This document shows, one piece after another, positions 1 through 64,000 of a DNA stretch of 64,000 nt. Origin of the DNA: Listeria monocytogenes (GTDB lineage: Bacteria; Bacillota; Bacilli; Lactobacillales; Listeriaceae); the NCBI RefSeq assembly GCF_900187225.1, contig NZ_LT906436.1:1860001-1924000 (forward strand), in the 5' to 3' direction. The stretch's first letter is position 1. Each line of letters starts with the position of its first letter. The notes under the pieces were generated by a model. That model saw only the letters and a program-made list of their open reading frames with translations, made no database searches and was not told the DNA's origin. The translations under genes were made by a program, and so were the position numbers.

Positions 1-1563
1 TCCTCGCATCCTAGCTATGCGCGCATTCAGTGGACAGATGATATTCCTGAAAACCCAGCAACACCGCCGATGTTTTGTATGTTACTGCGGAAATATTTAG
101 AAGGTGCAATTATTGAGTCGATTACGCAACTTCCTAATGAACGGATTTTACAATTTAGTATTCGTGGCAAAGATGACATCGGCGAAAACCGTTTTTGTGA
201 TTTATTTGTAGAAATTATGGGACGGCATAGTAATATCACCCTTGTTGACCGTGCGAAAAACGTGATTGTTGATTGTATTAAACACGTTTCCCCAGCGCAA
301 AATAGCTACCGAACACTTTTGCCGGGAGCGACGTATGTTTTACCACCAGCAACGGATAAACTGAATCCATTCGAGGTTACTTCGGAGCAGATTCTGGATA
401 GACTGGATTTCTCAGCAGGTCGAATTGATAAACAACTCGTTCAAAACTTTGCGGGATTCAGCCCTTTGCTTGCTCGTGAAATTGTGTTTCGCGCTGGAAA
501 CTTAACGGCAGATTCGCTTGTCGCTGCCTTTTTTGAAGTAATGGGACTTGTGAACGACCATCTAGGAAGTGCCGCTGTTCCAAACGAGTGGCGCATCCAA
601 AATAAAGAAGATTACTATTTCTTCTCGCTCCGTCATGTCGATGCGGAGATTACGGAATTCGCCAACTTGAGTACTCTTCTAGACCATTTTTATATCGGTA
701 AAGCGCGTCGTGATCGCGTTCACCAATTCGCGCATGATTTGGAAAAACTATTATCTAATGAACTGGCTCGCAGTAGACTGAAAATCGAAAAACTCGAAAA
801 TACTTTACTCGAAACAGAAAAAGCAGATGTTTATCGTATCCAAGGCGAACTTCTAACTGCCAACCTGCATTTAATGGAACGTGGGATGGAAGAAATTACC
901 GTCGAAAACTTTTACGATGATATGAAGAAAATGACGATTCCGCTTGATACTAGAAAAACACCATCCGCCAATGCCCAAAGTTACTTTAGCCGTTACCAAA
1001 AACTGCGTAATGCCGTCGAAGTAGTGAAAGAGCAAATCGCACTCACAAAAGAAGAAATCACTTACCTAGAATCTGTGGAATCCCAACTAGAAACGTCCGG
1101 CCCGCAAGATGTGGAAGAAATCCGCCAAGAACTCGCTGAACAAGGCTATCTTCGTTACAAACAGAAAAAAGGCAGCCGTAAAAAAGCGACTTTACCTGCT
1201 CCAGAAAAATATACTTCTTCGACCGGCTTAACGATTTTAGTCGGAAAAAATAATAAACAAAATGATTATTTAACGAATAAATTAGCTAGGAATAATGAAT
1301 ACTGGTTCCACGTGAAAGATTTGCCTGGTTCGCATGTGGTGATTCAATCGAATAATCCAGATGAGACATCGATTACAGAAGCCGCAATGATTGCCGCCTA
1401 TTATTCGAAAGCGCGCCTTTCAGCAACAGTCCCCGTCGACGGCACGCTTGTAAAACACGTGAAAAAACCAAATGGTGCCAAGCCTGGTTATGTCATTTAT
1501 GATAACCAAACGACTTATTTCGTTACACCTGATGAAAAGCTCGTTTTAGAGTTAAAAAATTAA
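1..1563 (+). CDS. rqcH: RqcH / FbpA (NFACT protein), 5'-truncated by window edge
   Basis: The reading frame is open from base 1, so the N-terminus lies outside the window and 520 residues are visible. It keeps the NFACT-N motif EIMGRHSNITLVD, a long charged coiled-coil middle (about residues 240-380 of the visible part) and a C-terminal NFACT-R RNA-binding region containing YWFHVKDLPGSHVVI. This is the family of B. subtilis YloA/RqcH and eukaryotic Rqc2. It binds split 50S subunits that carry peptidyl-tRNA and adds C-terminal alanine tails. In Listeria the same protein is named FbpA, a fibronectin-binding virulence factor. It ends at a UUCG-loop terminator. Family assignment is firm; which role dominates is not visible in sequence. 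Confidence 0.95.
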   Translation, partial: SSHPSYARIQWTDDIPENPATPPMFCMLLRKYLEGAIIESITQLPNERILQFSIRGKDDIGENRFCDLFVEIMGRHSNITLVDRAKNVIVDCIKHVSPAQNSYRTLLPGATYVLPPATDKLNPFEVTSEQILDRLDFSAGRIDKQLVQNFAGFSPLLAREIVFRAGNLTADSLVAAFFEVMGLVNDHLGSAAVPNEWRIQNKEDYYFFSLRHVDAEITEFANLSTLLDHFYIGKARRDRVHQFAHDLEKLLSNELARSRLKIEKLENTLLETEKADVYRIQGELLTANLHLMERGMEEITVENFYDDMKKMTIPLDTRKTPSANAQSYFSRYQKLRNAVEVVKEQIALTKEEITYLESVESQLETSGPQDVEEIRQELAEQGYLRYKQKKGSRKKATLPAPEKYTSSTGLTILVGKNNKQNDYLTNKLARNNEYWFHVKDLPGSHVVIQSNNPDETSITEAAMIAAYYSKARLSATVPVDGTLVKHVKKPNGAKPGYVIYDNQTTYFVTPDEKLVLELKN

Positions 1564-1590
1564 CGGTTCCTTCGTGGAGCCGTTTTTTCT
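1562..1590 (+). terminator. Intrinsic terminator of rqcH
   Basis: An ACGGTTCC stem pairs with GGAGCCGT (one G-U pair) around a short TTCG-containing loop and is followed by a T-run. It begins on the rqcH stop codon. Confidence 0.85.
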
Positions 1591-1607
1591 TTCTAATTTT
1601 AGGGTAG
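1582..1607 (+). promoter_or_regulatory. Possible SigB promoter of the SDR-like gene
   Basis: GTTT at 1582 and GGGTAG at 1602 are 16 nt apart, close to the SigB pattern GTTT-N13-15-GGGTAT. The -35 part lies in the T-run of the rqcH terminator. Spacing is one base long and the -10 has a mismatch, so this is tentative. I recall the orthologue being listed as SigB-dependent. Confidence 0.35.
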
Positions 1608-1650
1608 ATGTGTACTGACTTTACTTTTTTATTGGAAGGATGATAGAGGA

Positions 1651-2250
1651 ATGAAAATTTTATTAATTGGGGCTTCTGGTACACTTGGATCTGCGGTGAA
1701 AGATCGTTTGGAGAAAAAAGCCGAAGTGATTACTGCTGGTAGACATAGTGGTGATGTGACGGTGGATATTACGAGTATTGATAGTATCAAAAAAATGTAC
1801 GAACAGGTCGGAAAAGTAGACGCGATTGTTTCAGCCACTGGAAGCGCCACTTTTTCTCCTTTAACAGAATTAACTCCTGAGAAAAATGCGGTAACAATTA
1901 GTAGTAAATTAGGTGGTCAAATTAATTTAGTTTTACTGGGCATTGACTCATTGAATGATAAAGGAAGCTTCACCCTTACTACTGGGATTATGATGGAAGA
2001 TCCAATCGTCCAAGGGGCTTCTGCTGCGATGGCAAATGGCGCGGTTACAGCTTTCGCAAAATCTGCTGCGATTGAAATGCCGCGTGGAATTCGGATTAAT
2101 ACAGTGAGTCCGAATGTATTAGAAGAATCTTGGGACAAACTAGAATCATTTTTCCAAGGTTTCGTTCCCGTTCCAGCTGCAAAAGTCGCTCGTGCGTTTG
2201 AAAAAAGCGTCTTTGGTGCACAAACTGGTGAAAGTTATAAAGTATATTAA
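1651..2250 (+). CDS. SDR-like protein lacking SDR catalytic residues (Lin1944-like)
   Basis: A 199-residue protein with a Rossmann N-terminus. The glycine-rich motif GASGTLG lies at residues 8-14 and an NNAG-like 'SATGSA' follows strand 4. It looks like a short-chain dehydrogenase, but the YxxxK catalytic pair is absent: the segment that should hold it reads GASAAMANGAVTAFAKSAA. From memory, CDD has a subgroup named after L. innocua Lin1944, described as classical SDRs without the usual active-site residues and of unknown function. This protein appears to be that orthologue. It is probably monocistronic, between the rqcH terminator and the bidirectional terminator shared with pyrE. No substrate is assigned. 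Confidence 0.85.
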   Translation: MKILLIGASGTLGSAVKDRLEKKAEVITAGRHSGDVTVDITSIDSIKKMYEQVGKVDAIVSATGSATFSPLTELTPEKNAVTISSKLGGQINLVLLGIDSLNDKGSFTLTTGIMMEDPIVQGASAAMANGAVTAFAKSAAIEMPRGIRINTVSPNVLEESWDKLESFFQGFVPVPAAKVARAFEKSVFGAQTGESYKVY

Positions 2251-2253
2251 TCG

Positions 2254-2292
2254 AAAAAGAAGCTCACCCGTAACAAAGGTGAGCTTCTTTCT
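2254..2292. terminator. Bidirectional terminator between SDR-like gene and pyrE
   Basis: A perfect 13-bp stem, AAAGAAGCTCACC with GGTGAGCTTCTTT, has A-runs and T-runs on both flanks. It serves the convergent SDR-like gene (+) and the pyr operon (-). Confidence 0.9.
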
Positions 2293-2916
2293 ATTTACCC
2301 CATTTTTCTGGGTTTTTCTTCCATTCTTTTAATGTTTCCATATCTTCACCAGTCACGTAATTTTCATTTAAAGCTACTTCAATTAGCTCATCGTAGTTCG
2401 TTAATGTTACTAGTTTTGTACCAGATTCTTCTAGCAATTGTTTTCCTTTAGCAAGTCCATATGTAAAGATGGCCGCGATTCCAACTACTTCCGCTCCAGC
2501 TTCTTCCAACGCTTCCACTGCTTTTAATGAACTTCCACCAGTCGAAATCAAATCTTCAATTACCACTACTTTTTGCCCTTTAGAAATTGGTCCTTCAATT
2601 TGATTCCCTTTGCCGTGTTCTTTAGCTTTTGATCGGACGTAGACCATTGGTAAGTCTAGTAAATCACTCACCCATGCAGCATGTGGAATCCCCGCAGTCG
2701 CGGTGCCTGCAACAACATCTACTTCACCAAATGTTTGCTTGATTTTTTCGGCTAATGACTTGGCGATAAACTGACGGACTTTTGGAAAGCCTAGCGTTAG
2801 GCGATTGTCGCAGTATATAGGGGATTTAATTCCAGATGCCCAAGTGAAAGGCTCATTTGGTTTTAAAAATACAGCTTTAATTTCTAATAATTGCTCAGCT
2901 ACTTGTTTTTCGATGC

Positions 2917-2920
<4 letters not shown>
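2291..2920 (-). CDS. pyrE: Orotate phosphoribosyltransferase
   Basis: 209 residues. PyrE transfers orotate onto PRPP to give OMP, step 5 of UMP synthesis. The type I PRTase PRPP-binding signature [14 protein letters not shown] is clear, and the mobile-loop region [15 protein letters not shown] is present. I choose the ATG at 2918-2920, which is 8 nt after AAGGAG and overlaps the pyrF stop as ATGA. The upstream in-frame GTG would sit on the ribosome-binding site. It is the last gene of the pyr operon, and its stop runs into the terminator stem. Confidence 0.96.
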
Positions 2921-5290
<2,370 letters not shown>

Positions 5291-5312
5291 GGTTCCACCC
5301 CGTTTCTTCTAT

Positions 5313-8300
5313 TTATACACGTGATTTCGGTTGTTTTACTTCGCTGGCATTCATCGATTCGAGTTCAAAAGAGCGTGATTCAAGTACACGTAAGATTGCT
5401 TCTGCTGTATCAAGTGATGTACAAACTGGAATGCCATTTTCGACAGATTCGCGACGAATTTGGAAGCCATCACGTTCTGGACGTTTACCTGTTGTTAAGG
5501 TGTTTACTACGAGCGTAACTTGTCCATTTCGGATGTAATCAATTAACGTTTCTTGATTCTCACCAATTTTTTTCACTTGTGACACTGGAATGCTTGCTTC
5601 TTCTAATGTGCTTGCCGTTCCTTTGGTTGCCATGATGGTAAAGCCTATGCGATTAAATCGCTTCGCTAGTTCTACTGCTTCTTCTTTATCGCGGTCAGCT
5701 ACAGTTAAAAGTACGGTTCCATAGTCATGCATCGTTGTCCCGCTCGCAACAAAACCTTTATAGAGTGCTTTTTCAAGTGTCACATCTTTACCCATAACTT
5801 CACCAGTTGATTTCATTTCAGGTCCTAGCGATGTATCAACACTACGCAATTTCGCGAAAGAGAACACTGGCACTTTAACAAAAATTTCTTGTTTTTCTGG
5901 GGCAAGCCCTGGCGTGTAACCAAGGTCGATTAAATTCTCTCCTAAAATCACTCTTGTCGCCACATTCGCCATCGGAATTTCCGTTATTTTACTTAAAAAT
6001 GGCGCCGTCCGGCTTGAACGCGGATTTACTTCAATAACAAAAACTTCTTCGCCGTCCACGACATATTGAATGTTTAGCATCCCGATGATGTTTAATCCAG
6101 TTGCTAATCTCGTTGTATAATCGACAATCGTGTTTTTCACTTGAATGCTTAAACGTTGCGCTGGATAAACCGCAATCGAGTCTCCTGAATGGACGCCAGC
6201 ACGTTCGATGTGCTCCATAATTCCTGGAATTAAGACGTTTACACCATCACTGATTGCGTCCACTTCTACTTCTTGCCCACTTACGTAACGGTCTACTAAA
6301 ACTGGGTGTTTTGGATTTACTTTTACCGCATTTGTCATATAATGTTTTAACGCCTCTTCTGATTCCACAATTTCCATTGCCCGGCCGCCAAGTACGTAAG
6401 ATGGACGTACTAGAACCGGATAGCCAATGTCTGTCGCTACTGTAATTGCTTCTTCTACCGATGTAGCTGTTTTACCAGCTGGTTGTGGGATTTGTAAGAT
6501 TTCTAGCGCTTTTTCAAAGGCATCACGGTTTTCCGCGCGGTCGGTATCTTCTAAACTTGTACCTAGAATTTTCACGCCGCGTTTTGCTAGACCGTCTGCT
6601 AAATTAATCGCTGTTTGTCCGCCAAATTGCACGACAACTCCTAATGGTTGTTCGATTTCAATGACGTGCATTACATCCTCTAATGTCAAAGGCTCAAAGT
6701 AAAGTTTGTCCGAGATACTAAAGTCAGTCGAAACTGTTTCTGGATTATTATTAATGATAATTGCTTCATAGCCCGCTTGTTGAATGGCCCACACTGAATG
6801 CACTGTCGCATAGTCGAATTCCACCCCTTGCCCAATCCGAATCGGTCCAGATCCGAGTACAATCACGCTTTCTTTCGCTGATCGTGTAGACTCATTTTCC
6901 TCTTCATATGTGCTGTAAAAATAGGGTGTTGTCGATTCAAATTCTGCGGCACATGTATCAACCATTTTGTAAACCGGGAAAAGATTTTGCGCTTTTCTTA
7001 AGTCATAAATCGCTTGTTCATCAACATTCCAACAAGTTGCAAGGAAAGCGTCAGAAAAACCTGCCTGTTTCGCTTCTGCCAAAATTTCTTGGTTTTGCGG
7101 ATTTTCTTTGATACGATTTTCAAGTTCGATTGTTTTACTTAATTTATATAAGAAGAATAAATCTATTTTAGTTTTCTCGTGGAGTTGTTCGATTGTTTGA
7201 CCACGGCGCAAAGCTGCTGCTAGGAAGAATAAACGATCATCTTCTGGGAAGCAAATCTTGCGTTCTAATGTTGCTTCGTCAGCATTTTCCGCTTCTTCAA
7301 GCAACAAATGGTCAGCACCAATTTCTAGGGAGCGAACTGCTTTTAGAAGTGCTTCTTCCCATGAACGGCCAATTGCCATGACTTCACCAGTTGCTTTCAT
7401 TTGTGTTCCAAGGCGACGATCCGCTTGCTCAAATTTGTCGAAAGCAAAGCGTGGGATTTTCGCAACAACATAATCTAGCGTTGGTTCAAAGTGGGCGAAA
7501 GTTGTTCCTGTTACTGGATTTCTCACTTCATCAAGTGTTAAGCCAACTGCGATTTTCGCTGCAAGTTTGGCAATCGGGTAGCCTGTCGCTTTGGAAGCTA
7601 GCGCAGAGGAACGACTCACACGTGGGTTTACTTCAATAACGTAATAGTTATAACTATCTGGATCGAGTGCCAGCTGAACGTTACAGCCACCTTCAATTTC
7701 TAGTGCGCGGATAATTTTCAACGACACATCGCGCAACAATTGGTATTCGCGGTCGGAAAGCGTTTGGCTTGGTGCGACAACAATCGAATCGCCTGTATGT
7801 ATGCCGACTGGGTCAATATTTTCCATGTTACAAACAACCATTGCGTTATTGTTCGCATCACGCATTACTTCATATTCCACTTCTTTAAAACCAGCGATAC
7901 TTTTTTCTAGTAAACATTGTGTTACTGGACTCAGTTTTAAACCACTTGTCACCGTTTCAATTAATTCTTGTCCATTGTGGCAAATCCCGCCACCCGAGCC
8001 ACCAAGCGTATATGCTGGGCGAACGATAACTGGGTAGCCGATACGTTCAACAAAAGCATAAGCTTCGTCCAAATTATGAATAATGTCGCTTTCTGGCACT
8101 GGTTCTCCTAGCTCATTCATCAAGTCTCGGAATGCTTCACGGTCTTCCGCTTTTTTAATCGCCGTTAAATCCGTCCCAAGTACTTCTACGTTACATTCAT
8201 CCAAGATTCCAGCAGCAGAAAGTTCCATTGCCATATTCAACCCCGTTTGTCCCCCAAGCGTTGGTAAAATGGCATCCGGGCGTTCTTTTCGAATAATGCG

Positions 8301-8525
8301 TGATACAAAATCGAGGGTTATTGGCTCAATGTAAACTTTATCTGCCATTTCTGCATCTGTCATAATCGTCGCTGGATTCGAGTTCACTAAAACTACCCGG
8401 TACCCTTCTTCTTTCAAACTCAGGCAAGCTTGTGTTCCAGCATAATCAAACTCTGCCGCCTGTCCAATAACAATTGGGCCAGAACCGATTACTAGAATTG
8501 TTTTTATATCGTCGCGTTTAGGCAT
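5313..8525 (-). CDS. carB: Carbamoyl-phosphate synthase large chain
   Basis: 1070 residues, the usual length for a full CarB. It holds two homologous ATP-grasp halves. Each half begins with a VLGSGPI-type glycine loop ([22 protein letters not shown] near the N-terminus and [22 protein letters not shown] mid-protein). A C-terminal MGS-like allosteric domain follows. It makes carbamoyl phosphate from ammonia delivered by CarA, bicarbonate and 2 ATP. The start ATG at 8523-8525 follows GGAGGGTG and overlaps the carA stop by 8 nt. In-frame extension upstream lies inside carA and has no ribosome-binding site. Confidence 0.96.
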
Positions 8526-9605
8526 GTAGTTCACCCTCCTCTTTCCCATTCATCATTTCCATAAATTCATCAAATAAGTAGTTGACGTCACTTGGCCCTG
8601 GGTTTGCTTCTGGGTGATATTGTACTGTATAGGCTGGATATTCTTTATGTGCCAGCCCTTCTACCGTTTCATCATTTAATTCAATGTGTGTTACTTTTAA
8701 ATCTGTTCCAATAAGTGAATCTTTTTCTACTGCGTAACCGTGGTTTTGTGCAGTAAAATCAACACGTCCAGTGGCTAGTTCTTTCACCGGATGATTCGCG
8801 CCACGATGCCCGAATTTCAGTTTAAATGTATCTGCTCCGTTCGCAAGTGCAAACAATTGGTGCCCTAAGCAAATTCCGAATAGTGGCAGTTTGCCTTGAA
8901 TGCCGCGAATCATTTCTAATGCTTCTGGAACATCTTTCGGGTCCCCAGGTCCATTGGATAACATCACGCCATCTGGGTGCATTGCAAGAATTTCTTCGGC
9001 GGATGTGTTGTAAGGAACGACCGTCACATAGCAATTACGTTTATTTAATTCTCGCAAAATCGAACTTTTCACACCATAATCGACAAGTACAACCCGTTTA
9101 CCATCTCCTGGGCTTGCAAATGCTTTAGCGGAGGAAACTTCGTGTACTTGATCGACCGGCAAACGAACAGAACGGAGGTGGTGTAGCAGTTCCTCTTTGT
9201 CTGCTGTTTCTGCTGCTAAAATACCTTTTAGTGTGCCTTCTTTACGAATTAGTTTCGTTAATTTACGTGTATCAATTCCCGCGATACCTGGAATGCCTTT
9301 TTCTTTCAAAAATTCATTTAATGTAATTTGGTTGCGCCAGTTGGAAGCGAATTCTGCAGCTTCACGTACCACAACCCCTTTCACAGCAGGATTAATAGAT
9401 TCAAAATCATCACGGTTTACCCCATAATTTCCAACGAGAGGATACGTAAAAGTAATAATTTGACCATAATAGGAAGGGTCTGTGATAGTTTCTTGGTAGC
9501 CTGTCATTCCCGTATTGAAGACAACCTCACCAATGGTTTCTTTTTCACTACCAATCGCATCACCGATAAAATAATTGCCATCTTCTAGCATTAAAATTCG
9601 CTTTG

Positions 9606-9609
<4 letters not shown>
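8518..9609 (-). CDS. carA: Carbamoyl-phosphate synthase small chain
   Basis: 363 residues. An N-terminal CPSase small-chain domain is followed by a class I glutamine amidotransferase domain. The catalytic Cys lies in [14 protein letters not shown] and the His/Glu pair in YHPEANPGP. It hydrolyses glutamine and channels ammonia to CarB. There is an ATGA overlap with the pyrC stop upstream and an 8-nt overlap with carB downstream. As the only carAB pair in this window, it would be controlled by uridine nucleotides through PyrR. Confidence 0.96.
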
Positions 9610-11785
<2,176 letters not shown>

Positions 11786-11818
11786 TTAAAGCGCCACCTT
11801 TTCTACTTCATTTTATAG

Positions 11819-11856
11819 AAAAACCTCTGGCGTATTCTATCTGCAGAGGTTTTTTG
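11819..11856 (-). terminator. Terminator in the pyrP-pyrB gap
   Basis: An 11-bp stem, AAAAACCTCTG with CAGAGGTTTTT, has a 14-nt loop and T-runs on both sides. Its position corresponds to the third PyrR attenuator of B. subtilis. No canonical PyrR-binding loop precedes it on the transcribed strand. The interval from pyrP stop to pyrB start is only 83 nt. Confidence 0.75.
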
Positions 11857-11868
11857 TCGTGTGTCCTG

Positions 11869-13155
11869 TCAGGCTGATCTATGCTCGGCTGGTAAGACTA
11901 AGTTTAAAATAATCCCGATAACTGCTGCGAGCGCCATACCTGAAAGTTGGAATGTTCCTGCTTGAATGAACAAACCGCCAATTCCGACTACTAGCACAAC
12001 CGAAGCAATAATCATATTACGATTAACACTTAGATCAATTTTATTTTCAATCATCATTCGAAGTCCGCTTGTTGCAATAACCCCAAATAGTAATAGGGAA
12101 ATTCCGCCTAGAACTGCTGTTGGAACCGAGGTGATAACTGCATTAATGTAGCCGATAAATCCGAAGAGGATAGCGAAAACTGCGGCTCCTCCGATAACAA
12201 ACACGCTGTATACTTTTGTAATTGCCAGAACTCCAATGTTTTCACCGTAAGTAGTTACAGGTGGTCCACCGATTAACGATGCGATAATCGAAGCCGTACC
12301 ATCTGCAAGTAAGGAACGATGAAGTCCTGGGTCTTTAAAGAAGTTTTTATTCGTAATTCGATTAAGTAGTAATTGATGCCCCATATGTTCCGCCATCGTG
12401 ACAAACGCAAGTGGCGCCATACTTAGAATAACCGTCACGGTAATTACTGGGTCGATATTAACAAATGGAATGCTGAAATCTGGAATTTGGAAGAAAGACG
12501 CATTTTTGATTAACGTGTAATCTACCATACCGAAAGCCATACTTGTTAAGTAACCTACTGTGAAGCCAAACAAAATCGGAATCAAGCCCATAAATCCTTT
12601 GAAAAACATCATTGCGATTATGGTTGCCAGGAGCGTAATTACTGCCACTGCCAAAGTTTCTAAACTGTATTTACCATTGTTCGTTCCCATTGCCATCGCT
12701 GCTGCACTTGGAGCAAGTGACAAACCGATAACCATGATTACTGGTCCAACAACAATTGGTGGTAAAACCTTTTGAATCCAGTCAACACCTGCGTAGTAAA
12801 CAATCAGAGAAACAATCGCATATACTACACCGACGGAGAAAGTTCCGACCATAACTGCGCCCGGACCTCCGCCAGATTTGGCTGCAAGTAATGCTGTAAT
12901 TGGTGCAATAAAGGTAAAGGAAGAACCTAGATATGCGGGTATTTTTCCGCGAGTAATTCCAAGATAAGCAAGTGTCCCGAGCCCGCTAGATACAAGCGCC
13001 ACTCCTGGACTTAACCCTGTCACACTTGGCACAAAGATAGTAGAGCCAAACATGGTGAAAAGGTGCTGGATGCTAAGAATAATCCATTTATTGAAGCTTG
13101 GTCTTTCGTGTATATCTAGTACTGGTTTTGTCACTGTTTCTGTCGTTTCTGTCAT
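11869..13155 (-). CDS. pyrP: Uracil permease (NCS2 family)
   Basis: 428 residues and about 12-14 membrane segments. This is the nucleobase:cation symporter-2 family (PyrP/UraA). The family's central substrate-binding region includes VTMAEHMGHQ and GGPPVTTYGENIG. It imports uracil for salvage and sits second in the pyr operon. I choose the ATG at 13153-13155, which follows GAGGG. An in-frame upstream start would lie inside the attenuator terminator stem and is rejected. Confidence 0.95.
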   Translation of the reverse strand: MTETTETVTKPVLDIHERPSFNKWIILSIQHLFTMFGSTIFVPSVTGLSPGVALVSSGLGTLAYLGITRGKIPAYLGSSFTFIAPITALLAAKSGGGPGAVMVGTFSVGVVYAIVSLIVYYAGVDWIQKVLPPIVVGPVIMVIGLSLAPSAAAMAMGTNNGKYSLETLAVAVITLLATIIAMMFFKGFMGLIPILFGFTVGYLTSMAFGMVDYTLIKNASFFQIPDFSIPFVNIDPVITVTVILSMAPLAFVTMAEHMGHQLLLNRITNKNFFKDPGLHRSLLADGTASIIASLIGGPPVTTYGENIGVLAITKVYSVFVIGGAAVFAILFGFIGYINAVITSVPTAVLGGISLLLFGVIATSGLRMMIENKIDLSVNRNMIIASVVLVVGIGGLFIQAGTFQLSGMALAAVIGIILNLVLPAEHRSA

Positions 13156-13174
13156 TTTCTTCCCTCTTTCTTCA

Positions 13175-13275
13175 TAAAAAATACCCCTTGTCTGTGTCGA
13201 CAAAGAGTATAGAATAATCCCCTATAGAAATTAATCACTCTTTGTCAGCCTCACAGGACTGCTTTTAAAAAAGTG
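13175..13275 (-). promoter_or_regulatory. PyrR attenuator between pyrR and pyrP
   Basis: The transcribed strand carries the PyrR-binding loop AGTCCTGTGAGGCT (13247-13260). This is followed by a terminator whose arms are at 13181-13192 and 13199-13210 with a T-run, ending just before the pyrP ribosome-binding site. PyrR with UMP/UTP bound should stabilise the loop, block the antiterminator and end transcription. Confidence 0.9.
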
Positions 13276-13283
13276 TTACATTG

Positions 13284-13975
<692 letters not shown>

Positions 13976-13980
13976 GACTT

Positions 13981-14009
13981 ATCTTAACTGATAGAACTCT
14001 CCTTGTCAA
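13981..14009 (-). promoter_or_regulatory. SigA promoter of the pyr operon
   Basis: On the minus strand TTGACA (14004-14009) is 17 nt from TAAGAT (13981-13986). Transcription would start near 13974, just ahead of the PyrR loop. Confidence 0.85.
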
Positions 14010-14026
14010 TCAAAAAAAGAAAAACA

Positions 14027-14035
14027 TGTTATACT
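14027..14035 (+). promoter_or_regulatory. Extended -10 promoter of the BrfA-like gene
   Basis: TGTTATACT is an extended -10 (TG-N-TATACT) about 25 nt before an AAGGAGG ribosome-binding site. It diverges from the pyr promoter, and the two promoter regions lie back to back. Confidence 0.6.
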
Positions 14036-14065
14036 ATTAATAATAAAATAAAGGAGGCCAAACAT

Positions 14066-14296
14066 ATGGCTATATCTAAAGCAAAAAAGAAACGTCAAAA
14101 GCTCATACGCGAAGGTCATTTGAATCCTGAAATCAAGCGTAGCCCCTTTGCACTCATCGATTTAAGTTCCAAACAAACGAAAACAAAAAAAGGATATCTT
14201 TATAGCAAGAAGCGAAAGAATCACCAAAAAGATGATTCTTTTTTTGTGTATTTTTTTAAGTTTTCACATTTTCTACATATTAACAGCTTGAAATAG
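14066..14296 (+). CDS. BrfA-like ribosome-rescue factor candidate; in-frame terminator gives a nonstop mRNA
   Basis: The frame encodes 76 residues from an ATG with a very strong AAAGGAGG ribosome-binding site. The N-terminus MAISKAKKKRQKLIREGHLN and the rest up to residue 57 are lysine/arginine-rich. A terminator hairpin at 14215-14241 with a 7-T run to 14245 lies inside the frame, before the stop at 14294. Most transcripts should therefore end around codon 59-60 without a stop. This layout matches B. subtilis brfA, and E. coli arfA in principle. Those encode small basic proteins that bring RF2 to ribosomes stalled on nonstop mRNA, and their own nonstop messages are tagged by tmRNA when trans-translation works. 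Homology to BrfA is inferred from size, composition, the SKAKKKRQ-type start and the architecture; no alignment was run. Confidence 0.65.
   Translation: MAISKAKKKRQKLIREGHLNPEIKRSPFALIDLSSKQTKTKKGYLYSKKRKNHQKDDSFFVYFFKFSHFLHINSLK
14215..14246 (+). terminator. Intrinsic terminator inside the BrfA-like ORF
   Basis: AAAGAATCA (14215-14223) pairs with TGATTCTTT (14233-14241), followed by T's through 14245. It falls on codons 50-60 of the ORF, about 50 nt before the in-frame stop codon. Confidence 0.85.
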
Positions 14297-14337
14297 TTTC
14301 CTTTTACCAGAAATTAGTCCAATTTGACTGCTCTATG

Positions 14338-14346
14338 TGCTATGCT
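14338..14346 (+). promoter_or_regulatory. Possible extended -10 for the RsbR paralogue
   Basis: TGCTATGCT resembles an extended -10 and lies 38 nt before the chosen ATG. No good -35 is visible at the right distance. Confidence 0.3.
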
Positions 14347-14383
14347 GAAATAGCTAAAAACATGGACTTAAGAGGTGAATACA

Positions 14384-15208
14384 ATGGGCATAATGAATAG
14401 CTTATTAAAGCAGAAAGAAATGGTCGTGAAAGATTGGCTAACATATTATGTATCTGTGGATGATCCATATATTTTCACATTAAAAAATGATCATCGTTTA
14501 ATGGATGAAACGGGCTTTGTTTTAGAAAATTTGTTTATTGGAATGACTGAAGATTTAGGAAAAATGAATGCTTTCGCGCGTGAGCTAGGGAAAGCTCAGT
14601 TTATAACTTCACTCGGAATTTCTCGTATTTTATTCCATATTCGCTTATTGGAAGAGTTTTTGCTCGATTATGCATCAGAAATCAAAACAAAATCTGCTAA
14701 TTATCGTGAATTATATTTATTTAGCATCAAGCTTCATCAGGTATTTAGTAGTTTTACACAAAACTTAATCGAAGGATACACCCATGCAAACGAACAAATG
14801 ATTGTGCAAAAAGAAAATCAAATTATTAAAGAATCAACCAAACTGATTTGGATTGCCGAAAATGTTTTTCTTTTACCTTTAATTGGAAAAATTACCGATG
14901 AGCGAGCAAAACAGATTACTGAAACAGCACTTTTTGAAGTTTGTGAGCAACCGGTGAATTATTTAATTATTGATTTATCTGGTGTGCAATTAGAGTCTCC
15001 TAACATCGGTAAGTACATTGAGTATTTCTTCTCATCGCTTAAATTAGTTGGCGTCACTCCAATTATTACAGGTATGCAACCTCAAACTGCCAAAGTGATG
15101 GTTCAAGCTAATCTAACTGAACAACACGGTATTAAAACATTTGCAACCTTACGCCAAGCAACAAAAACACTTATGAAAGAAAAAGAAGCAAGAAACGCCC
15201 ATAAATAG
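14384..15208 (+). CDS. RsbR-family stressosome protein with STAS domain
   Basis: 274 residues from the ATG at 14384, placed after AGAGGTG. The in-frame GTG at 14375 lies inside that ribosome-binding site. The N-terminal half (about 1-140) is a helical globin-like RsbR sensor domain. The C-terminal half (about 150-265) is a STAS domain containing LIIDLSGVQLESPNIG and VGVTPIITGMQPQTAKV. RsbR paralogues form the stressosome that releases RsbT to activate SigB. From memory this is one of the four L. monocytogenes RsbR1 paralogues (lmo1842). Set against RsbR from memory, the first phosphorylated Thr is a Ser (LES) and the second a Val (AKV). Confidence 0.85.
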   Translation: MGIMNSLLKQKEMVVKDWLTYYVSVDDPYIFTLKNDHRLMDETGFVLENLFIGMTEDLGKMNAFARELGKAQFITSLGISRILFHIRLLEEFLLDYASEIKTKSANYRELYLFSIKLHQVFSSFTQNLIEGYTHANEQMIVQKENQIIKESTKLIWIAENVFLLPLIGKITDERAKQITETALFEVCEQPVNYLIIDLSGVQLESPNIGKYIEYFFSSLKLVGVTPIITGMQPQTAKVMVQANLTEQHGIKTFATLRQATKTLMKEKEARNAHK

Positions 15209-15229
15209 GGTGTTCTTGCTTCTTTTTTT
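15184..15229 (+). terminator. Terminator of the RsbR paralogue
   Basis: A long stem built from GAAGCAAGAA...CCC and GGG...TTCTTGCTTC encloses the stop codon in its loop and ends in seven T's. It may also act for rluD from the other side. Confidence 0.8.
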
Positions 15230-16139
15230 AATATTCTTCTTGACGTAATGATTTTAAAGCTTTTTCAAATGAACTTGGTAGTGGCGCTTCAAATGTCATT
15301 CGTTCATTCGTTGTCGGATGATCAAATCCTAATTTTGCGGCATGGAGAAATTGGCCATTGCCCTTGATTGTGTTTTTAGGTCCGTATTTCGGATCTCCTG
15401 CTAAAGGATGACCGATATATTTCAAATGAACTCGGATTTGGTGCGTACGTCCAGTGTCTAGTTTGCAATTAATTAATGTGTAACCTGGTAGGCGCTCTAA
15501 TACTTCAAAATGCGTTCTCGCTTCTTTCCCATCGCGTACGACTGCCATTTTTTGACGATCTTCTTTGGCACGGCCGATTGGCGCTTCGATTGTTCCTTTT
15601 TGGTGGACAATATCACCGTGGACAAGTGCGATATATTCTCTATCCGAAGTTTTGTCTTTTAATTGTTTGGCTAGTGATTCATGGGCGTGGTCATTTTTGG
15701 CAACCATTAATAAGCCAGATGTATCTTTATCAATTCGGTGAACAATACCTGGACGAATTTTACCGTTAATTCCAGATAAATCATCACAATGGAATAGTAA
15801 AGCATTAACGAGCGTTCCACTTGCATGTCCCGCAGATGGATGAACAACCATTCCTTCAGGTTTATTTACAACAAGCATATCTTTATCTTCAAAATATATA
15901 TCTAGTGGAATATCTTCTGCTAAAACTTCTAGTTCTTCTGGTTCACGCACTTCGTAATGAATTTCATCGCCAACTTGTACTTTGTAATTTGGCTTCGCAA
16001 GTTCTCCATTAACCGTAATATCACCGTTTTTCAGCATGAGTTGTATTGCTGAACGACTTTTTCCCATCATTTCAGCAATCACTTTGTCCACACGTTCGCG
16101 CGCGTGGCTTTCTTCTATAATCAATGTTTCATTCTGCAT
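15228..16139 (-). CDS. rluD: 23S rRNA pseudouridine synthase, RluD family
   Basis: 303 residues. An N-terminal S4 RNA-binding domain (residues about 12-75, ARERVDKVIAEMMGKSRSA) is followed by a RluA-type catalytic domain whose active-site Asp lies in HRIDKDTSGLLMVAKND. It isomerises uridines in 23S rRNA. The exact positions cannot be read from sequence, and the B. subtilis counterpart next to lspA is YlyB. Its ATG shares one base with the lspA stop (TAATG), so lspA-rluD form an operon. Confidence 0.92.
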   Translation of the reverse strand: MQNETLIIEESHARERVDKVIAEMMGKSRSAIQLMLKNGDITVNGELAKPNYKVQVGDEIHYEVREPEELEVLAEDIPLDIYFEDKDMLVVNKPEGMVVHPSAGHASGTLVNALLFHCDDLSGINGKIRPGIVHRIDKDTSGLLMVAKNDHAHESLAKQLKDKTSDREYIALVHGDIVHQKGTIEAPIGRAKEDRQKMAVVRDGKEARTHFEVLERLPGYTLINCKLDTGRTHQIRVHLKYIGHPLAGDPKYGPKNTIKGNGQFLHAAKLGFDHPTTNERMTFEAPLPSSFEKALKSLRQEEY

Positions 16140-16603
16140 TATTTAATTCCTTTCGTTTTGCGGTCGTCTACAAAAACATACACGAGCATTAGTACGACAC
16201 CAACTGAAAGCGAGGCATCTGCCACATTAAAGATTGGGAAGTAATAATTTCCCCATACTGTTTGTACAAAATCTACTACTTCTTGATGCAAGACCCGGTC
16301 GATAAAATTACCAATCGCACCACCTAGAATAAACGCTAAACTAATGGAAAATAGTCGCTTTCCTTTGGCATATTTTTGCATAATATAAATTATAATTCCA
16401 ATAACAACAACAGTAATAAGATAGAAAAACCACATATGCCCTTCTAAAATACTCCAAGCCGCTCCGTCATTACGGTAGCTTGTCCAGTATAAGAAACCAG
16501 GAATAACTTCTATTTTCTGTCCAATTTCCATATTTTGAACAACAATCCATTTAGTCAATTGATCTAGCGCAATCACTGCTAAGGTGATTAGATAATAATA
16601 CAT
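16139..16603 (-). CDS. lspA: Lipoprotein signal peptidase (signal peptidase II)
   Basis: 154 residues and four membrane helices. The catalytic aspartates lie in the conserved boxes GNFIDRV and FNVADASLSVG. It cleaves the signal peptide before the lipidated Cys of prolipoproteins. A likely client in this window is the manganese-binding lipoprotein at 19528. It is preceded by AGAGGGT. Confidence 0.97.
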   Translation of the reverse strand: MYYYLITLAVIALDQLTKWIVVQNMEIGQKIEVIPGFLYWTSYRNDGAAWSILEGHMWFFYLITVVVIGIIIYIMQKYAKGKRLFSISLAFILGGAIGNFIDRVLHQEVVDFVQTVWGNYYFPIFNVADASLSVGVVLMLVYVFVDDRKTKGIK

Positions 16604-16634
16604 TTTCCGAACCCTCTTTTCACATCAGTTAGAT

Positions 16635-16673
16635 AAAAAGTACGCGCTCTTCTGTTAAAATAAGAAGAGCGCA
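16635..16673 (-). terminator. Terminator of the purine permease gene
   Basis: A GCGCTCTTCT/AGAAGAGCGC stem (16644-16653 with 16663-16672) is followed by a T-rich tail on the minus strand. Confidence 0.85.
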
Positions 16674-16684
16674 TTCCTTCTTTG

Positions 16685-17968
16685 TTATTGTATGATAAAT
16701 TGAAGCAAAAATAAAGCTGCAATTACATACATGACTGGTGAAGTACGTTCCTCGTTTTTCGTGAAAGCACGAAGAATGGGATACGCGATAAAACCAGCCG
16801 CAATTCCGTCTGCAATACTATACGTCAGCGGGATTAATACAATAATCAGTAGTGCTGAAAAAGTTTCTGCCGCATTCGATAAATCCATTTCTTTAAATTC
16901 TTGCAGCATCGACATGCCGATAATAATTAAAATCGGCGCAATAGCACTGTTCGGAATAAAAGATAATACTGGCATTAAGAAAAGGGATGCGATAAAGAAC
17001 AGGCCAGTCGTTATTGTTGCTAAACCAGTTTTTGCTCCACTCGCAAACATCGAGCCACTTTCAAGTGCAGAGATCGTTGGACTTGTACCAAATAAGCCAG
17101 ATAAAAAGGCTGTCAGTGAGCTAGCTTTTAAAATCCGTGGTAATTTTTCCGTTTGCTTGAGCTGTCTTACTTGTCCATTTGTAAGTCCAACCGTTTCAAA
17201 CACAATCACCATCGTCATTGTAAAGACAGCGCTCCAGAAACCAACACTCGCTATTCCGGAAAAATCAGCTTTAAAGAGCACATCACTCCACGGCGCAACG
17301 CTTATCGAAGCACCTCCAGCTTTCCCGGCAACACCAAACATCACACCAACGATTGTTCCGATTATTAAACTCCATAAGAAAGCGCCTGGAATTTTCCGAA
17401 TAACTAAAATCATCGTTAATAAAAGTGTCACGAGTGTTGCTAAAACGAATGGATCACCTAAATCTCCAACAGCAATAATGGCATGTTTTCCGCGCGTTAC
17501 GATTCCGCCTTTCTCAAGCCCTAGGAAGATTAAGAATAAACCTAACCCAACCGTAATCGCTTGTTTTAAAATCAGCGGAATAGCTTCATTTAGTTTTCCT
17601 GCAAGTGGTGTAAACGCAAGAATCATAAATAGTAAGCCACTCATCGTGACAGCAGCGAGTGCAACCTGCCAACTTAGTCCCATTCCTTGAACAAGGGTAT
17701 ACGCAAAGAGCGCATTAATCCCCATCCCAGGCATTAGAATAAGTGGTGCATTTGCCCAAAATCCCATAATCAAACAACCAAACGCCGAAATAAAAATCGT
17801 CGCAAGGACTGCTCCTTGATAAGGAACTCCAGCCTCCGCTAAAATCGAGCTATTGACGACAATAATATATGCCACCGTAAAAAAGCCAATCATACCAGCC
17901 AAAAATTCGGTCCGGATATTGGTTTTATGCTCGTTCAGCCGAAATACTTTGTTGAAAAATTTCTGCAT
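16685..17968 (-). CDS. Purine permease, NCS2/AzgA family (PbuG/PbuO-like)
   Basis: 427 residues and about 12 membrane helices. AzgA-branch features are the start region NEHKTNIRTEFLAGMIGFFTVAYIIVVN, the motif GTSPTISALESGSMFASGAKTGL and a final IADGIAAGFIAYPIL. Relatives import guanine/hypoxanthine or adenine by proton symport. It is flanked by its own promoter and terminator. The leader is unusually G-rich (see findings). Which purine it carries cannot be told from sequence. Confidence 0.9.
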   Translation of the reverse strand: MQKFFNKVFRLNEHKTNIRTEFLAGMIGFFTVAYIIVVNSSILAEAGVPYQGAVLATIFISAFGCLIMGFWANAPLILMPGMGINALFAYTLVQGMGLSWQVALAAVTMSGLLFMILAFTPLAGKLNEAIPLILKQAITVGLGLFLIFLGLEKGGIVTRGKHAIIAVGDLGDPFVLATLVTLLLTMILVIRKIPGAFLWSLIIGTIVGVMFGVAGKAGGASISVAPWSDVLFKADFSGIASVGFWSAVFTMTMVIVFETVGLTNGQVRQLKQTEKLPRILKASSLTAFLSGLFGTSPTISALESGSMFASGAKTGLATITTGLFFIASLFLMPVLSFIPNSAIAPILIIIGMSMLQEFKEMDLSNAAETFSALLIIVLIPLTYSIADGIAAGFIAYPILRAFTKNEERTSPVMYVIAALFLLQFIIQ

Positions 17969-18041
17969 ACTTTTTCCTCATTATGAAATTGTCCCTCTCC
18001 CAACCCGCAGAGTATTGCCCCTGCCACAGAACTTTATTATA
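17969..18041 (-). promoter_or_regulatory. Promoter and G-rich leader of the purine permease
   Basis: TATAAT (18036-18041) lies about 65 nt before the start codon, with only a weak -35. The leader has G-runs GGGG, GGG, GGG and GGG between 18021 and 17993 on the transcribed strand. It does not match the purine riboswitch consensus. Confidence 0.55.
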
Positions 18042-18103
18042 ACAAAGATAGTACATATACGAAAGGAAAAGTTTTTTGTTACGCCGCCAGTTCGCCGGAT
18101 TTG

Positions 18104-18112
18104 TGCTATAAT
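18104..18112 (+). promoter_or_regulatory. Extended -10 promoter of the MATE gene
   Basis: TGCTATAAT is an extended -10. Transcription would start near 18119, leaving about 23 nt before the TTG start codon. Confidence 0.6.
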
Positions 18113-18141
18113 CTGAATGGATGGAAAAAGGAGATGATTAC

Positions 18142-19512
18142 TTGCAACAAACAGTCACATATGGGGCAAAATGGAAACAATTTCTAACGATTTTCACACC
18201 GATAGTCATTACGCAACTCACGCTTTTCTCGATGACGTTTTTCGATACGACGATGAGTGGTAATTATTCGAATCAAGCACTGGCTGGTGTAGCGATTGGT
18301 AGCTCGTTTTGGGCTCCGGTGAATGCTGCTTTTTCTGGGTTACTGATGGCTATTACGCCAATCATCGCCCAATTAATCGGTGCAAAGAAAGAAAAACAAG
18401 TCAAAAACACGGTGCATAACGGCCTATATATTGCTTTATTTTTAGCATTTATTTTAATTCTTATTAATTTTTTGGTCGTTCCAATGATTTTGACACACAT
18501 GCCAGTTACGGCAGAAGTCGCGGATATCGCCCGTCATTTCTTGAACGGCATTTGTATCGGGATTCCCGCGTTCTTTATTTCCGCGATTCTGCGTTCTTTT
18601 ATTGATTCGCTTGGTCTGACTCGGGTGACGATGCTGATTACGCTTTGTACCGTGCCATTTAATATCTTTTTAAATTACTGCTTTATTTTTGGGAACTTCG
18701 GCTTTCCAGAAATGGGTGGTGCTGGTAGTGGTTACGCGACTGGGATTACGTATTGGCTCGTTGTTTTAGTTAGTGTGATTTTGATTCAAACACAAACTAG
18801 ATTGCGAAAATTTGGTGTTTTCAAAGGGCTTACGGCACTGCGTTTTTCCAAGATAAAAGAGATCATCGGCATTGGCGTTCCAAATGGTTTGACAATTTTA
18901 TTTGAAACGAGTATTTTCTCAGCGGTAACCATTTTAATGGGGGCCTTTGGGACGGAGACAATTGCGGCACACCAATCCGCAAATAGCGTCTGCACACTGC
19001 TCTATGCTTTCCCGCTTAGTGTCGCTTCCACGCTAACCATTCTTGGTGGTTACGAAACCGGCGCGAAACGCTTAAAAGATGCCAAACAGTATCGACATAT
19101 TGGTATGGCTGCGGCAATTTTAATTGGCTGTGTTAATGGCGCAATCCTATTTTTCTTCCGCGATATTATTGCTGGTTTTTATACGAACGATCCCGCTTTG
19201 AGCAATTTAATCATGCATTTCTTAGTTTATGCGATATTATTTCAATTTGCGGATGCCGTCCTGTCGCCAGTTCTTGGGGCGCTTAGAGGATATAAAGATG
19301 TCACAGTCACCTCGATTGTTGCCTTTATTTCTTATTGGTTGATTGGGCTTCCAGTAGGCTACGGTTTATCGTTTACGAATCTTGGCCCATTCGGTTACTG
19401 GATTGGTTTAAGTACTGGCCTATTTGTCGCCGCATTTATTTTATCCATCCGGGTTCGTAAAACGGAGCAAAAACTTTCTTTCAACACAAAAGACGCAGAG
19501 ATTTCGAATTAA
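18142..19512 (+). CDS. MATE-family multidrug/toxin efflux transporter
   Basis: 456 residues and 12 predicted membrane helices in two homologous halves of MATE/NorM type. Typical segments are FFDTTMSGNYSNQALAGVAIG in TM1-2 and GAFGTETIAAHQSANSV in the second half. It probably exports cationic compounds against H+ or Na+. The start is TTG at 18142, 8 nt after AAAAAGGAG. The ATG at 18121 has no ribosome-binding site and lies next to the predicted transcription start. Confidence 0.9.
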   Translation: MQQTVTYGAKWKQFLTIFTPIVITQLTLFSMTFFDTTMSGNYSNQALAGVAIGSSFWAPVNAAFSGLLMAITPIIAQLIGAKKEKQVKNTVHNGLYIALFLAFILILINFLVVPMILTHMPVTAEVADIARHFLNGICIGIPAFFISAILRSFIDSLGLTRVTMLITLCTVPFNIFLNYCFIFGNFGFPEMGGAGSGYATGITYWLVVLVSVILIQTQTRLRKFGVFKGLTALRFSKIKEIIGIGVPNGLTILFETSIFSAVTILMGAFGTETIAAHQSANSVCTLLYAFPLSVASTLTILGGYETGAKRLKDAKQYRHIGMAAAILIGCVNGAILFFFRDIIAGFYTNDPALSNLIMHFLVYAILFQFADAVLSPVLGALRGYKDVTVTSIVAFISYWLIGLPVGYGLSFTNLGPFGYWIGLSTGLFVAAFILSIRVRKTEQKLSFNTKDAEISN

Positions 19513-19527
19513 TCTCTGCGTCTTTTT

Positions 19528-19530
<3 letters not shown>
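19488..19530. terminator. Bidirectional terminator, MATE gene / mntA
   Basis: AGACGCAGAGATT (19491-19503) pairs with AATCTCTGCGTCT (19511-19523), followed by seven T's on the plus strand. The two genes converge here. Confidence 0.88.
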
Positions 19531-21278
<1,748 letters not shown>

Positions 21279-21302
21279 TAAACCTTCTAAAAACAACAAC
21301 TC

Positions 21303-22025
21303 TTACACCCCCGCTGCAAATGCTACCGGCGCGTCACCGTAAGCAAATTGAATTTTTTCTTCTGTAAATGTTTGCTCCACTGGACCGTGCGCGACTAATT
21401 TCTTATTGAGTAAAATGATATCGTCGAAGTAAGCAGCCACTTTATGAAAATCATGATGGACCACGACAATCGTTTTCCCATTATCTCTTAGCTTTTTTAA
21501 CAGTCGCATAATCAGCGCTTCACTCGTCATATCAATACCTGCAAATGGCTCATCTAAAAAGAAAATTTCCGCATGTTGGGCAAGTGCGCGTGCGATAAAA
21601 ACACGTTGCAATTGACCACCGGATAGCTCTCCTATTTGTCTTTTCATAAAGCCTGTCATTTCCACTTGCTCTAACGCATCTAGCGCGAGTTGCTTTTCTT
21701 TTTTTCCAGGACGCTTAATTAATCCAAGCGCTGGATATGTGCCCAGCAAAACCATATCAAAAACGGTAATTGGGAAAGTTAAATCTACTTCACTCCGTTG
21801 CGGCACATATGCGATTTTCTTTCTCCAATAAGTAAGTGGTTTGTCTGCTAAAGTGACTTGACCTTGTTCACGCGGAATTAATCCCATCATTCCTTTTAAT
21901 AAGGTTGATTTACCTGCCCCATTTGGACCGACAATACCAGTTAGTTTTCCTGATGCTATTTGAAGTGTGACATTATCAATTGCCACCTTTTGTTTATACG
22001 CTATTGTTAAACCTTGAATTTCCAT
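21303..22025 (-). CDS. mntB: Manganese ABC transporter ATPase
   Basis: 240 residues. Walker A GPNGAGKST (about residues 33-41), signature LSGGQLQR and Walker B IFFLDEP are all intact, as is the switch His in VVVHHDF. It powers import by the permease and lipoprotein encoded downstream. It is first in the operon, with ribosome-binding site AAAGGGTGG and an MntR-type box in its leader. Confidence 0.93.
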   Translation of the reverse strand: MEIQGLTIAYKQKVAIDNVTLQIASGKLTGIVGPNGAGKSTLLKGMMGLIPREQGQVTLADKPLTYWRKKIAYVPQRSEVDLTFPITVFDMVLLGTYPALGLIKRPGKKEKQLALDALEQVEMTGFMKRQIGELSGGQLQRVFIARALAQHAEIFFLDEPFAGIDMTSEALIMRLLKKLRDNGKTIVVVHHDFHKVAAYFDDIILLNKKLVAHGPVEQTFTEEKIQFAYGDAPVAFAAGV

Positions 22026-22073
22026 CTAAACCACCCTTTTCCCACAAGACTAAATTTTACACGTAACTAAAAA

Positions 22074-22091
22074 TGTTTCCTTAGAGCAACT
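22074..22091 (-). promoter_or_regulatory. MntR-type operator of the manganese transporter operon
   Basis: The minus strand reads TTGCTCTAAGGAAAC, close to the B. subtilis MntR site TTTGCCTTAAGGAAAC (recalled). It lies a few bases after the predicted transcription start, where bound MntR would block the promoter. The mntR gene is in this window at 48424. Confidence 0.7.
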
Positions 22092-22100
22092 TTAGTTCAA

Positions 22101-22129
22101 AGTATAACGGAGAATCTTTTTCTTGTAAA
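22101..22129 (-). promoter_or_regulatory. SigA promoter of the manganese transporter operon
   Basis: On the minus strand TTTACA (22124-22129) is 17 nt from TATACT (22101-22106). Confidence 0.8.
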
Positions 22130-22140
22130 GTAAAATGTTC

Positions 22141-22172
22141 AAAAAAATCCCGTAGTCGATTAAACTACAGGA
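22141..22172 (-). terminator. Terminator of the marR-type gene
   Basis: Arms AAATCCTGTAGT and ACTACGGGATTT (one mismatch-type G-U) are followed by T's on the minus strand. It lies between the MarR gene and the manganese operon promoter. Confidence 0.82.
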
Positions 22173-22184
22173 TTTTCACTATTA

Positions 22185-22601
22185 TTATTTAATTGATCCG
22201 TCTGCTAATTTTTTGAGCAGTTTGCGGAATTCTGCTTGTTCATACTCAGAAAAAACGGCAAAACGTTTTACAATCATTTCTTTTTTCTTTTTATCAATTT
22301 CTTTGACAAATTCCTCGGCGTTTGGGGTTAATTTCAGTTCAATAATTCGGCGGTCTACTTCCGAACGATGTCGTGTAATAAGCTCTTCTTCGACTAAAGT
22401 ATCCGTAATGGCTGTGATGTGACTGGCTGAAACATCAAGCGTTTTAGCTAATTCCGATGTTTTCGTAAGTCCACTTGAAATCAAGCTCAAGACCCGATAC
22501 TCGCTACCACTTAACCTTTTGTCGAGTACTGCCTCTACTTCATGACGAAAACTATTAAAAATTCGCTTAATCAATGTTTCAATTTCTAAGTATGTTTCCA
22601 T
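22185..22601 (-). CDS. MarR-family transcriptional regulator
   Basis: 138 residues. A winged-helix MarR domain is visible from about residue 25 to 105, with recognition-helix region KTSELAKTLDVSASHITAITDTLVEEELITR and wing EVDRRIIELKLT. It has its own terminator and ends about 55 nt before the manganese-operon promoter, in the same direction. That does not by itself link it to manganese. Ligand and targets are unknown. Confidence 0.88.
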   Translation of the reverse strand: METYLEIETLIKRIFNSFRHEVEAVLDKRLSGSEYRVLSLISSGLTKTSELAKTLDVSASHITAITDTLVEEELITRHRSEVDRRIIELKLTPNAEEFVKEIDKKKKEMIVKRFAVFSEYEQAEFRKLLKKLADGSIK

Positions 22602-22637
22602 TTTTGCTACCTCCAGTTTTTCAAAAAAGTTGTACGT

Positions 22638-24128
22638 TTACTTCACCAAGGCTTTTGCTTTTTGTAGTTGTGGATCTGTTTCTTTTAGATGTTTTTGTGT
22701 TAATTCGACTAATTTATCAGTTGTTACACCTGTCATGATTCCTGTCACATCTAATTTGTTTGCTGTTTGGAATCTTTGAACAGCGTATTCTGTGTCTGTA
22801 TCGTATAAGCCATCTACTTTTCCAACATTGTAATCTAGTGCTTTTAGCAAAGTTTCAATGGTTTTAACATCATCACCGAAATCGCCATTTTTGTAGACTT
22901 TGGTGGAGGAAGGGATAGTCATAGTTGCATAATCTGGCATGTTCACAACCACATCTGGCGTAATACCTTTTTCATGAATCCATTCGCTATTAGGTGTTAA
23001 CCATTTTGCGACAGTTAATTTAAGAGTAGAGTCATCAGATAAAGTTGTTGCCGTTTGGACCGTACCTTTACCAAATGATTTCGTACCGACAAGTTTAATG
23101 CCACCAGATTCTTTTGCAGCAGCAGCAAGAATTTCTGAAGCACTCGCACTCCCACCATCAATTAACATAGTAGTTGGTACTTTTACTTTATAATCACCAT
23201 GTGAGCTACTATCAGCTTTAATGGCCGATTTATCACCATCTTTGTCCTGCTCTTGTACAACAATTTTGCCATCGGGAACAAAGAGGCTAGAAATAGAAAC
23301 TGCTTGATCAAGTAACCCACCAGGATTTCCTCGCAAGTCAAGAACAAGGCCCTTCATGCCATCTTTTTCAAGGGATTTCAATGCCTTTTCAAGCTCATCA
23401 TAGGTTGTTTCTGAAAATGTACTAATGGTTACGTGCGCAATTTTGTCGCTGCCCATTTCTTTGTACACCGTTTCGATTGGAATTTCATCACGAGTAATCG
23501 TGACATCAAATGGTTTATCTTCGTTGGAACGTTGAATTGTCAGAGTTACTTTGGTACCTTTTTCACCACGGATTTTTTGTGTTGCTTCTGTTGCTGTGTC
23601 GCCCTTAACAGACTTCCCATCTACTTGCGTAATAATATCTTGTGGCCGCAAACCAGCTTTTTCGGCCGGAGAGTTTTTGATTGGCGAAACAATTACGATA
23701 GCCCCATCTTTTTCTTGAATCTCAGCGCCAATACCTTCAAAACTAGCAGAAATAGTATCGTTAAACTCTGAAGATTCTTTTTTCGACATAAATGTGGAAT
23801 AAGGATCATCTAATGAATTCACCATACCACTTATTGCCCCATCTATCATCGTAGTAGAATTTGTGTCTTTATAATATTTACTTGTAATTTCGTCGTATAC
23901 ATCGTAGAGCTTTGTAAATTCTTTTCGTTCTGGAATGCTCACTTTTACTTGCTTGTCATCCCCTAAAGACATTACGATTGTAGTCACTAATGCCGTCACA
24001 AATACAAAAGCGAATAATAGCATTATAAATGGGAATAACTTCATTTTTATATAACCATTGCCGGGTTTTGATTTTTGTTCTTCGTCTTTCTCCACTTTAT
24101 TTGGTTCGTTTTGTGGGGATTCTTCCAT
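22638..24128 (-). CDS. ctpA: C-terminal processing peptidase (CtpA, S41) with PDZ and peptidoglycan-binding domains
   Basis: 496 residues. There is a cytoplasmic charged N-terminus, one membrane helix at about 31-54, and a PDZ domain at about 115-200 (EGIGAEIQEKDGAIVI). The S41 protease core has the Ser nucleophile in DGGSASASEI (324-333) and the general-base Lys in SFGKGTV (Lys354). A peptidoglycan-binding_1 domain lies at about 415-475. It should cleave envelope proteins outside the membrane. It is monocistronic, with a strong inverted repeat in its leader (see findings). Confidence 0.95.
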   Translation of the reverse strand: MEESPQNEPNKVEKDEEQKSKPGNGYIKMKLFPFIMLLFAFVFVTALVTTIVMSLGDDKQVKVSIPERKEFTKLYDVYDEITSKYYKDTNSTTMIDGAISGMVNSLDDPYSTFMSKKESSEFNDTISASFEGIGAEIQEKDGAIVIVSPIKNSPAEKAGLRPQDIITQVDGKSVKGDTATEATQKIRGEKGTKVTLTIQRSNEDKPFDVTITRDEIPIETVYKEMGSDKIAHVTISTFSETTYDELEKALKSLEKDGMKGLVLDLRGNPGGLLDQAVSISSLFVPDGKIVVQEQDKDGDKSAIKADSSSHGDYKVKVPTTMLIDGGSASASEILAAAAKESGGIKLVGTKSFGKGTVQTATTLSDDSTLKLTVAKWLTPNSEWIHEKGITPDVVVNMPDYATMTIPSSTKVYKNGDFGDDVKTIETLLKALDYNVGKVDGLYDTDTEYAVQRFQTANKLDVTGIMTGVTTDKLVELTQKHLKETDPQLQKAKALVK

Positions 24129-24149
24129 CTTTCTTCACCACTTTCTATG

Positions 24150-24178
24150 TAAAATGTGGCTAGTAGTAGCACATTTTA
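24150..24178 (-). promoter_or_regulatory. Inverted repeat in the ctpA leader
   Basis: The outer arms TAAAATGTG/CACATTTTA and inner GCTA/TAGC make a 12-bp stem with one bulged base and a 4-nt loop, just ahead of the ctpA ribosome-binding site. No T-run follows on the minus strand, so it is not a simple terminator. Function is unknown. Confidence 0.5.
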
Positions 24179-24235
24179 TTTAACTCATTTATTTTACCAG
24201 TTTTCCATTCATTTTGGTATCTTTTTTTCATGATA

Positions 24236-24271
24236 TAAAAAAAAGGAGGATTCTTGACAGAATCCCCTTTT
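24236..24271 (-). terminator. Terminator of the copper operon
   Basis: AAAAGGGGATTCT and AGAATCCTCCTTTT (G-U pairs) close around a GTCA loop, followed by a long T-run on the minus strand. Confidence 0.85.
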
Positions 24272-24281
24272 CGCTTTTAAA

Positions 24282-24488
24282 TTAAGCTACTTCATAACCT
24301 GCTTCTTCCACAGCATCAATTAGTGCATCTTCCCTTACTTGTCCTTTTTCAAACTCGACAGTAGCTGTTCCTTCATCAAGTGACACTACTGCACTTTTCA
24401 CACCATTAACTTCTGATAAAGCTTTCGTTACTCGAGCCTCACAGTGAGAACAAGTCATACCTTCTACATTTAACGTTAATTTTTCCAT
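24282..24488 (-). CDS. copZ: Copper chaperone CopZ
   Basis: 68 residues, a single HMA ferredoxin-like domain. The Cu(I)-binding motif GMTCSHC lies at residues 10-16. It carries cytosolic Cu(I) to the CopA pump encoded just upstream (13-nt gap). It is the last gene of csoR-copA-copZ. Confidence 0.96.
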   Translation of the reverse strand: MEKLTLNVEGMTCSHCEARVTKALSEVNGVKSAVVSLDEGTATVEFEKGQVREDALIDAVEEAGYEVA

Positions 24489-24500
24489 GTTATATTCCTC

Positions 24501-26714
24501 CTATGATTTAAATTTATATCTTTTTAAGCGAAGTGCGTTTGTGACAACAGAGACGGAACTAAATGCCATCGCAAGTCCTGCTACCCATGGGGCAAGTAAG
24601 CCTAACGCAGCAATTGGAATACCCGCACAATTATAAGCAAGTGCCCAGAAAAAGTTTTGACGGATATTTCGCATGGTTGCTTTGGAAAGTTCTATTGTTT
24701 CTGGAATGAGCGTTAAACGGTGACTTACAAGTGTTACATCCCCTGTTTCAATCGCAATGTCTGTTCCAGTTCCAATACTAATACCAATATCACTTGCTGC
24801 AAGAGCCGGAGCATCATTAATACCATCACCAACGAATGCAACAATATGACCGTCTTGTTGCAGTTTCTCGACTAATGCACTCTTATCGTTCGGTAGTTGT
24901 TCGGCAAAGAACATATCTATGCCTAAATCTTTGGCCATATTTTCTACGACAACAGATTGATCACCAGAACAAATCGCTGTTTTAATACCTTGAGCTTTTA
25001 GTTTTTGGATTGCTTCTTTTGCTTCAGGTCGTGGTGTATCGGATAAAGCTAGAGCACCTGCATAAACGCCATCAATTGCCATTGCTACGACAGTTTTTCC
25101 TGCATGCATCCAACTTTCGATTAATTCATCGTCTTCTTTTGGGATTGTTGTAAGGGAAGAAACATAGCGGTAAGCACCCAGTTCTACCTTACTATCATCC
25201 AAATTACCAGTCATCCCATGACCTGCTTTCGCGCGGATTTTTCCTTGTTTAATTGCGGATACATCCATATTCTCAGGCTCTAACATCTTAATAATCGCTT
25301 TAGCAATCGGATGTTCTGATTGTTGTTCCATTAAGAATAAATAAGGGAAAAACTGATCATTGGCTGCTTTTTTATCACTCACTTCCAGTTTACCTTCTGT
25401 TAAAGTACCAGTTTTATCAAAAACGATAGTATCTACTTTGGAAGTACGTTCTAAATGTTCGCCACCTTTAAATAATATCCCACTTTCGGCGCCTTTACCA
25501 GTTCCAGCCATGATAGCAGTTGGAGTTGCAAGACCAAGTGCACAGGGACAGGCGATAACTAATACCGCAATAGCCGCTTCTAGTGAACCATCTACTGTTC
25601 CAGTCACAAGATACCAAATAATAAATGTTACAGCAGCAATACCAAGTACAATTGGTACAAATATGCCGGAAATTCTATCTGCTAAACGTTGAATTGGTGC
25701 TTTAATACCTTGCGCTTCCTCGACCAAACGAATAATGGATTCTAAAACTGTTTCTTCCATTCGTTTCGTAATTTTTGCTTGGAAAGCCCCGTCAAAGTTA
25801 ATCGTTGCGCCGATGACAGAATCACCTGGTTTCTTCTCTACAGGCACAGGTTCACCAGTAATCATGGCTTCATCAATACTCGTTTCACCAGAAATAATTT
25901 CTGCATCCATCGGAACTTTTTCACCCGGACGAACAAGGATAACGTCGCCAATTTTCAACGAATCTACTGGTACTAACCATTCTTTTCCTTCGCGAATAAC
26001 GGTCGCTTCTTTTGCTTGTAGTTCAAGTAAACCAGCAATAGATTCCGTTGTTCTGGAAGTTGCGTATGATTCAAGCAGTTTACCTAATAAGATTAATGTG
26101 ATTAGCACGGCACTTGTTTCAAAGTAGTAATGTGGCATCACGCTTGGGTCAATTATATGGCGGACATACTCTACCACACTATAGAAGTATGCAGCAGATG
26201 TCCCAAGTGCGACTAATACATCCATATTCGCACTTTTACCTCGCAGCGCTTTATAAGCCCCATCGTAAAACCGCCAACCAATATAAAACTGAACAATAGT
26301 TGCAAGAACTAATTGAATCGTTGGATTAATCCAGTTACCTATCGTTTCCGCAAACGCCATTTCATGGATATACGGAATATGTGTCACCATGGTAAGAAGT
26401 AATGGCAAGGAAAGAAGCGCCGAAAGAATAAAACGTCTCACTTCTTTTTTGAAATTCTTTTCTAATACAGCATCTTTTTCTTCTTTGGACATTTTTTCCG
26501 CAGCGTCATAACCCGCATGTTTAACAACTTTAATTAGATCTTCTGTCGATGTAACTTCCGGGTCGTAATAAACAGCAGCGTTTTCCGTTACTAAGTTGAC
26601 ATTCGCTTTTTCTACACCATCTGCTTTATTTAACGATTTTTCAATTCTCGTGGAACAGGCCGCACAAGTCATTCCAAAAACGTTTAAATCTTGTCTTACA
26701 TATTTATCACTCAT
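24501..26714 (-). CDS. copA: Copper-exporting P1B-type ATPase CopA
   Basis: 737 residues. One N-terminal HMA domain has GMTCAACS (Cys17/Cys20), whereas B. subtilis CopA has two. The membrane CPC motif (389-391), phosphorylation motif DKTGTLT (433-439) and hinge [10 protein letters not shown] are all intact. It exports Cu(I) from the cytoplasm. It lies between csoR (14-nt gap) and copZ, under the CsoR operator. Confidence 0.96.
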
Positions 26715-26728
26715 TGTATATACCCCCC

Positions 26729-27022
26729 TCAGGTTTTCGAAAATTGACGTATTGCTTTAAGTAAATCCTCCATTACGTCATCTTCCCCATTTTTTGCTGC
26801 ATCTACAACACAGTGTGCTGTATGATGTTCTAGTACTTGTAAACCAACATTTTTGAGTGCTTTATTAGCTGCTGAAATTTGAACTAAAATGTCTGTACAA
26901 TATCTATCATCCTCGACCATTTGAGCAATACCGCGGATTTGGCCTTCGATACGTCGCAAACGATTTTGAAGTAATTTCGTTTCATCTTCTTTGCGTGGAA
27001 CAATTGGTTGGTCGTGTTTCAT
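26729..27022 (-). CDS. csoR: Copper-sensing repressor CsoR
   Basis: 97 residues, an all-helical DUF156/CsoR protein. The Cu(I) ligands Cys-His-Cys are seen as Cys in [10 protein letters not shown] and His/Cys in [10 protein letters not shown]. Apo-CsoR binds the operator ahead of its own gene and releases it when Cu(I) binds, so csoR-copA-copZ is self-regulated. Confidence 0.95.
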
Positions 27023-27052
27023 TTTTTCTCCTCCTTTGTTTCTACAATTAAC

Positions 27053-27081
27053 AGTATACCCCCTATAGGTATTTTATGCAA
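27053..27081 (-). promoter_or_regulatory. Copper operon promoter with CsoR operator
   Basis: On the minus strand TTGCAT (27076-27081) is 17 nt from TATACT (27053-27058). The spacer and -10 carry the GC-centred dyad ATACC-N7-GGTAT (27056-27072 on the plus strand), as in CsoR operators. Binding would occlude the promoter. Confidence 0.8.
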
Positions 27082-27099
27082 CCATTTAATTTCTGAGAA

Positions 27100-27135
27100 C
27101 AAAAAAAGCCATAAACAAATGCTTGTTTATGGCTC
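27100..27135 (-). terminator. Terminator of the VanY-type gene
   Basis: AGCCATAAACAA pairs with TTGTTTATGGCT around a 4-nt loop, with seven T's following on the minus strand. Confidence 0.9.
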
Positions 27136-27144
27136 AAAATCTTG

Positions 27145-27969
27145 TTATTTTGCGGCATCTACTTTCTTTTGAAGTGCCTTAACATGTTCAAAAAATTCTT
27201 CTAAAGTCCAGTTGTTTTCGTAAATAATCGTTGCCGCATCTTTACCAACATAACGATAATGCCAAGATTCATATTGGTACTTCGTGATAGCTTCTCGCCC
27301 TTTCATATAACGCAAGATAAAACCATAATTGTGGGCATTTTCTTGCAACCATTTGCCTTCAGGAGTTGTTCCGAATGCTTCTGTCAGTTCATATGATTGG
27401 TTTTCTGAGGAGATATCCATCGCTAAACCAGTTTGATGTTCGCTAGTCCCTGGATACGCTACTGCTTCTCTCGCTTTTTGGTCCCCTTTAGCATTTACTT
27501 CAGCTTGGAATACTTCTTGTTGGCGTTTGTACGATCGATAACCCGATACGGCGAATAGTTTCTTACCATCTTTGTTCGCAGCTACGAACATTTCTTCTAA
27601 TGCAGTTGCTGCTTCTTTTCTTAATTGTGCTTTTTCGACTTGTTGGCTGCCAAAAGAGAATGTTACATTCGGACGAACCAAGTCAGGGGGGGTATATGTT
27701 GGTTGCAATGAATAATCTTTGTTAGCTAAAACCAACATGTTTTCCTCATTTTCAATATACTTTATACCATTTTTTTCAGTTAATTTATTTTGTTTATCAA
27801 TATATGGATAAAGTGGGTCTTTTTCTAATTCCGCAAGTGTTTGATTGCCTGACGATTTTTGTTCCACTTTAGCGATTGAATCAGCATTTGTGCCACCAAA
27901 ATATTGATCTTCCACTGTGTGGACACAACTGATGCTAACAGCTAAAGCAATTGTTAATAAAGAACTCAT
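27145..27969 (-). CDS. VanY-type D-Ala-D-Ala carboxypeptidase (M15B)
   Basis: 274 residues. The VanY domain has SGYRSYKRQQEVF, the zinc ligands in GTSEHQTGLAMDIS (SxHxxGxAxD), and the third ligand His in ESWHYRYVG. It should trim the terminal D-Ala from peptidoglycan stem peptides outside the membrane. The N-terminus MSSLLTIALAVSISC is hydrophobic but has no basic residue before it, and its Cys lacks a proper lipobox. In-frame upstream extension hits a stop after two codons. GGAAGG lies 13 nt before the ATG, an unusually long spacing. Confidence 0.88.
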   Translation of the reverse strand: MSSLLTIALAVSISCVHTVEDQYFGGTNADSIAKVEQKSSGNQTLAELEKDPLYPYIDKQNKLTEKNGIKYIENEENMLVLANKDYSLQPTYTPPDLVRPNVTFSFGSQQVEKAQLRKEAATALEEMFVAANKDGKKLFAVSGYRSYKRQQEVFQAEVNAKGDQKAREAVAYPGTSEHQTGLAMDISSENQSYELTEAFGTTPEGKWLQENAHNYGFILRYMKGREAITKYQYESWHYRYVGKDAATIIYENNWTLEEFFEHVKALQKKVDAAK

Positions 27970-28026
27970 ATCTGTTTATCAACCTTCCTGTATACATTAA
28001 GTCTGATTCTAAGTTAGTAATTAAAA

Positions 28027-28728
28027 TTATTTTATTGCAGCTTCAAGTGCTACAACAATCATATCATTAAAAGTGGTTTGACGCTCTTCAGCAGATGTTT
28101 CTTCCCCCGTAAAAATATGATCACTCACAGTTAAGATTGCCAAAGCGCGACGGCCATATTTTTGCGCTAATGTATAAAGTGCCGCTGCTTCCATGTCGAT
28201 CCCGAGTACACCATAATCAGCTAATTGTTGTTTGTCCAGCTGATCATTATAAAAACGGTCCGCAGAAAAAACATTCCCTACTTTAAGAGATAATCCTTTT
28301 TCGATACCAGCGTCATAGGCTTTTTTTAGAAGAGAAAAATCTGCTACTGGCGCAAAATCCACTCCTGCAAAAGTATTGCGATTAATTTGCGAATCCGTTG
28401 AAGCCGCTTGTGCAATGACAACATCACGTACTTTTACGTCCGCTTGAATTCCACCCATAGTACCAACACGAATCAAATTTTTCACATCATAGCTTTGGAT
28501 TAATTCATTTACATAAATCGAAATAGATGGAATACCCATCCCTGTTCCCATAACAGAAACTTTTTCGCCCTTATATGTACCAGTAAATCCTAGCATTCCT
28601 CGCACTTGGTTGAATAAAACGACATCTTCCAAAAATGTTTCCGCAATGTATTTTGCTCTTAACGGATCCCCTGGTAATAAAATCGTTTCTGCAATTTCGC
28701 CTTGTTTCGCTTCGATATGTACGCTCAT
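28027..28728 (-). CDS. deoD: Purine nucleoside phosphorylase (DeoD type)
   Basis: 233 residues, the hexameric DeoD class. Conserved parts are the phosphate-binding [14 protein letters not shown] near residue 18, GTMGGI near residue 90, the purine/ribose-contacting [10 protein letters not shown] and catalytic Asp in VSDHIFTGE. It phosphorolyses purine (deoxy)nucleosides for salvage. It lies 11 nt downstream of the yozE-like gene and is probably co-transcribed with it. Confidence 0.95.
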
Positions 28729-28739
28729 CTTTTTTCCTC

Positions 28740-28973
28740 CTAGTGTTTGTTTTTCTCTTCATCTAGCAAATAAGCATCCCAAAGTTCATCGAAAATAGAC
28801 ATTCCCGGTAAATACGGCGCATTAAACTCCAGATAGTCACAAAGAATATGGTAATTTCTCGTTTGCTTTGGAAAACTATGATCTCGGTATGCATTGTTGG
28901 CAAATTCCGTTTTCTGATCTGTTAGCTTCGGGTCCCGATATGTCATTAAAAAATGATAAAATGATCTTCCCAA
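28740..28973 (-). CDS. YozE-like UPF0346 protein
   Basis: 77 residues starting at TTG 28971-28973 (reads [15 protein letters not shown]). The family normally begins exactly there, and GGAG lies about 11 nt upstream. The GTG four codons earlier lies on the ribosome-binding site. UPF0346/DUF1250 proteins fold like a SAM domain and have no known role. The whole family signature, including [14 protein letters not shown] and YHILCDYLE, is present. Confidence 0.88.
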
Positions 28974-29035
28974 CGTACAACACACTCCGCTCTTTTTATG
29001 CTTTAACTATAGTTGATTTCTTGAAAAAAATAAAG

Positions 29036-29941
29036 TTAATTTTCGATTTTACGTAGAATTTCTTCTGCAAGTCGATGTGTCTCTAGAGCATCTTCTTTGG
29101 AAATTGGTGCTTTCTCCCCATTTCGCACGGCCGTTAAGAAGGCTTGGATGATAGATACAAAACCTCTTTTGTAAAGCGTCGTTTCCCAATCTCCAAAACG
29201 CTCAAACCGTTCTGTTGTCCCTTCATAAATATGCGTTTCCGTAACATTTTCTACTTCATATTTGGCGCTCGGGGTCATCACTGCTAATCGTTCTTCGTTC
29301 ACGCCGCTATCTCGGTTCATAATCGCCGTTGCCACTTTACCTCCCGCTGTAATTTGTACCGTTATACTTGCTAGAAGATTCTCTTGCCATACCGGAACGA
29401 CATGTAACTGTTCTATTTTGGCATCTAGTAAAAAACGCACGGTATCAATGACATGAATAAAATCGTCATAAATAAATGTACGAGCCTCACCCGGTTGCGC
29501 CGCGCGATTTTTTTGCATAATAATCATGTTGGTATCTGTTAAGGCTTTTAATTCTTGATATTTTGGCGCGTAACGGCGATTAAAGCCAGTCATAAGTAAC
29601 GTATTTTGTTCTTCAGCTAGGCGTGTTAATTCTTCTACTTCGGCTAAATTGTCGGCAATTGGTTTATCCACATAAACTGGAATATGATTTGCTAGAAAAG
29701 TCCGGATTACTTCTGGGTGGCTTGCTGTAGATGAATGAACAAACGCTGCATTCACGCCAGACTCAATCATAGAATGAATACTTTGATGATAATGATCAAA
29801 ACGATATTTCTCACTTAAGTGCTTTAATTTCTGCGCATCCCTCGTGTAAAGATGTACCTCGATATTTTCCATTTCAGCAAAAACTGGCAAATATGCTTTT
29901 TGTGCAATGCCGCCAAGCCCTACTACCGCTATTTTTAACAT
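29036..29941 (-). CDS. Gfo/Idh/MocA-family oxidoreductase
   Basis: 301 residues. The N-terminal Rossmann domain has VVGLGGIAQKAYLP (residues 6-19) and the conserved DKPIADNL with the family Lys near residue 94. The C-terminal alpha/beta domain carries FIHVIDTVRFLLD. The substrate is probably a sugar or inositol-like compound but is not identifiable. It is preceded by a 53-bp region with a near-perfect 14-nt inverted repeat. Confidence 0.85.
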   Translation of the reverse strand: MLKIAVVGLGGIAQKAYLPVFAEMENIEVHLYTRDAQKLKHLSEKYRFDHYHQSIHSMIESGVNAAFVHSSTASHPEVIRTFLANHIPVYVDKPIADNLAEVEELTRLAEEQNTLLMTGFNRRYAPKYQELKALTDTNMIIMQKNRAAQPGEARTFIYDDFIHVIDTVRFLLDAKIEQLHVVPVWQENLLASITVQITAGGKVATAIMNRDSGVNEERLAVMTPSAKYEVENVTETHIYEGTTERFERFGDWETTLYKRGFVSIIQAFLTAVRNGEKAPISKEDALETHRLAEEILRKIEN

Positions 29942-29963
29942 GTGTATCGCTCCTTATCACAAC

Positions 29964-30016
29964 AATGCCAGAGAATGATTTCGCGATATTATTCTACGCA
30001 TTTCATTTTCTGGCAT
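29964..30016 (-). repeat. Inverted repeat ahead of the Gfo/Idh gene
   Basis: Two 14-nt arms (29964-29977 and 30003-30016) match at 13 of 14 positions around a 25-nt centre, between the msrB stop and the next ribosome-binding site. No T-run follows on the minus strand. Confidence 0.5.
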
Positions 30017-30023
30017 CATGTGT

Positions 30024-30461
30024 TTATTCAAAGATTTTCTTATATGCTTGGTAGCCTTCTTCTTCTAACTTATCCACAGGTATGAATCTGAGCGCTGCGG
30101 AGTTAATGCAGTAGCGAAGTCCACCCTTATCTTGTGGTCCATCTGGAAAAACATGCCCTAAATGGGAATCAGCATCAGCAGATTTCACTTCCGTCCGAAT
30201 CATACCATGGGTCAAATCTCGATTTTCAATAACTTCTGCTTCGTCAATTGGCTTAGTAAAGCTCGGCCAACCACAGCCAGCATCGTACTGGTCATTGGAT
30301 GAAAAAAGCGGCTTTCCTGAAACGATATCTACATAAATGCCTTTTGCCTCATTATCATAAAATTCATTTTGAAATGGACGTTCGGTACCCGCTTTTTGGG
30401 TCACATTATATTGTATATCTGTTAGTTGTTGAAGGCGCTCGTTCTTTTTACTTTCATCCAT
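30024..30461 (-). CDS. msrB: Peptide methionine-(R)-S-oxide reductase MsrB
   Basis: 145 residues. The SelR domain has GCGWPSF (resolving-Cys region) and the catalytic Cys in [11 protein letters not shown] (Cys118). The two CxxC zinc pairs of many MsrB proteins are absent. It reduces the R-epimer of methionine sulfoxide. It begins 6 nt after msrA ends, so the two are an operon. Confidence 0.95.
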
Positions 30462-30467
30462 TTGATT

Positions 30468-31001
30468 TCACCCTTTCCAGTTGGCATCTATGAATGCAGC
30501 ACGACCTGAAGCAACTTGATATCCCTCATAGTGCGCTTTTTCTTTTTTGTAGAAATCTTGGTGATATTCTTCTGCTGGATAAAATGTTTCTGCTTTGGCA
30601 ATTTCTGTGACAATTGGCTTTTTAAATCTACCACTCGCATCAAGGGCTGCTTTTGATTTTTCAGCAATTTCTTTTTGCTCTTCATTGTGGTAAAAAATAA
30701 CTGGTCGATATGAATCGCCGCGGTCAACGAATTGGCCTGCTGCATCTGTCGGATCGGTTTGTTGCCAATATACTTCGACTAATTTTTCATATGGAAAAAC
30801 CGCCGGATCAAATGTGATTTGGATTGCTTCTGTATGTCCTGTTGTCCCGCTGCAAACTTCTTTATAGGTCGGATTAACCGTATGACCGCCTGTGTAACCC
30901 GAAACAACTTTTTCAATTCCCGGTTGCGTATCAAAAGGTTTTACCATACACCAAAAGCATCCTCCAGCAAATGTTGCTTTTTCAAGTGATTCTTTTGTCA
31001 T
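30468..31001 (-). CDS. msrA: Peptide methionine-(S)-S-oxide reductase MsrA
   Basis: 177 residues. The catalytic motif GGCFWCM lies at residues 13-19, followed by the conserved SGYTGG and the [11 protein letters not shown] segment. It reduces the S-epimer of methionine sulfoxide and complements MsrB encoded downstream. Only 35 nt without a terminator separate it from the ypmS-like gene, so it may share a transcript with the ypmR/ypmS genes. Confidence 0.96.
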
Positions 31002-31036
31002 AAAAATGCCCCCTAACTAGGATTCAGCCAGCTAAA

Positions 31037-31651
31037 TTACTTAACTGGTACTAAAAGTGTAAACGAAATATCGTCTTTCTTCAAATTTAGCGTATCAGCA
31101 CGTACTTTTGTGTCGCCTTGAAGTTTTAGTTTATCTAGGGAAAGATAGATTTTTTCCTTTTTAGGCATAATTGTCACCCAATCAGGGAATTTATAATTTT
31201 TGCTTACATAATTCATTACATAAGACACCGGTAGTGGCAAAGCGCCAACTGACATGTCTTTGAGCGTCAATTCAACATTTCCATTATCTACTACTTCGGG
31301 TGAAAATTTCAACCGTAGTTCGACTGGTTCACCAAAGATTTCGGCTTCTGCAGTAAAATTAACGTTATTTGCTACGAACACTTTATAACCAATATCTTGC
31401 TCTTTGCTAAAGTCTTCTATATAGGAACTAATCAATTGATTTAAATCTGCTTTCGTTGTACTTGTTTGAAATTCAACCATTGATTTATTGCTAATAAGGG
31501 ATGGCGTGGGTTCATCTTGTGGACTAAGTTTGAATACTGCTACGTAAATCCAGCCAGATGAAATAAGAAGTACACTAATTAATATAATACAAACCCATTT
31601 CCAATAATTGCGTTTTGTTTTTTTTGGAGCCGATCGTGTTTCTCTCTGCAC
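31037..31651 (-). CDS. YpmS-family protein (DUF2140), membrane-anchored
   Basis: 204 residues starting at GTG 31649-31651, 8 nt after AAAGGTG. There is one N-terminal membrane helix (about residues 19-38) and an extracytoplasmic beta-rich domain containing LSPQDEPTP and YVSKNYKFPDWVTIMPKKE. The family has no established function. It follows the ypmR-like lipase gene by 15 nt, the order seen in Bacillus. Confidence 0.85.
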   Translation of the reverse strand: MQRETRSAPKKTKRNYWKWVCIILISVLLISSGWIYVAVFKLSPQDEPTPSLISNKSMVEFQTSTTKADLNQLISSYIEDFSKEQDIGYKVFVANNVNFTAEAEIFGEPVELRLKFSPEVVDNGNVELTLKDMSVGALPLPVSYVMNYVSKNYKFPDWVTIMPKKEKIYLSLDKLKLQGDTKVRADTLNLKKDDISFTLLVPVK

Positions 31652-31666
31652 GATTTTAACACCTTT

Positions 31667-32452
31667 CTATTTGGGAATATTGCCTTCGTTTAATTGTTTT
31701 ACGATGGCCTTGTCTAATTCCGTTGTCATCTTCTCGTATCCTGTATGATTAGGATGGAAATAATCATCTGACAATAGTGAATTAGGTTGATCTTTGTTAT
31801 CTGCATTTCGATCTTCTAAGACTTTTGCGATAGGTACAAAATAAGCATTACTATCTTGCTGGATTGTTTTCTTAGAAGCTTTATTCCAATCAGAGATAAT
31901 CTCGTCAAATTGTTTGATATCGCTGAAATAAGTCGTATAGGGATTGTAAATACCCATTAAAAATATTGCTGCATCTTTGTTGTAGGAACGAATATCTTTT
32001 AAAAGTGTTTCTAGCTCTTGTTGGAATTCTTTATTCGCTTTTGTAAAATCACCTACATTTACATTTAAAAGACGCGATTGCAAAATAGCCATGACATCAT
32101 TTCCGCCAATGGTGATTGTTATTACATTCGCATTTTTGACATCTTCTTGGAAGTCTTTGTTTGTTTTTAAACGTTTTTCCAGTTGGGTTATTTTGTTTCC
32201 AGATACCCCGTAATTACTCGTTTTTACACTTGGGACATTTGGTTCTTCTTCTAGTTTTTTTGGAATAATACCTACATAACCACCATCTTTGTTTTCATCA
32301 CCGACGCCTTCTGTTAATGAATCACCCATGGCAACGAGGTTAATCGGAATTTCTTTTGATTCTTTATAATACTTGATACCAAAAACTGCGCCAACAAGAA
32401 GCGCGATAACAAGCACGCTCCCTGTAAGCCACAGCCATTTTTTCTTTGTCAT
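31667..32452 (-). CDS. YpmR-like SGNH/GDSL lipase-acylhydrolase
   Basis: 261 residues from the ATG at 32450-32452; the TTG two codons upstream is a less likely start. A membrane anchor at about 5-25 precedes an SGNH hydrolase domain. Block I is AMGDSLTEGVGD (nucleophile Ser), block II has the Gly of NYGVSGN, block III is ITIGGND, and the final Asp/His is DDYFHPNHTGY. The catalytic set is complete. It is probably an envelope lipase or esterase with unknown substrate. Confidence 0.9.
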   Translation of the reverse strand: MTKKKWLWLTGSVLVIALLVGAVFGIKYYKESKEIPINLVAMGDSLTEGVGDENKDGGYVGIIPKKLEEEPNVPSVKTSNYGVSGNKITQLEKRLKTNKDFQEDVKNANVITITIGGNDVMAILQSRLLNVNVGDFTKANKEFQQELETLLKDIRSYNKDAAIFLMGIYNPYTTYFSDIKQFDEIISDWNKASKKTIQQDSNAYFVPIAKVLEDRNADNKDQPNSLLSDDYFHPNHTGYEKMTTELDKAIVKQLNEGNIPK

Positions 32453-32466
32453 ATGCAATCACTCGC

Positions 32467-33306
32467 TTAGTCAGTATAGTACATAAATGCAAACGCACCA
32501 GTTCCAGCATGCGTGGAAATGACTGGGTCTGCAAAAAATAGTGGAATTTCTGTTAAACCGGTTATTTCTTTTGATTCAGCGATGAAATCATCCGCCAAAT
32601 TAAGTCCATTTGCATGAACAACATCTAGATGCTGAATTTTTTTCGGTTCATCTTTAATTAGATTTAGGCAATATTGTAATACTTTTTTGTTGCTGCGGAC
32701 TTTGGTTTCTTCTTCCAATTGTCCGTCTGTTAATTTGGCAATTAATTTGATATTTAAAAGGCTACCTAAGAAGCCTTGCATCCGGCCAACACGTCCACCT
32801 TTAATTAAATTATCGAGTGTTACGACAACGATATAAAGTTTTGTTTTGTCACGAATGTCATTAATTTTCGCATGAATTTCTTCTACAGAATAATCACCAG
32901 ACTGAGCCATTTCAGCTGCTTTTAATACTTGGAATGCTTGCCCACGTGCTGTATAATCGCAGTCTACTACAGTAATATTTCCTTCCACCATATCTGCTGC
33001 TTGACGTGCCGCGTTTACAGTACCACTTAGTTTTTCGGTTAAGTGGATAGAAAGAATTTCGTAGCCCTCTGCCGTATATTTTTCGTATGCTTCGACAAAA
33101 GAACCGATAGCAGGTTGGGAAGATTTTGGTAATTCTTTTGTTTCTGCCATTCGCACCATAAATTCTTCTGGTGTAATGTCTGTTTTAGGGTTGTATATTT
33201 GCCCATCAATTTCTACGGTTAAATATAAAACATCAATATTCCATTTTGCTACTTCTTCTAATGTTAGTCCAGCAGTTGAGTCTGTGATAATTTTTATTTT
33301 TCTCAT
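32467..33306 (-). CDS. DegV-family fatty-acid-binding protein
   Basis: 279 residues. The DegV fold is marked by ITDSTAGLTLEE at the start, the SSQPAIGSF loop (about residue 60) and the C-terminal THAGTGAFAFMYY. DegV/FakB proteins hold a fatty acid for phosphorylation by FakA. No FakA partner is encoded here. Own promoter at 33339-33366; the ypmR-like gene follows after 14 nt. Confidence 0.92.
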   Translation of the reverse strand: MRKIKIITDSTAGLTLEEVAKWNIDVLYLTVEIDGQIYNPKTDITPEEFMVRMAETKELPKSSQPAIGSFVEAYEKYTAEGYEILSIHLTEKLSGTVNAARQAADMVEGNITVVDCDYTARGQAFQVLKAAEMAQSGDYSVEEIHAKINDIRDKTKLYIVVVTLDNLIKGGRVGRMQGFLGSLLNIKLIAKLTDGQLEEETKVRSNKKVLQYCLNLIKDEPKKIQHLDVVHANGLNLADDFIAESKEITGLTEIPLFFADPVISTHAGTGAFAFMYYTD

Positions 33307-33338
33307 ATAGCCACATCCATTTTTGCTTATTTTATCTT

Positions 33339-33366
33339 ATTATAACATCCCCGGCAGTATACACAA
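33339..33366 (-). promoter_or_regulatory. SigA promoter of the degV-type gene
   Basis: On the minus strand TTGTGT (33361-33366) is 16 nt from a perfect TATAAT (33339-33344). Confidence 0.72.
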
Positions 33367-33484
33367 CCTATAAACTAGTTTTAAGAAAAGAGAAAGAAAT
33401 GGTATTTGCCTTTCTATTCTGTATTTTTTAGCGTATGATAGAAATATAATACGCACAAAATTTGTAGAAAAGTATGGTGATAAA

Positions 33485-34117
33485 ATGAATGTCACTTCTT
33501 ACAATTGGAAAGAAGAAGTAGCCAATGCTATAACGCATGGTATTGGGTTTATTCTTAGTATTCCCGCGCTCGTCTTACTTATAATATTCGCCGCCGGAAA
33601 AGATAATCCTCTCTATTTAACAAGTTTTTTAATTTATGGAATTTCCCTCATGTTGCTTTATATTTGTTCCACCCTGCTTCATAGTTTTAAACCTTGCAAG
33701 GCGCGGACGGTTTTTAACATTATGGACCACGCTGCGATTTATGTATTAATTGCTGGCAGTTATACGCCATTTGTTTTGATTACGATTCAAGGGACACTCG
33801 GCTGGACGCTATTTGGTGTCATTTGGGGCCTCGCAATTGCTGGGATTATTTATAAGATATTTATGACAGGCAAATTAAAACTTTTGTCGACAAGTGTCTA
33901 CTTACTTATGGGATGGATGGTTATGTTCGCCATTAAACCACTTTATGCTGGGCTTACACCAACTGGTTTTTGGTTACTTGCAACTGGTGGCATTATGTTT
34001 ACAGTAGGTGCTGTTTTTTACAGTATCCCTCGTGTTCCTTATATGCACGCGATTTGGCATTTATTTGTTATCGCGGGAACCGCTTTTATGTATTTCTGTA
34101 TTTTATTTTATGTTTAA
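33485..34117 (+). CDS. Hemolysin III / YqfA-type PAQR membrane protein
   Basis: 210 residues and seven predicted helices. PAQR-family metal-site motifs are NAITHGIGF near the start, SSTLLHSF... here CSTLLHSFKPCK, DHAAIYVLIAGSYTPF, and a closing MHAIWHLFVIAGTAFMYF. Relatives are linked to membrane fluidity and, in B. cereus, to haemolysis. The real activity is uncertain. It ends at a clear terminator. Confidence 0.9.
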   Translation: MNVTSYNWKEEVANAITHGIGFILSIPALVLLIIFAAGKDNPLYLTSFLIYGISLMLLYICSTLLHSFKPCKARTVFNIMDHAAIYVLIAGSYTPFVLITIQGTLGWTLFGVIWGLAIAGIIYKIFMTGKLKLLSTSVYLLMGWMVMFAIKPLYAGLTPTGFWLLATGGIMFTVGAVFYSIPRVPYMHAIWHLFVIAGTAFMYFCILFYV

Positions 34118-34128
34118 ATAACGCACTT

Positions 34129-34162
34129 AAAAAAACCTTCTCCCGTTGGAGAAGGTTTTTTA
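34129..34162 (+). terminator. Terminator of the hemolysin III gene
   Basis: AAAACCTTCTCC pairs with GGAGAAGGTTTT around CGTT and is followed by T's. Confidence 0.9.
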
Positions 34163-34165
34163 TAT

Positions 34166-34213
34166 AGTATGTCACAATTGAGACTTGTTTTTAATTATGT
34201 CATACTATATAAT
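34166..34213 (+). promoter_or_regulatory. ccpN operon promoter with two CcpN-type boxes
   Basis: TTGTTT (34185-34190) is 17 nt from TATAAT (34208-34213). Two sites fit the B. subtilis CcpN motif TRTGHYATAYW as I recall it. TATGTCATACT lies at 34196-34206, just before and touching the -10. Its inverted partner TGTGACATACT is on the minus strand at 34166-34176. Together they make an inverted repeat across the promoter, which suggests autoregulation. Confidence 0.65.
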
Positions 34214-34238
34214 GATTAGCATAACATAATAAAAGGAT

Positions 34239-34856
34239 GTGATTCCCATCGAACTTTCTCCTAGACAACATCAAATTGTTGCCTATGTTCGCGCGAATGA
34301 GCCTGCTACTGGTGACTCTATCGCTGCTCATTTGAAATTAACACGTGCCACCATTCGAGCTGACTTGTCAATTTTAACCATGACTGGCATTTTAGATGCT
34401 CGTCCAAAAGTTGGTTACTTTTACTCTGGCTTAGAAACTAATCCGATTCACTTTGATGAAATTCGGCAGTTGAAAGTTGCTGACATTATGACCCAACCAT
34501 TTTTCGCAAAAAAAGAAACAAGCGTTTATGATGCCATCGTTATGCTCTTTATGGAAGATATTGGTAGTTTATACGTCATTGATGAAGAGCTTTTAGTTGG
34601 ACTTGTCTCCAGAAAAGATTTACTAAAAGGTGCGCTTGCTGATGCGGACACGAAAGCGACTCCCATTGCGACAATTATGACACGGATGCCCAACCTCGTT
34701 ACTGTTACGAAAAACGACACTGTGTTACATGCCGCGGAACAACTCGTTTTCCACCAAATTGATTCACTTCCCGTTCTAGAAAACGCAAAAGTCGTCGGAA
34801 AAATTTCAAAAACTCGCATTACTGCATTATTTGTAGATACGATAAAAAAGGTTTAA
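34239..34856 (+). CDS. ccpN: CcpN-type repressor of gluconeogenesis (HTH + CBS pair)
   Basis: About 203-205 residues. The N-terminal HTH reads LSPRQHQIVAYVRANEPATGDSIAAHLKLTRATIRADLSILTMTG by region (about residues 6-50). Two CBS domains follow (about 75-135 and 140-200). In B. subtilis CcpN represses gapB and pckA on glycolytic carbon. Here it heads an operon with the PPDK regulator and ppdK. The start is unclear: GTG 34239 lies one base after AAAAGGA, and the next in-frame codons are ATT (34242) and ATC (34248), either of which fits the ribosome-binding site better. I keep GTG as the outer limit. Confidence 0.88.
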   Translation: MIPIELSPRQHQIVAYVRANEPATGDSIAAHLKLTRATIRADLSILTMTGILDARPKVGYFYSGLETNPIHFDEIRQLKVADIMTQPFFAKKETSVYDAIVMLFMEDIGSLYVIDEELLVGLVSRKDLLKGALADADTKATPIATIMTRMPNLVTVTKNDTVLHAAEQLVFHQIDSLPVLENAKVVGKISKTRITALFVDTIKKV

Positions 34857-34868
34857 TAGGATGAGAAT

Positions 34869-35681
34869 ATGGAAAATCCGGTTATTATATACGTTATTTC
34901 AGATGCTATCGGAGAAACTGCTCAACATATTATTCGCGCGGTAACAGCTCAGTTTTCACTTAATAAGCCTGCGGACATTCGGCGCCACGCTTTTATTCGC
35001 GATGAGAGCGCTTTACTTGAAACGTTAGAAGAAGCTAAGGCTACTGATGGTATCGTGGTTCAAACACTCGTACAAGCTAAGTTAGCTGAGTACGCAACTA
35101 ATTTTTGCGTTCAAAACAATATTCCGAACGTAGATTTATTACATACGCTAACTGCTGCTGTTGAAGCAAAAACTGGCTTAAAATCAAAACAAGATCCCGG
35201 AAATATGCGCCGTCTTGATAGCAATTATTTTGATCGTATTGCTGCCATTGAGTTTGCTGTAAAGTACGATGACTGCAAAGATCCTCGTGGCCTGTTAGAT
35301 GCAGATATCGTTCTCGTCGGGGTATCAAGAACGAGCAAAACGCCACTGAGTAGTTTTCTCGCCAATCAAAATTGGAAAGTTGCTAATGTCCCACTTGTCC
35401 CCGAAATCCCGATTCCAGCAGAACTTTTCCAAATCCCAGCGGAACGTATTATCGGTCTTACAACCACCCCAGAAAAGCTAGCGCAAATCCGCAAAGTCCG
35501 TTTGAGATCTATTGGTTTAGATGAAGCAAGTAGTTATTCCAGTGAAAAACGTATTTTAGAGGAACTAGAATATGGTTATGATACATTCAAAAAACTTGGT
35601 TGCCAAGTCATTCATGTAGAAGATAAAGCCATTGAGGAAACCGCTGCCCTAATCACGGAAATTATCACGAGTTACCACTAA
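34869..35681 (+). CDS. Pyruvate, phosphate dikinase regulatory protein (PDRP, DUF299/YqfL)
   Basis: 270 residues. A P-loop-like motif GVSRTSKTPLSSFLAN lies near residue 150, the DUF299 signature. PDRP enzymes phosphorylate (ADP-dependent) and dephosphorylate (Pi-dependent) the active-site Thr of PPDK or PEP synthase. The target PPDK is encoded next (18 nt from stop to start codon) and has the matching Thr. It sits 12 nt after ccpN in the same operon. Confidence 0.95.
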   Translation: MENPVIIYVISDAIGETAQHIIRAVTAQFSLNKPADIRRHAFIRDESALLETLEEAKATDGIVVQTLVQAKLAEYATNFCVQNNIPNVDLLHTLTAAVEAKTGLKSKQDPGNMRRLDSNYFDRIAAIEFAVKYDDCKDPRGLLDADIVLVGVSRTSKTPLSSFLANQNWKVANVPLVPEIPIPAELFQIPAERIIGLTTTPEKLAQIRKVRLRSIGLDEASSYSSEKRILEELEYGYDTFKKLGCQVIHVEDKAIEETAALITEIITSYH

Positions 35682-35699
35682 TTAGAAGAGGTGAATAAT

Positions 35700-38339
35700 G
35701 TGAGAAAATTTGTCTATCAGTTCAGTGAAGGTTCTAAGGAAATGAAAAATCTTTTAGGAGGAAAAGGTGCTAATTTGGCCGAAATGACGAATATCGGTTT
35801 ACCCGTCCCTCCTGGTTTTATTATCTCAACCGATGCTTGTAACGATTACACAGCTAACAATAAACACCTTTCCGAAGCCATTTTTGATGAAGTGAAAATT
35901 CATTTGGTGGAACTCGAAAAGCAAACCGGGAAAATTTTTGGATTCGCAGAAAATCCTCTGCTCGTTTCCGTACGTTCTGGCGCACCCTTTTCGATGCCTG
36001 GCATGATGGATACCGTGCTCAATCTTGGGTTAAATGACCAAGCCGCAGAAGGGCTTGCCAACTTAACTGGTGATGCTCGTTCGGCCTATGATTCTTACCG
36101 CCGTTTTATTCAAATGTTCGGTGACGTTGTTTTTGAAATACCGAGCTACCATTTTGAACAGGCTCTTAATCGCATCAAAAAAGCAAATGACTACCGTTTA
36201 GACACAGAATTAACTGCGACTGATTTAAGCGAACTCATTGATGCTTATAAACTAATTTTTAGCCAAGCAACTGGCACAGATTTCCCGCAAGATCCTCTAG
36301 AGCAACTACGGCTTGCGATTATCGCTGTTTTTGATTCCTGGATGAATCCTCGCGCTGTTATTTACCGCAGATTACATGATATTGATGCAAGTTTTGGCAC
36401 AGCCGTTAATATTCAAGCAATGGTTTTTGGAAATACTGGAGAAACGAGTGGAACTGGAATTACCTTTACTCGCAATCCTTCCACTGGTGAAAAGAAAGTA
36501 TTCGGGGAATTTTTACTAAATGCGCAAGGTGAAGATGTGGTTGCAGGAATTCGTACCCCTGAGCCGATAAGTGCACTGGAAGAGAGGATGCCCACTGTTT
36601 ACAAGGAGCTCCTCCATATTTGTGAACTTCTCGAAAATCATTATTTAGACATGCAAGATATTGAATTTACCATCGAAAAAGGAAAACTCTATGTCTTACA
36701 AACTAGAAGTGGCAAGCGAACAGCTAAAGCAGCTATTCAAACAGCCGTGGATTTTGTGCAAGAAGGAAAAATCACTCGCCAAGAAGCCATCATGCGCGTG
36801 GAAACTAAGCAATTACATCAATTACTTCATCCAACCTTCGATGAAAGCGCTCTAAAAAATGGTCAAGTCATCGCAACTGGTTTACCTGCAAGTCCTGGCG
36901 CTGCAACTGGTCAAATTTTCTTTGCAGCAAAAGAAGCAGTCCAAGCAACCGAACGCGGTATTCCTGTCATTTTAGTGCGTAATGAGACTTCTCCTGAGGA
37001 TATAGAAGGCATGGCGCGTAGTAATGCTATTTTAACGGCTCATGGTGGTATGACTTCTCATGCTGCCGTCGTTGCTCGCGGAATGGGAAAATGCTGTATA
37101 GCGGGTTGCGCCGAACTTACGATCAATGAAAAAGAAAAAACGATTATTCTTCCTACAGGCGACACACTGCATGAAGGTGATGCGCTCTCCCTCGATGGTA
37201 GTTCCGGCAAAGTTTACCTTGGAGAAATCGCCCTCAGAGAAGCGCAAATTGGTGGACATTTTGACGAGTTGATGGCCTGGGCAGATACGGAGAAAAGACT
37301 GATGATCCGTGTCAATGCAGATACCCCGCCGGACTTTAAAAAGGCGCTTTTGTTTGGGGCGGAAGGTATTGGCCTGTGTCGCACCGAGCATATGTTTTTT
37401 GATGAAAAACGAATCCATTATGTACGCCAAATGATTTTAGCAGAGTCATTAAGCGAGCGCGAATCCGTTTTAACCACTTTAAAAGAAATGCAAAAAGCCG
37501 ATTTTAGTGAGTTATTCCGTATTGCTGACGGCCGCGCGGTAAACATTCGCTTGCTTGATCCGCCATTACATGAATTTTTACCAAAAACGAAGCAAGAAAT
37601 TGAGCAATTAGCTAGCGCAATGAATCGAACAGTTCCTCAAATCACAAAACGAATTAACGAACTAAGCGAAGCAAATCCCATGCTTGGACACCGCGGTTGT
37701 CGTCTTGCTATCACATTTCCAGAAATTTATCGGATGCAGACGGAAGCGATTATCGAAAGCGCCGTCACTCTTCATGATGAAGGAATTGACGTTCACCCAG
37801 AAATCATGATTCCGCTCATCGCTACGAAAAGTGAACTAAGCTATATAAAAAAAGAGATGAAACAAGCGATTCATACTATTTTTGATAGAGAGCGAGTGAT
37901 GCTACCATATGATATTGGTACGATGATCGAAATTCCGCGAGCATGTGTAACAGCAGATGAAATCGCCGAGGAAGCAGAGTTCTTTAGCTTTGGAACCAAT
38001 GATTTAACACAACTCACTTATGGTTTTTCACGTGATGATGCTACCAAGTTCCTAGCAGATTATTATGAAAAAGATATTTTATCAAAAGATCCATTTGTTA
38101 CGATTGATAAAAATGGTGTCGGTGCACTAGTTGAAATGGCGGTTACACGTGGACGAATGACTTCGGAACATTTAAAAATGGGGGTTTGCGGCGAACATGG
38201 GGGCGATCCGGAATCTATCCAGTTCTTCCATCAATTAGGACTTACCTATGTATCCTGCTCTCCGTACCGCGTTCCCATTGCCCGTCTTGCAGCAGCTCAA
38301 GCAGCATTAGCTGAAAAACAATTAGTTCCAACTATCTAA
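35700..38339 (+). CDS. ppdK: Pyruvate, phosphate dikinase
   Basis: 879 residues from GTG at 35700, after AGAGGTG; the GTG at 35691 is inside that site. An N-terminal nucleotide-binding domain (GGKGANLAEM, SVRSGAPFSMPGMMDTVLNLG) is followed by a swivelling phospho-His domain. The catalytic His and regulated Thr lie in GGMTSHAAVVARG (near residue 450). A C-terminal PEP/pyruvate TIM barrel ends in VCGEHGGDPESI. It interconverts pyruvate + ATP + Pi and PEP + AMP + PPi, feeding gluconeogenesis. It is last in the ccpN operon. Confidence 0.96.
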   Translation: MRKFVYQFSEGSKEMKNLLGGKGANLAEMTNIGLPVPPGFIISTDACNDYTANNKHLSEAIFDEVKIHLVELEKQTGKIFGFAENPLLVSVRSGAPFSMPGMMDTVLNLGLNDQAAEGLANLTGDARSAYDSYRRFIQMFGDVVFEIPSYHFEQALNRIKKANDYRLDTELTATDLSELIDAYKLIFSQATGTDFPQDPLEQLRLAIIAVFDSWMNPRAVIYRRLHDIDASFGTAVNIQAMVFGNTGETSGTGITFTRNPSTGEKKVFGEFLLNAQGEDVVAGIRTPEPISALEERMPTVYKELLHICELLENHYLDMQDIEFTIEKGKLYVLQTRSGKRTAKAAIQTAVDFVQEGKITRQEAIMRVETKQLHQLLHPTFDESALKNGQVIATGLPASPGAATGQIFFAAKEAVQATERGIPVILVRNETSPEDIEGMARSNAILTAHGGMTSHAAVVARGMGKCCIAGCAELTINEKEKTIILPTGDTLHEGDALSLDGSSGKVYLGEIALREAQIGGHFDELMAWADTEKRLMIRVNADTPPDFKKALLFGAEGIGLCRTEHMFFDEKRIHYVRQMILAESLSERESVLTTLKEMQKADFSELFRIADGRAVNIRLLDPPLHEFLPKTKQEIEQLASAMNRTVPQITKRINELSEANPMLGHRGCRLAITFPEIYRMQTEAIIESAVTLHDEGIDVHPEIMIPLIATKSELSYIKKEMKQAIHTIFDRERVMLPYDIGTMIEIPRACVTADEIAEEAEFFSFGTNDLTQLTYGFSRDDATKFLADYYEKDILSKDPFVTIDKNGVGALVEMAVTRGRMTSEHLKMGVCGEHGGDPESIQFFHQLGLTYVSCSPYRVPIARLAAAQAALAEKQLVPTI

Positions 38340-38385
38340 AAAAAGCCAGCTGATAATCTTAGTGACTATCAGCTGGCTTTTTCTC
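38338..38385. terminator. Bidirectional terminator, ppdK / VOC gene
   Basis: AAAAGCCAGCTGATA pairs with TATCAGCTGGCTTTT around a short loop, with A- and T-runs on both sides. Confidence 0.9.
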
Positions 38386-38388
38386 TTA

Positions 38389-38766
38389 TTATTTTTCGCA
38401 AATCGCAAAGTAATTTCCTTCGTTATCCGAAAAATTGAACACTCGGCCCATCGGTAAATCTACTAGATCGCCGACCGTAATGCCTTTATTTTTATATTCT
38501 TCATAAAGTTCTGCAACATTACTTCCAAATAGTAAAATAGATGGTGTCCCAAGATTCATCTCTGGGTTCATTTCCGCCACTTTCTTTTTGTTTTGAAGAA
38601 CAAAAGTAGTCTCCACACCTTTTGTTGGCGCTATTTCAATCCACTGAATTTCGCCATTTACAACTTCTTCTGAAACGACGACAAAATCTAATTTTTCTAC
38701 CCAAAAATCTCTCACTGCAGCTTGATTTTCTACATATAACATCACTTGACCAATTTTTTCAATCAT
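38389..38766 (-). CDS. Glyoxalase/bleomycin-resistance (VOC) superfamily protein
   Basis: 125 residues with the paired beta-alpha-beta-beta-beta modules of VOC proteins. The start is MIEKIGQVMLYVENQAAVRDFW and the end is MGRVFNFSDNEGNYFAICEK with the typical Glu/Asp-containing final strand. Metal-ligand His residues of true glyoxalase I are not evident, so substrate and enzymatic role are unknown. It follows the FUSC-type gene by 3 nt. Confidence 0.82.
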   Translation of the reverse strand: MIEKIGQVMLYVENQAAVRDFWVEKLDFVVVSEEVVNGEIQWIEIAPTKGVETTFVLQNKKKVAEMNPEMNLGTPSILLFGSNVAELYEEYKNKGITVGDLVDLPMGRVFNFSDNEGNYFAICEK

Positions 38767-38769
38767 CTT

Positions 38770-39753
38770 TCATCGTCCCCTCGTCATTTCTTTTTCTTTC
38801 AATCCAAACTCCGCATAAAAGTCACGCTTCATTTCTAACAAATAACGCAAATCATTCATAAATTGGAATAAAATCGCTCTATTTTCAAATTCCGCTCGTG
38901 TTTCTGGGAGTTTACTGCTTCGAAACTCATGCACCATCTTAGTAATTTCCGCCACTAAATCTTCTGCTGTATTATGCTCATCTAGCGTCTGTGCCGTTTT
39001 TTCTGTAATTTCTGCCAGCGCCATACTTTGCTCAGAAGAATGATCAAACGCGACTAAATGCCGTTTCATTTGTGTTAAAATTCGATATTGTACAAGCCGC
39101 ATATCAACGTACTGGGAATAATAATGGGAAGAAGCAAAAAACTGATTGTCTAAATTTCTCGCTGCTTTTTCCTGTGCATAGTCTAATGTACCCTTTAATT
39201 GATTTAATAAGCCAAACTCATCATGATACTCCGACTGATTCCGAAGCCCTTGCGTCATTTCCGTTAAAATTTGCCGCATAATTGCTTCTATTTTTTGTTG
39301 GCTGCGTTTTAATTCGTCTTCCATTTTTGGCATATATAAATTTAAAATAATCGCTATGCCAGCGCCAACTGCCATAAGTAACAGTTCATTTTTAAACCAG
39401 AAAAAGGATAATGATTGTTCAAGTAAAATATGCGATACAAGTACAGAGCTCACAACAATTCCGTCAGCAACATGAAGTCTTACAGCAAGCGGAATAAAAA
39501 TCAATAAATAAAGTCCAAAACTCACCGCATTATAACCAATAAGCATGAAAAATACAGCAGCAATAGATAGCGCCAAAACGGTCGAATAAACCCGCTGAAT
39601 CGCTAATTGTAAAGACCCCTTTTTCGTATTTTGAACACTTAAAATTGCGATAATCCCTGCCGAAACTGCATATTCCAAGTGTAGCCATTCCGCCAAAATT
39701 ATCGCCAGTGTCGCTGCAATCGCGGTTTTCACCGTTCGCATTCCAATCCGCAT
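38770..39753 (-). CDS. FUSC/aromatic acid exporter-family membrane protein
   Basis: 327 residues. Five to six membrane helices lie in the first 145 residues (MRIGMRTVKTAIAATLAIILAEW by region). A long cytoplasmic helical domain follows (about 150-320). This is the ArAE/DUF939 architecture of YqjA/YgaP-like Bacillales proteins. Relatives export aromatic or other organic acids, but no substrate is assigned here. It starts after GGGACGGGA and is followed closely by the VOC gene. Confidence 0.82.
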   Translation of the reverse strand: MRIGMRTVKTAIAATLAIILAEWLHLEYAVSAGIIAILSVQNTKKGSLQLAIQRVYSTVLALSIAAVFFMLIGYNAVSFGLYLLIFIPLAVRLHVADGIVVSSVLVSHILLEQSLSFFWFKNELLLMAVGAGIAIILNLYMPKMEDELKRSQQKIEAIMRQILTEMTQGLRNQSEYHDEFGLLNQLKGTLDYAQEKAARNLDNQFFASSHYYSQYVDMRLVQYRILTQMKRHLVAFDHSSEQSMALAEITEKTAQTLDEHNTAEDLVAEITKMVHEFRSSKLPETRAEFENRAILFQFMNDLRYLLEMKRDFYAEFGLKEKEMTRGR

Positions 39754-39811
39754 ATGTCCCGTCCCCTTTCTATGTCCAACTTATCATAGCATGAAAGCGA
39801 AAATCACAAAA

Positions 39812-39842
39812 GAAAAACCTTGAAGATCACTCCTCAAGGTCC
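39812..39842 (-). terminator. Terminator of the dedA gene
   Basis: ACCTTGA/TCAAGGT arms (39817-39823 with 39834-39840) are followed by T's on the minus strand, before the FUSC gene. Confidence 0.7.
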
Positions 39843-39846
39843 TACA

Positions 39847-40470
39847 TTATTCTTCATCTAATGTTTTTTTGAAACGCGCTCGGAAAAAGAATCCTAAGCC
39901 GACCACTACAAGTATCGCAATGATGCTATAAATAATTGTTGAAAAGCTATCCATGAAAACAACAATTTCACTCCATGATTCACCAAGCATAGCGCCAAGT
40001 CCAATTAAAACTGTATTCCAAAGTAAGCTTCCTGCAGTTGTCAAAATTAAAAACTTCGACATTTTCATCTTGGTCATCCCTGCTGGAATCGAAATCAGGC
40101 TTCGTATTAGTGGAATCATTCGACATAAAAATACGGCCCAACTTCCATATTTCAAAAAGAAATTCTCTGCGCGTTCAATATCAGATTCCTTCAGCCGCAA
40201 AATCCGACCGTATTTTAACACAATCTTCGTCAGTCTTTCTTTGCCAAAATAAGAAGCCACTTTATAAAGTAAAATAGCGCCCACTACAGAACCTAGTGTT
40301 GCTACAATAATCACCATCACGACATTCAGTGATGTAACTGTCGTCATAAATCCACCAAAAGTTAAGATAATCTCAGAGGGAATAGGCGGAAACAAGTTTT
40401 CAACCATAATCAAAACAAAAATACCTATATAGCCAAAATCAGCCATAATACTTGTAATCCAAGTTTCCAA
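39847..40470 (-). CDS. DedA-family membrane protein (YngC-like)
   Basis: 207 residues from TTG 40468-40470, 8 nt after AGGAG. A GTG three codons upstream lies in the ribosome-binding site. DedA signatures are GYIGIFVLIMVENLFPPIPSE near the N-terminus and the re-entrant-loop regions FFLKYGSWAVFLCRMIPLIRSLISIPAGMTKM by region, with the conserved R/G pattern. DedA proteins act as lipid (undecaprenyl phosphate or PE) scramblases and recycle carriers. The specific lipid is not known here. Confidence 0.92.
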   Translation of the reverse strand: METWITSIMADFGYIGIFVLIMVENLFPPIPSEIILTFGGFMTTVTSLNVVMVIIVATLGSVVGAILLYKVASYFGKERLTKIVLKYGRILRLKESDIERAENFFLKYGSWAVFLCRMIPLIRSLISIPAGMTKMKMSKFLILTTAGSLLWNTVLIGLGAMLGESWSEIVVFMDSFSTIIYSIIAILVVVGLGFFFRARFKKTLDEE

Positions 40471-40522
40471 AAAACACACTCCTGTACTTTATTTCCCTTT
40501 TAAAGTAAGTGCTTGCTTTTTA

Positions 40523-40551
40523 AGTGTACTACACTCGTCCTACTTTTTCAA
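40523..40551 (-). promoter_or_regulatory. SigA promoter of dedA with a palindrome on the -10
   Basis: On the minus strand TTGAAA (40546-40551) is 17 nt from TACACT (40523-40528). The -10 is half of the exact palindrome AGTGTA-C-TACACT (40523-40535), a possible operator. Confidence 0.6.
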
Positions 40552-40563
40552 TCGATTTGGTAA

Positions 40564-40607
40564 AAAGAAAAAGAACTTGATACGTTTTCCATACCAAGTT
40601 CTTTTTT
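40564..40607 (-). terminator. Terminator of the hexose-phosphate mutase gene
   Basis: AAGAACTTGGTA pairs with TATCAAGTTCTT (one G-U), followed by T's on the minus strand. Confidence 0.88.
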
Positions 40608-40609
40608 AT

Positions 40610-42121
40610 TTACATTTTTAAATCAGCTTTCGTTGCGAAAAATCCTGCTAAACGATCTTTCACTTTTCGGATGCCGCCAGCTTCATCACTTTCTAAATTC
40701 ATTGGCATCACCGGTTCATGTAAGCTCATTCGTAGTAAGAACCAACCTTCACCAAGCGCACCTTTCGTATTCACACGAATTCCTTCTTGGTTCACAGGTT
40801 CTAATTCCATATCCGGATCAGCTTCTACGAACGTCAGAAAATCAGCTAAAGCTTCTTTTCCATATGCTTTAAAATCGGTTGCTGTAATGCTCAAACGAAT
40901 TTCTTCACTTTCAGCCGGTTCTTTTAAATCCGCTATTAAATCTGGTAAGTCTTGCCCATTTTTTCGTAATGTTGCGTAAGTCATTAAAATTTTGGCAATG
41001 AGATAAGCGCCATCATCCAAGAAATAATTTTCTTTTAATGCGGCATGTCCACTTACTTCGATAGCAATTTCAGATGGTGTTCCGTTTGCATTTAGGCGCA
41101 GTGCTTCATTGATAACATTACGATAACCACGTTTAAATCGGTGTTGTTTCCCGCCTTTTGCTTCGATAAAGGCTTGCAAATGCCCCGATGTTGTGGAGTC
41201 AGTCACGATAGTTGTTCCTGGTTTTTCTTCTAAAATAATACTAGAGATAACAGCAATTAATGGGTTGCGGTTTAAACTTTCGCCATTTTTATCCATAATC
41301 GCAGCACGGTCTACATCCGTGTCAAAAATCACGCCTAAATCCGCCCCACTAGCAAGGACCGCTTTTTTCAAACTAGCCATAGCTTCCTCATTGTCAGGGT
41401 TCGGAATATGATTAGGAAAATTTCCATCCGGATCTAAAAACTGGCTTTCAGAAATGTCTGCGCCAAGTTCTGCCAATACTTTCTCAGCAAAAAAGCCGCC
41501 AGCGCCGTTCCCTGCATCGACTATAATATGGCTACCTTGGAGCGGCTTCATTTTATCAGCTGCATCTGTGATCCCTGCTCTAATCTTATCCGTTAAGTCT
41601 GCTGCATATGTAGAAAGTAAATCTTGTTTTGTTACCTTACCAAGATTTAGTCCATTTTCTATGAATGATTTATCTGCGTGAGCCACAATATAATCAATAT
41701 CTTCGTGTTCAGCTCCACCAGATTTCGTAAATAATTTTAGTCCATTATACATAAAAGGTAAGTGGCTCGCTGTAATCATAATGCCGGCATCGCAGTCATA
41801 GTCCTCGTACTGAGTTGCCATAAACATAGCTGGCGTTGTTGCAAGCCCAACATCCACGACATCTATACCAGCAAAAGTTAACCCTTTGACAAGTGCCGCT
41901 TTTAATCGTTCAGCTGAAAGTCTGCTATCATGACCAATTGCCACTTTCGCTTGACCTTCCACTTTCTTCTCCTCTTTTAGCCATTTCGCAAAGCCATAAG
42001 CAATCTTTTCTACACGTTCGTCTGTTAGCGTAATCTGATATTTTTCCGTAGCAATAGCTATTCCACGTATGTCTGATCCGTTTTGCAGTGTTTCTAACGC
42101 TTTCATTTCTGATTGATTCAT
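40610..42121 (-). CDS. Phosphoglucomutase/phosphomannomutase family protein (ManB-like)
   Basis: 503 residues of the alpha-D-phosphohexomutase family. The phospho-Ser loop is ITASHLPFMYNGLKLF (the usual TASHNP reads TASHLP). The metal-binding loop is DTDVDRA (DxDxDR intact), the sugar-specificity loop is EVSGHAAL, and the phosphate-binding site is near the C-terminus (QEGIRVNTKGALGEGW). It interconverts hexose 1- and 6-phosphates. Which sugar is used cannot be read. It starts after GGAGGAATGAC. Confidence 0.88.
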   Translation of the reverse strand: MNQSEMKALETLQNGSDIRGIAIATEKYQITLTDERVEKIAYGFAKWLKEEKKVEGQAKVAIGHDSRLSAERLKAALVKGLTFAGIDVVDVGLATTPAMFMATQYEDYDCDAGIMITASHLPFMYNGLKLFTKSGGAEHEDIDYIVAHADKSFIENGLNLGKVTKQDLLSTYAADLTDKIRAGITDAADKMKPLQGSHIIVDAGNGAGGFFAEKVLAELGADISESQFLDPDGNFPNHIPNPDNEEAMASLKKAVLASGADLGVIFDTDVDRAAIMDKNGESLNRNPLIAVISSIILEEKPGTTIVTDSTTSGHLQAFIEAKGGKQHRFKRGYRNVINEALRLNANGTPSEIAIEVSGHAALKENYFLDDGAYLIAKILMTYATLRKNGQDLPDLIADLKEPAESEEIRLSITATDFKAYGKEALADFLTFVEADPDMELEPVNQEGIRVNTKGALGEGWFLLRMSLHEPVMPMNLESDEAGGIRKVKDRLAGFFATKADLKM

Positions 42122-42189
42122 GTCATTCCTCCAGCTTCTGTATTTTTCCCCTTCATTATAGCTTATATTGCGAAATTTTCACATAGCTT

Positions 42190-43065
42190 TTACAAAAGAT
42201 GTGCTCTATTCGCGATAATAATTTGCAAGTCAACGGTTAATTCTTCTGGTGGGTTTTCCAGTAATTCGTTTTTTTTATCCGCTTCAATATGCCAACCAAG
42301 TGGCGTCATTTCAAGAAAATCTGCAAATAATTCTTTGGCAATCGGCGCTTTGTAGGTGACTCGTTCGACATGTTCTACGCTTAACTTTTCTGCTAACCGT
42401 GATGTAACCGACTCATTCGAATAACTACTTTTCTCATCAACATAAATAAATTCGCGTAATTCGCGTAAATAATTCGCTTCTGGCACTACTTTTAACAAAA
42501 ATCCATCCTTCTTTAAAAGCCGTTTGAACTCCACGTAATTCGATGGCGATAAAATATTTAAAATGACATCCGCCGTCTCTGCTTGATTCGGGCAATTGGC
42601 TAAATCAGCTACCGTCCAAGAAGTACCAGGATAGTCGCGTGCCGCTTGTTTCACTCCCTCTTTGGCGATATCTAAGCCAACTGCTTTGACATTAACACCA
42701 GTCGCTTGTAAATTCGATACGACTCGCGCTAAATGACTTCCTTCCCCGCAACCTGCATCATATAAAACAAGTTGTTCTTTTTTCTTCTCCGCAATAATTT
42801 CTGTCACTCGTTCGATTAATTTTTCAAAAAAGCCACTCGCAATCACTTTTTTACGGGATTCGAATAATGCTTGATCGTATTTTGTTTTATGCGCTTGTTT
42901 TAGTAAATGTACGTAACCTGGTTTGGCGATATCAAACCCATGACCTTCTAGGCATACAAATGACTGCGGCTCTCTAAACTCGAATGCTGCGCCACAAATT
43001 GGACAAGCAAGAAGCGCCATATTTTCTTTCAAAGCGCGTTTATTTATCTCCATTTTTGATAACAA
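42190..43065 (-). CDS. rlmA: 23S rRNA (guanine-N1)-methyltransferase, RlmA family
   Basis: 291 residues. An N-terminal zinc ribbon (LLACPICGAAFEF...VCLEGHGFD) precedes a class I SAM methyltransferase domain with LYDAGCGEGSHLARV (motif I) and ILNILSPSNYVEF. RlmA(I/II) methylates G745 or G748 of 23S rRNA; the type cannot be told here. I use TTG 43063-43065, about 10 nt after GGAG. The ATG at 43051-43053 is possible but its spacing is about 22 nt. It follows the dfrA terminator. Confidence 0.88.
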   Translation of the reverse strand: MLSKMEINKRALKENMALLACPICGAAFEFREPQSFVCLEGHGFDIAKPGYVHLLKQAHKTKYDQALFESRKKVIASGFFEKLIERVTEIIAEKKKEQLVLYDAGCGEGSHLARVVSNLQATGVNVKAVGLDIAKEGVKQAARDYPGTSWTVADLANCPNQAETADVILNILSPSNYVEFKRLLKKDGFLLKVVPEANYLRELREFIYVDEKSSYSNESVTSRLAEKLSVEHVERVTYKAPIAKELFADFLEMTPLGWHIEADKKNELLENPPEELTVDLQIIIANRAHLL

Positions 43066-43083
43066 TTAATACTCACTCCACTC

Positions 43084-43115
43084 GAAAAACGTTGCCCGCA
43101 AGCAGGCAACGTTTC
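43084..43115 (-). terminator. Terminator of dfrA (uup-thyA-dfrA operon)
   Basis: AAACGTTGCC and GGCAACGTTT arms with a 7-nt loop are followed by TTTTTC on the minus strand. Confidence 0.88.
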
Positions 43116-43117
43116 TA

Positions 43118-43600
43118 CTAATTTCTTTCATACGTATAAAAAGTGTAATTGTACTTATTTTTTTCATCTTTTTCATGGAATTCTTTCGCCACTTCGGAAA
43201 AATTCTCCCAATCCACTTCAGGAAACGCAGTATCAGCCTCAAACTCTGCATCAATTTTTGTCACAATCAGCTGATCCGCCACATCCATAAATAAACGATA
43301 GATTTCTGCACCGCCAACTATATAGATTGGTTCCCCTGTCTCAGCAAGGGCTAAAACAGCTTCTTTTGAATGAAGTATCTCTGCATCATCTAACTTGAGA
43401 CCTTGATCTCGTGTCAATACGATTGTCTTTCTATTTGGTAAAGCTTTTCCTAACGATTCATAGGTTTTCCGCCCCATGACAAGTGTTTTCCCAGTCGTCG
43501 TTTTTTTGAAAAACTGCAAATCTCCTGGTAAGTGCCACGGCATTTTGTTATCTTTTCCAATATTTCCAGCGCGGTCTTGTGCCCAAACAAAAATAATCAT
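43118..43600 (-). CDS. dfrA: Dihydrofolate reductase
   Basis: 160 residues. Typical DHFR parts are MIIFVWAQDRAGNIGKDNKMPWHLPGDL by region (Met20 loop, with Asp27-equivalent in the L-P-x-D-L helix), MGRKTYESLGKALPNR and IYIVGGAEIY. It regenerates tetrahydrofolate from the dihydrofolate made by ThyA, encoded 15 nt upstream. It is the target of trimethoprim. Confidence 0.96.
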   Translation of the reverse strand: MIIFVWAQDRAGNIGKDNKMPWHLPGDLQFFKKTTTGKTLVMGRKTYESLGKALPNRKTIVLTRDQGLKLDDAEILHSKEAVLALAETGEPIYIVGGAEIYRLFMDVADQLIVTKIDAEFEADTAFPEVDWENFSEVAKEFHEKDEKNKYNYTFYTYERN

Positions 43601-43615
43601 CCAAGAAAACCTCCC

Positions 43616-44560
43616 TTATACTGAAATTGGTGCTTTAATCGATGGATCTGGATTATAGCCATCAAGTGAAATATCTGCTACTTCAAAATCAAAAATCGTT
43701 GCTGGTTTATCTGAAAGTACTAATTTTGGAAGCGCGTGCGGTGTTCTAGATAACTGTTCTTTCACTTGTTCAATATGATTGTTATAAAGATGCGCGTCTC
43801 CCATAGTATGGATAAACTCGCCAACATCCAGTCCTACTTCACGTGCAATCAGATGTGTGAGAAGTGCATAACTCGCAATATTAAATGGTACACCTAGGAA
43901 AATATCGGCACTACGTTGATACAGCTGACATGATAATTTTCCGTCCGCTACATAAAATTGGAATAGCGAATGACATGGCGGTAAAGCCATATTCGGAATA
44001 TCTTCTGGATTCCAAGCAGACACAATCAAACGACGTGAGTTCGGATTCGTTTTAATCATTTCAATCAAATCCGCTAACTGATCAATTGTTTCTCCTTGTG
44101 AAGTTTTCCATTCACGCCATTGTTTACCGTAAATATTACCTAGCTCACCGTATTTATTCGCGAACGCTTCGTCTTCTAAAATACGTGTTTTAAACTTCTC
44201 CATCTCCGCTTGATACACTTCTTTGAAAGCTGGATCACGTTCCGCTCTTAGTCCAAAGTCTGTCATATCTTCGCCCTTGTAATCATCGCTTTTCACAAAA
44301 CGCTCAAAAGCCCATTCATTCCAAATGTTATTATTATGCTGTAAAAGGTAGCGAATATTCGTATCTCCATGTAAAAACCATAGCAGTTCACTTACTACAA
44401 GTTTAAATGGTACCCGTTTTGTTGTCATAATTGGAAAGCCTTCCTGCAAATCAAAACGCATTTGATAACCAAATGTGCTGATTGTTCCAGTCCCAGTGCG
44501 ATCTCCTTTTTGTGTTCCATTCTCTAAAACGTACTTTTCTAAATCCAAATATTGTTTCAT
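43616..44560 (-). CDS. thyA: Thymidylate synthase
   Basis: 314 residues. The catalytic Cys lies in [12 protein letters not shown], and the folate and dUMP sites in [23 protein letters not shown] are intact. It converts dUMP to dTMP with methylene-THF, giving the DHF that DfrA reduces. ATG at 44558-44560 follows AAGGAG by 8 nt; the in-frame GTG nine bases upstream overlaps the ribosome-binding site. Confidence 0.97.
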
Positions 44561-44572
44561 CGTTCGCACTCC

Positions 44573-46465
44573 TTATTCCGCGTATTGTGATAAAAATTCC
44601 CAGCGTTCCATCATTTGTTCCAGCTCAGTTTCTTTTGCTGTAATGAATCCACTAATTTCTGCTGCTTTTGTAAAGTCGGCTCCGGTTTGTTCTAATGTTT
44701 CATTGAGCGATTCAATGTCTTTCTCTAACTTGCTAATCGCATCTTCAATTCCGTCCCACTCGAGTTGTTCTTGGTAGGTTAGTTTGACTTTTTCTTTTTT
44801 CTCAGGCGATGACTTTTCGACCGAAGTATTCGCCATTTTTTTCATTGATTTCGCTGGTTTTCCTTTAGCCTCCAGCTCTTTCAGATAATCGCTATATTCT
44901 CCGTAGAAAATTTCCACTTCACCAATCGCCCGGAAAACGAGCAATTTGTTCACGACTTTATCGAGGAAATATCTATCATGGCTGACCGTAATGACCGTGC
45001 CGTTGAATGATTCTAAATAATCTTCTAAAACGGTTAATGTTTGCGTATCTAAGTCGTTGGTCGGCTCATCTAGTAGTAATACATTAGGGCGTTCCATCAA
45101 AATGCGCAGTAAGAATAAGCGGCGTTTTTCTCCGCCCGATAAGCTCCCAATTTTCTTCCCGTGTGAATTAGGTGGAAATAAAAATCGTTCTAACATCGCG
45201 CTCACACTAATCACTTCGCCACCGGATGTCGTTACTTGCTCGCCTGCTTCTTGCAAATAAGCAATCATTCGCATATCCGGATCCATTTCTTCATTTTGTT
45301 GTGTATAGTAACCAATTTGTACGGTTTGTCCGGTGACTACTTCCCCAGCATCCGGCGCTAGTTTTCCAGCTAACATATTCAGTAAAGTGGATTTACCAGT
45401 TCCGTTGTTCCCTGTAATACCAAGGCGTTCACCGGGTTGGATAATCAAGCTGAAATCCTGTAATACTTGTTTTTCATCAAAGCGTTTTTCTAAGTTTTTC
45501 AGTTCGAAAACATCTTTTCCAAGACGACTAGTAACAAAGTCAATCGCCAGTTCTGAGTCATCGGTTTTTGTTTTCACTTTTTTCTCTAAATCGTGGAAAC
45601 GGTCTTGTCTGGCATTTTGTTTGGTGGCACGACCTTGAGGACCGCGGCGCATCCAAGCCAGTTCCTTACGATAAAGGTTTTTATTTTTCTCGGATTCGCG
45701 AACTTCATTTTCCATCCGAATAGCTTTAGATTCCATGAACTTCTCGTAGTTCCCAACGTATCGATAAGCCGAACCTCGGTCCAGTTCCACCATGTGATTT
45801 GTCACACGGTCAAGGAAATAACGATCATGGGTAACGAGCAAGACAGCTCCTTTAAAGCGATTTAAGTATTCTTCTAACCAACGAATCGACTGAAAATCCA
45901 AATGGTTGGTAGGCTCATCCAAAATAAGCAAATCAGGCGTTTCAATTAAAACTTGTGCCAAACCAATCCGTTTTCGCTGCCCACCAGAAAGCGCGCTTAT
46001 TTTCGCTGTTAAATCCGTAATGCCAAGTCTTTCCAAAATCGTTTTCGCTTCTGTGTTCATATCCCAAGCCGCACTAGCATCCATTTCCTGGCTAGCGGCG
46101 GTATAAGCATCGTGTAATTTGGTATTTTCCGCATCAAGTGACATCGCGAGTAACACTTCTTCGTACTTGCGCATTGCCCGAAGCGCCGCAGTATCCCCGT
46201 CAAAAACAGCCGCGAGAACTGTATCTTCTTCATTAAACGCAGGATCTTGCGCCAAATAACCAATCGTATAATCTTTTGCTTTTGTAACTGTACCTTTATC
46301 CCCAGATTCACTTCCAGAAATAATTTGCAATAACGTCGATTTTCCGGTACCATTTACACCGATTAAACCAATACGTTCGCCCTCTGTTATCGTTAGCGAG
46401 ATATTTTCAAACAGGCTTTTTTCACCATATGTTTTTGTTAAATTTTCCACTTTTAATTGTTTCAT
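44573..46465 (-). CDS. ABC-F ATPase, Uup/YfmR type
   Basis: 630 residues, no membrane helices. Two ABC domains have Walker A GVNGTGKSTLLQ and GNNGTGKSTLLN and signatures LSGGQRKR and LSGGEKRR, joined by a basic/charged linker (RRGPQGRATKQNARQ). A C-terminal coiled-coil (about 555-630) marks the Uup subgroup, to which B. subtilis YfmR belongs. YfmR helps ribosomes stalled in elongation, overlapping with EF-P. It is the first gene of a uup-thyA-dfrA operon. Confidence 0.9.
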   Translation of the reverse strand: MKQLKVENLTKTYGEKSLFENISLTITEGERIGLIGVNGTGKSTLLQIISGSESGDKGTVTKAKDYTIGYLAQDPAFNEEDTVLAAVFDGDTAALRAMRKYEEVLLAMSLDAENTKLHDAYTAASQEMDASAAWDMNTEAKTILERLGITDLTAKISALSGGQRKRIGLAQVLIETPDLLILDEPTNHLDFQSIRWLEEYLNRFKGAVLLVTHDRYFLDRVTNHMVELDRGSAYRYVGNYEKFMESKAIRMENEVRESEKNKNLYRKELAWMRRGPQGRATKQNARQDRFHDLEKKVKTKTDDSELAIDFVTSRLGKDVFELKNLEKRFDEKQVLQDFSLIIQPGERLGITGNNGTGKSTLLNMLAGKLAPDAGEVVTGQTVQIGYYTQQNEEMDPDMRMIAYLQEAGEQVTTSGGEVISVSAMLERFLFPPNSHGKKIGSLSGGEKRRLFLLRILMERPNVLLLDEPTNDLDTQTLTVLEDYLESFNGTVITVSHDRYFLDKVVNKLLVFRAIGEVEIFYGEYSDYLKELEAKGKPAKSMKKMANTSVEKSSPEKKEKVKLTYQEQLEWDGIEDAISKLEKDIESLNETLEQTGADFTKAAEISGFITAKETELEQMMERWEFLSQYAE

Positions 46466-46498
46466 TTATTCCCATCCATTTCCTGTTCGTCCTTATCT

Positions 46499-46527
46499 AT
46501 TCTAGCTGAAAACATAGAACATATCAA
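46499..46527 (-). promoter_or_regulatory. SigA promoter of the uup-thyA-dfrA operon
   Basis: On the minus strand TTGATA (46522-46527) is 17 nt from TAGAAT (46499-46504). Confidence 0.72.
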
Positions 46528-46540
46528 ATACCTTAGATGA

Positions 46541-46580
46541 AAAAAGTTCCAAAAGCGGCGAATCCACTTTTGGAACTTCT
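46541..46580 (-). terminator. Terminator of fhs
   Basis: AAGTTCCAAAAGTGG pairs with CCGCTTTTGGAACTT around a 5-nt loop, followed by T's on the minus strand. Confidence 0.9.
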
Positions 46581-46584
46581 AGTT

Positions 46585-48267
46585 TTAAAATAAACCTTGC
46601 GCGTTACCATTTTCATCGACATCCATATTTAATGCCGCTGGTTTTTTTGGTAAGCCCGGCATTGTCATCACGTCACCTGTTAAAGCAACAACAAAGCCAG
46701 CACCAAGTTTTGGAATAAATTCGCGAATATGAATCACGAAATCAGTTGGACGACCAAGCAACGTCGGATCATCCGATAACGAATATTGTGTTTTTGCCAT
46801 ACAAATCGGATAACGATCCCAACCATATTTTTTGAATTCAACGATTTGTTTTTGCGCCTTGCTAGAAAGTTCCACACCAATACCGCCGTATACTTTCGTC
46901 ACAATCGCCTCTAGTTTTTCTTCCATCGACCACGCATCATCATAAATACGTTTGTAGTCCGCTGCGCCGCTTTCCACTGCCGCAATTACTTTATCCGCGA
47001 GTTCCAGGCCGCCATCGCCACCTTTTTCCCAAACTTCTGTCAGGGAGAAAGGAATCCCGTGTTCTTCGCATAGCGCTTCTAATTTCGCTACTTCCGCGTC
47101 AGAATCAGTGATAAATTTATTAATTGCTACCACATAAGGAATACCAAATGTTTGAATTGATTCCGTATGTTTTTGTAAGTTAGTAAAGCCTTTAGCTAGC
47201 GCATCGACATTTTCCTCGCTTAGCTCTGTTTTTAAAGCGCCACCGTGCATTTTCAGTGCGCGAATCGTTGCTACAATAACAACGCAATCTGGAGCTTTTC
47301 CAAGGGCAGGAACTTTAATATCTAAAAATTTCTCTGCACCAAGGTCTGCGCCAAATCCAGCTTCTGTGACAACATATTCACCTAGTCGAAGCGCCGTGCT
47401 TGTCGCAGAAACACTATTACATCCATGAGCAATATTCGCAAAAGGTCCACCATGTACGATGGCAGGTGTATGCTCTAATGTTTGCACCAAATTAGGTTTT
47501 AAAGCATCTTTTAATAGTAATGTTAAAGCGCCTTCGTAACCCATTTCGCCAACCGTAATTGGTTCTTTTTTATAGTTATAACCGATGACAATTTCGCTTA
47601 AGCGTTTCTTTAAATCTTTTAAATCACTTGCTAAACAAATGATCGCCATGATTTCAGAAGCAACTGTAATATCAAAACCATCCTCACGTGGAACCCCTTG
47701 AATAGGACCACCTAGACCAACCACTACTTTTCGAAGCGCACGGTCGTTCAAATCAACCACACGTTTCCAAACGATTCTTCGGCCATCAATATCTAGGTCA
47801 TTCCCTTGTTGCATATGGTTATCAATAAATGCCGATAAAGCATTGTTCGCTGCTGTAATTGCATGAAAATCACCTGTAAAGTGTAAATTAATATCTTCCA
47901 TTGGAATAACTTGCGCATAGCCGCCACCAGTTGCCCCGCCTTTAATCCCCATAGTAGGTCCAAGTGATGGTTCGCGCAGTGCGATAACAGTCTTTTTATC
48001 TTTTTTAGAGAGTGCGTCGCCAAGACCAACTGTCACAGTCGATTTTCCTTCACCAGCAGGCGTTGGATTAATTGCTGTTACAAGGACAAGTTTTCCAGGT
48101 TCTTTGTCTTTTAGCGAGTGAATGGTATCATAGGATAACTTTGCTTTATACTTTCCGTAAAGTTCGAGTGCATCTGCGTCTAGTCCTAAATGTTCCGCAA
48201 TAGTCGTAACTGGTAGAATTTCTGCTTTTGATGCAATTTCAATATCTGATTTCACTTTATTTGACAT
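46585..48267 (-). CDS. fhs: Formate-tetrahydrofolate ligase
   Basis: 560 residues, full family length. The ATP-binding P-loop is [18 protein letters not shown] (about residue 68), and the family motifs [22 protein letters not shown] and [16 protein letters not shown] are intact. It makes 10-formyl-THF from formate, THF and ATP, for purine and fMet-tRNA synthesis. It is monocistronic with an unusually long upstream gap from mntR. ATG follows GGAGGGG. Confidence 0.97.
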
Positions 48268-48423
48268 GATATCCCCTCCGAATATGTATATTGTAACAAA
48301 GAATTAAGATGTTTTGGCTTATTAATGCATCAAAAAAGCGCGACACCAAGCGATGTAACACCATTTTGATTCTAAAGTAAAGCCTGATTGCGCAAAAATC
48401 AACATCTCAACCTTGGATTACCG
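48268..48423 (-). other. 156-nt gap between mntR and fhs, leader-like
   Basis: No ORF is supported. It contains GTCGCGC followed by six T's on the minus strand (around 48334-48345) and an earlier GCGC that could pair with it, so a weak terminator or attenuator is possible. TACAAT near 48290 may be the fhs -10, without a good -35. No THF riboswitch consensus is seen. Confidence 0.35.
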
Positions 48424-48852
48424 TTATTCCTTTGTTTCTGGTTTCGTCGTCTCCATTGCCTTGAGCGTCTTAAGCGCATCTGGATGATTTTCAAAAAATT
48501 GCACAACATCCCCAATTCGGTCAATCGAGTTCCAACTCAAGTGGTGTTCAATACCTTCCACATCATGATAAATATGGGACGGATCTACGCCAATAATACT
48601 TAAAAAACTCTCTAGTAATGCATGTCTTTCTAGGAGCCTTTTCCCCATTTGTGTTCCTTTAGGTGTCAAAATTAATCCACGGTATTTTTCATAGATTAAA
48701 TATTCGTCCTTATCCAGTTTCTGCACCATTTTTGTTACAGAGGAAGGATGGACAAATAGCTCATCAGCAATATCCGAAACCCTGGCATAACCTTTCGTCT
48801 CAATAAGGGAATAGATTTTTTCAATATAATCTTCCATACTAGGTGTTGGCAT
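48424..48852 (-). CDS. mntR: Manganese-dependent transcriptional regulator MntR
   Basis: 142 residues from the ATG at 48850-48852 (GGAGGG upstream). This matches the family start [14 protein letters not shown]; longer in-frame starts have no ribosome-binding site. It is a DtxR-type protein. The N-terminal winged helix has [22 protein letters not shown]. Mn ligands are visible as Asp8, Glu11, His77, Glu99, Glu102 and His103 positions (GIEHHLSW region). With Mn2+ it should repress the transporter operon at 19528-22025. Confidence 0.95.
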
Positions 48853-48894
48853 AGCTATACCCTCCAACTTAAATTCTTTCACATAGCCAATTGT

Positions 48895-48922
48895 ACTATA
48901 ATATCGCCCTTTCTAAAAGCAA
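48895..48922 (-). promoter_or_regulatory. SigA promoter of mntR
   Basis: On the minus strand TTGCTT (48917-48922) is 16 nt from TATAGT (48895-48900). Confidence 0.65.
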
Positions 48923-49055
48923 TTACCCTTTCAAAAACGAAATTTCTCCTAGAGCGTTCCTCCGAAAAAACACAGTAAATAGTACCAAATTAAGACATTT
49001 TAGTCAAAAGTATGCCCTTACAAGTCCAAAAATTTAAAAAATATCGAAAATCAGC

Positions 49056-49085
49056 TTGACGTTTATAGGTATTTTGATTTATAGT
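49056..49085 (+). promoter_or_regulatory. SigA promoter of the cold-shock gene
   Basis: TTGACG (49056-49061) is 18 nt from TATAGT (49080-49085). The implied 5' leader of about 125 nt is long, as is usual for csp genes. Confidence 0.7.
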
Positions 49086-49216
49086 GTTAGTATCATATGC
49101 GGCAACGCTATGAACTGAAAAGGTAGTATTTGCGAGAAATTTTTTTAAGTTAAAATGAAAGCGTTTTAACAAATGATTCTAGCAATTATTAGCCATACTT
49201 AGGAGGATTTATTTCA

Positions 49217-49417
49217 ATGCAAAATGGGAAAGTAAAATGGTTTAACAATGAAAAGGGTTACGGTTTTATCGAATCAGACGGCGGCGAAGATATTTTCGTT
49301 CACTTCACAGCGATCCAAGGTGACGGCTACAAATCTTTAGAAGAAGGCCAAGCGGTAACATTTGAAGTAGTTGAAGGTAATCGCGGCGCTCAAGCAGCTA
49401 ACGTAGAAAAAGCCTAA
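49217..49417 (+). CDS. Cold-shock protein (CspA family)
   Basis: 66 residues. RNP1 KGYGFIE and RNP2 DIFVHF are intact, in a complete cold-shock domain beginning [14 protein letters not shown]. It binds single-stranded RNA/DNA and acts as an RNA chaperone. AGGAGG lies 8 nt upstream. Long leader and strong terminator. From position it should be one of the L. monocytogenes csp genes (cspD by my recollection), but paralogues are too similar to name from sequence. Confidence 0.95.
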
Positions 49418-49442
49418 ACCAGTTGCCAATTAGACACGGACT

Positions 49443-49473
49443 TAAAAACCGGCATAGCTTGCCGGTTTTTTTA
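49443..49473 (+). terminator. Terminator of the cold-shock gene
   Basis: AAAAACCGGCA pairs with TGCCGGTTTTT around a 5-nt loop, with seven T's. Confidence 0.92.
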
Positions 49474-49539
49474 TTGCAAAAAAAGAGCTTTCCTTCTATA
49501 ATAAAGCCACATCTACTCAAACAATAGGAGGCGCACAAT

Positions 49540-49941
49540 ATGGAAGTTTTCGTTGATGGTGCAAGCGCTGGAAACCCTGGACCAAGTGGGGCTGGAATCG
49601 TCCTAAAAGCAGATGGCATCTATGAACAATTTGCTATCCCACTCGCAGTTATGACAAATCATGAGGCTGAATTTATCGCAATTAAACTTGGGCTAGAAGA
49701 AGCCTTAAAAAAACAAGCTACATTAATTCGTTTATACTCTGATTCGAAAGTTGCGATTGAAGCAATCCATAAACGACATGCGAAAAATCCTTTATTCAAG
49801 CCTCATTTAGACGCAATTTTAGAAATGGCTGATTCGCTAGAGTTGTTTTTTGCTGAGTGGCGTAATGTAAGTCAAAATAAACAAGCCGACCAACTTGCAC
49901 GTCAGGCTATAAAAAAACAGAAGCAACCTGGAGTCAAATAA
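49540..49941 (+). CDS. RNase H-like protein (type I fold, RnhA-like)
   Basis: 133 residues. An RNase H fold with conserved acidic residues: Asp in VFVDGASAGNPGPSG, Glu in NHEAEF, Asp in LYSDSKVAIEAI, and a final Asp in NKQADQLARQA, so the DEDD set appears complete. It lacks the basic handle of E. coli RNase HI. B. subtilis YpeP/YpdQ are relatives with weak or no detected activity. It converges on the exonuclease gene. Confidence 0.85.
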   Translation: MEVFVDGASAGNPGPSGAGIVLKADGIYEQFAIPLAVMTNHEAEFIAIKLGLEEALKKQATLIRLYSDSKVAIEAIHKRHAKNPLFKPHLDAILEMADSLELFFAEWRNVSQNKQADQLARQAIKKQKQPGVK

Positions 49942-49958
49942 CCAGATTGCTTCTATTT
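49917..49958. terminator. Bidirectional terminator, RNase H-like / exonuclease
   Basis: AGAAGCAACCTGG pairs with CCAGATTGCTTCT (one mismatch), with A's and T's on the flanks. The two genes converge here. Confidence 0.82.
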
Positions 49959-50831
49959 TTATTCGATATCCCGAGTTAACGTTTTTAAACCGTATTTTTC
50001 AACTACAGCAAAAGCATCTTCGCGGAATCCGTCATATTTCAAGCTAGGCAAGTCTATCTCTAGCGGAACTTCTGTATGAATCCGAGCTAATTTTTGACTT
50101 AATTCTAGCATCGCTAAGTCTTCTTGAATTTTGGTTTGTTGGGCCGGCTTCAGTTTATCAAGGTTGTTTAGAACTCCCTCAATCGACTCATATTCTTGAA
50201 TAAGTTTAATTGCTGTTTTTTCACCGATTCCACGTACTCCCGGATAACCATCTGAAGTGTCGCCCATTAATGCTTTCACATCAATAAATTGTCTTGGGGA
50301 AATACCCATCTCTTCAAAAAATGTTGCTTCATCATATCGTTTATAATTGCCATAACCTTTTTGCATAATCCAAACATCATTCGTCGGTGCGATTAGTTGC
50401 AGTAAATCCTTGTCGCCACTTAACACAGTGGTGGCGATCGTATTACTCGCTTGAACGGTAATTGTTCCAATACAGTCATCTGCTTCAAAACCCGGCACAC
50501 CTAAATTGACAAAGCCAAATCCAGCAGCTACCTCTTTCGCTAAATCAAACTGCGGAATCATTTCTTCTGGCGGCGCTGTTCTACCAGCTTTATAACCATC
50601 ATATAATTCATTTCGAAATGTTTGCGACCCCATATCCCAGCAAATTAGTGTATGCGTTGGGTTACTCTGGCGAATCGCTGCAAACATGTGGCGCATAAAA
50701 CCTTGCACCCCATTCGTCGGTATCCCCTGTTGGTTAAACATAAATTGTTTGGAAACGGCTGTTGCATAAAATGCTCGGAAAAGTAGTGCCATTCCATCAA
50801 CAACGAGCAAATTTTCTCGATTTTCTGTCAT
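49959..50831 (-). CDS. 5'-3' exonuclease (Pol I-type N-terminal domain, YpcP/ExoA-like)
   Basis: 290 residues. PIN/FEN acidic motifs are LLVVDGMALLFRAF, CWDMGS, GFEADDCIGTI, LSGDKDLLQL and MGDTSDGYPGVRGIGEKTA (helix-hairpin-helix-3-turn). It resembles the 5' nuclease domain of DNA polymerase I as a free protein, like B. subtilis YpcP. It is expected to remove RNA primers or flaps. Single gene with its own start after GGAGG. Confidence 0.92.
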   Translation of the reverse strand: MTENRENLLVVDGMALLFRAFYATAVSKQFMFNQQGIPTNGVQGFMRHMFAAIRQSNPTHTLICWDMGSQTFRNELYDGYKAGRTAPPEEMIPQFDLAKEVAAGFGFVNLGVPGFEADDCIGTITVQASNTIATTVLSGDKDLLQLIAPTNDVWIMQKGYGNYKRYDEATFFEEMGISPRQFIDVKALMGDTSDGYPGVRGIGEKTAIKLIQEYESIEGVLNNLDKLKPAQQTKIQEDLAMLELSQKLARIHTEVPLEIDLPSLKYDGFREDAFAVVEKYGLKTLTRDIE

Positions 50832-50908
50832 ATATAATCCTCCATTTTCCTTCTACTGCCATCTATTGTAGCATAATTATAACTGGCTCGCAGAAAAAAA
50901 GGGGCTTT

Positions 50909-51178
50909 TTACCAGCTTGCTTTTGTCACGCCGGGTAATTGTCCTTGATGTGCTAGTTCACGAAAACGAATCCGTGACATACCAAATTTACGCATGTAGC
51001 CATGTGGACGTCCAGTTAGCTCACAGCGATTGTGTAGTCGGGACGGGGATGAATCACGTGGTAATTTGCGCAACTCGTCATAACGGCCTTCTGCTTTTAG
51101 TGTTCGGCGTAGCTCCGCATATTGTTCTACAAGTGCTTGTTGGCGTTCATGTTTAGCAACTTTTGATTTTTTAGCCAT
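50909..51178 (-). CDS. rpsN: 30S ribosomal protein S14, zinc-independent (C-) form
   Basis: 89 residues. The S14 signature [33 protein letters not shown] by region is intact. The protein has a single Cys (NRCELTG) and lacks the two CxxC pairs of the 61-residue zinc form, so it needs no Zn. In B. subtilis the equivalent YhzA is derepressed by Zur when zinc is scarce and replaces the zinc form. A Zur-like box precedes this gene. Confidence 0.95.
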
Positions 51179-51195
51179 AAGTTTCTCCTTTCTTT

Positions 51196-51216
51196 AAATA
51201 ATAATCATTCCGATTT
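51196..51216 (-). promoter_or_regulatory. Zur-like operator before rpsN
   Basis: The 21-nt site differs from the recalled B. subtilis Zur consensus (AAATCGTAAT-N-ATTACGATTT) at three positions. It is immediately downstream of the -10, where repression is expected. Confidence 0.72.
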
Positions 51217-51218
51217 AT

Positions 51219-51247
51219 ATCATACGCCGATTTTAAAATGAAAGCAA
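51219..51247 (-). promoter_or_regulatory. SigA promoter of rpsN
   Basis: On the minus strand TTGCTT (51242-51247) is 17 nt from TATGAT (51219-51224). Confidence 0.7.
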
Positions 51248-51256
51248 GTCTTCTGT

Positions 51257-51296
51257 TTAAAAAAACCGATATCCACTTCAAGGTGGATATCGGTTG
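51257..51296 (-). terminator. Terminator of the chitinase gene
   Basis: AACCGATATCCAC pairs perfectly with GTGGATATCGGTT around 6 nt, followed by T's on the minus strand. Confidence 0.92.
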
Positions 51297-51301
51297 ACAT
51301 A

Positions 51302-52360
51302 TTATTTTGTTCCAACGATTGGACCATATGCATTGGAGAAACTATTATTGTACGGCACTCCTGCTTTATTTTTACCTGCATCCCAGTTAACAGACCAAGT
51401 CATAATCCCTTTCACTGGCGTACCTTTTGCTTGTAAACGAGTGAAAACATTTTTGACGATTTGTGGATCTGTTACATAACCAGTTGCGGCTGCATCCACA
51501 TTGGCTGGTAAACCAAACACGAATTTATTAGCCGGGATTTTCAAGTAACCGCGAGTACCGTTAATAAAGGAGTCCGCCATATAATATAAGAAAGATTCTT
51601 TTAATGTATCATTATTTTGCGCAATCCATTGGTTTGTTTCATCAACCCAAACACCATCGCCACCTTGGTTGTATAGTTGTGGCGCAATATAGTCATAATA
51701 ATTAGCAAGTGAGGTTAGGTAGCTTTCGTAGGCACTACCTGGTTTTAAATAAGGAAATTCTGGTGCCATCGTTATTAAGAAATTTTTTCCTTCCGCTTTA
51801 TAATGATCTTTGACGATTTTTAGCGCAGCTGGGATAACCGTTTTATTATCTCCCGCGGTAATCGCACTTTGTTCTAAGTCGATGTCTAATCCATCAAAGC
51901 CATATGTTTCTACTTGGCGGATAATTTCATTCGCGAACGCCTCTTCATCCCCAGCTTTTAGTTCCACGTGTCCATCTGCTCCACCTAGTGCCAAAAGAAC
52001 GGCCCGACCTTCTTTATTTAATGCGCCGACTTGTGCTCTGAAATCGCTATCATTTATTCCCACAGGTTTAAATGTTGGAATACGATTTACTCCGTCTCCC
52101 TTCATAAAGGAAACATCTACCACGTTATAAGCTTTCGGTGTATCCTTCAGTGCTATATCTGCCGAAGTCCCTTGTTGATAGCCATCTTTTCCGGAAGATT
52201 TCCAACTATGCCAGTACCCAACTAGCACCTGTTTGTTAGAAATATCTGGCATCACAGAAGCGTCATCCGTCGCCGCTTGTGCTGTACTGCCAAATGCCCC
52301 CAGTCCCGCACCAACTAAAAGTAAAGACAAACCACCAACCATTACTTGTTTTCCATTCAT
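51302..52360 (-). CDS. chiA: Secreted GH18 chitinase
   Basis: 352 residues. A signal peptide (about 1-29, ending GSTAQA|A) is followed by a GH18 TIM barrel. The catalytic motif DxxDxDxE is DGLDIDLE at 156-163, with the acid Glu163. No chitin-binding or anchor domain is visible, so the protein should be free outside the cell. From memory L. monocytogenes has two chitinases, this one (lmo1883, ChiA) and ChiB, and both affect virulence. Likely SigB-controlled: a near-perfect SigB promoter precedes it. Confidence 0.94.
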   Translation of the reverse strand: MNGKQVMVGGLSLLLVGAGLGAFGSTAQAATDDASVMPDISNKQVLVGYWHSWKSSGKDGYQQGTSADIALKDTPKAYNVVDVSFMKGDGVNRIPTFKPVGINDSDFRAQVGALNKEGRAVLLALGGADGHVELKAGDEEAFANEIIRQVETYGFDGLDIDLEQSAITAGDNKTVIPAALKIVKDHYKAEGKNFLITMAPEFPYLKPGSAYESYLTSLANYYDYIAPQLYNQGGDGVWVDETNQWIAQNNDTLKESFLYYMADSFINGTRGYLKIPANKFVFGLPANVDAAATGYVTDPQIVKNVFTRLQAKGTPVKGIMTWSVNWDAGKNKAGVPYNNSFSNAYGPIVGTK

Positions 52361-52417
52361 CTACTTTTCCCCCTTACTTTATCTACCCCAAACTTACTTT
52401 TTTGGAGCTACTAGAAA

Positions 52418-52442
52418 ATACCCAACATAGTGAAAATAAAAC
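52418..52442 (-). promoter_or_regulatory. SigB promoter of the chitinase gene
   Basis: On the minus strand GTTT (52439-52442) is 15 nt from GGGTAT (52418-52423), an exact match to the SigB consensus. Confidence 0.78.
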
Positions 52443-52453
52443 TAGAAAAACAG

Positions 52454-52490
52454 CAAAAAAGCGAAATTGATATAGACCAATTTCGCTTTC
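52454..52490 (-). terminator. Terminator of the xpt-pbuX operon
   Basis: AAAGCGAAATTG pairs with CAATTTCGCTTT and is followed by six T's on the minus strand, about 60 nt after pbuX. Confidence 0.9.
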
Positions 52491-52551
52491 AAATAAATGA
52501 ACGTGTATAAGTATATGAGAAAAAATAGCCCAATTAAAACTGTTTTATTTT

Positions 52552-53859
52552 TCACTTCGCATGTTGCGGTTCTGGATCTGCTACTTTTTTATCTTTGCGA
52601 TGTGGAATCATATTGAAAATGATATTCAGTGTAATTGCTGTCACACTACCCGCAACAATTCCATTACTCGTAAATAAACGAACAAAGGATGGAAAAGCAT
52701 TAAATAAATCTGGTACAACTGTTACGCCTAAGCCAACACCAACTGCGCATGCAATAATTAACAAGTTTTCTTGAGAAGTGAAATTAACTTTTCCAAGCAT
52801 CTTAATGCCTTGTGCGACAACCATGCCGAACATTGCGACCATAGCGCCGCCGAGAACTGGTGTCGGAATAATCGTTGTCACTGCACCAATTTTTGGAATC
52901 AAACCAAGAACAATAAGAAAACCAGCCGCCGCATAAATCACTTTACGCGTTTTAATACCAGAAAGTTGAACGAGTCCAACGTTTTGTGAATAAGCCGTAT
53001 AAGGGAATGTATTAAATACACCGCCAAGCATAATCGCAAGCCCTTCTGCCCGGTAACCACGTGTTAAATCTTTTTGCGTTAATTTGCGTTCGGTAATATC
53101 AGATAAAGCGAAATATACTCCCGTCGATTCCACCATACTGACAAGCGCAATTAAAATCATCGTAATAATCGCCGGCCACTCAAATGTCGGTGTGCCGAAA
53201 TAAAATGGTTTCGGCATATGGAACCAGCTCGCCTCACTCACTGGACCAAGCGAGATTCCTTTATAAAGCGCTGCAAAAAGTGAACCGCCAACCAGACCTA
53301 TTAAAACAGCAATCGCCTTCGAAAACCCTTGTCCAAAACGATACACTAAAATAATTAAAAGTAATGTTCCAAAACCAAGGCCGAGATTATACATTGAGCC
53401 AAAATCTTTTGCTCCTTCTCCACCAGCAAGATTATTAATTGCAACGGGAATAAGTGTTAAACCAATCACTGTTACAACCGAACCAGTCACAACAGGAGGG
53501 AAAAATCGTACAACTTTGGAGAAAAATGGTGCTATTAATAATACAAAAAGTCCTGAAACAATAATCGAACCGTAAATCGCGCCAATGCCCATATCTTGTC
53601 CAATTAAAATAATCGGCGCAATGGCTTGAACCGCACATCCAAGTACAACTGGTAAACCAATTCCAAAGAAGCGGTTTACCGTTAATTGAAGCAATGTTGC
53701 AATCCCGCACATAAAAATATCAATCGAAACTAAGTAGGTCATTTCTTCTCCGTTAAAACCTAATGCTCCACCAATTAATAGTGGAACAATCACCGCTCCA
53801 GCATACATTGCTAGAACATGTTGAAATCCTAAAGCTGCAATTTTCCCTTTACCTAACAT
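52552..53859 (-). CDS. pbuX: Xanthine permease (NCS2 family)
   Basis: 435 residues and 12-14 helices, NCS2/NAT branch. The substrate-site segments VSMVESTGVYFALSDIT and GVFNTFPYTAYSQNVGLVQLSGIKTR are those of xanthine/urate carriers. It imports xanthine for Xpt, encoded 6 nt upstream, and shares its guanine riboswitch. Confidence 0.94.
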   Translation of the reverse strand: MLGKGKIAALGFQHVLAMYAGAVIVPLLIGGALGFNGEEMTYLVSIDIFMCGIATLLQLTVNRFFGIGLPVVLGCAVQAIAPIILIGQDMGIGAIYGSIIVSGLFVLLIAPFFSKVVRFFPPVVTGSVVTVIGLTLIPVAINNLAGGEGAKDFGSMYNLGLGFGTLLLIILVYRFGQGFSKAIAVLIGLVGGSLFAALYKGISLGPVSEASWFHMPKPFYFGTPTFEWPAIITMILIALVSMVESTGVYFALSDITERKLTQKDLTRGYRAEGLAIMLGGVFNTFPYTAYSQNVGLVQLSGIKTRKVIYAAAGFLIVLGLIPKIGAVTTIIPTPVLGGAMVAMFGMVVAQGIKMLGKVNFTSQENLLIIACAVGVGLGVTVVPDLFNAFPSFVRLFTSNGIVAGSVTAITLNIIFNMIPHRKDKKVADPEPQHAK

Positions 53860-53865
53860 TTACTC

Positions 53866-54663
<798 letters not shown>

Positions 54664-54671
54664 CTAATTTT

Positions 54672-56180
54672 TTACTTATTGAATTGGTAAACATAAGCGT
54701 ATCTTTTTTCTAGTAAATCTAGCAAATACGTTGGATTCAAGCCCTCTCCCGTTGTATCTGTTAAAATTTCTAAAGGTTTCTTTGTTTTACCAAATTTATG
54801 CACATGTTCAGTCAACCATATTTTGAGTTCCGAATAATCATCACTTGCAATAATCGCATCGATATTCGGAATTTCTTTTTGCATTTGGTTAAAGAACTGT
54901 GCTGCGTACATTAAGCCAAGTGCGTAGGATGGGAAGTAACCAAAATCGCCACCAGCCCAGTGAATATCTTGCAGAACACCATTTGTATCATTATCTGGAC
55001 GAATACCTAGATATTCTTCGTACTTGTCGCCCCATGCTTTCGGTAAATCTTTCACTTCTAATTCACCGTTAATAAGCGCTTTTTCTAGTTCATAACGAAT
55101 CATAATATGTAGCGGGTAAGTTAATGTATCAGCTTCAATTCGAATCAGCGAACTTTCAGAGATATTCACAGCACGGTAGAAATCTTCCAGCTTCACCTGA
55201 TCAAAAGCAGGTTTTGTAATCGCTTGGAAGTCAGCATAATTACTTTTCCAAAATGCTAAACTAGAGCCGATAATAATTTCATAGAATAATGATTGCGACT
55301 CATGAATCCCCATGGAAGCCCCATTGGCAAGCGGAGTACCTACAAGTGCTGCGTCAAAATTTTGTTCATAAATCGCATGACCGCCTTCATGAATCGTTCC
55401 AAAAACAGCCATTTTAAAATCATTTTCGTTATAGCGTGTCGTAATACGAACATCACCTGTATTTAAGCCTGTTGCAAACGGATGAACCGTTTCATCTAAA
55501 CGTCCTGCTTCAAAATCAAAGCCCATCTTATTCAAAATGCGAATACTAAATTCTTTTTGTTTTGCTTCGGATATTTTCGTGTTTAATATCGTCGCATCTG
55601 GCTTCACACCTTCGTTTTCGATTTTTTCACGAATCGCCATAATGCCGTCACGTACTTTTTCAAACACGGAATCAAGCACAGAAACGGTTACGCCAGGCTC
55701 ATATTGATCAAGTAATGTGTCATATTTATTTTCTTCATAACCCCAATACTCAACGAATTTACGCTTCATTTCTAGAATTTTTGTTAGGAATGGTTCAAAT
55801 GCTGCAAAATCATTTTGTTCGCGTGCTGTTGTCCATGCGGTTTCCGCTTGCGCTACCAGCTTTGTATACTCTGCATATTCTTTACTTGGGATTTTTTTAT
55901 TTAAATCATATGTTTTTTGAGATTCTTCTAAAGTTTTACGAGTGATTTCGGATAGATTTTCTTTATCTTGATTAAGTCCAGCAATAAAAGCAGCCATTTC
56001 TTCTGACGTTTGCATATTGAAAATCTCTTCAGAAAGAACGCCAATAACATCCGAACGGCCTTCCATCCCTTTTGCCGGCGCGCCTGTACGAAGATCCCAG
56101 TAAACTAATGCGAGTGCTTCTTCTAGAGCTTCCATCTTTTTAATATACGCTAAAAATTCCTCTTCTAATGTTTCTACCAA
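54672..56180 (-). CDS. Carboxypeptidase Taq-type metallocarboxypeptidase (M32)
   Basis: 502 residues from TTG 56178-56180, 6 nt after GGAGGAG. The ATG five codons upstream lies before the ribosome-binding site. The zinc motif HEGGH is in FGTIHEGGHAIYEQ (about residue 264), followed by the M32 motifs ESQSLFYE and IRYELEKALI. It trims C-terminal residues from peptides in the cytoplasm. Single gene between xpt and the rRNA methyltransferase. Confidence 0.93.
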   Translation of the reverse strand: MVETLEEEFLAYIKKMEALEEALALVYWDLRTGAPAKGMEGRSDVIGVLSEEIFNMQTSEEMAAFIAGLNQDKENLSEITRKTLEESQKTYDLNKKIPSKEYAEYTKLVAQAETAWTTAREQNDFAAFEPFLTKILEMKRKFVEYWGYEENKYDTLLDQYEPGVTVSVLDSVFEKVRDGIMAIREKIENEGVKPDATILNTKISEAKQKEFSIRILNKMGFDFEAGRLDETVHPFATGLNTGDVRITTRYNENDFKMAVFGTIHEGGHAIYEQNFDAALVGTPLANGASMGIHESQSLFYEIIIGSSLAFWKSNYADFQAITKPAFDQVKLEDFYRAVNISESSLIRIEADTLTYPLHIMIRYELEKALINGELEVKDLPKAWGDKYEEYLGIRPDNDTNGVLQDIHWAGGDFGYFPSYALGLMYAAQFFNQMQKEIPNIDAIIASDDYSELKIWLTEHVHKFGKTKKPLEILTDTTGEGLNPTYLLDLLEKRYAYVYQFNK

Positions 56181-56199
56181 ACTTAACTCCTCCATTCAA

Positions 56200-57348
56200 T
56201 CAATCTTCTTTTTTAGGACGTGGTTTTCTTGGACCCCAATATTGATATAAATCTGTGCGCAAGTAACCATTATATAATTTCCGTTTTTTCGTCGCTTTTT
56301 TACCATAAACTTCTTCAAAAAGTTCATAAGAAGTCAGCACATACACAGACCATGTCGGCATACGTTTGTAAACAATACCCATTTCGCGGTATAGTTGGCG
56401 CACTGCTTCCTCGTCTTCTAAACGTTCCCCGTACGGTGGATTCGCGACAACAACCCCGTACTCATCTTCTGTTTGGAAATCAGCTACTTGTAGTTGTCTA
56501 AAGGTAATTAAGTCCCCAAGACCAGCTTCGACAGCATTTTGTTTCGCAATTTCAATTAAACGAGCATCAATATCGCCACCAATAATGTTTAGCGGTTGAT
56601 CATAGTTAGCTAAATCTTCGGCTTCTTGTCTCGCATCTGCCCAAATTTGCTTCGGCATCCAGTCCCATGTTTCTGATACGAATTCACGATTGAAACCTGG
56701 CGCAATATTTTGTCCAATTAGTGCTGCCTCAATTGGAATCGTCCCAGAACCACATACAGGGTCATAAAACGGTCTATCCGGATGCCAACTCGTAAGTAAT
56801 ACAAGTGCCGCCGCCATTGTTTCTTTGATTGGCGCACTACCTTGTGCTAAACGGTAACCACGTTTATGTAATCCCGCGCCACTAGTATCAATTGTTAGCG
56901 TCACTTCATCTTTTAAAATAGAAACTTCTAACTTAAATAACGCGCCTGTTTCCATCAAACGACCAGAACGACGATATTTTTCACTGACACGATTAACGAT
57001 GGCTTTTTTCACAATTGCTTGACAGTCAGGCACACTATAAAGTGTTGACTTAACTGATTTTCCAGCCACAGGAAACTGTGCATCTAGCGGCAAATAATCT
57101 TCCCAAGGTAGAGCTTTCGTCTTTTCAAACAGTTCATCAAATGTGGTTGCTTTAAAAACGCCAACCACAATTTTCACCCGGTCAGCTACACGAAGCCATA
57201 GATTGGCTCTAGCAATTGCAGATAAATCTCCTTCAAAATATACTTTACCGTTTTCTACTTTTGGGTCATAGCCTAAGCGCGCTACTTCTTTCCCAACAAT
57301 TGCCTCTAAACCCGAAGCAGCCGTTGCCACCAACTGAAATGTTTTCAT
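56200..57348 (-). CDS. THUMP-domain 23S rRNA (guanine-N2) methyltransferase, YpsC/RlmL-like
   Basis: 382 residues from ATG 57346-57348 (GGATGGGA upstream); extra codons upstream would run into the rnpB terminator. An N-terminal ferredoxin-like and THUMP region (about 1-160) precedes a SAM methyltransferase domain with PVCGSGTIPIEAALI and the NPPY motif VVANPPYGERL. The NPPY motif marks N-methylation of guanine, as in RlmL. The exact rRNA position is not readable. Confidence 0.9.
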   Translation of the reverse strand: MKTFQLVATAASGLEAIVGKEVARLGYDPKVENGKVYFEGDLSAIARANLWLRVADRVKIVVGVFKATTFDELFEKTKALPWEDYLPLDAQFPVAGKSVKSTLYSVPDCQAIVKKAIVNRVSEKYRRSGRLMETGALFKLEVSILKDEVTLTIDTSGAGLHKRGYRLAQGSAPIKETMAAALVLLTSWHPDRPFYDPVCGSGTIPIEAALIGQNIAPGFNREFVSETWDWMPKQIWADARQEAEDLANYDQPLNIIGGDIDARLIEIAKQNAVEAGLGDLITFRQLQVADFQTEDEYGVVVANPPYGERLEDEEAVRQLYREMGIVYKRMPTWSVYVLTSYELFEEVYGKKATKKRKLYNGYLRTDLYQYWGPRKPRPKKED

Positions 57349-57380
57349 TGTGTCCCATCCTTTAATTAAATTTCTAATGA

Positions 57381-57478
57381 AAAAAAGCTGTTTTAAGAGG
57401 GGGAGGTTTGTTTTAAATAGGCATTCAACCAGGTCGAACACCCACCTTAAAACTTGCGCTCCGGCCTTCTAAAACAGC
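57381..57478 (-). terminator. Long-loop terminator downstream of rnpB
   Basis: GGCTGTTTTAGAAGG (57464-57478) can pair with CCTCTTAAAACAGC (57387-57400), followed by T's on the minus strand. The loop is about 63 nt and has its own possible GTTTTAAGG stem. Confidence 0.6.
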
Positions 57479-57499
57479 CTTCAATGTTAAATTAAATCC

Positions 57500-57897
57500 T
57501 GTAAATAACGCTCTGTAAGCCATGTTCTGTTCTTTACTACGTACAGGGTAATAGTAAAGAGATAACCATCTATCTGCGCAAAAATACATTTGCGCCTCGT
57601 CCCTTGTTCTTGATTCCTCGGGAAAAGTGCCCCTACCATAAGTTTGAGTTTCTCGCTCGTGGGGTTTACCTCGTTCCACTTCCGAGCATTTCTGCCGGAA
57701 CTTCGTCACTGTGGCACCTTCAAGGTTATAAGACCATATCCGAAGACTTAGGTCATTCACCTGCCGTCAAACCGGAAAACCGGAATGCCCTGGCTTATTG
57801 TTTGACCAGGCACGATCACTACGGGCATCACAGCACCGTGCGAGCATGGACTTTCCTCTGCTTTCAAAAGAAAACAGCGATTATCCGAACGTTATTC
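57500..57897 (-). ncRNA. rnpB: RNase P RNA, type B
   Basis: About 398 nt. The 5' part has the conserved CGGATAATCGC and AGAGGAAAGTCCATGCTCGCACGG (positions 57829-57886 region). The 3' part has ACAGAACATGGCTTACAGAGC. Helix P1 forms between AATAACGTTC at the 5' end and GAGCGTTATT at the 3' end, fixing both boundaries within a few bases. It is the catalytic RNA that matures tRNA 5' ends. It lies between gpsB and the rRNA methyltransferase, as in other Bacilli. Confidence 0.95.
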
Positions 57898-57928
57898 ATT
57901 TATTCTTAACTTACTTATACTAGCATAC

Positions 57929-58270
57929 CTATTCGTTATCGTCCAGCTTATTTCCAAAAACATGTTTTTCTAAATTAGAAAGACGCTTTAGAATATCAAA
58001 GTTGGTTGTTCCAGCAGGTTGTGCCGCTGCTTGGAAAGTTGGAGCTGGTTGTGTTGAAGTTCTAAGCGGTGCATTATCAAGCTCTTGTACAAGTCGAATA
58101 TTTTCAGCTTGAAGCGCTTCGATTTCTTGAGTAAATGTACTGTAATCTTTAATAACCATGTCTAAAAACTCATCAACATCTTCAGGACTATAACCACGAA
58201 GCCCAGTTTTAAATTCTTTTTCCAAAATTTCTTTGCCTGTTAAGTGATACTCAAATTGTTCCGAAGTCAT
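57929..58270 (-). CDS. gpsB: Cell-division protein GpsB (DivIVA-like)
   Basis: 113 residues. A DivIVA-like N-terminal domain (LTGKEILEKEFKTGLRGYSPEDVDEFLD by region) leads into a coiled coil (about 35-70). A Pro/Ala/Thr-rich linker and a short C-terminal helix (FDILKRLSNLEKHVFG) for trimer formation follow. GpsB moves PBP1A between septum and side wall. Its known partner PBP A1 is encoded nearby at 60193. Confidence 0.96.
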   Translation of the reverse strand: MTSEQFEYHLTGKEILEKEFKTGLRGYSPEDVDEFLDMVIKDYSTFTQEIEALQAENIRLVQELDNAPLRTSTQPAPTFQAAAQPAGTTNFDILKRLSNLEKHVFGNKLDDNE

Positions 58271-58401
58271 ATAACTCCACCTCTATCTCTATTCTTACGT
58301 ATTTTTGTTCTAATCATATACTTACCCTTATTTTTTCAAATCTCACACCATTTGTCAATCTATTCGAGTGTTTTTTATGAAAATAACTGTTTACTTCTAT
58401 A

Positions 58402-58947
58402 TTAAAAGGTTTGATTCATGTCCTCTACAACTTCTTGGAGTGCATAAAAATCAATGCAGTCTATATAATAATTAGACTGTTCTTTTGCTTGAGTCGCTCG
58501 GTCATAAAAAAATTTCGGCGAACCTTCTTTTTCTAAATCATATACAAGTAACGCGCCGTCTGTATTATCAATAATAAAGCCATCTCTTGCTGCAAATTGC
58601 GCTGGACTTTCATAAGGACGCTTCGTAATAAAAGCATGGTAGTCGGCTTTTTCTAGTACTTCGCTCGCCCATAATTGGTTCGCTTCATTCCAGTTAGCAC
58701 TTTGCTTTTCAAATGGTTCAAGGATTGCTAGTTTAATCGGATAGTCTGCTTTTAATTCTGCAACCACATCGCCAGCCCAAAGTTCAATCCCTAGCTGACC
58801 AGAAATAATCACCCATTCAAGCCCATCTTCCACGAGTGGAAGCAAATGCCGTTTAATTGTTTCTTTTATATAAACCGCTTCATCTGCATCCTTTTTAAAA
58901 ATTCCAAGTTCAAAATTTTTATACCCCGTCACTGCGATGGATTTCAC
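58402..58947 (-). CDS. YpsA-family protein (DUF1273, SLOG fold)
   Basis: 181 residues starting at GTG 58945-58947, coupled to the yppE stop (GTGA) and 7 nt after GAGG. It has the SLOG/Rossmann nucleotide-binding features of YpsA: SIAVTGYKNFELGIF at the start, EWVIISGQLGIELWAGDVV and DYHAFITKRPYESPAQF. In B. subtilis and S. aureus YpsA/GpsB-linked proteins affect cell division. The nucleotide ligand is unknown. Confidence 0.88.
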   Translation of the reverse strand: MKSIAVTGYKNFELGIFKKDADEAVYIKETIKRHLLPLVEDGLEWVIISGQLGIELWAGDVVAELKADYPIKLAILEPFEKQSANWNEANQLWASEVLEKADYHAFITKRPYESPAQFAARDGFIIDNTDGALLVYDLEKEGSPKFFYDRATQAKEQSNYYIDCIDFYALQEVVEDMNQTF

Positions 58948-59309
58948 ATTAATTCCTCTTTTCTTTTTAAGAAATCTCTCACTCTTGTTAGTGTATACTT
59001 GGTAGATTGGTAATGGTCTAGGAAGTGTTTATAAAAAGACTTTCCATTAAATGCACTTACTGCTGTCATTTGAACATTATCACAAGCTTGTCTTAATTGT
59101 AGTTCTCCTAAATAAGGAGGACGCTCTTTGTTTACCCACGGAATAGCTAATTCTAAAAATGCATCCGCGCTATTTTTTGCTTCATCAACGAAAGGTTTCA
59201 TATCTTTATAAAAATCAAACGGTTTTGCTTCTTCACGGTTACTTAAATATAATTCCCAATTTTTTTCGTTTTGAAGAAGCAATTTTTCCGTACGGTTTAA
59301 AAGTTCCAT
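58944..59309 (-). CDS. YppE-family protein (DUF1798)
   Basis: 121 residues, predicted all-helical. It matches Bacillus YppE (DUF1798) in length and place, directly before ypsA. No motif suggests an activity. The spread of conserved tryptophan/aromatic residues (NEKNWELY, KPFDFYKDMKPF, AIPWVNKERPPYLGELQL) fits a small helical bundle of unknown function. It diverges from recU. Confidence 0.82.
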   Translation of the reverse strand: MELLNRTEKLLLQNEKNWELYLSNREEAKPFDFYKDMKPFVDEAKNSADAFLELAIPWVNKERPPYLGELQLRQACDNVQMTAVSAFNGKSFYKHFLDHYQSTKYTLTRVRDFLKRKEELM

Positions 59310-59495
59310 TCTATCACTCTTTTCTTCACATTTTCAGATACTTCAAGCATAGCATAGGACGCAAAATCTTGCCTAAAATTAGATTATTAGCTAAAATATG
59401 GTAAAATAGACGAAGGTACGTTCTATTTATGAGGTAGTTTCATGCCGAAAAGAGCTATTTTGCATTTAATTGATACTATCATTTTCATTTTTATT

Positions 59496-59504
59496 TGTTA
59501 TAAT
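59496..59504 (+). promoter_or_regulatory. Extended -10 promoter of recU-pbpA
   Basis: TGTTATAAT is a perfect extended -10 about 50 nt before the recU start. No strong -35 at the usual spacing. Confidence 0.6.
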
Positions 59505-59555
59505 AGATGATAGTCTAAAATTCAGAATAGAAATTTTCTGATAGAGGTGAAAAAA

Positions 59556-60161
59556 ATGGCTATTGGTTACCCTAACGGCAAGAAGTATGCAGCGAGTCAT
59601 GAGGTTCTTCCTCAACAAAAACGGAAAGCTCCTGTAACTTATGGTAAGCGTGGTATGTCTTTGGAAGATGACCTAAATGATACGATTGCGTATTATTTAA
59701 CTCACGAAATAGCAGTCATTCACAAAAAACCTACCCCTGTCCAAATTGTCAGTGTGGACTACCCAAAAAGAAGTAGTGCCAAAATTAAGGAAGCCTACTT
59801 CAAAACACCATCAACAACAGATTATAATGGTGTGTATAAAGGAAAGTACGTTGATTTTGAAGCAAAAGAAACACAAAATACAACTTCTTTTCCGTTGAGT
59901 AATTTTCACGATCACCAAATGACACACATGGCAAACGTCTTAAAACAAGATGGTATTGTTTTTGTCATTATTGCTTTCCAAAAACTCGGAGAAACTCATT
60001 TCATTCCCTTTGAGAAATTTTATCCGTTTTGGGAACGTATGCAAAGTGGTGGAAGAAAATCAGTTACTATAGCAGAAATACAAGATGTATCAGACCAAAT
60101 TCCTTATGGTCTAAATCCAAGGCTTGACTTCTTGCAATCCATAGACAAATTATACTTCTAG
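59556..60161 (+). CDS. recU: Holliday-junction resolvase RecU
   Basis: 201 residues from ATG 59556, after AGAGGTG. RecU signatures: [19 protein letters not shown] at the N-terminal part, and the nuclease core D-x(n)-E-x-K seen as [28 protein letters not shown] by region. It cuts Holliday junctions during recombination and segregation. It is followed 31 nt later by pbpA, the usual recU-ponA pairing. Confidence 0.96.
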
Positions 60162-60192
60162 TCAAACCTTTTTTAAAGGAGAGAGATTTTTA

Positions 60193-62676
60193 ATGGCAGA
60201 TAAACCGCAGACAAGATCTCAGTATCGCAATAAACAAAGTGGTGGTTCTAAAAAGAAATCCCAAAAACGAGGAAAACGAGTAGCAGCGAATATTTTCAAA
60301 ACTATTTTCTTTGTGGGATTATTTTTAGCTTTCTTTGGTATTGCGGCTGGTGCAACTGTCTTTTACGATTACGCAAAAGACGCACCAAAACTGACCGACT
60401 CCAAGCTACGAGATCCGCTTTCATCTAAGTTACTTGATAAAGATGGAAAAGTTTTCGCAGAAGTTGGAACCGAACGGCGGGAATATATTGAATACAAAGA
60501 TATACCTGAAACACTAAAAAATGCAATTCTAACAACGGAAGATGCGCGTTTTTATGAACATGATGGCATTGACCCAATTCGACTTGGTGGAGCAGTAATT
60601 GCCAATTTGACAGACGGTTTTGGTGCAGAAGGTGCAAGTACCCTTTCGCAACAAATCATCAAAATGTCCTACCTTGATTACACAAACAAAACACTCGCAA
60701 GAAAAGCTCAAGAAGCATGGTTAGCTCTTCAATTAGAAGAAAAATATAGCAAGAATGACATCTTAGAAATTTATGTTAATAAAGTCTATATGTCAGACCG
60801 TGTTCACGGCATGCAAACAGCTTCCGAACATTATTTCGGTAAAAATGTGAAAGACCTTACGTTAGCTCAAACAGCCTTACTTGCAGGTATGCCACAAAGT
60901 CCGAATAACTACAATCCTTATGAACACCCAGAAGCAGCAAAAAAACGTCGTGATCAAGTTTTAACAAACATGTATACACACGATAAAATCACAAAAGAAG
61001 AAATGACCGAAGCTCAAAAAACACCTATCACTACAGGACTTCGCTCGAAAAAAGACCGTGAAGATAAAATTTACAAATACGATTCTTACGTAACACAAGT
61101 GTTAAGTGAAATCCCAAAAGAATATGATGTTTATCGTGATGGCTTAACCATTCATACAGCTCTTGACCGTGATGCCCAAGAGTACACGGAGAAAATGCTC
61201 AATACGAACGAAATTGTTAACTTCACTGATGATGAAATGCAAGCCGGTATTGTTCTGCAAGATACAAAAACTGGACGTGTCCAAGCAATCGGAGGCGGAC
61301 GTAAACAAAAAGTAACTCGGGGCTATAACTATGCAACCCAAGTAAAACGTTCTGTTGGGTCTACTATGAAACCAATTGCCGATTATGGTCCTGCTTTTGA
61401 ATATTTGGATTGGTCGACTGCCCATATTTTAGAGGATGAACCATATACGTATTCTGGTGGAACCCCTATTAACAACTGGGATTTCGGTTACAAAGGGCCA
61501 ATTTCAGTAAGACAAGCACTTTATCAATCGCGTAATATTCCAGCCCTAAAAACACTTCAAGCTGTCGGGCTAGATAAATCCGAGGAATTTGTTAATAAAC
61601 TTGGTATCACCTATGATGAAGGACAAAACGTAGAATCCAATGCTATCGGAGCAAACAGTTCCAACCCAATGCAAATGGCTGGTGCCTATGCTGCATTCGG
61701 TAACAAAGGAATCTACAACAAGCCACACACTGTTACAAAAATCGTTTTATCAGATGGACAAACAGAAATTGACACAGAACCACAAAGTACTGTTGCTATG
61801 AAAGAATCAACTGCTTATATGGTTTCAGATGTTCTAAAAGATGTTCTTTCTATCGGAACAGGTACATCAGCAGCCGTACCAGGCGTCCCTGCTGCTGGTA
61901 AAACAGGTACAACGAATATCCCACCTGAATTCACTTCGAAGTACTACTACCCTAGTGGTGCTGCCCGTGACTCATGGTTCGCTGGTTATACAACCAATTA
62001 TTCTATTGCTGTATGGACCGGCTATGATGACAAGAAAAAATATGTATCTGCAAGTGAACAAAAAATTGCGCAGCGGATGTTTAGTAAATTAATGGCACAT
62101 GCATCTGCTGGTAAAACTACTGCAGATTTCAAAATGCCTAGCAATGTTGTTTCCGTCCCAATTCTAAAAGGAAGCAACCCAATCGCCCGTGCTGCACAAG
62201 GCACTTCAAGCGATAAAGTAAGTTACGAATTATTCTTATCCGGAACCGCTCCAACAAAAACTGCTTCTACTCCAGAAGACGAGAAGAAAAAAGCAGAAGA
62301 AGCTGCGAAGAAGAAAAAAGCGGAAGAAGATAAAAAGAAAACAGATGAAGAGAAGAAAAAAGAAGAAGAAGCTAAGAAGAAAGCGGAAGAGGAAGCAAAG
62401 AAAAAGGCTGAAGAAGAAGCCAAAAATCTTACTGCCCCTGCCGGCTTGAGAGCAAGTTATAACGCTGGCTCTAAGCAAATTAATGTTTCTTGGTCTGCAG
62501 TAGAAGGAGCAACCTATGAAGTAACAGTCAATGGTTCCACTACTACAGTATCTTCTACCTCCGTTTCTGTAAGTGGCGGTAATCCTGGAGACACAGTTTC
62601 CATTAATGTCGTCGCCGTTAAAGATGGTAAGCGAAGCCCAGCCTCCTCTACCACTGTTAAAATTCCAGATAGTTAA
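60193..62676 (+). CDS. pbpA: Class A penicillin-binding protein 1A (PBP A1)
   Basis: 827 residues. A basic cytoplasmic tail (1-32), a membrane helix (about 33-58) and a GT51 glycosyltransferase (TTEDARFYEHDGID, STLSQQIIKMSYL) come first. The transpeptidase follows with SxxK as STMK in SVGSTMKPIADYG, SxN as SRN in QSRNIPAL, and KTGT in AGKTGTTN. A Lys/Glu/Ala-rich tract of about 50 residues (around 697-743) and a fibronectin type III domain at the end complete it. It polymerises and cross-links peptidoglycan. GpsB, encoded nearby, is its known partner. Confidence 0.96.
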   Translation: MADKPQTRSQYRNKQSGGSKKKSQKRGKRVAANIFKTIFFVGLFLAFFGIAAGATVFYDYAKDAPKLTDSKLRDPLSSKLLDKDGKVFAEVGTERREYIEYKDIPETLKNAILTTEDARFYEHDGIDPIRLGGAVIANLTDGFGAEGASTLSQQIIKMSYLDYTNKTLARKAQEAWLALQLEEKYSKNDILEIYVNKVYMSDRVHGMQTASEHYFGKNVKDLTLAQTALLAGMPQSPNNYNPYEHPEAAKKRRDQVLTNMYTHDKITKEEMTEAQKTPITTGLRSKKDREDKIYKYDSYVTQVLSEIPKEYDVYRDGLTIHTALDRDAQEYTEKMLNTNEIVNFTDDEMQAGIVLQDTKTGRVQAIGGGRKQKVTRGYNYATQVKRSVGSTMKPIADYGPAFEYLDWSTAHILEDEPYTYSGGTPINNWDFGYKGPISVRQALYQSRNIPALKTLQAVGLDKSEEFVNKLGITYDEGQNVESNAIGANSSNPMQMAGAYAAFGNKGIYNKPHTVTKIVLSDGQTEIDTEPQSTVAMKESTAYMVSDVLKDVLSIGTGTSAAVPGVPAAGKTGTTNIPPEFTSKYYYPSGAARDSWFAGYTTNYSIAVWTGYDDKKKYVSASEQKIAQRMFSKLMAHASAGKTTADFKMPSNVVSVPILKGSNPIARAAQGTSSDKVSYELFLSGTAPTKTASTPEDEKKKAEEAAKKKKAEEDKKKTDEEKKKEEEAKKKAEEEAKKKAEEEAKNLTAPAGLRASYNAGSKQINVSWSAVEGATYEVTVNGSTTTVSSTSVSVSGGNPGDTVSINVVAVKDGKRSPASSTTVKIPDS

Positions 62677-62678
62677 TA

Positions 62679-62720
62679 CAAAAAGAGCGGAAGATGTTTA
62701 AATATCTTCCGCTCTTTTTT
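62679..62720. terminator. Bidirectional terminator, pbpA / ypoC
   Basis: AAAAGAGCGGAAGAT pairs with ATCTTCCGCTCTTTT around a short loop, with flanking A's and T's. The genes converge. Confidence 0.92.
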
Positions 62721-63210
62721 ATGATCTTTTCGCAATCAATTTACGTTGTTCTAACATTAATTCATTTAATTGTCGAAAACCTAAATACGTATTACCTCGC
62801 TTTAATACGTATTCTAGCCGCTCGTCTAAATTGAGCGGTTTTGTCTCCAACGTTTTAATTTGGTCCATCAAATTATCTAGCTGTACCGGCCTGTGATTAC
62901 TCCAAAATAAAATGGATAAAAAAATACCGAGCGCATCTCTAACAGTTACAGGAGAAGGCTTTTTATGCACTTTCAAATCAGCTTCCATACTTTCTACCAA
63001 ATTGGTCATATGTTTCGCCAATTTGCGACAAGCTCGCTCTGTTTCATTTTTCCAAGGAATAACTCCACCACCTTTGGTAAAAAACTGTTGTTCTTGCCAA
63101 AAAGGTAGGCCACTAACATAAATTGATTCTGGATCATATTCTTCTAAAATAACATCCGGTGCTGGGAAATCAGGATGTGTTAATTCTACTGCATATTTAA
63201 ATTCAGCCAT
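62719..63210 (-). CDS. YpoC-like conserved protein
   Basis: 163 residues, no membrane segments or known catalytic motif. Its place after nth matches B. subtilis ypoC in the dnaD-nth-ypoC order. Notable features are W-containing stretches (FWQEQQFFTKGGGVIPWKNETERACRK) and a helical C-terminal half. Function unknown. The ATG overlaps the nth stop by 8 nt. Confidence 0.8.
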   Translation of the reverse strand: MAEFKYAVELTHPDFPAPDVILEEYDPESIYVSGLPFWQEQQFFTKGGGVIPWKNETERACRKLAKHMTNLVESMEADLKVHKKPSPVTVRDALGIFLSILFWSNHRPVQLDNLMDQIKTLETKPLNLDERLEYVLKRGNTYLGFRQLNELMLEQRKLIAKRS

Positions 63211-63862
63211 CGAATCCCCTCACTTTCGCTTGTTTTTTTCCTTCTCTACATAAATAAAGCAAAGGACAGGTCGGGCATTCTGGGTTTCTAGCTTTACAAT
63301 GATATCTTCCAAAGAAAATCATATAATGATGCGCATCAGACCAGAGCTCTTTTGGTAGTTTTCTTTCTAACGTTTCTTCCACTTCTACAACAGAATCTTT
63401 CCATCTACAAATCCCTAAGCGTTTACTAATTCGTTCGACATGTGTATCTACTGCGATTGCTGGAACACCAAAGCCAACTGATAAAACAACATTGGCCGTT
63501 TTTCTACCTACACCTGGAAGGCTCTCAAGTTCCGCATGCGTCTTTGGTACTTCCCCATTAAATTCGGTTAGAATTTTCTCGGATAATCCTTGAATATTTT
63601 TTGCTTTATTACGATATAAGCCAATGGAGCGAATATCCTCCATCAATTCTTCCAGTGGAACAGCCAAATAATCTTCTGGTGAGTGGTATTTTTCAAAAAG
63701 CGAGGCCGTCACGCGATTTACTAACACATCTGTACATTGCGCGGATAATACAACAGCCACCAGTAATTCAAACGTATTTTTATGAACTAGCTCACAGTGT
63801 GCTGCTGGAAACATTTTTGCCATTTCTTCTATGCATAATACGGTTTGTTTATTCGATAACAA
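63203..63862 (-). CDS. nth: Endonuclease III (DNA glycosylase/AP lyase)
   Basis: 219 residues from TTG 63860-63862, 8 nt after GAGG, matching family length and N-terminus (LSNKQTVLCIEEM). A helix-hairpin-helix with catalytic Lys (LPGVGRKTANVV), the Asp in VDTHVERISKRLG, and a C-terminal [4Fe-4S] cluster CKARNPECPTCPLLYLC are all intact. It removes oxidised pyrimidines and nicks the AP site. It follows dnaD. Confidence 0.95.
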   Translation of the reverse strand: MLSNKQTVLCIEEMAKMFPAAHCELVHKNTFELLVAVVLSAQCTDVLVNRVTASLFEKYHSPEDYLAVPLEELMEDIRSIGLYRNKAKNIQGLSEKILTEFNGEVPKTHAELESLPGVGRKTANVVLSVGFGVPAIAVDTHVERISKRLGICRWKDSVVEVEETLERKLPKELWSDAHHYMIFFGRYHCKARNPECPTCPLLYLCREGKKQAKVRGFDG

Positions 63863-63872
63863 TTTCTGTACC

Positions 63873-64000
63873 TCACCCTTTTCTTTTTTCAAGCCAGTCG
63901 TATAGAGGAATCGAACCTGCGCTTTTTTTCACTTCCGTTTGGTTAATTGTTTGGCTTGTGCGCCCATTTTGATGAAATTCTTCCGCTACACGCTTGGCAT
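63873..64000 (-). CDS. dnaD: DnaD primosomal protein, C-terminal end only
   Basis: The last 42 codons are visible and the rest lies beyond the window edge. The tail ends in SIPLYDWLEKRKG, typical of the DnaD C-terminus, and the stop is 10 nt before the nth start codon, whose ribosome-binding site it overlaps. DnaD helps load the replicative helicase at the origin and at restart sites. Identity rests mainly on this tail and on the dnaD-nth-ypoC order. Confidence 0.8.
   Translation of the reverse strand, partial: AKRVAEEFHQNGRTSQTINQTEVKKSAGSIPLYDWLEKRKG

Follow-up and report, generated by a model that had tools for sequence, protein, structure and literature searches.

A brfA-like gene in Listeria monocytogenes: a probable backup ribosome-rescue factor with a conserved hairpin inside its reading frame

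The stretch of DNA analysed here (the window) comprises 64,000 nucleotides of Listeria monocytogenes (NZ_LT906436.1, positions 1,860,001 to 1,924,000). Between the divergent pyrR and a gene for a STAS-domain protein, it carries a small open reading frame (ORF) whose features are collected in Table 1. Over 6183 bases around the gene, the window matches L. monocytogenes NCTC7974 at 100% identity; the ORF is annotated there as a 'hypothetical protein' (WP_003733083.1), the status that a first-pass annotation of the window, made from the DNA letters, had given for it. The gene is presumably lmo1841 in EGD-e. The same chromosomal region is also present in OR849059.1 ('Listeria phage', 2,650 bases, unannotated), NZ_LR134401.1 and NZ_CP030101.1 (both 'plasmid', 0.8 and 2.9 Mb); these three records may be mislabelled, as their size and gene content suggest chromosomal DNA.

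The ORF had been described as small and very basic, with a strong ribosome-binding site, and this description was borne out. Residues 1-58 contain 18 K+R versus 5 D+E, with a pI of 10.5, and a Shine–Dalgarno sequence precedes the start codon. Further upstream lies a candidate extended -10 promoter element, with no good -35 element at 17 nt and a TTGTCA 21 nt upstream. The residues encoded beyond the hairpin are hydrophobic, as had also been noticed, with a GRAVY of +0.69 for residues 59-76 versus -1.37 for residues 1-58; this 3' tail of the ORF is probably seldom transcribed.

Table 1. Features of the brfA-like gene, in window coordinates.
Feature	Position	Strand	Basis
Extended -10 promoter element TGTTATACT	14027..14035	+	Sequence; in 15/15 close Listeria loci; putative promoter function
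Shine–Dalgarno AAAGGAGG	14050..14057	+	8 nt before ATG; in 15/15 close Listeria loci
brfA-like ORF	14066..14296	+	ATG to TAG, 76 codons plus TAG; profile match to BrfA
ORF part expected on terminated non-stop mRNA, codons 1 to ~60, conserved basic protein	14066..14245	+	Conserved region of alignments A1 and A2; terminator position; predicted product
Putative terminator hairpin	core 14217-14239, extended form 14214-14242	+	Core: 8/9 pairs, one C.A mismatch, loop of 5; weak score; synonymous-site freeze
T-run of seven	14239..14245	+	Sequence
ORF 3' tail	14246..14296	+	Variable stop position among relatives
Second T-run	14251-14257	+	Sequence

The first-pass annotation had placed an intrinsic terminator, with a 9-bp stem and seven T's, inside the ORF and about 50 nt before its stop codon. 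The in-frame hairpin and the seven T's are indeed there, and an RNA ending at them would reach codon 59-60, with 48 nt left to the stop codon; the stem is slightly less regular than described. Its d'Aubenton-Carafa-like score is d=-14.2, while of the 30 intergenic window sites listed at d>=-20, 24 have scores from 1.5 to 31.1. A consensus terminator scan of the window did not list this hairpin. Judged as a terminator, the in-ORF hairpin of L. monocytogenes is weak, so the first-pass expectation that most transcripts end there may be too strong. The fold of the 46-nt segment has z=-2.87, with equal stability in 1/200 shuffles, and one out of 60 synonymous recodings reaches an equal score; in the close Listeria loci L006, L007, L010 and L015, 4 to 6 of 60 recodings match the native score. 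Other in-gene sense sites with d>=-20 amount to two per 58,851 coding bases of the window (one in an over-extended ORF being excluded). On the same strand, the next terminator-like site listed is found at 15185-15222, after the STAS gene; the gap from 14296 to the next gene holds no second listed site.

Elsewhere in the window, a strong hairpin and T-run (54472-54497, - strand, d=35.7) lie in front of a phosphoribosyltransferase-like gene, probably xpt; the structure looks like a leader terminator, perhaps of a purine riboswitch. This hairpin falls inside the minus-strand ORF 53866-54546 but was rejected as a further in-ORF case, as the start of that ORF looks over-extended.

Selection on the hairpin was assessed in 15 close Listeria loci, with the synonymous and non-synonymous differences and the per-codon listing based on 14 of them (L007 omitted). 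From codons 2-48 to codons 50-58, synonymous differences per site fall from 0.50 to 0.10, while non-synonymous ones rise from 0.038 to 0.110. Synonymous variation is found at none of the 10 degenerate codons in 51-60 versus 34/47 in 2-48 (Fisher p=2.6e-5, a value that ignores the kinship of the genomes; the counts do not change whether 14 or all 15 loci are used). The amino acid of loop codon 55 varies, paired codons and the first T-run are nearly fixed as nucleotides, and T-run codons 59-60 are invariant in 14/14 Listeria loci listed. Beyond the T-run the frame drifts, with the stop at nt 193, 217, 223, 229 or 262 of the ORF among the 15 loci. A frozen hairpin followed by a drifting tail is what one would predict for a hairpin that is important at the nucleic-acid level and for final residues that are not important. 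The substitution pattern thus points to selection of the Listeria hairpin as nucleic acid.

The relationship of the encoded protein was analysed with a profile (A1) of 26 sequences, comprising the window's protein, another 21 loci from Listeriaceae and four others (two records named Bacillus, one uncultured Bacillaceae and one Sporosarcina), with no B. subtilis-type member. Against the PDB, this profile matched chain y of 6SZS (B. subtilis YqkK/BrfA) over residues 1-66 with E=1.6e-11, the next match having an E-value of 0.24. The same chain came first of two matches in a single-sequence search (E=0.022); the second, MUM1 (E=0.63), was rejected as chance and is absent from the seven matches of profile A1. 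Ungapped, 19/54 residues are identical to B. subtilis BrfA, while scans of the protein against Pfam, NCBIfam and PHROGs gave no family match. In a wider alignment (A2) of 71 of the 77 listed references, in which the window's copy replaces L001 and L023, L081, L083, L087, L089 and L104 are omitted as misstarted or near-duplicate, Arg25 is the sole invariant column. The discovery paper (PMC6881298) describes this residue as shared by all BrfA sequences and has it stack on U1915. The proposal that the gene is the Listeria equivalent of brfA, for which an alignment with the B. subtilis protein had been suggested as a check, is supported by the profile match, by Arg25 and by the shared layout of the in-ORF terminator; on these sequence comparisons, the gene is placed with the BrfA family.

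Within Listeriaceae, a clear match (E<=8e-11) was found in 30/36 genomes: 23/25 in the window's genus, and 0/2 and 7/9 in the other two. A 31st match (E=0.367) was set aside as chance. The genomes with no clear match (G011, G023, G001, G002, G027 and G032) also show no sign of a separate ArfB, and these six may rely on tmRNA and RqcH alone. In a sample of the order, 28/395 genomes match, all of them Listeriaceae. In a sample of the class, profile A1 matched 71/398 genomes at E<=0.01, and profile A2, which includes homologues from the first class search, matched 87/398 at E<=0.001, 80 of those at E<=2e-10. The 80 class-level homologues belong to 13 families and 22 genera. Named relatives include Bacillus sinesaloumensis, B. 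timonensis and Sporosarcina globispora. Four weaker matches (L195-L198, families f14, f51 and f20; 21-28 bits) also have a hairpin and a T-rich tail inside the ORF and may represent another, divergent branch.

This distribution can be compared with the range in print. BrfA is confined to Bacillus according to the relevant passages of two reviews, and the discovery paper, where it treats distribution, reports it in a subset of Bacillaceae, mainly Bacillus (PMC6881298). A survey of 15,259 genomes gives BrfA in 5 (table) or 10 (text) Firmicutes (PMC11633108). Among the titles and abstract openings listed in a literature search, none assigned BrfA to Listeria. Given this narrow published range, the matches reported here amount to a large extension of it: the Listeria gene is of a known kind of system, and its wider range is what is new.

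The DNA of all 80 class-level homologues was inspected for a hairpin with a T-run that ends ahead of the stop codon, using a threshold of d>=-25 because d>0 misses the AT-rich Listeria hairpins. Such a site was present in 75/80. The stop lies inside the hairpin in three (L119, L120 and L174) and two have none (L115 and L118). As a background, such a site 10-115 nt before the stop was found in 1/195 other open frames of at least 150 codons at the same 84 loci, these frames not being filtered for real genes and the family and background search zones being similar, not identical; the count omits 17 frames that overlap the family ORF and hold five sites (6/212 with them). A second set, which overlaps the first, has 80 distinct loci; it omits L022 (start misplaced) and includes L041. 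Here the site is inside the ORF in 75, and 70 score above at least 59/60 synonymous recodings. L041 is a match to a Synergistaceae MAG over residues 7-34 (19 bits, no hairpin) and was rejected as probable chance. Different groups have different stem sequences, so it is the position of the feature that is kept, more than its sequence.

The three loci with the stop codon inside the hairpin belong to one genus (g158, family f11). In these BrfA relatives, a terminated mRNA would carry a stop, and the layout is a possible natural escape from tmRNA control. L115 (genome G612) has a B. subtilis-like core, its frame already stops at codon 55 and its hairpin is poor; it is possibly a decaying copy.

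Taken by itself, the score of the L. monocytogenes hairpin is unremarkable, and the two further in-gene sites of the window would fit a hairpin that arose by chance in a small ORF, whether spurious or ordinary. The probability of this reading is negligible, and it is refuted through conservation: codons 2-48 combine a low non-synonymous with a high synonymous difference, the synonymous sites of the hairpin are frozen and the gene is widely conserved. The hairpin is above chance because it recurs together with the T-run in 75/80 relatives with different stems, and because synonymous sites in the stem and the first T-run are frozen in Listeria.

An alternative is a conserved basic ribosome-binding protein with another role (for example hibernation or assembly), whose ordinary gene-end terminator overlaps the end of the ORF. 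The layout in genus g158 indicates that the overlap can shift, and a functional test in Listeria was not found in the literature searched. This reading is nevertheless very improbable: a terminator before the stop in nearly all homologues contrasts with its rarity in other long open frames, no second terminator-like site is listed between the ORF and the following gene, and the similarity is to BrfA, whose activity and structure are known.

The weakness of the Listeria hairpin as a terminator would favour another reading, in which the gene encodes a BrfA-family rescue factor and the hairpin, like that of E. coli arfA, serves mainly for cleavage by an RNase III-like ribonuclease instead of ending transcription. 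It is unlikely, since RNase III would find these stems short, most of the family has a T-run after the stem inside the ORF and the T-run codons of the Listeria loci are invariant. Termination in B. subtilis brfA has, moreover, been shown with a lacZ reporter, according to the corresponding passages of PMC6881298. The same source describes E. coli arfA mRNA as shortened through RNase III cleavage and/or termination, and PMC11633108 gives the brfA mRNA an RNase III site, citing the discovery paper, whose passages describe a terminator.

The partner genes of a BrfA-type system are present in the window's genome, which encodes tmRNA, SmpB, RqcH, RF1 and RF2. The NFACT_N domain of rqcH starts 141 bases before the window (window 1-1188), and rqcH ends about 12.5 kb from the brfA-like gene. 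Listeria RF2 matches the B. subtilis RF2 of 6SZS with 573.9 bits; SPF is kept, and the aligned stretches ELHPGAGG and WGSQIRSY are retained. By our reading of the residue numbering, these stretches would hold His133 and Trp318. ArfA (PF03889) gave no match in the protein or in the window's genome, with a positive E. coli control. No ArfB was found in that genome either, its two PF00472 (GGQ domain) matches being RF1 and RF2. Across Listeriaceae, 33/36 genomes have two PF00472 matches, and three have extra matches adjoining another. The GGQ motif is absent from all 71 aligned sequences of the family.

The RF2-facing segment of the protein differs from that of B. subtilis: residues 25-36 are RSPFALIDLSSK in Listeria versus RGSTPSFSTHGR in B. 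subtilis, and F31, H34, R36 and H50 of the latter are I, S, K and R in the former. In the published structure, as its contact descriptions have it, Phe31, His34 and Arg36 of B. subtilis BrfA contact RF2 Trp318 and A1492, and Lys49-His50 contact U534 (PMC6881298). Among the 71 sequences of A2, position 31 is F in 9 and I, L or A in 45, while H occupies position 34 in 13. Position 36 is R or K in 70/71, position 28 is F or Y in 60/71 and position 49 is K in 65/71. The window protein keeps K49 and has R at 50; K-H at 49-50 occurs in 34/71 sequences, three Listeria rows among them. From the alignment, the aromatic residue at 28 is a candidate that might substitute for F31. Several cores can be distinguished: Listeria and many other members have RSxFAxxD, the B. 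subtilis-like loci have SFSTHxR, and genera g83, g105 and part of g115 (family f12) have YxAxSQHxR. There may be more than one way of opening RF2 within the family.

Since this segment is changed, a BrfA relative that uses another release factor (RF1, or both) has to be considered, and F. tularensis ArfT, as described in PMC6881298, accepts either factor. We regard this as quite unlikely for the Listeria protein, given that its RF2 is very close to that of B. subtilis with the aligned His/Trp contact regions kept, that position 36 is almost always basic and that the aromatic at 28 might replace F31.

The best explanation rests on the homology, the in-ORF hairpin, the nucleotide selection and the presence of tmRNA, SmpB and RF2. 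By analogy with B. subtilis BrfA, from which in vivo termination, control by tmRNA, binding to the ribosome and the use of RF2 are read across, the Listeria gene is very probably brfA, encoding a tmRNA-repressed, RF2-dependent backup rescue factor. Since the layout of the gene is the same as in B. subtilis brfA, we infer the same circuit. RNA polymerase would often halt at the hairpin and T-run (codons 50-60), leaving an mRNA of roughly 200 nt with no stop codon. Ribosomes reaching the 3' end of this non-stop mRNA would be taken by tmRNA-SmpB, which would tag the product for degradation. Under overload or loss of trans-translation, a basic protein of roughly 60 residues would accumulate; its C-terminal tail would enter the empty mRNA channel of non-stop ribosomes, and the protein would recruit RF2, which would release the stuck peptide. 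The RF2 interface is the weak point of this mechanism.

Synthetic lethality with ssrA had been put forward as a test of this role. RqcH is present in Listeria, and the RQC pathway sustains B. subtilis when both systems are lost: in the account of PMC11633108, B. subtilis survives without trans-translation and BrfA through this pathway. Strict synthetic lethality of the Listeria gene with ssrA may therefore fail to hold.

Beyond the single gene, we lean slightly towards a broader picture. BrfA would be an old family of the class, and no late invention of the genus Bacillus, with at least three different RF-facing cores, each perhaps activating the release factor in its own way. Conservation of the in-frame terminator would have been stricter than that of the RF contacts, and the move of the stop into the hairpin in one genus could free its BrfA from tmRNA control.

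A function is thus suggested for a hypothetical gene of a food-borne pathogen. It also suggests a way for Listeria to live without trans-translation, a point of relevance to tmRNA-targeted drugs. Furthermore, the conserved in-ORF terminator offers a simple second criterion in the search for more rescue factors in bacteria thought to have none.

Among known systems, the closest is BrfA (YqkK) of B. subtilis, seen in 6SZS, which works with RF2 and not RF1 and whose level is repressed by trans-translation. The Listeria protein is colinear with it, small and basic, and the two have MAxSxAKKKR, R15, G17, R25, T38, K39, K41, K42, K49, K51 and N52 in common. Both genes carry a terminator inside the ORF about 60 codons in; for B. 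subtilis, the in-ORF terminator and a product of about 62 residues were established by experiment, as reported in the passages on expression of PMC6881298. The B. subtilis gene has 71 codons versus 76 in Listeria, the B. subtilis-like loci L111 and L112 have a stronger terminator, and the neighbour genes of L111, L112 and L115 differ from those of the Listeria loci. The setting is also shared, as tmRNA, SmpB, RqcH and a close RF2 are found in the Listeria genome too, with ArfA and ArfB not found there.

The other rescue factors are more distant. ArfA (YhdL, PF03889) of E. coli recruits RF2 and is made from a non-stop mRNA repressed by trans-translation (PMC6881298), a scheme that the Listeria gene would share; however, according to the comparison in that source, ArfA has no counterpart of BrfA's N-terminal helices. 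ArfT of F. tularensis, compared here by its description, is a small RF-dependent rescue factor, as is proposed for the Listeria protein, and uses RF1 or RF2 (PMC6881298). ArfB (YaeJ) provides backup rescue of non-stop ribosomes (PMC6881298), the role proposed here for the Listeria protein, but, unlike the latter, it has a GGQ domain of its own.
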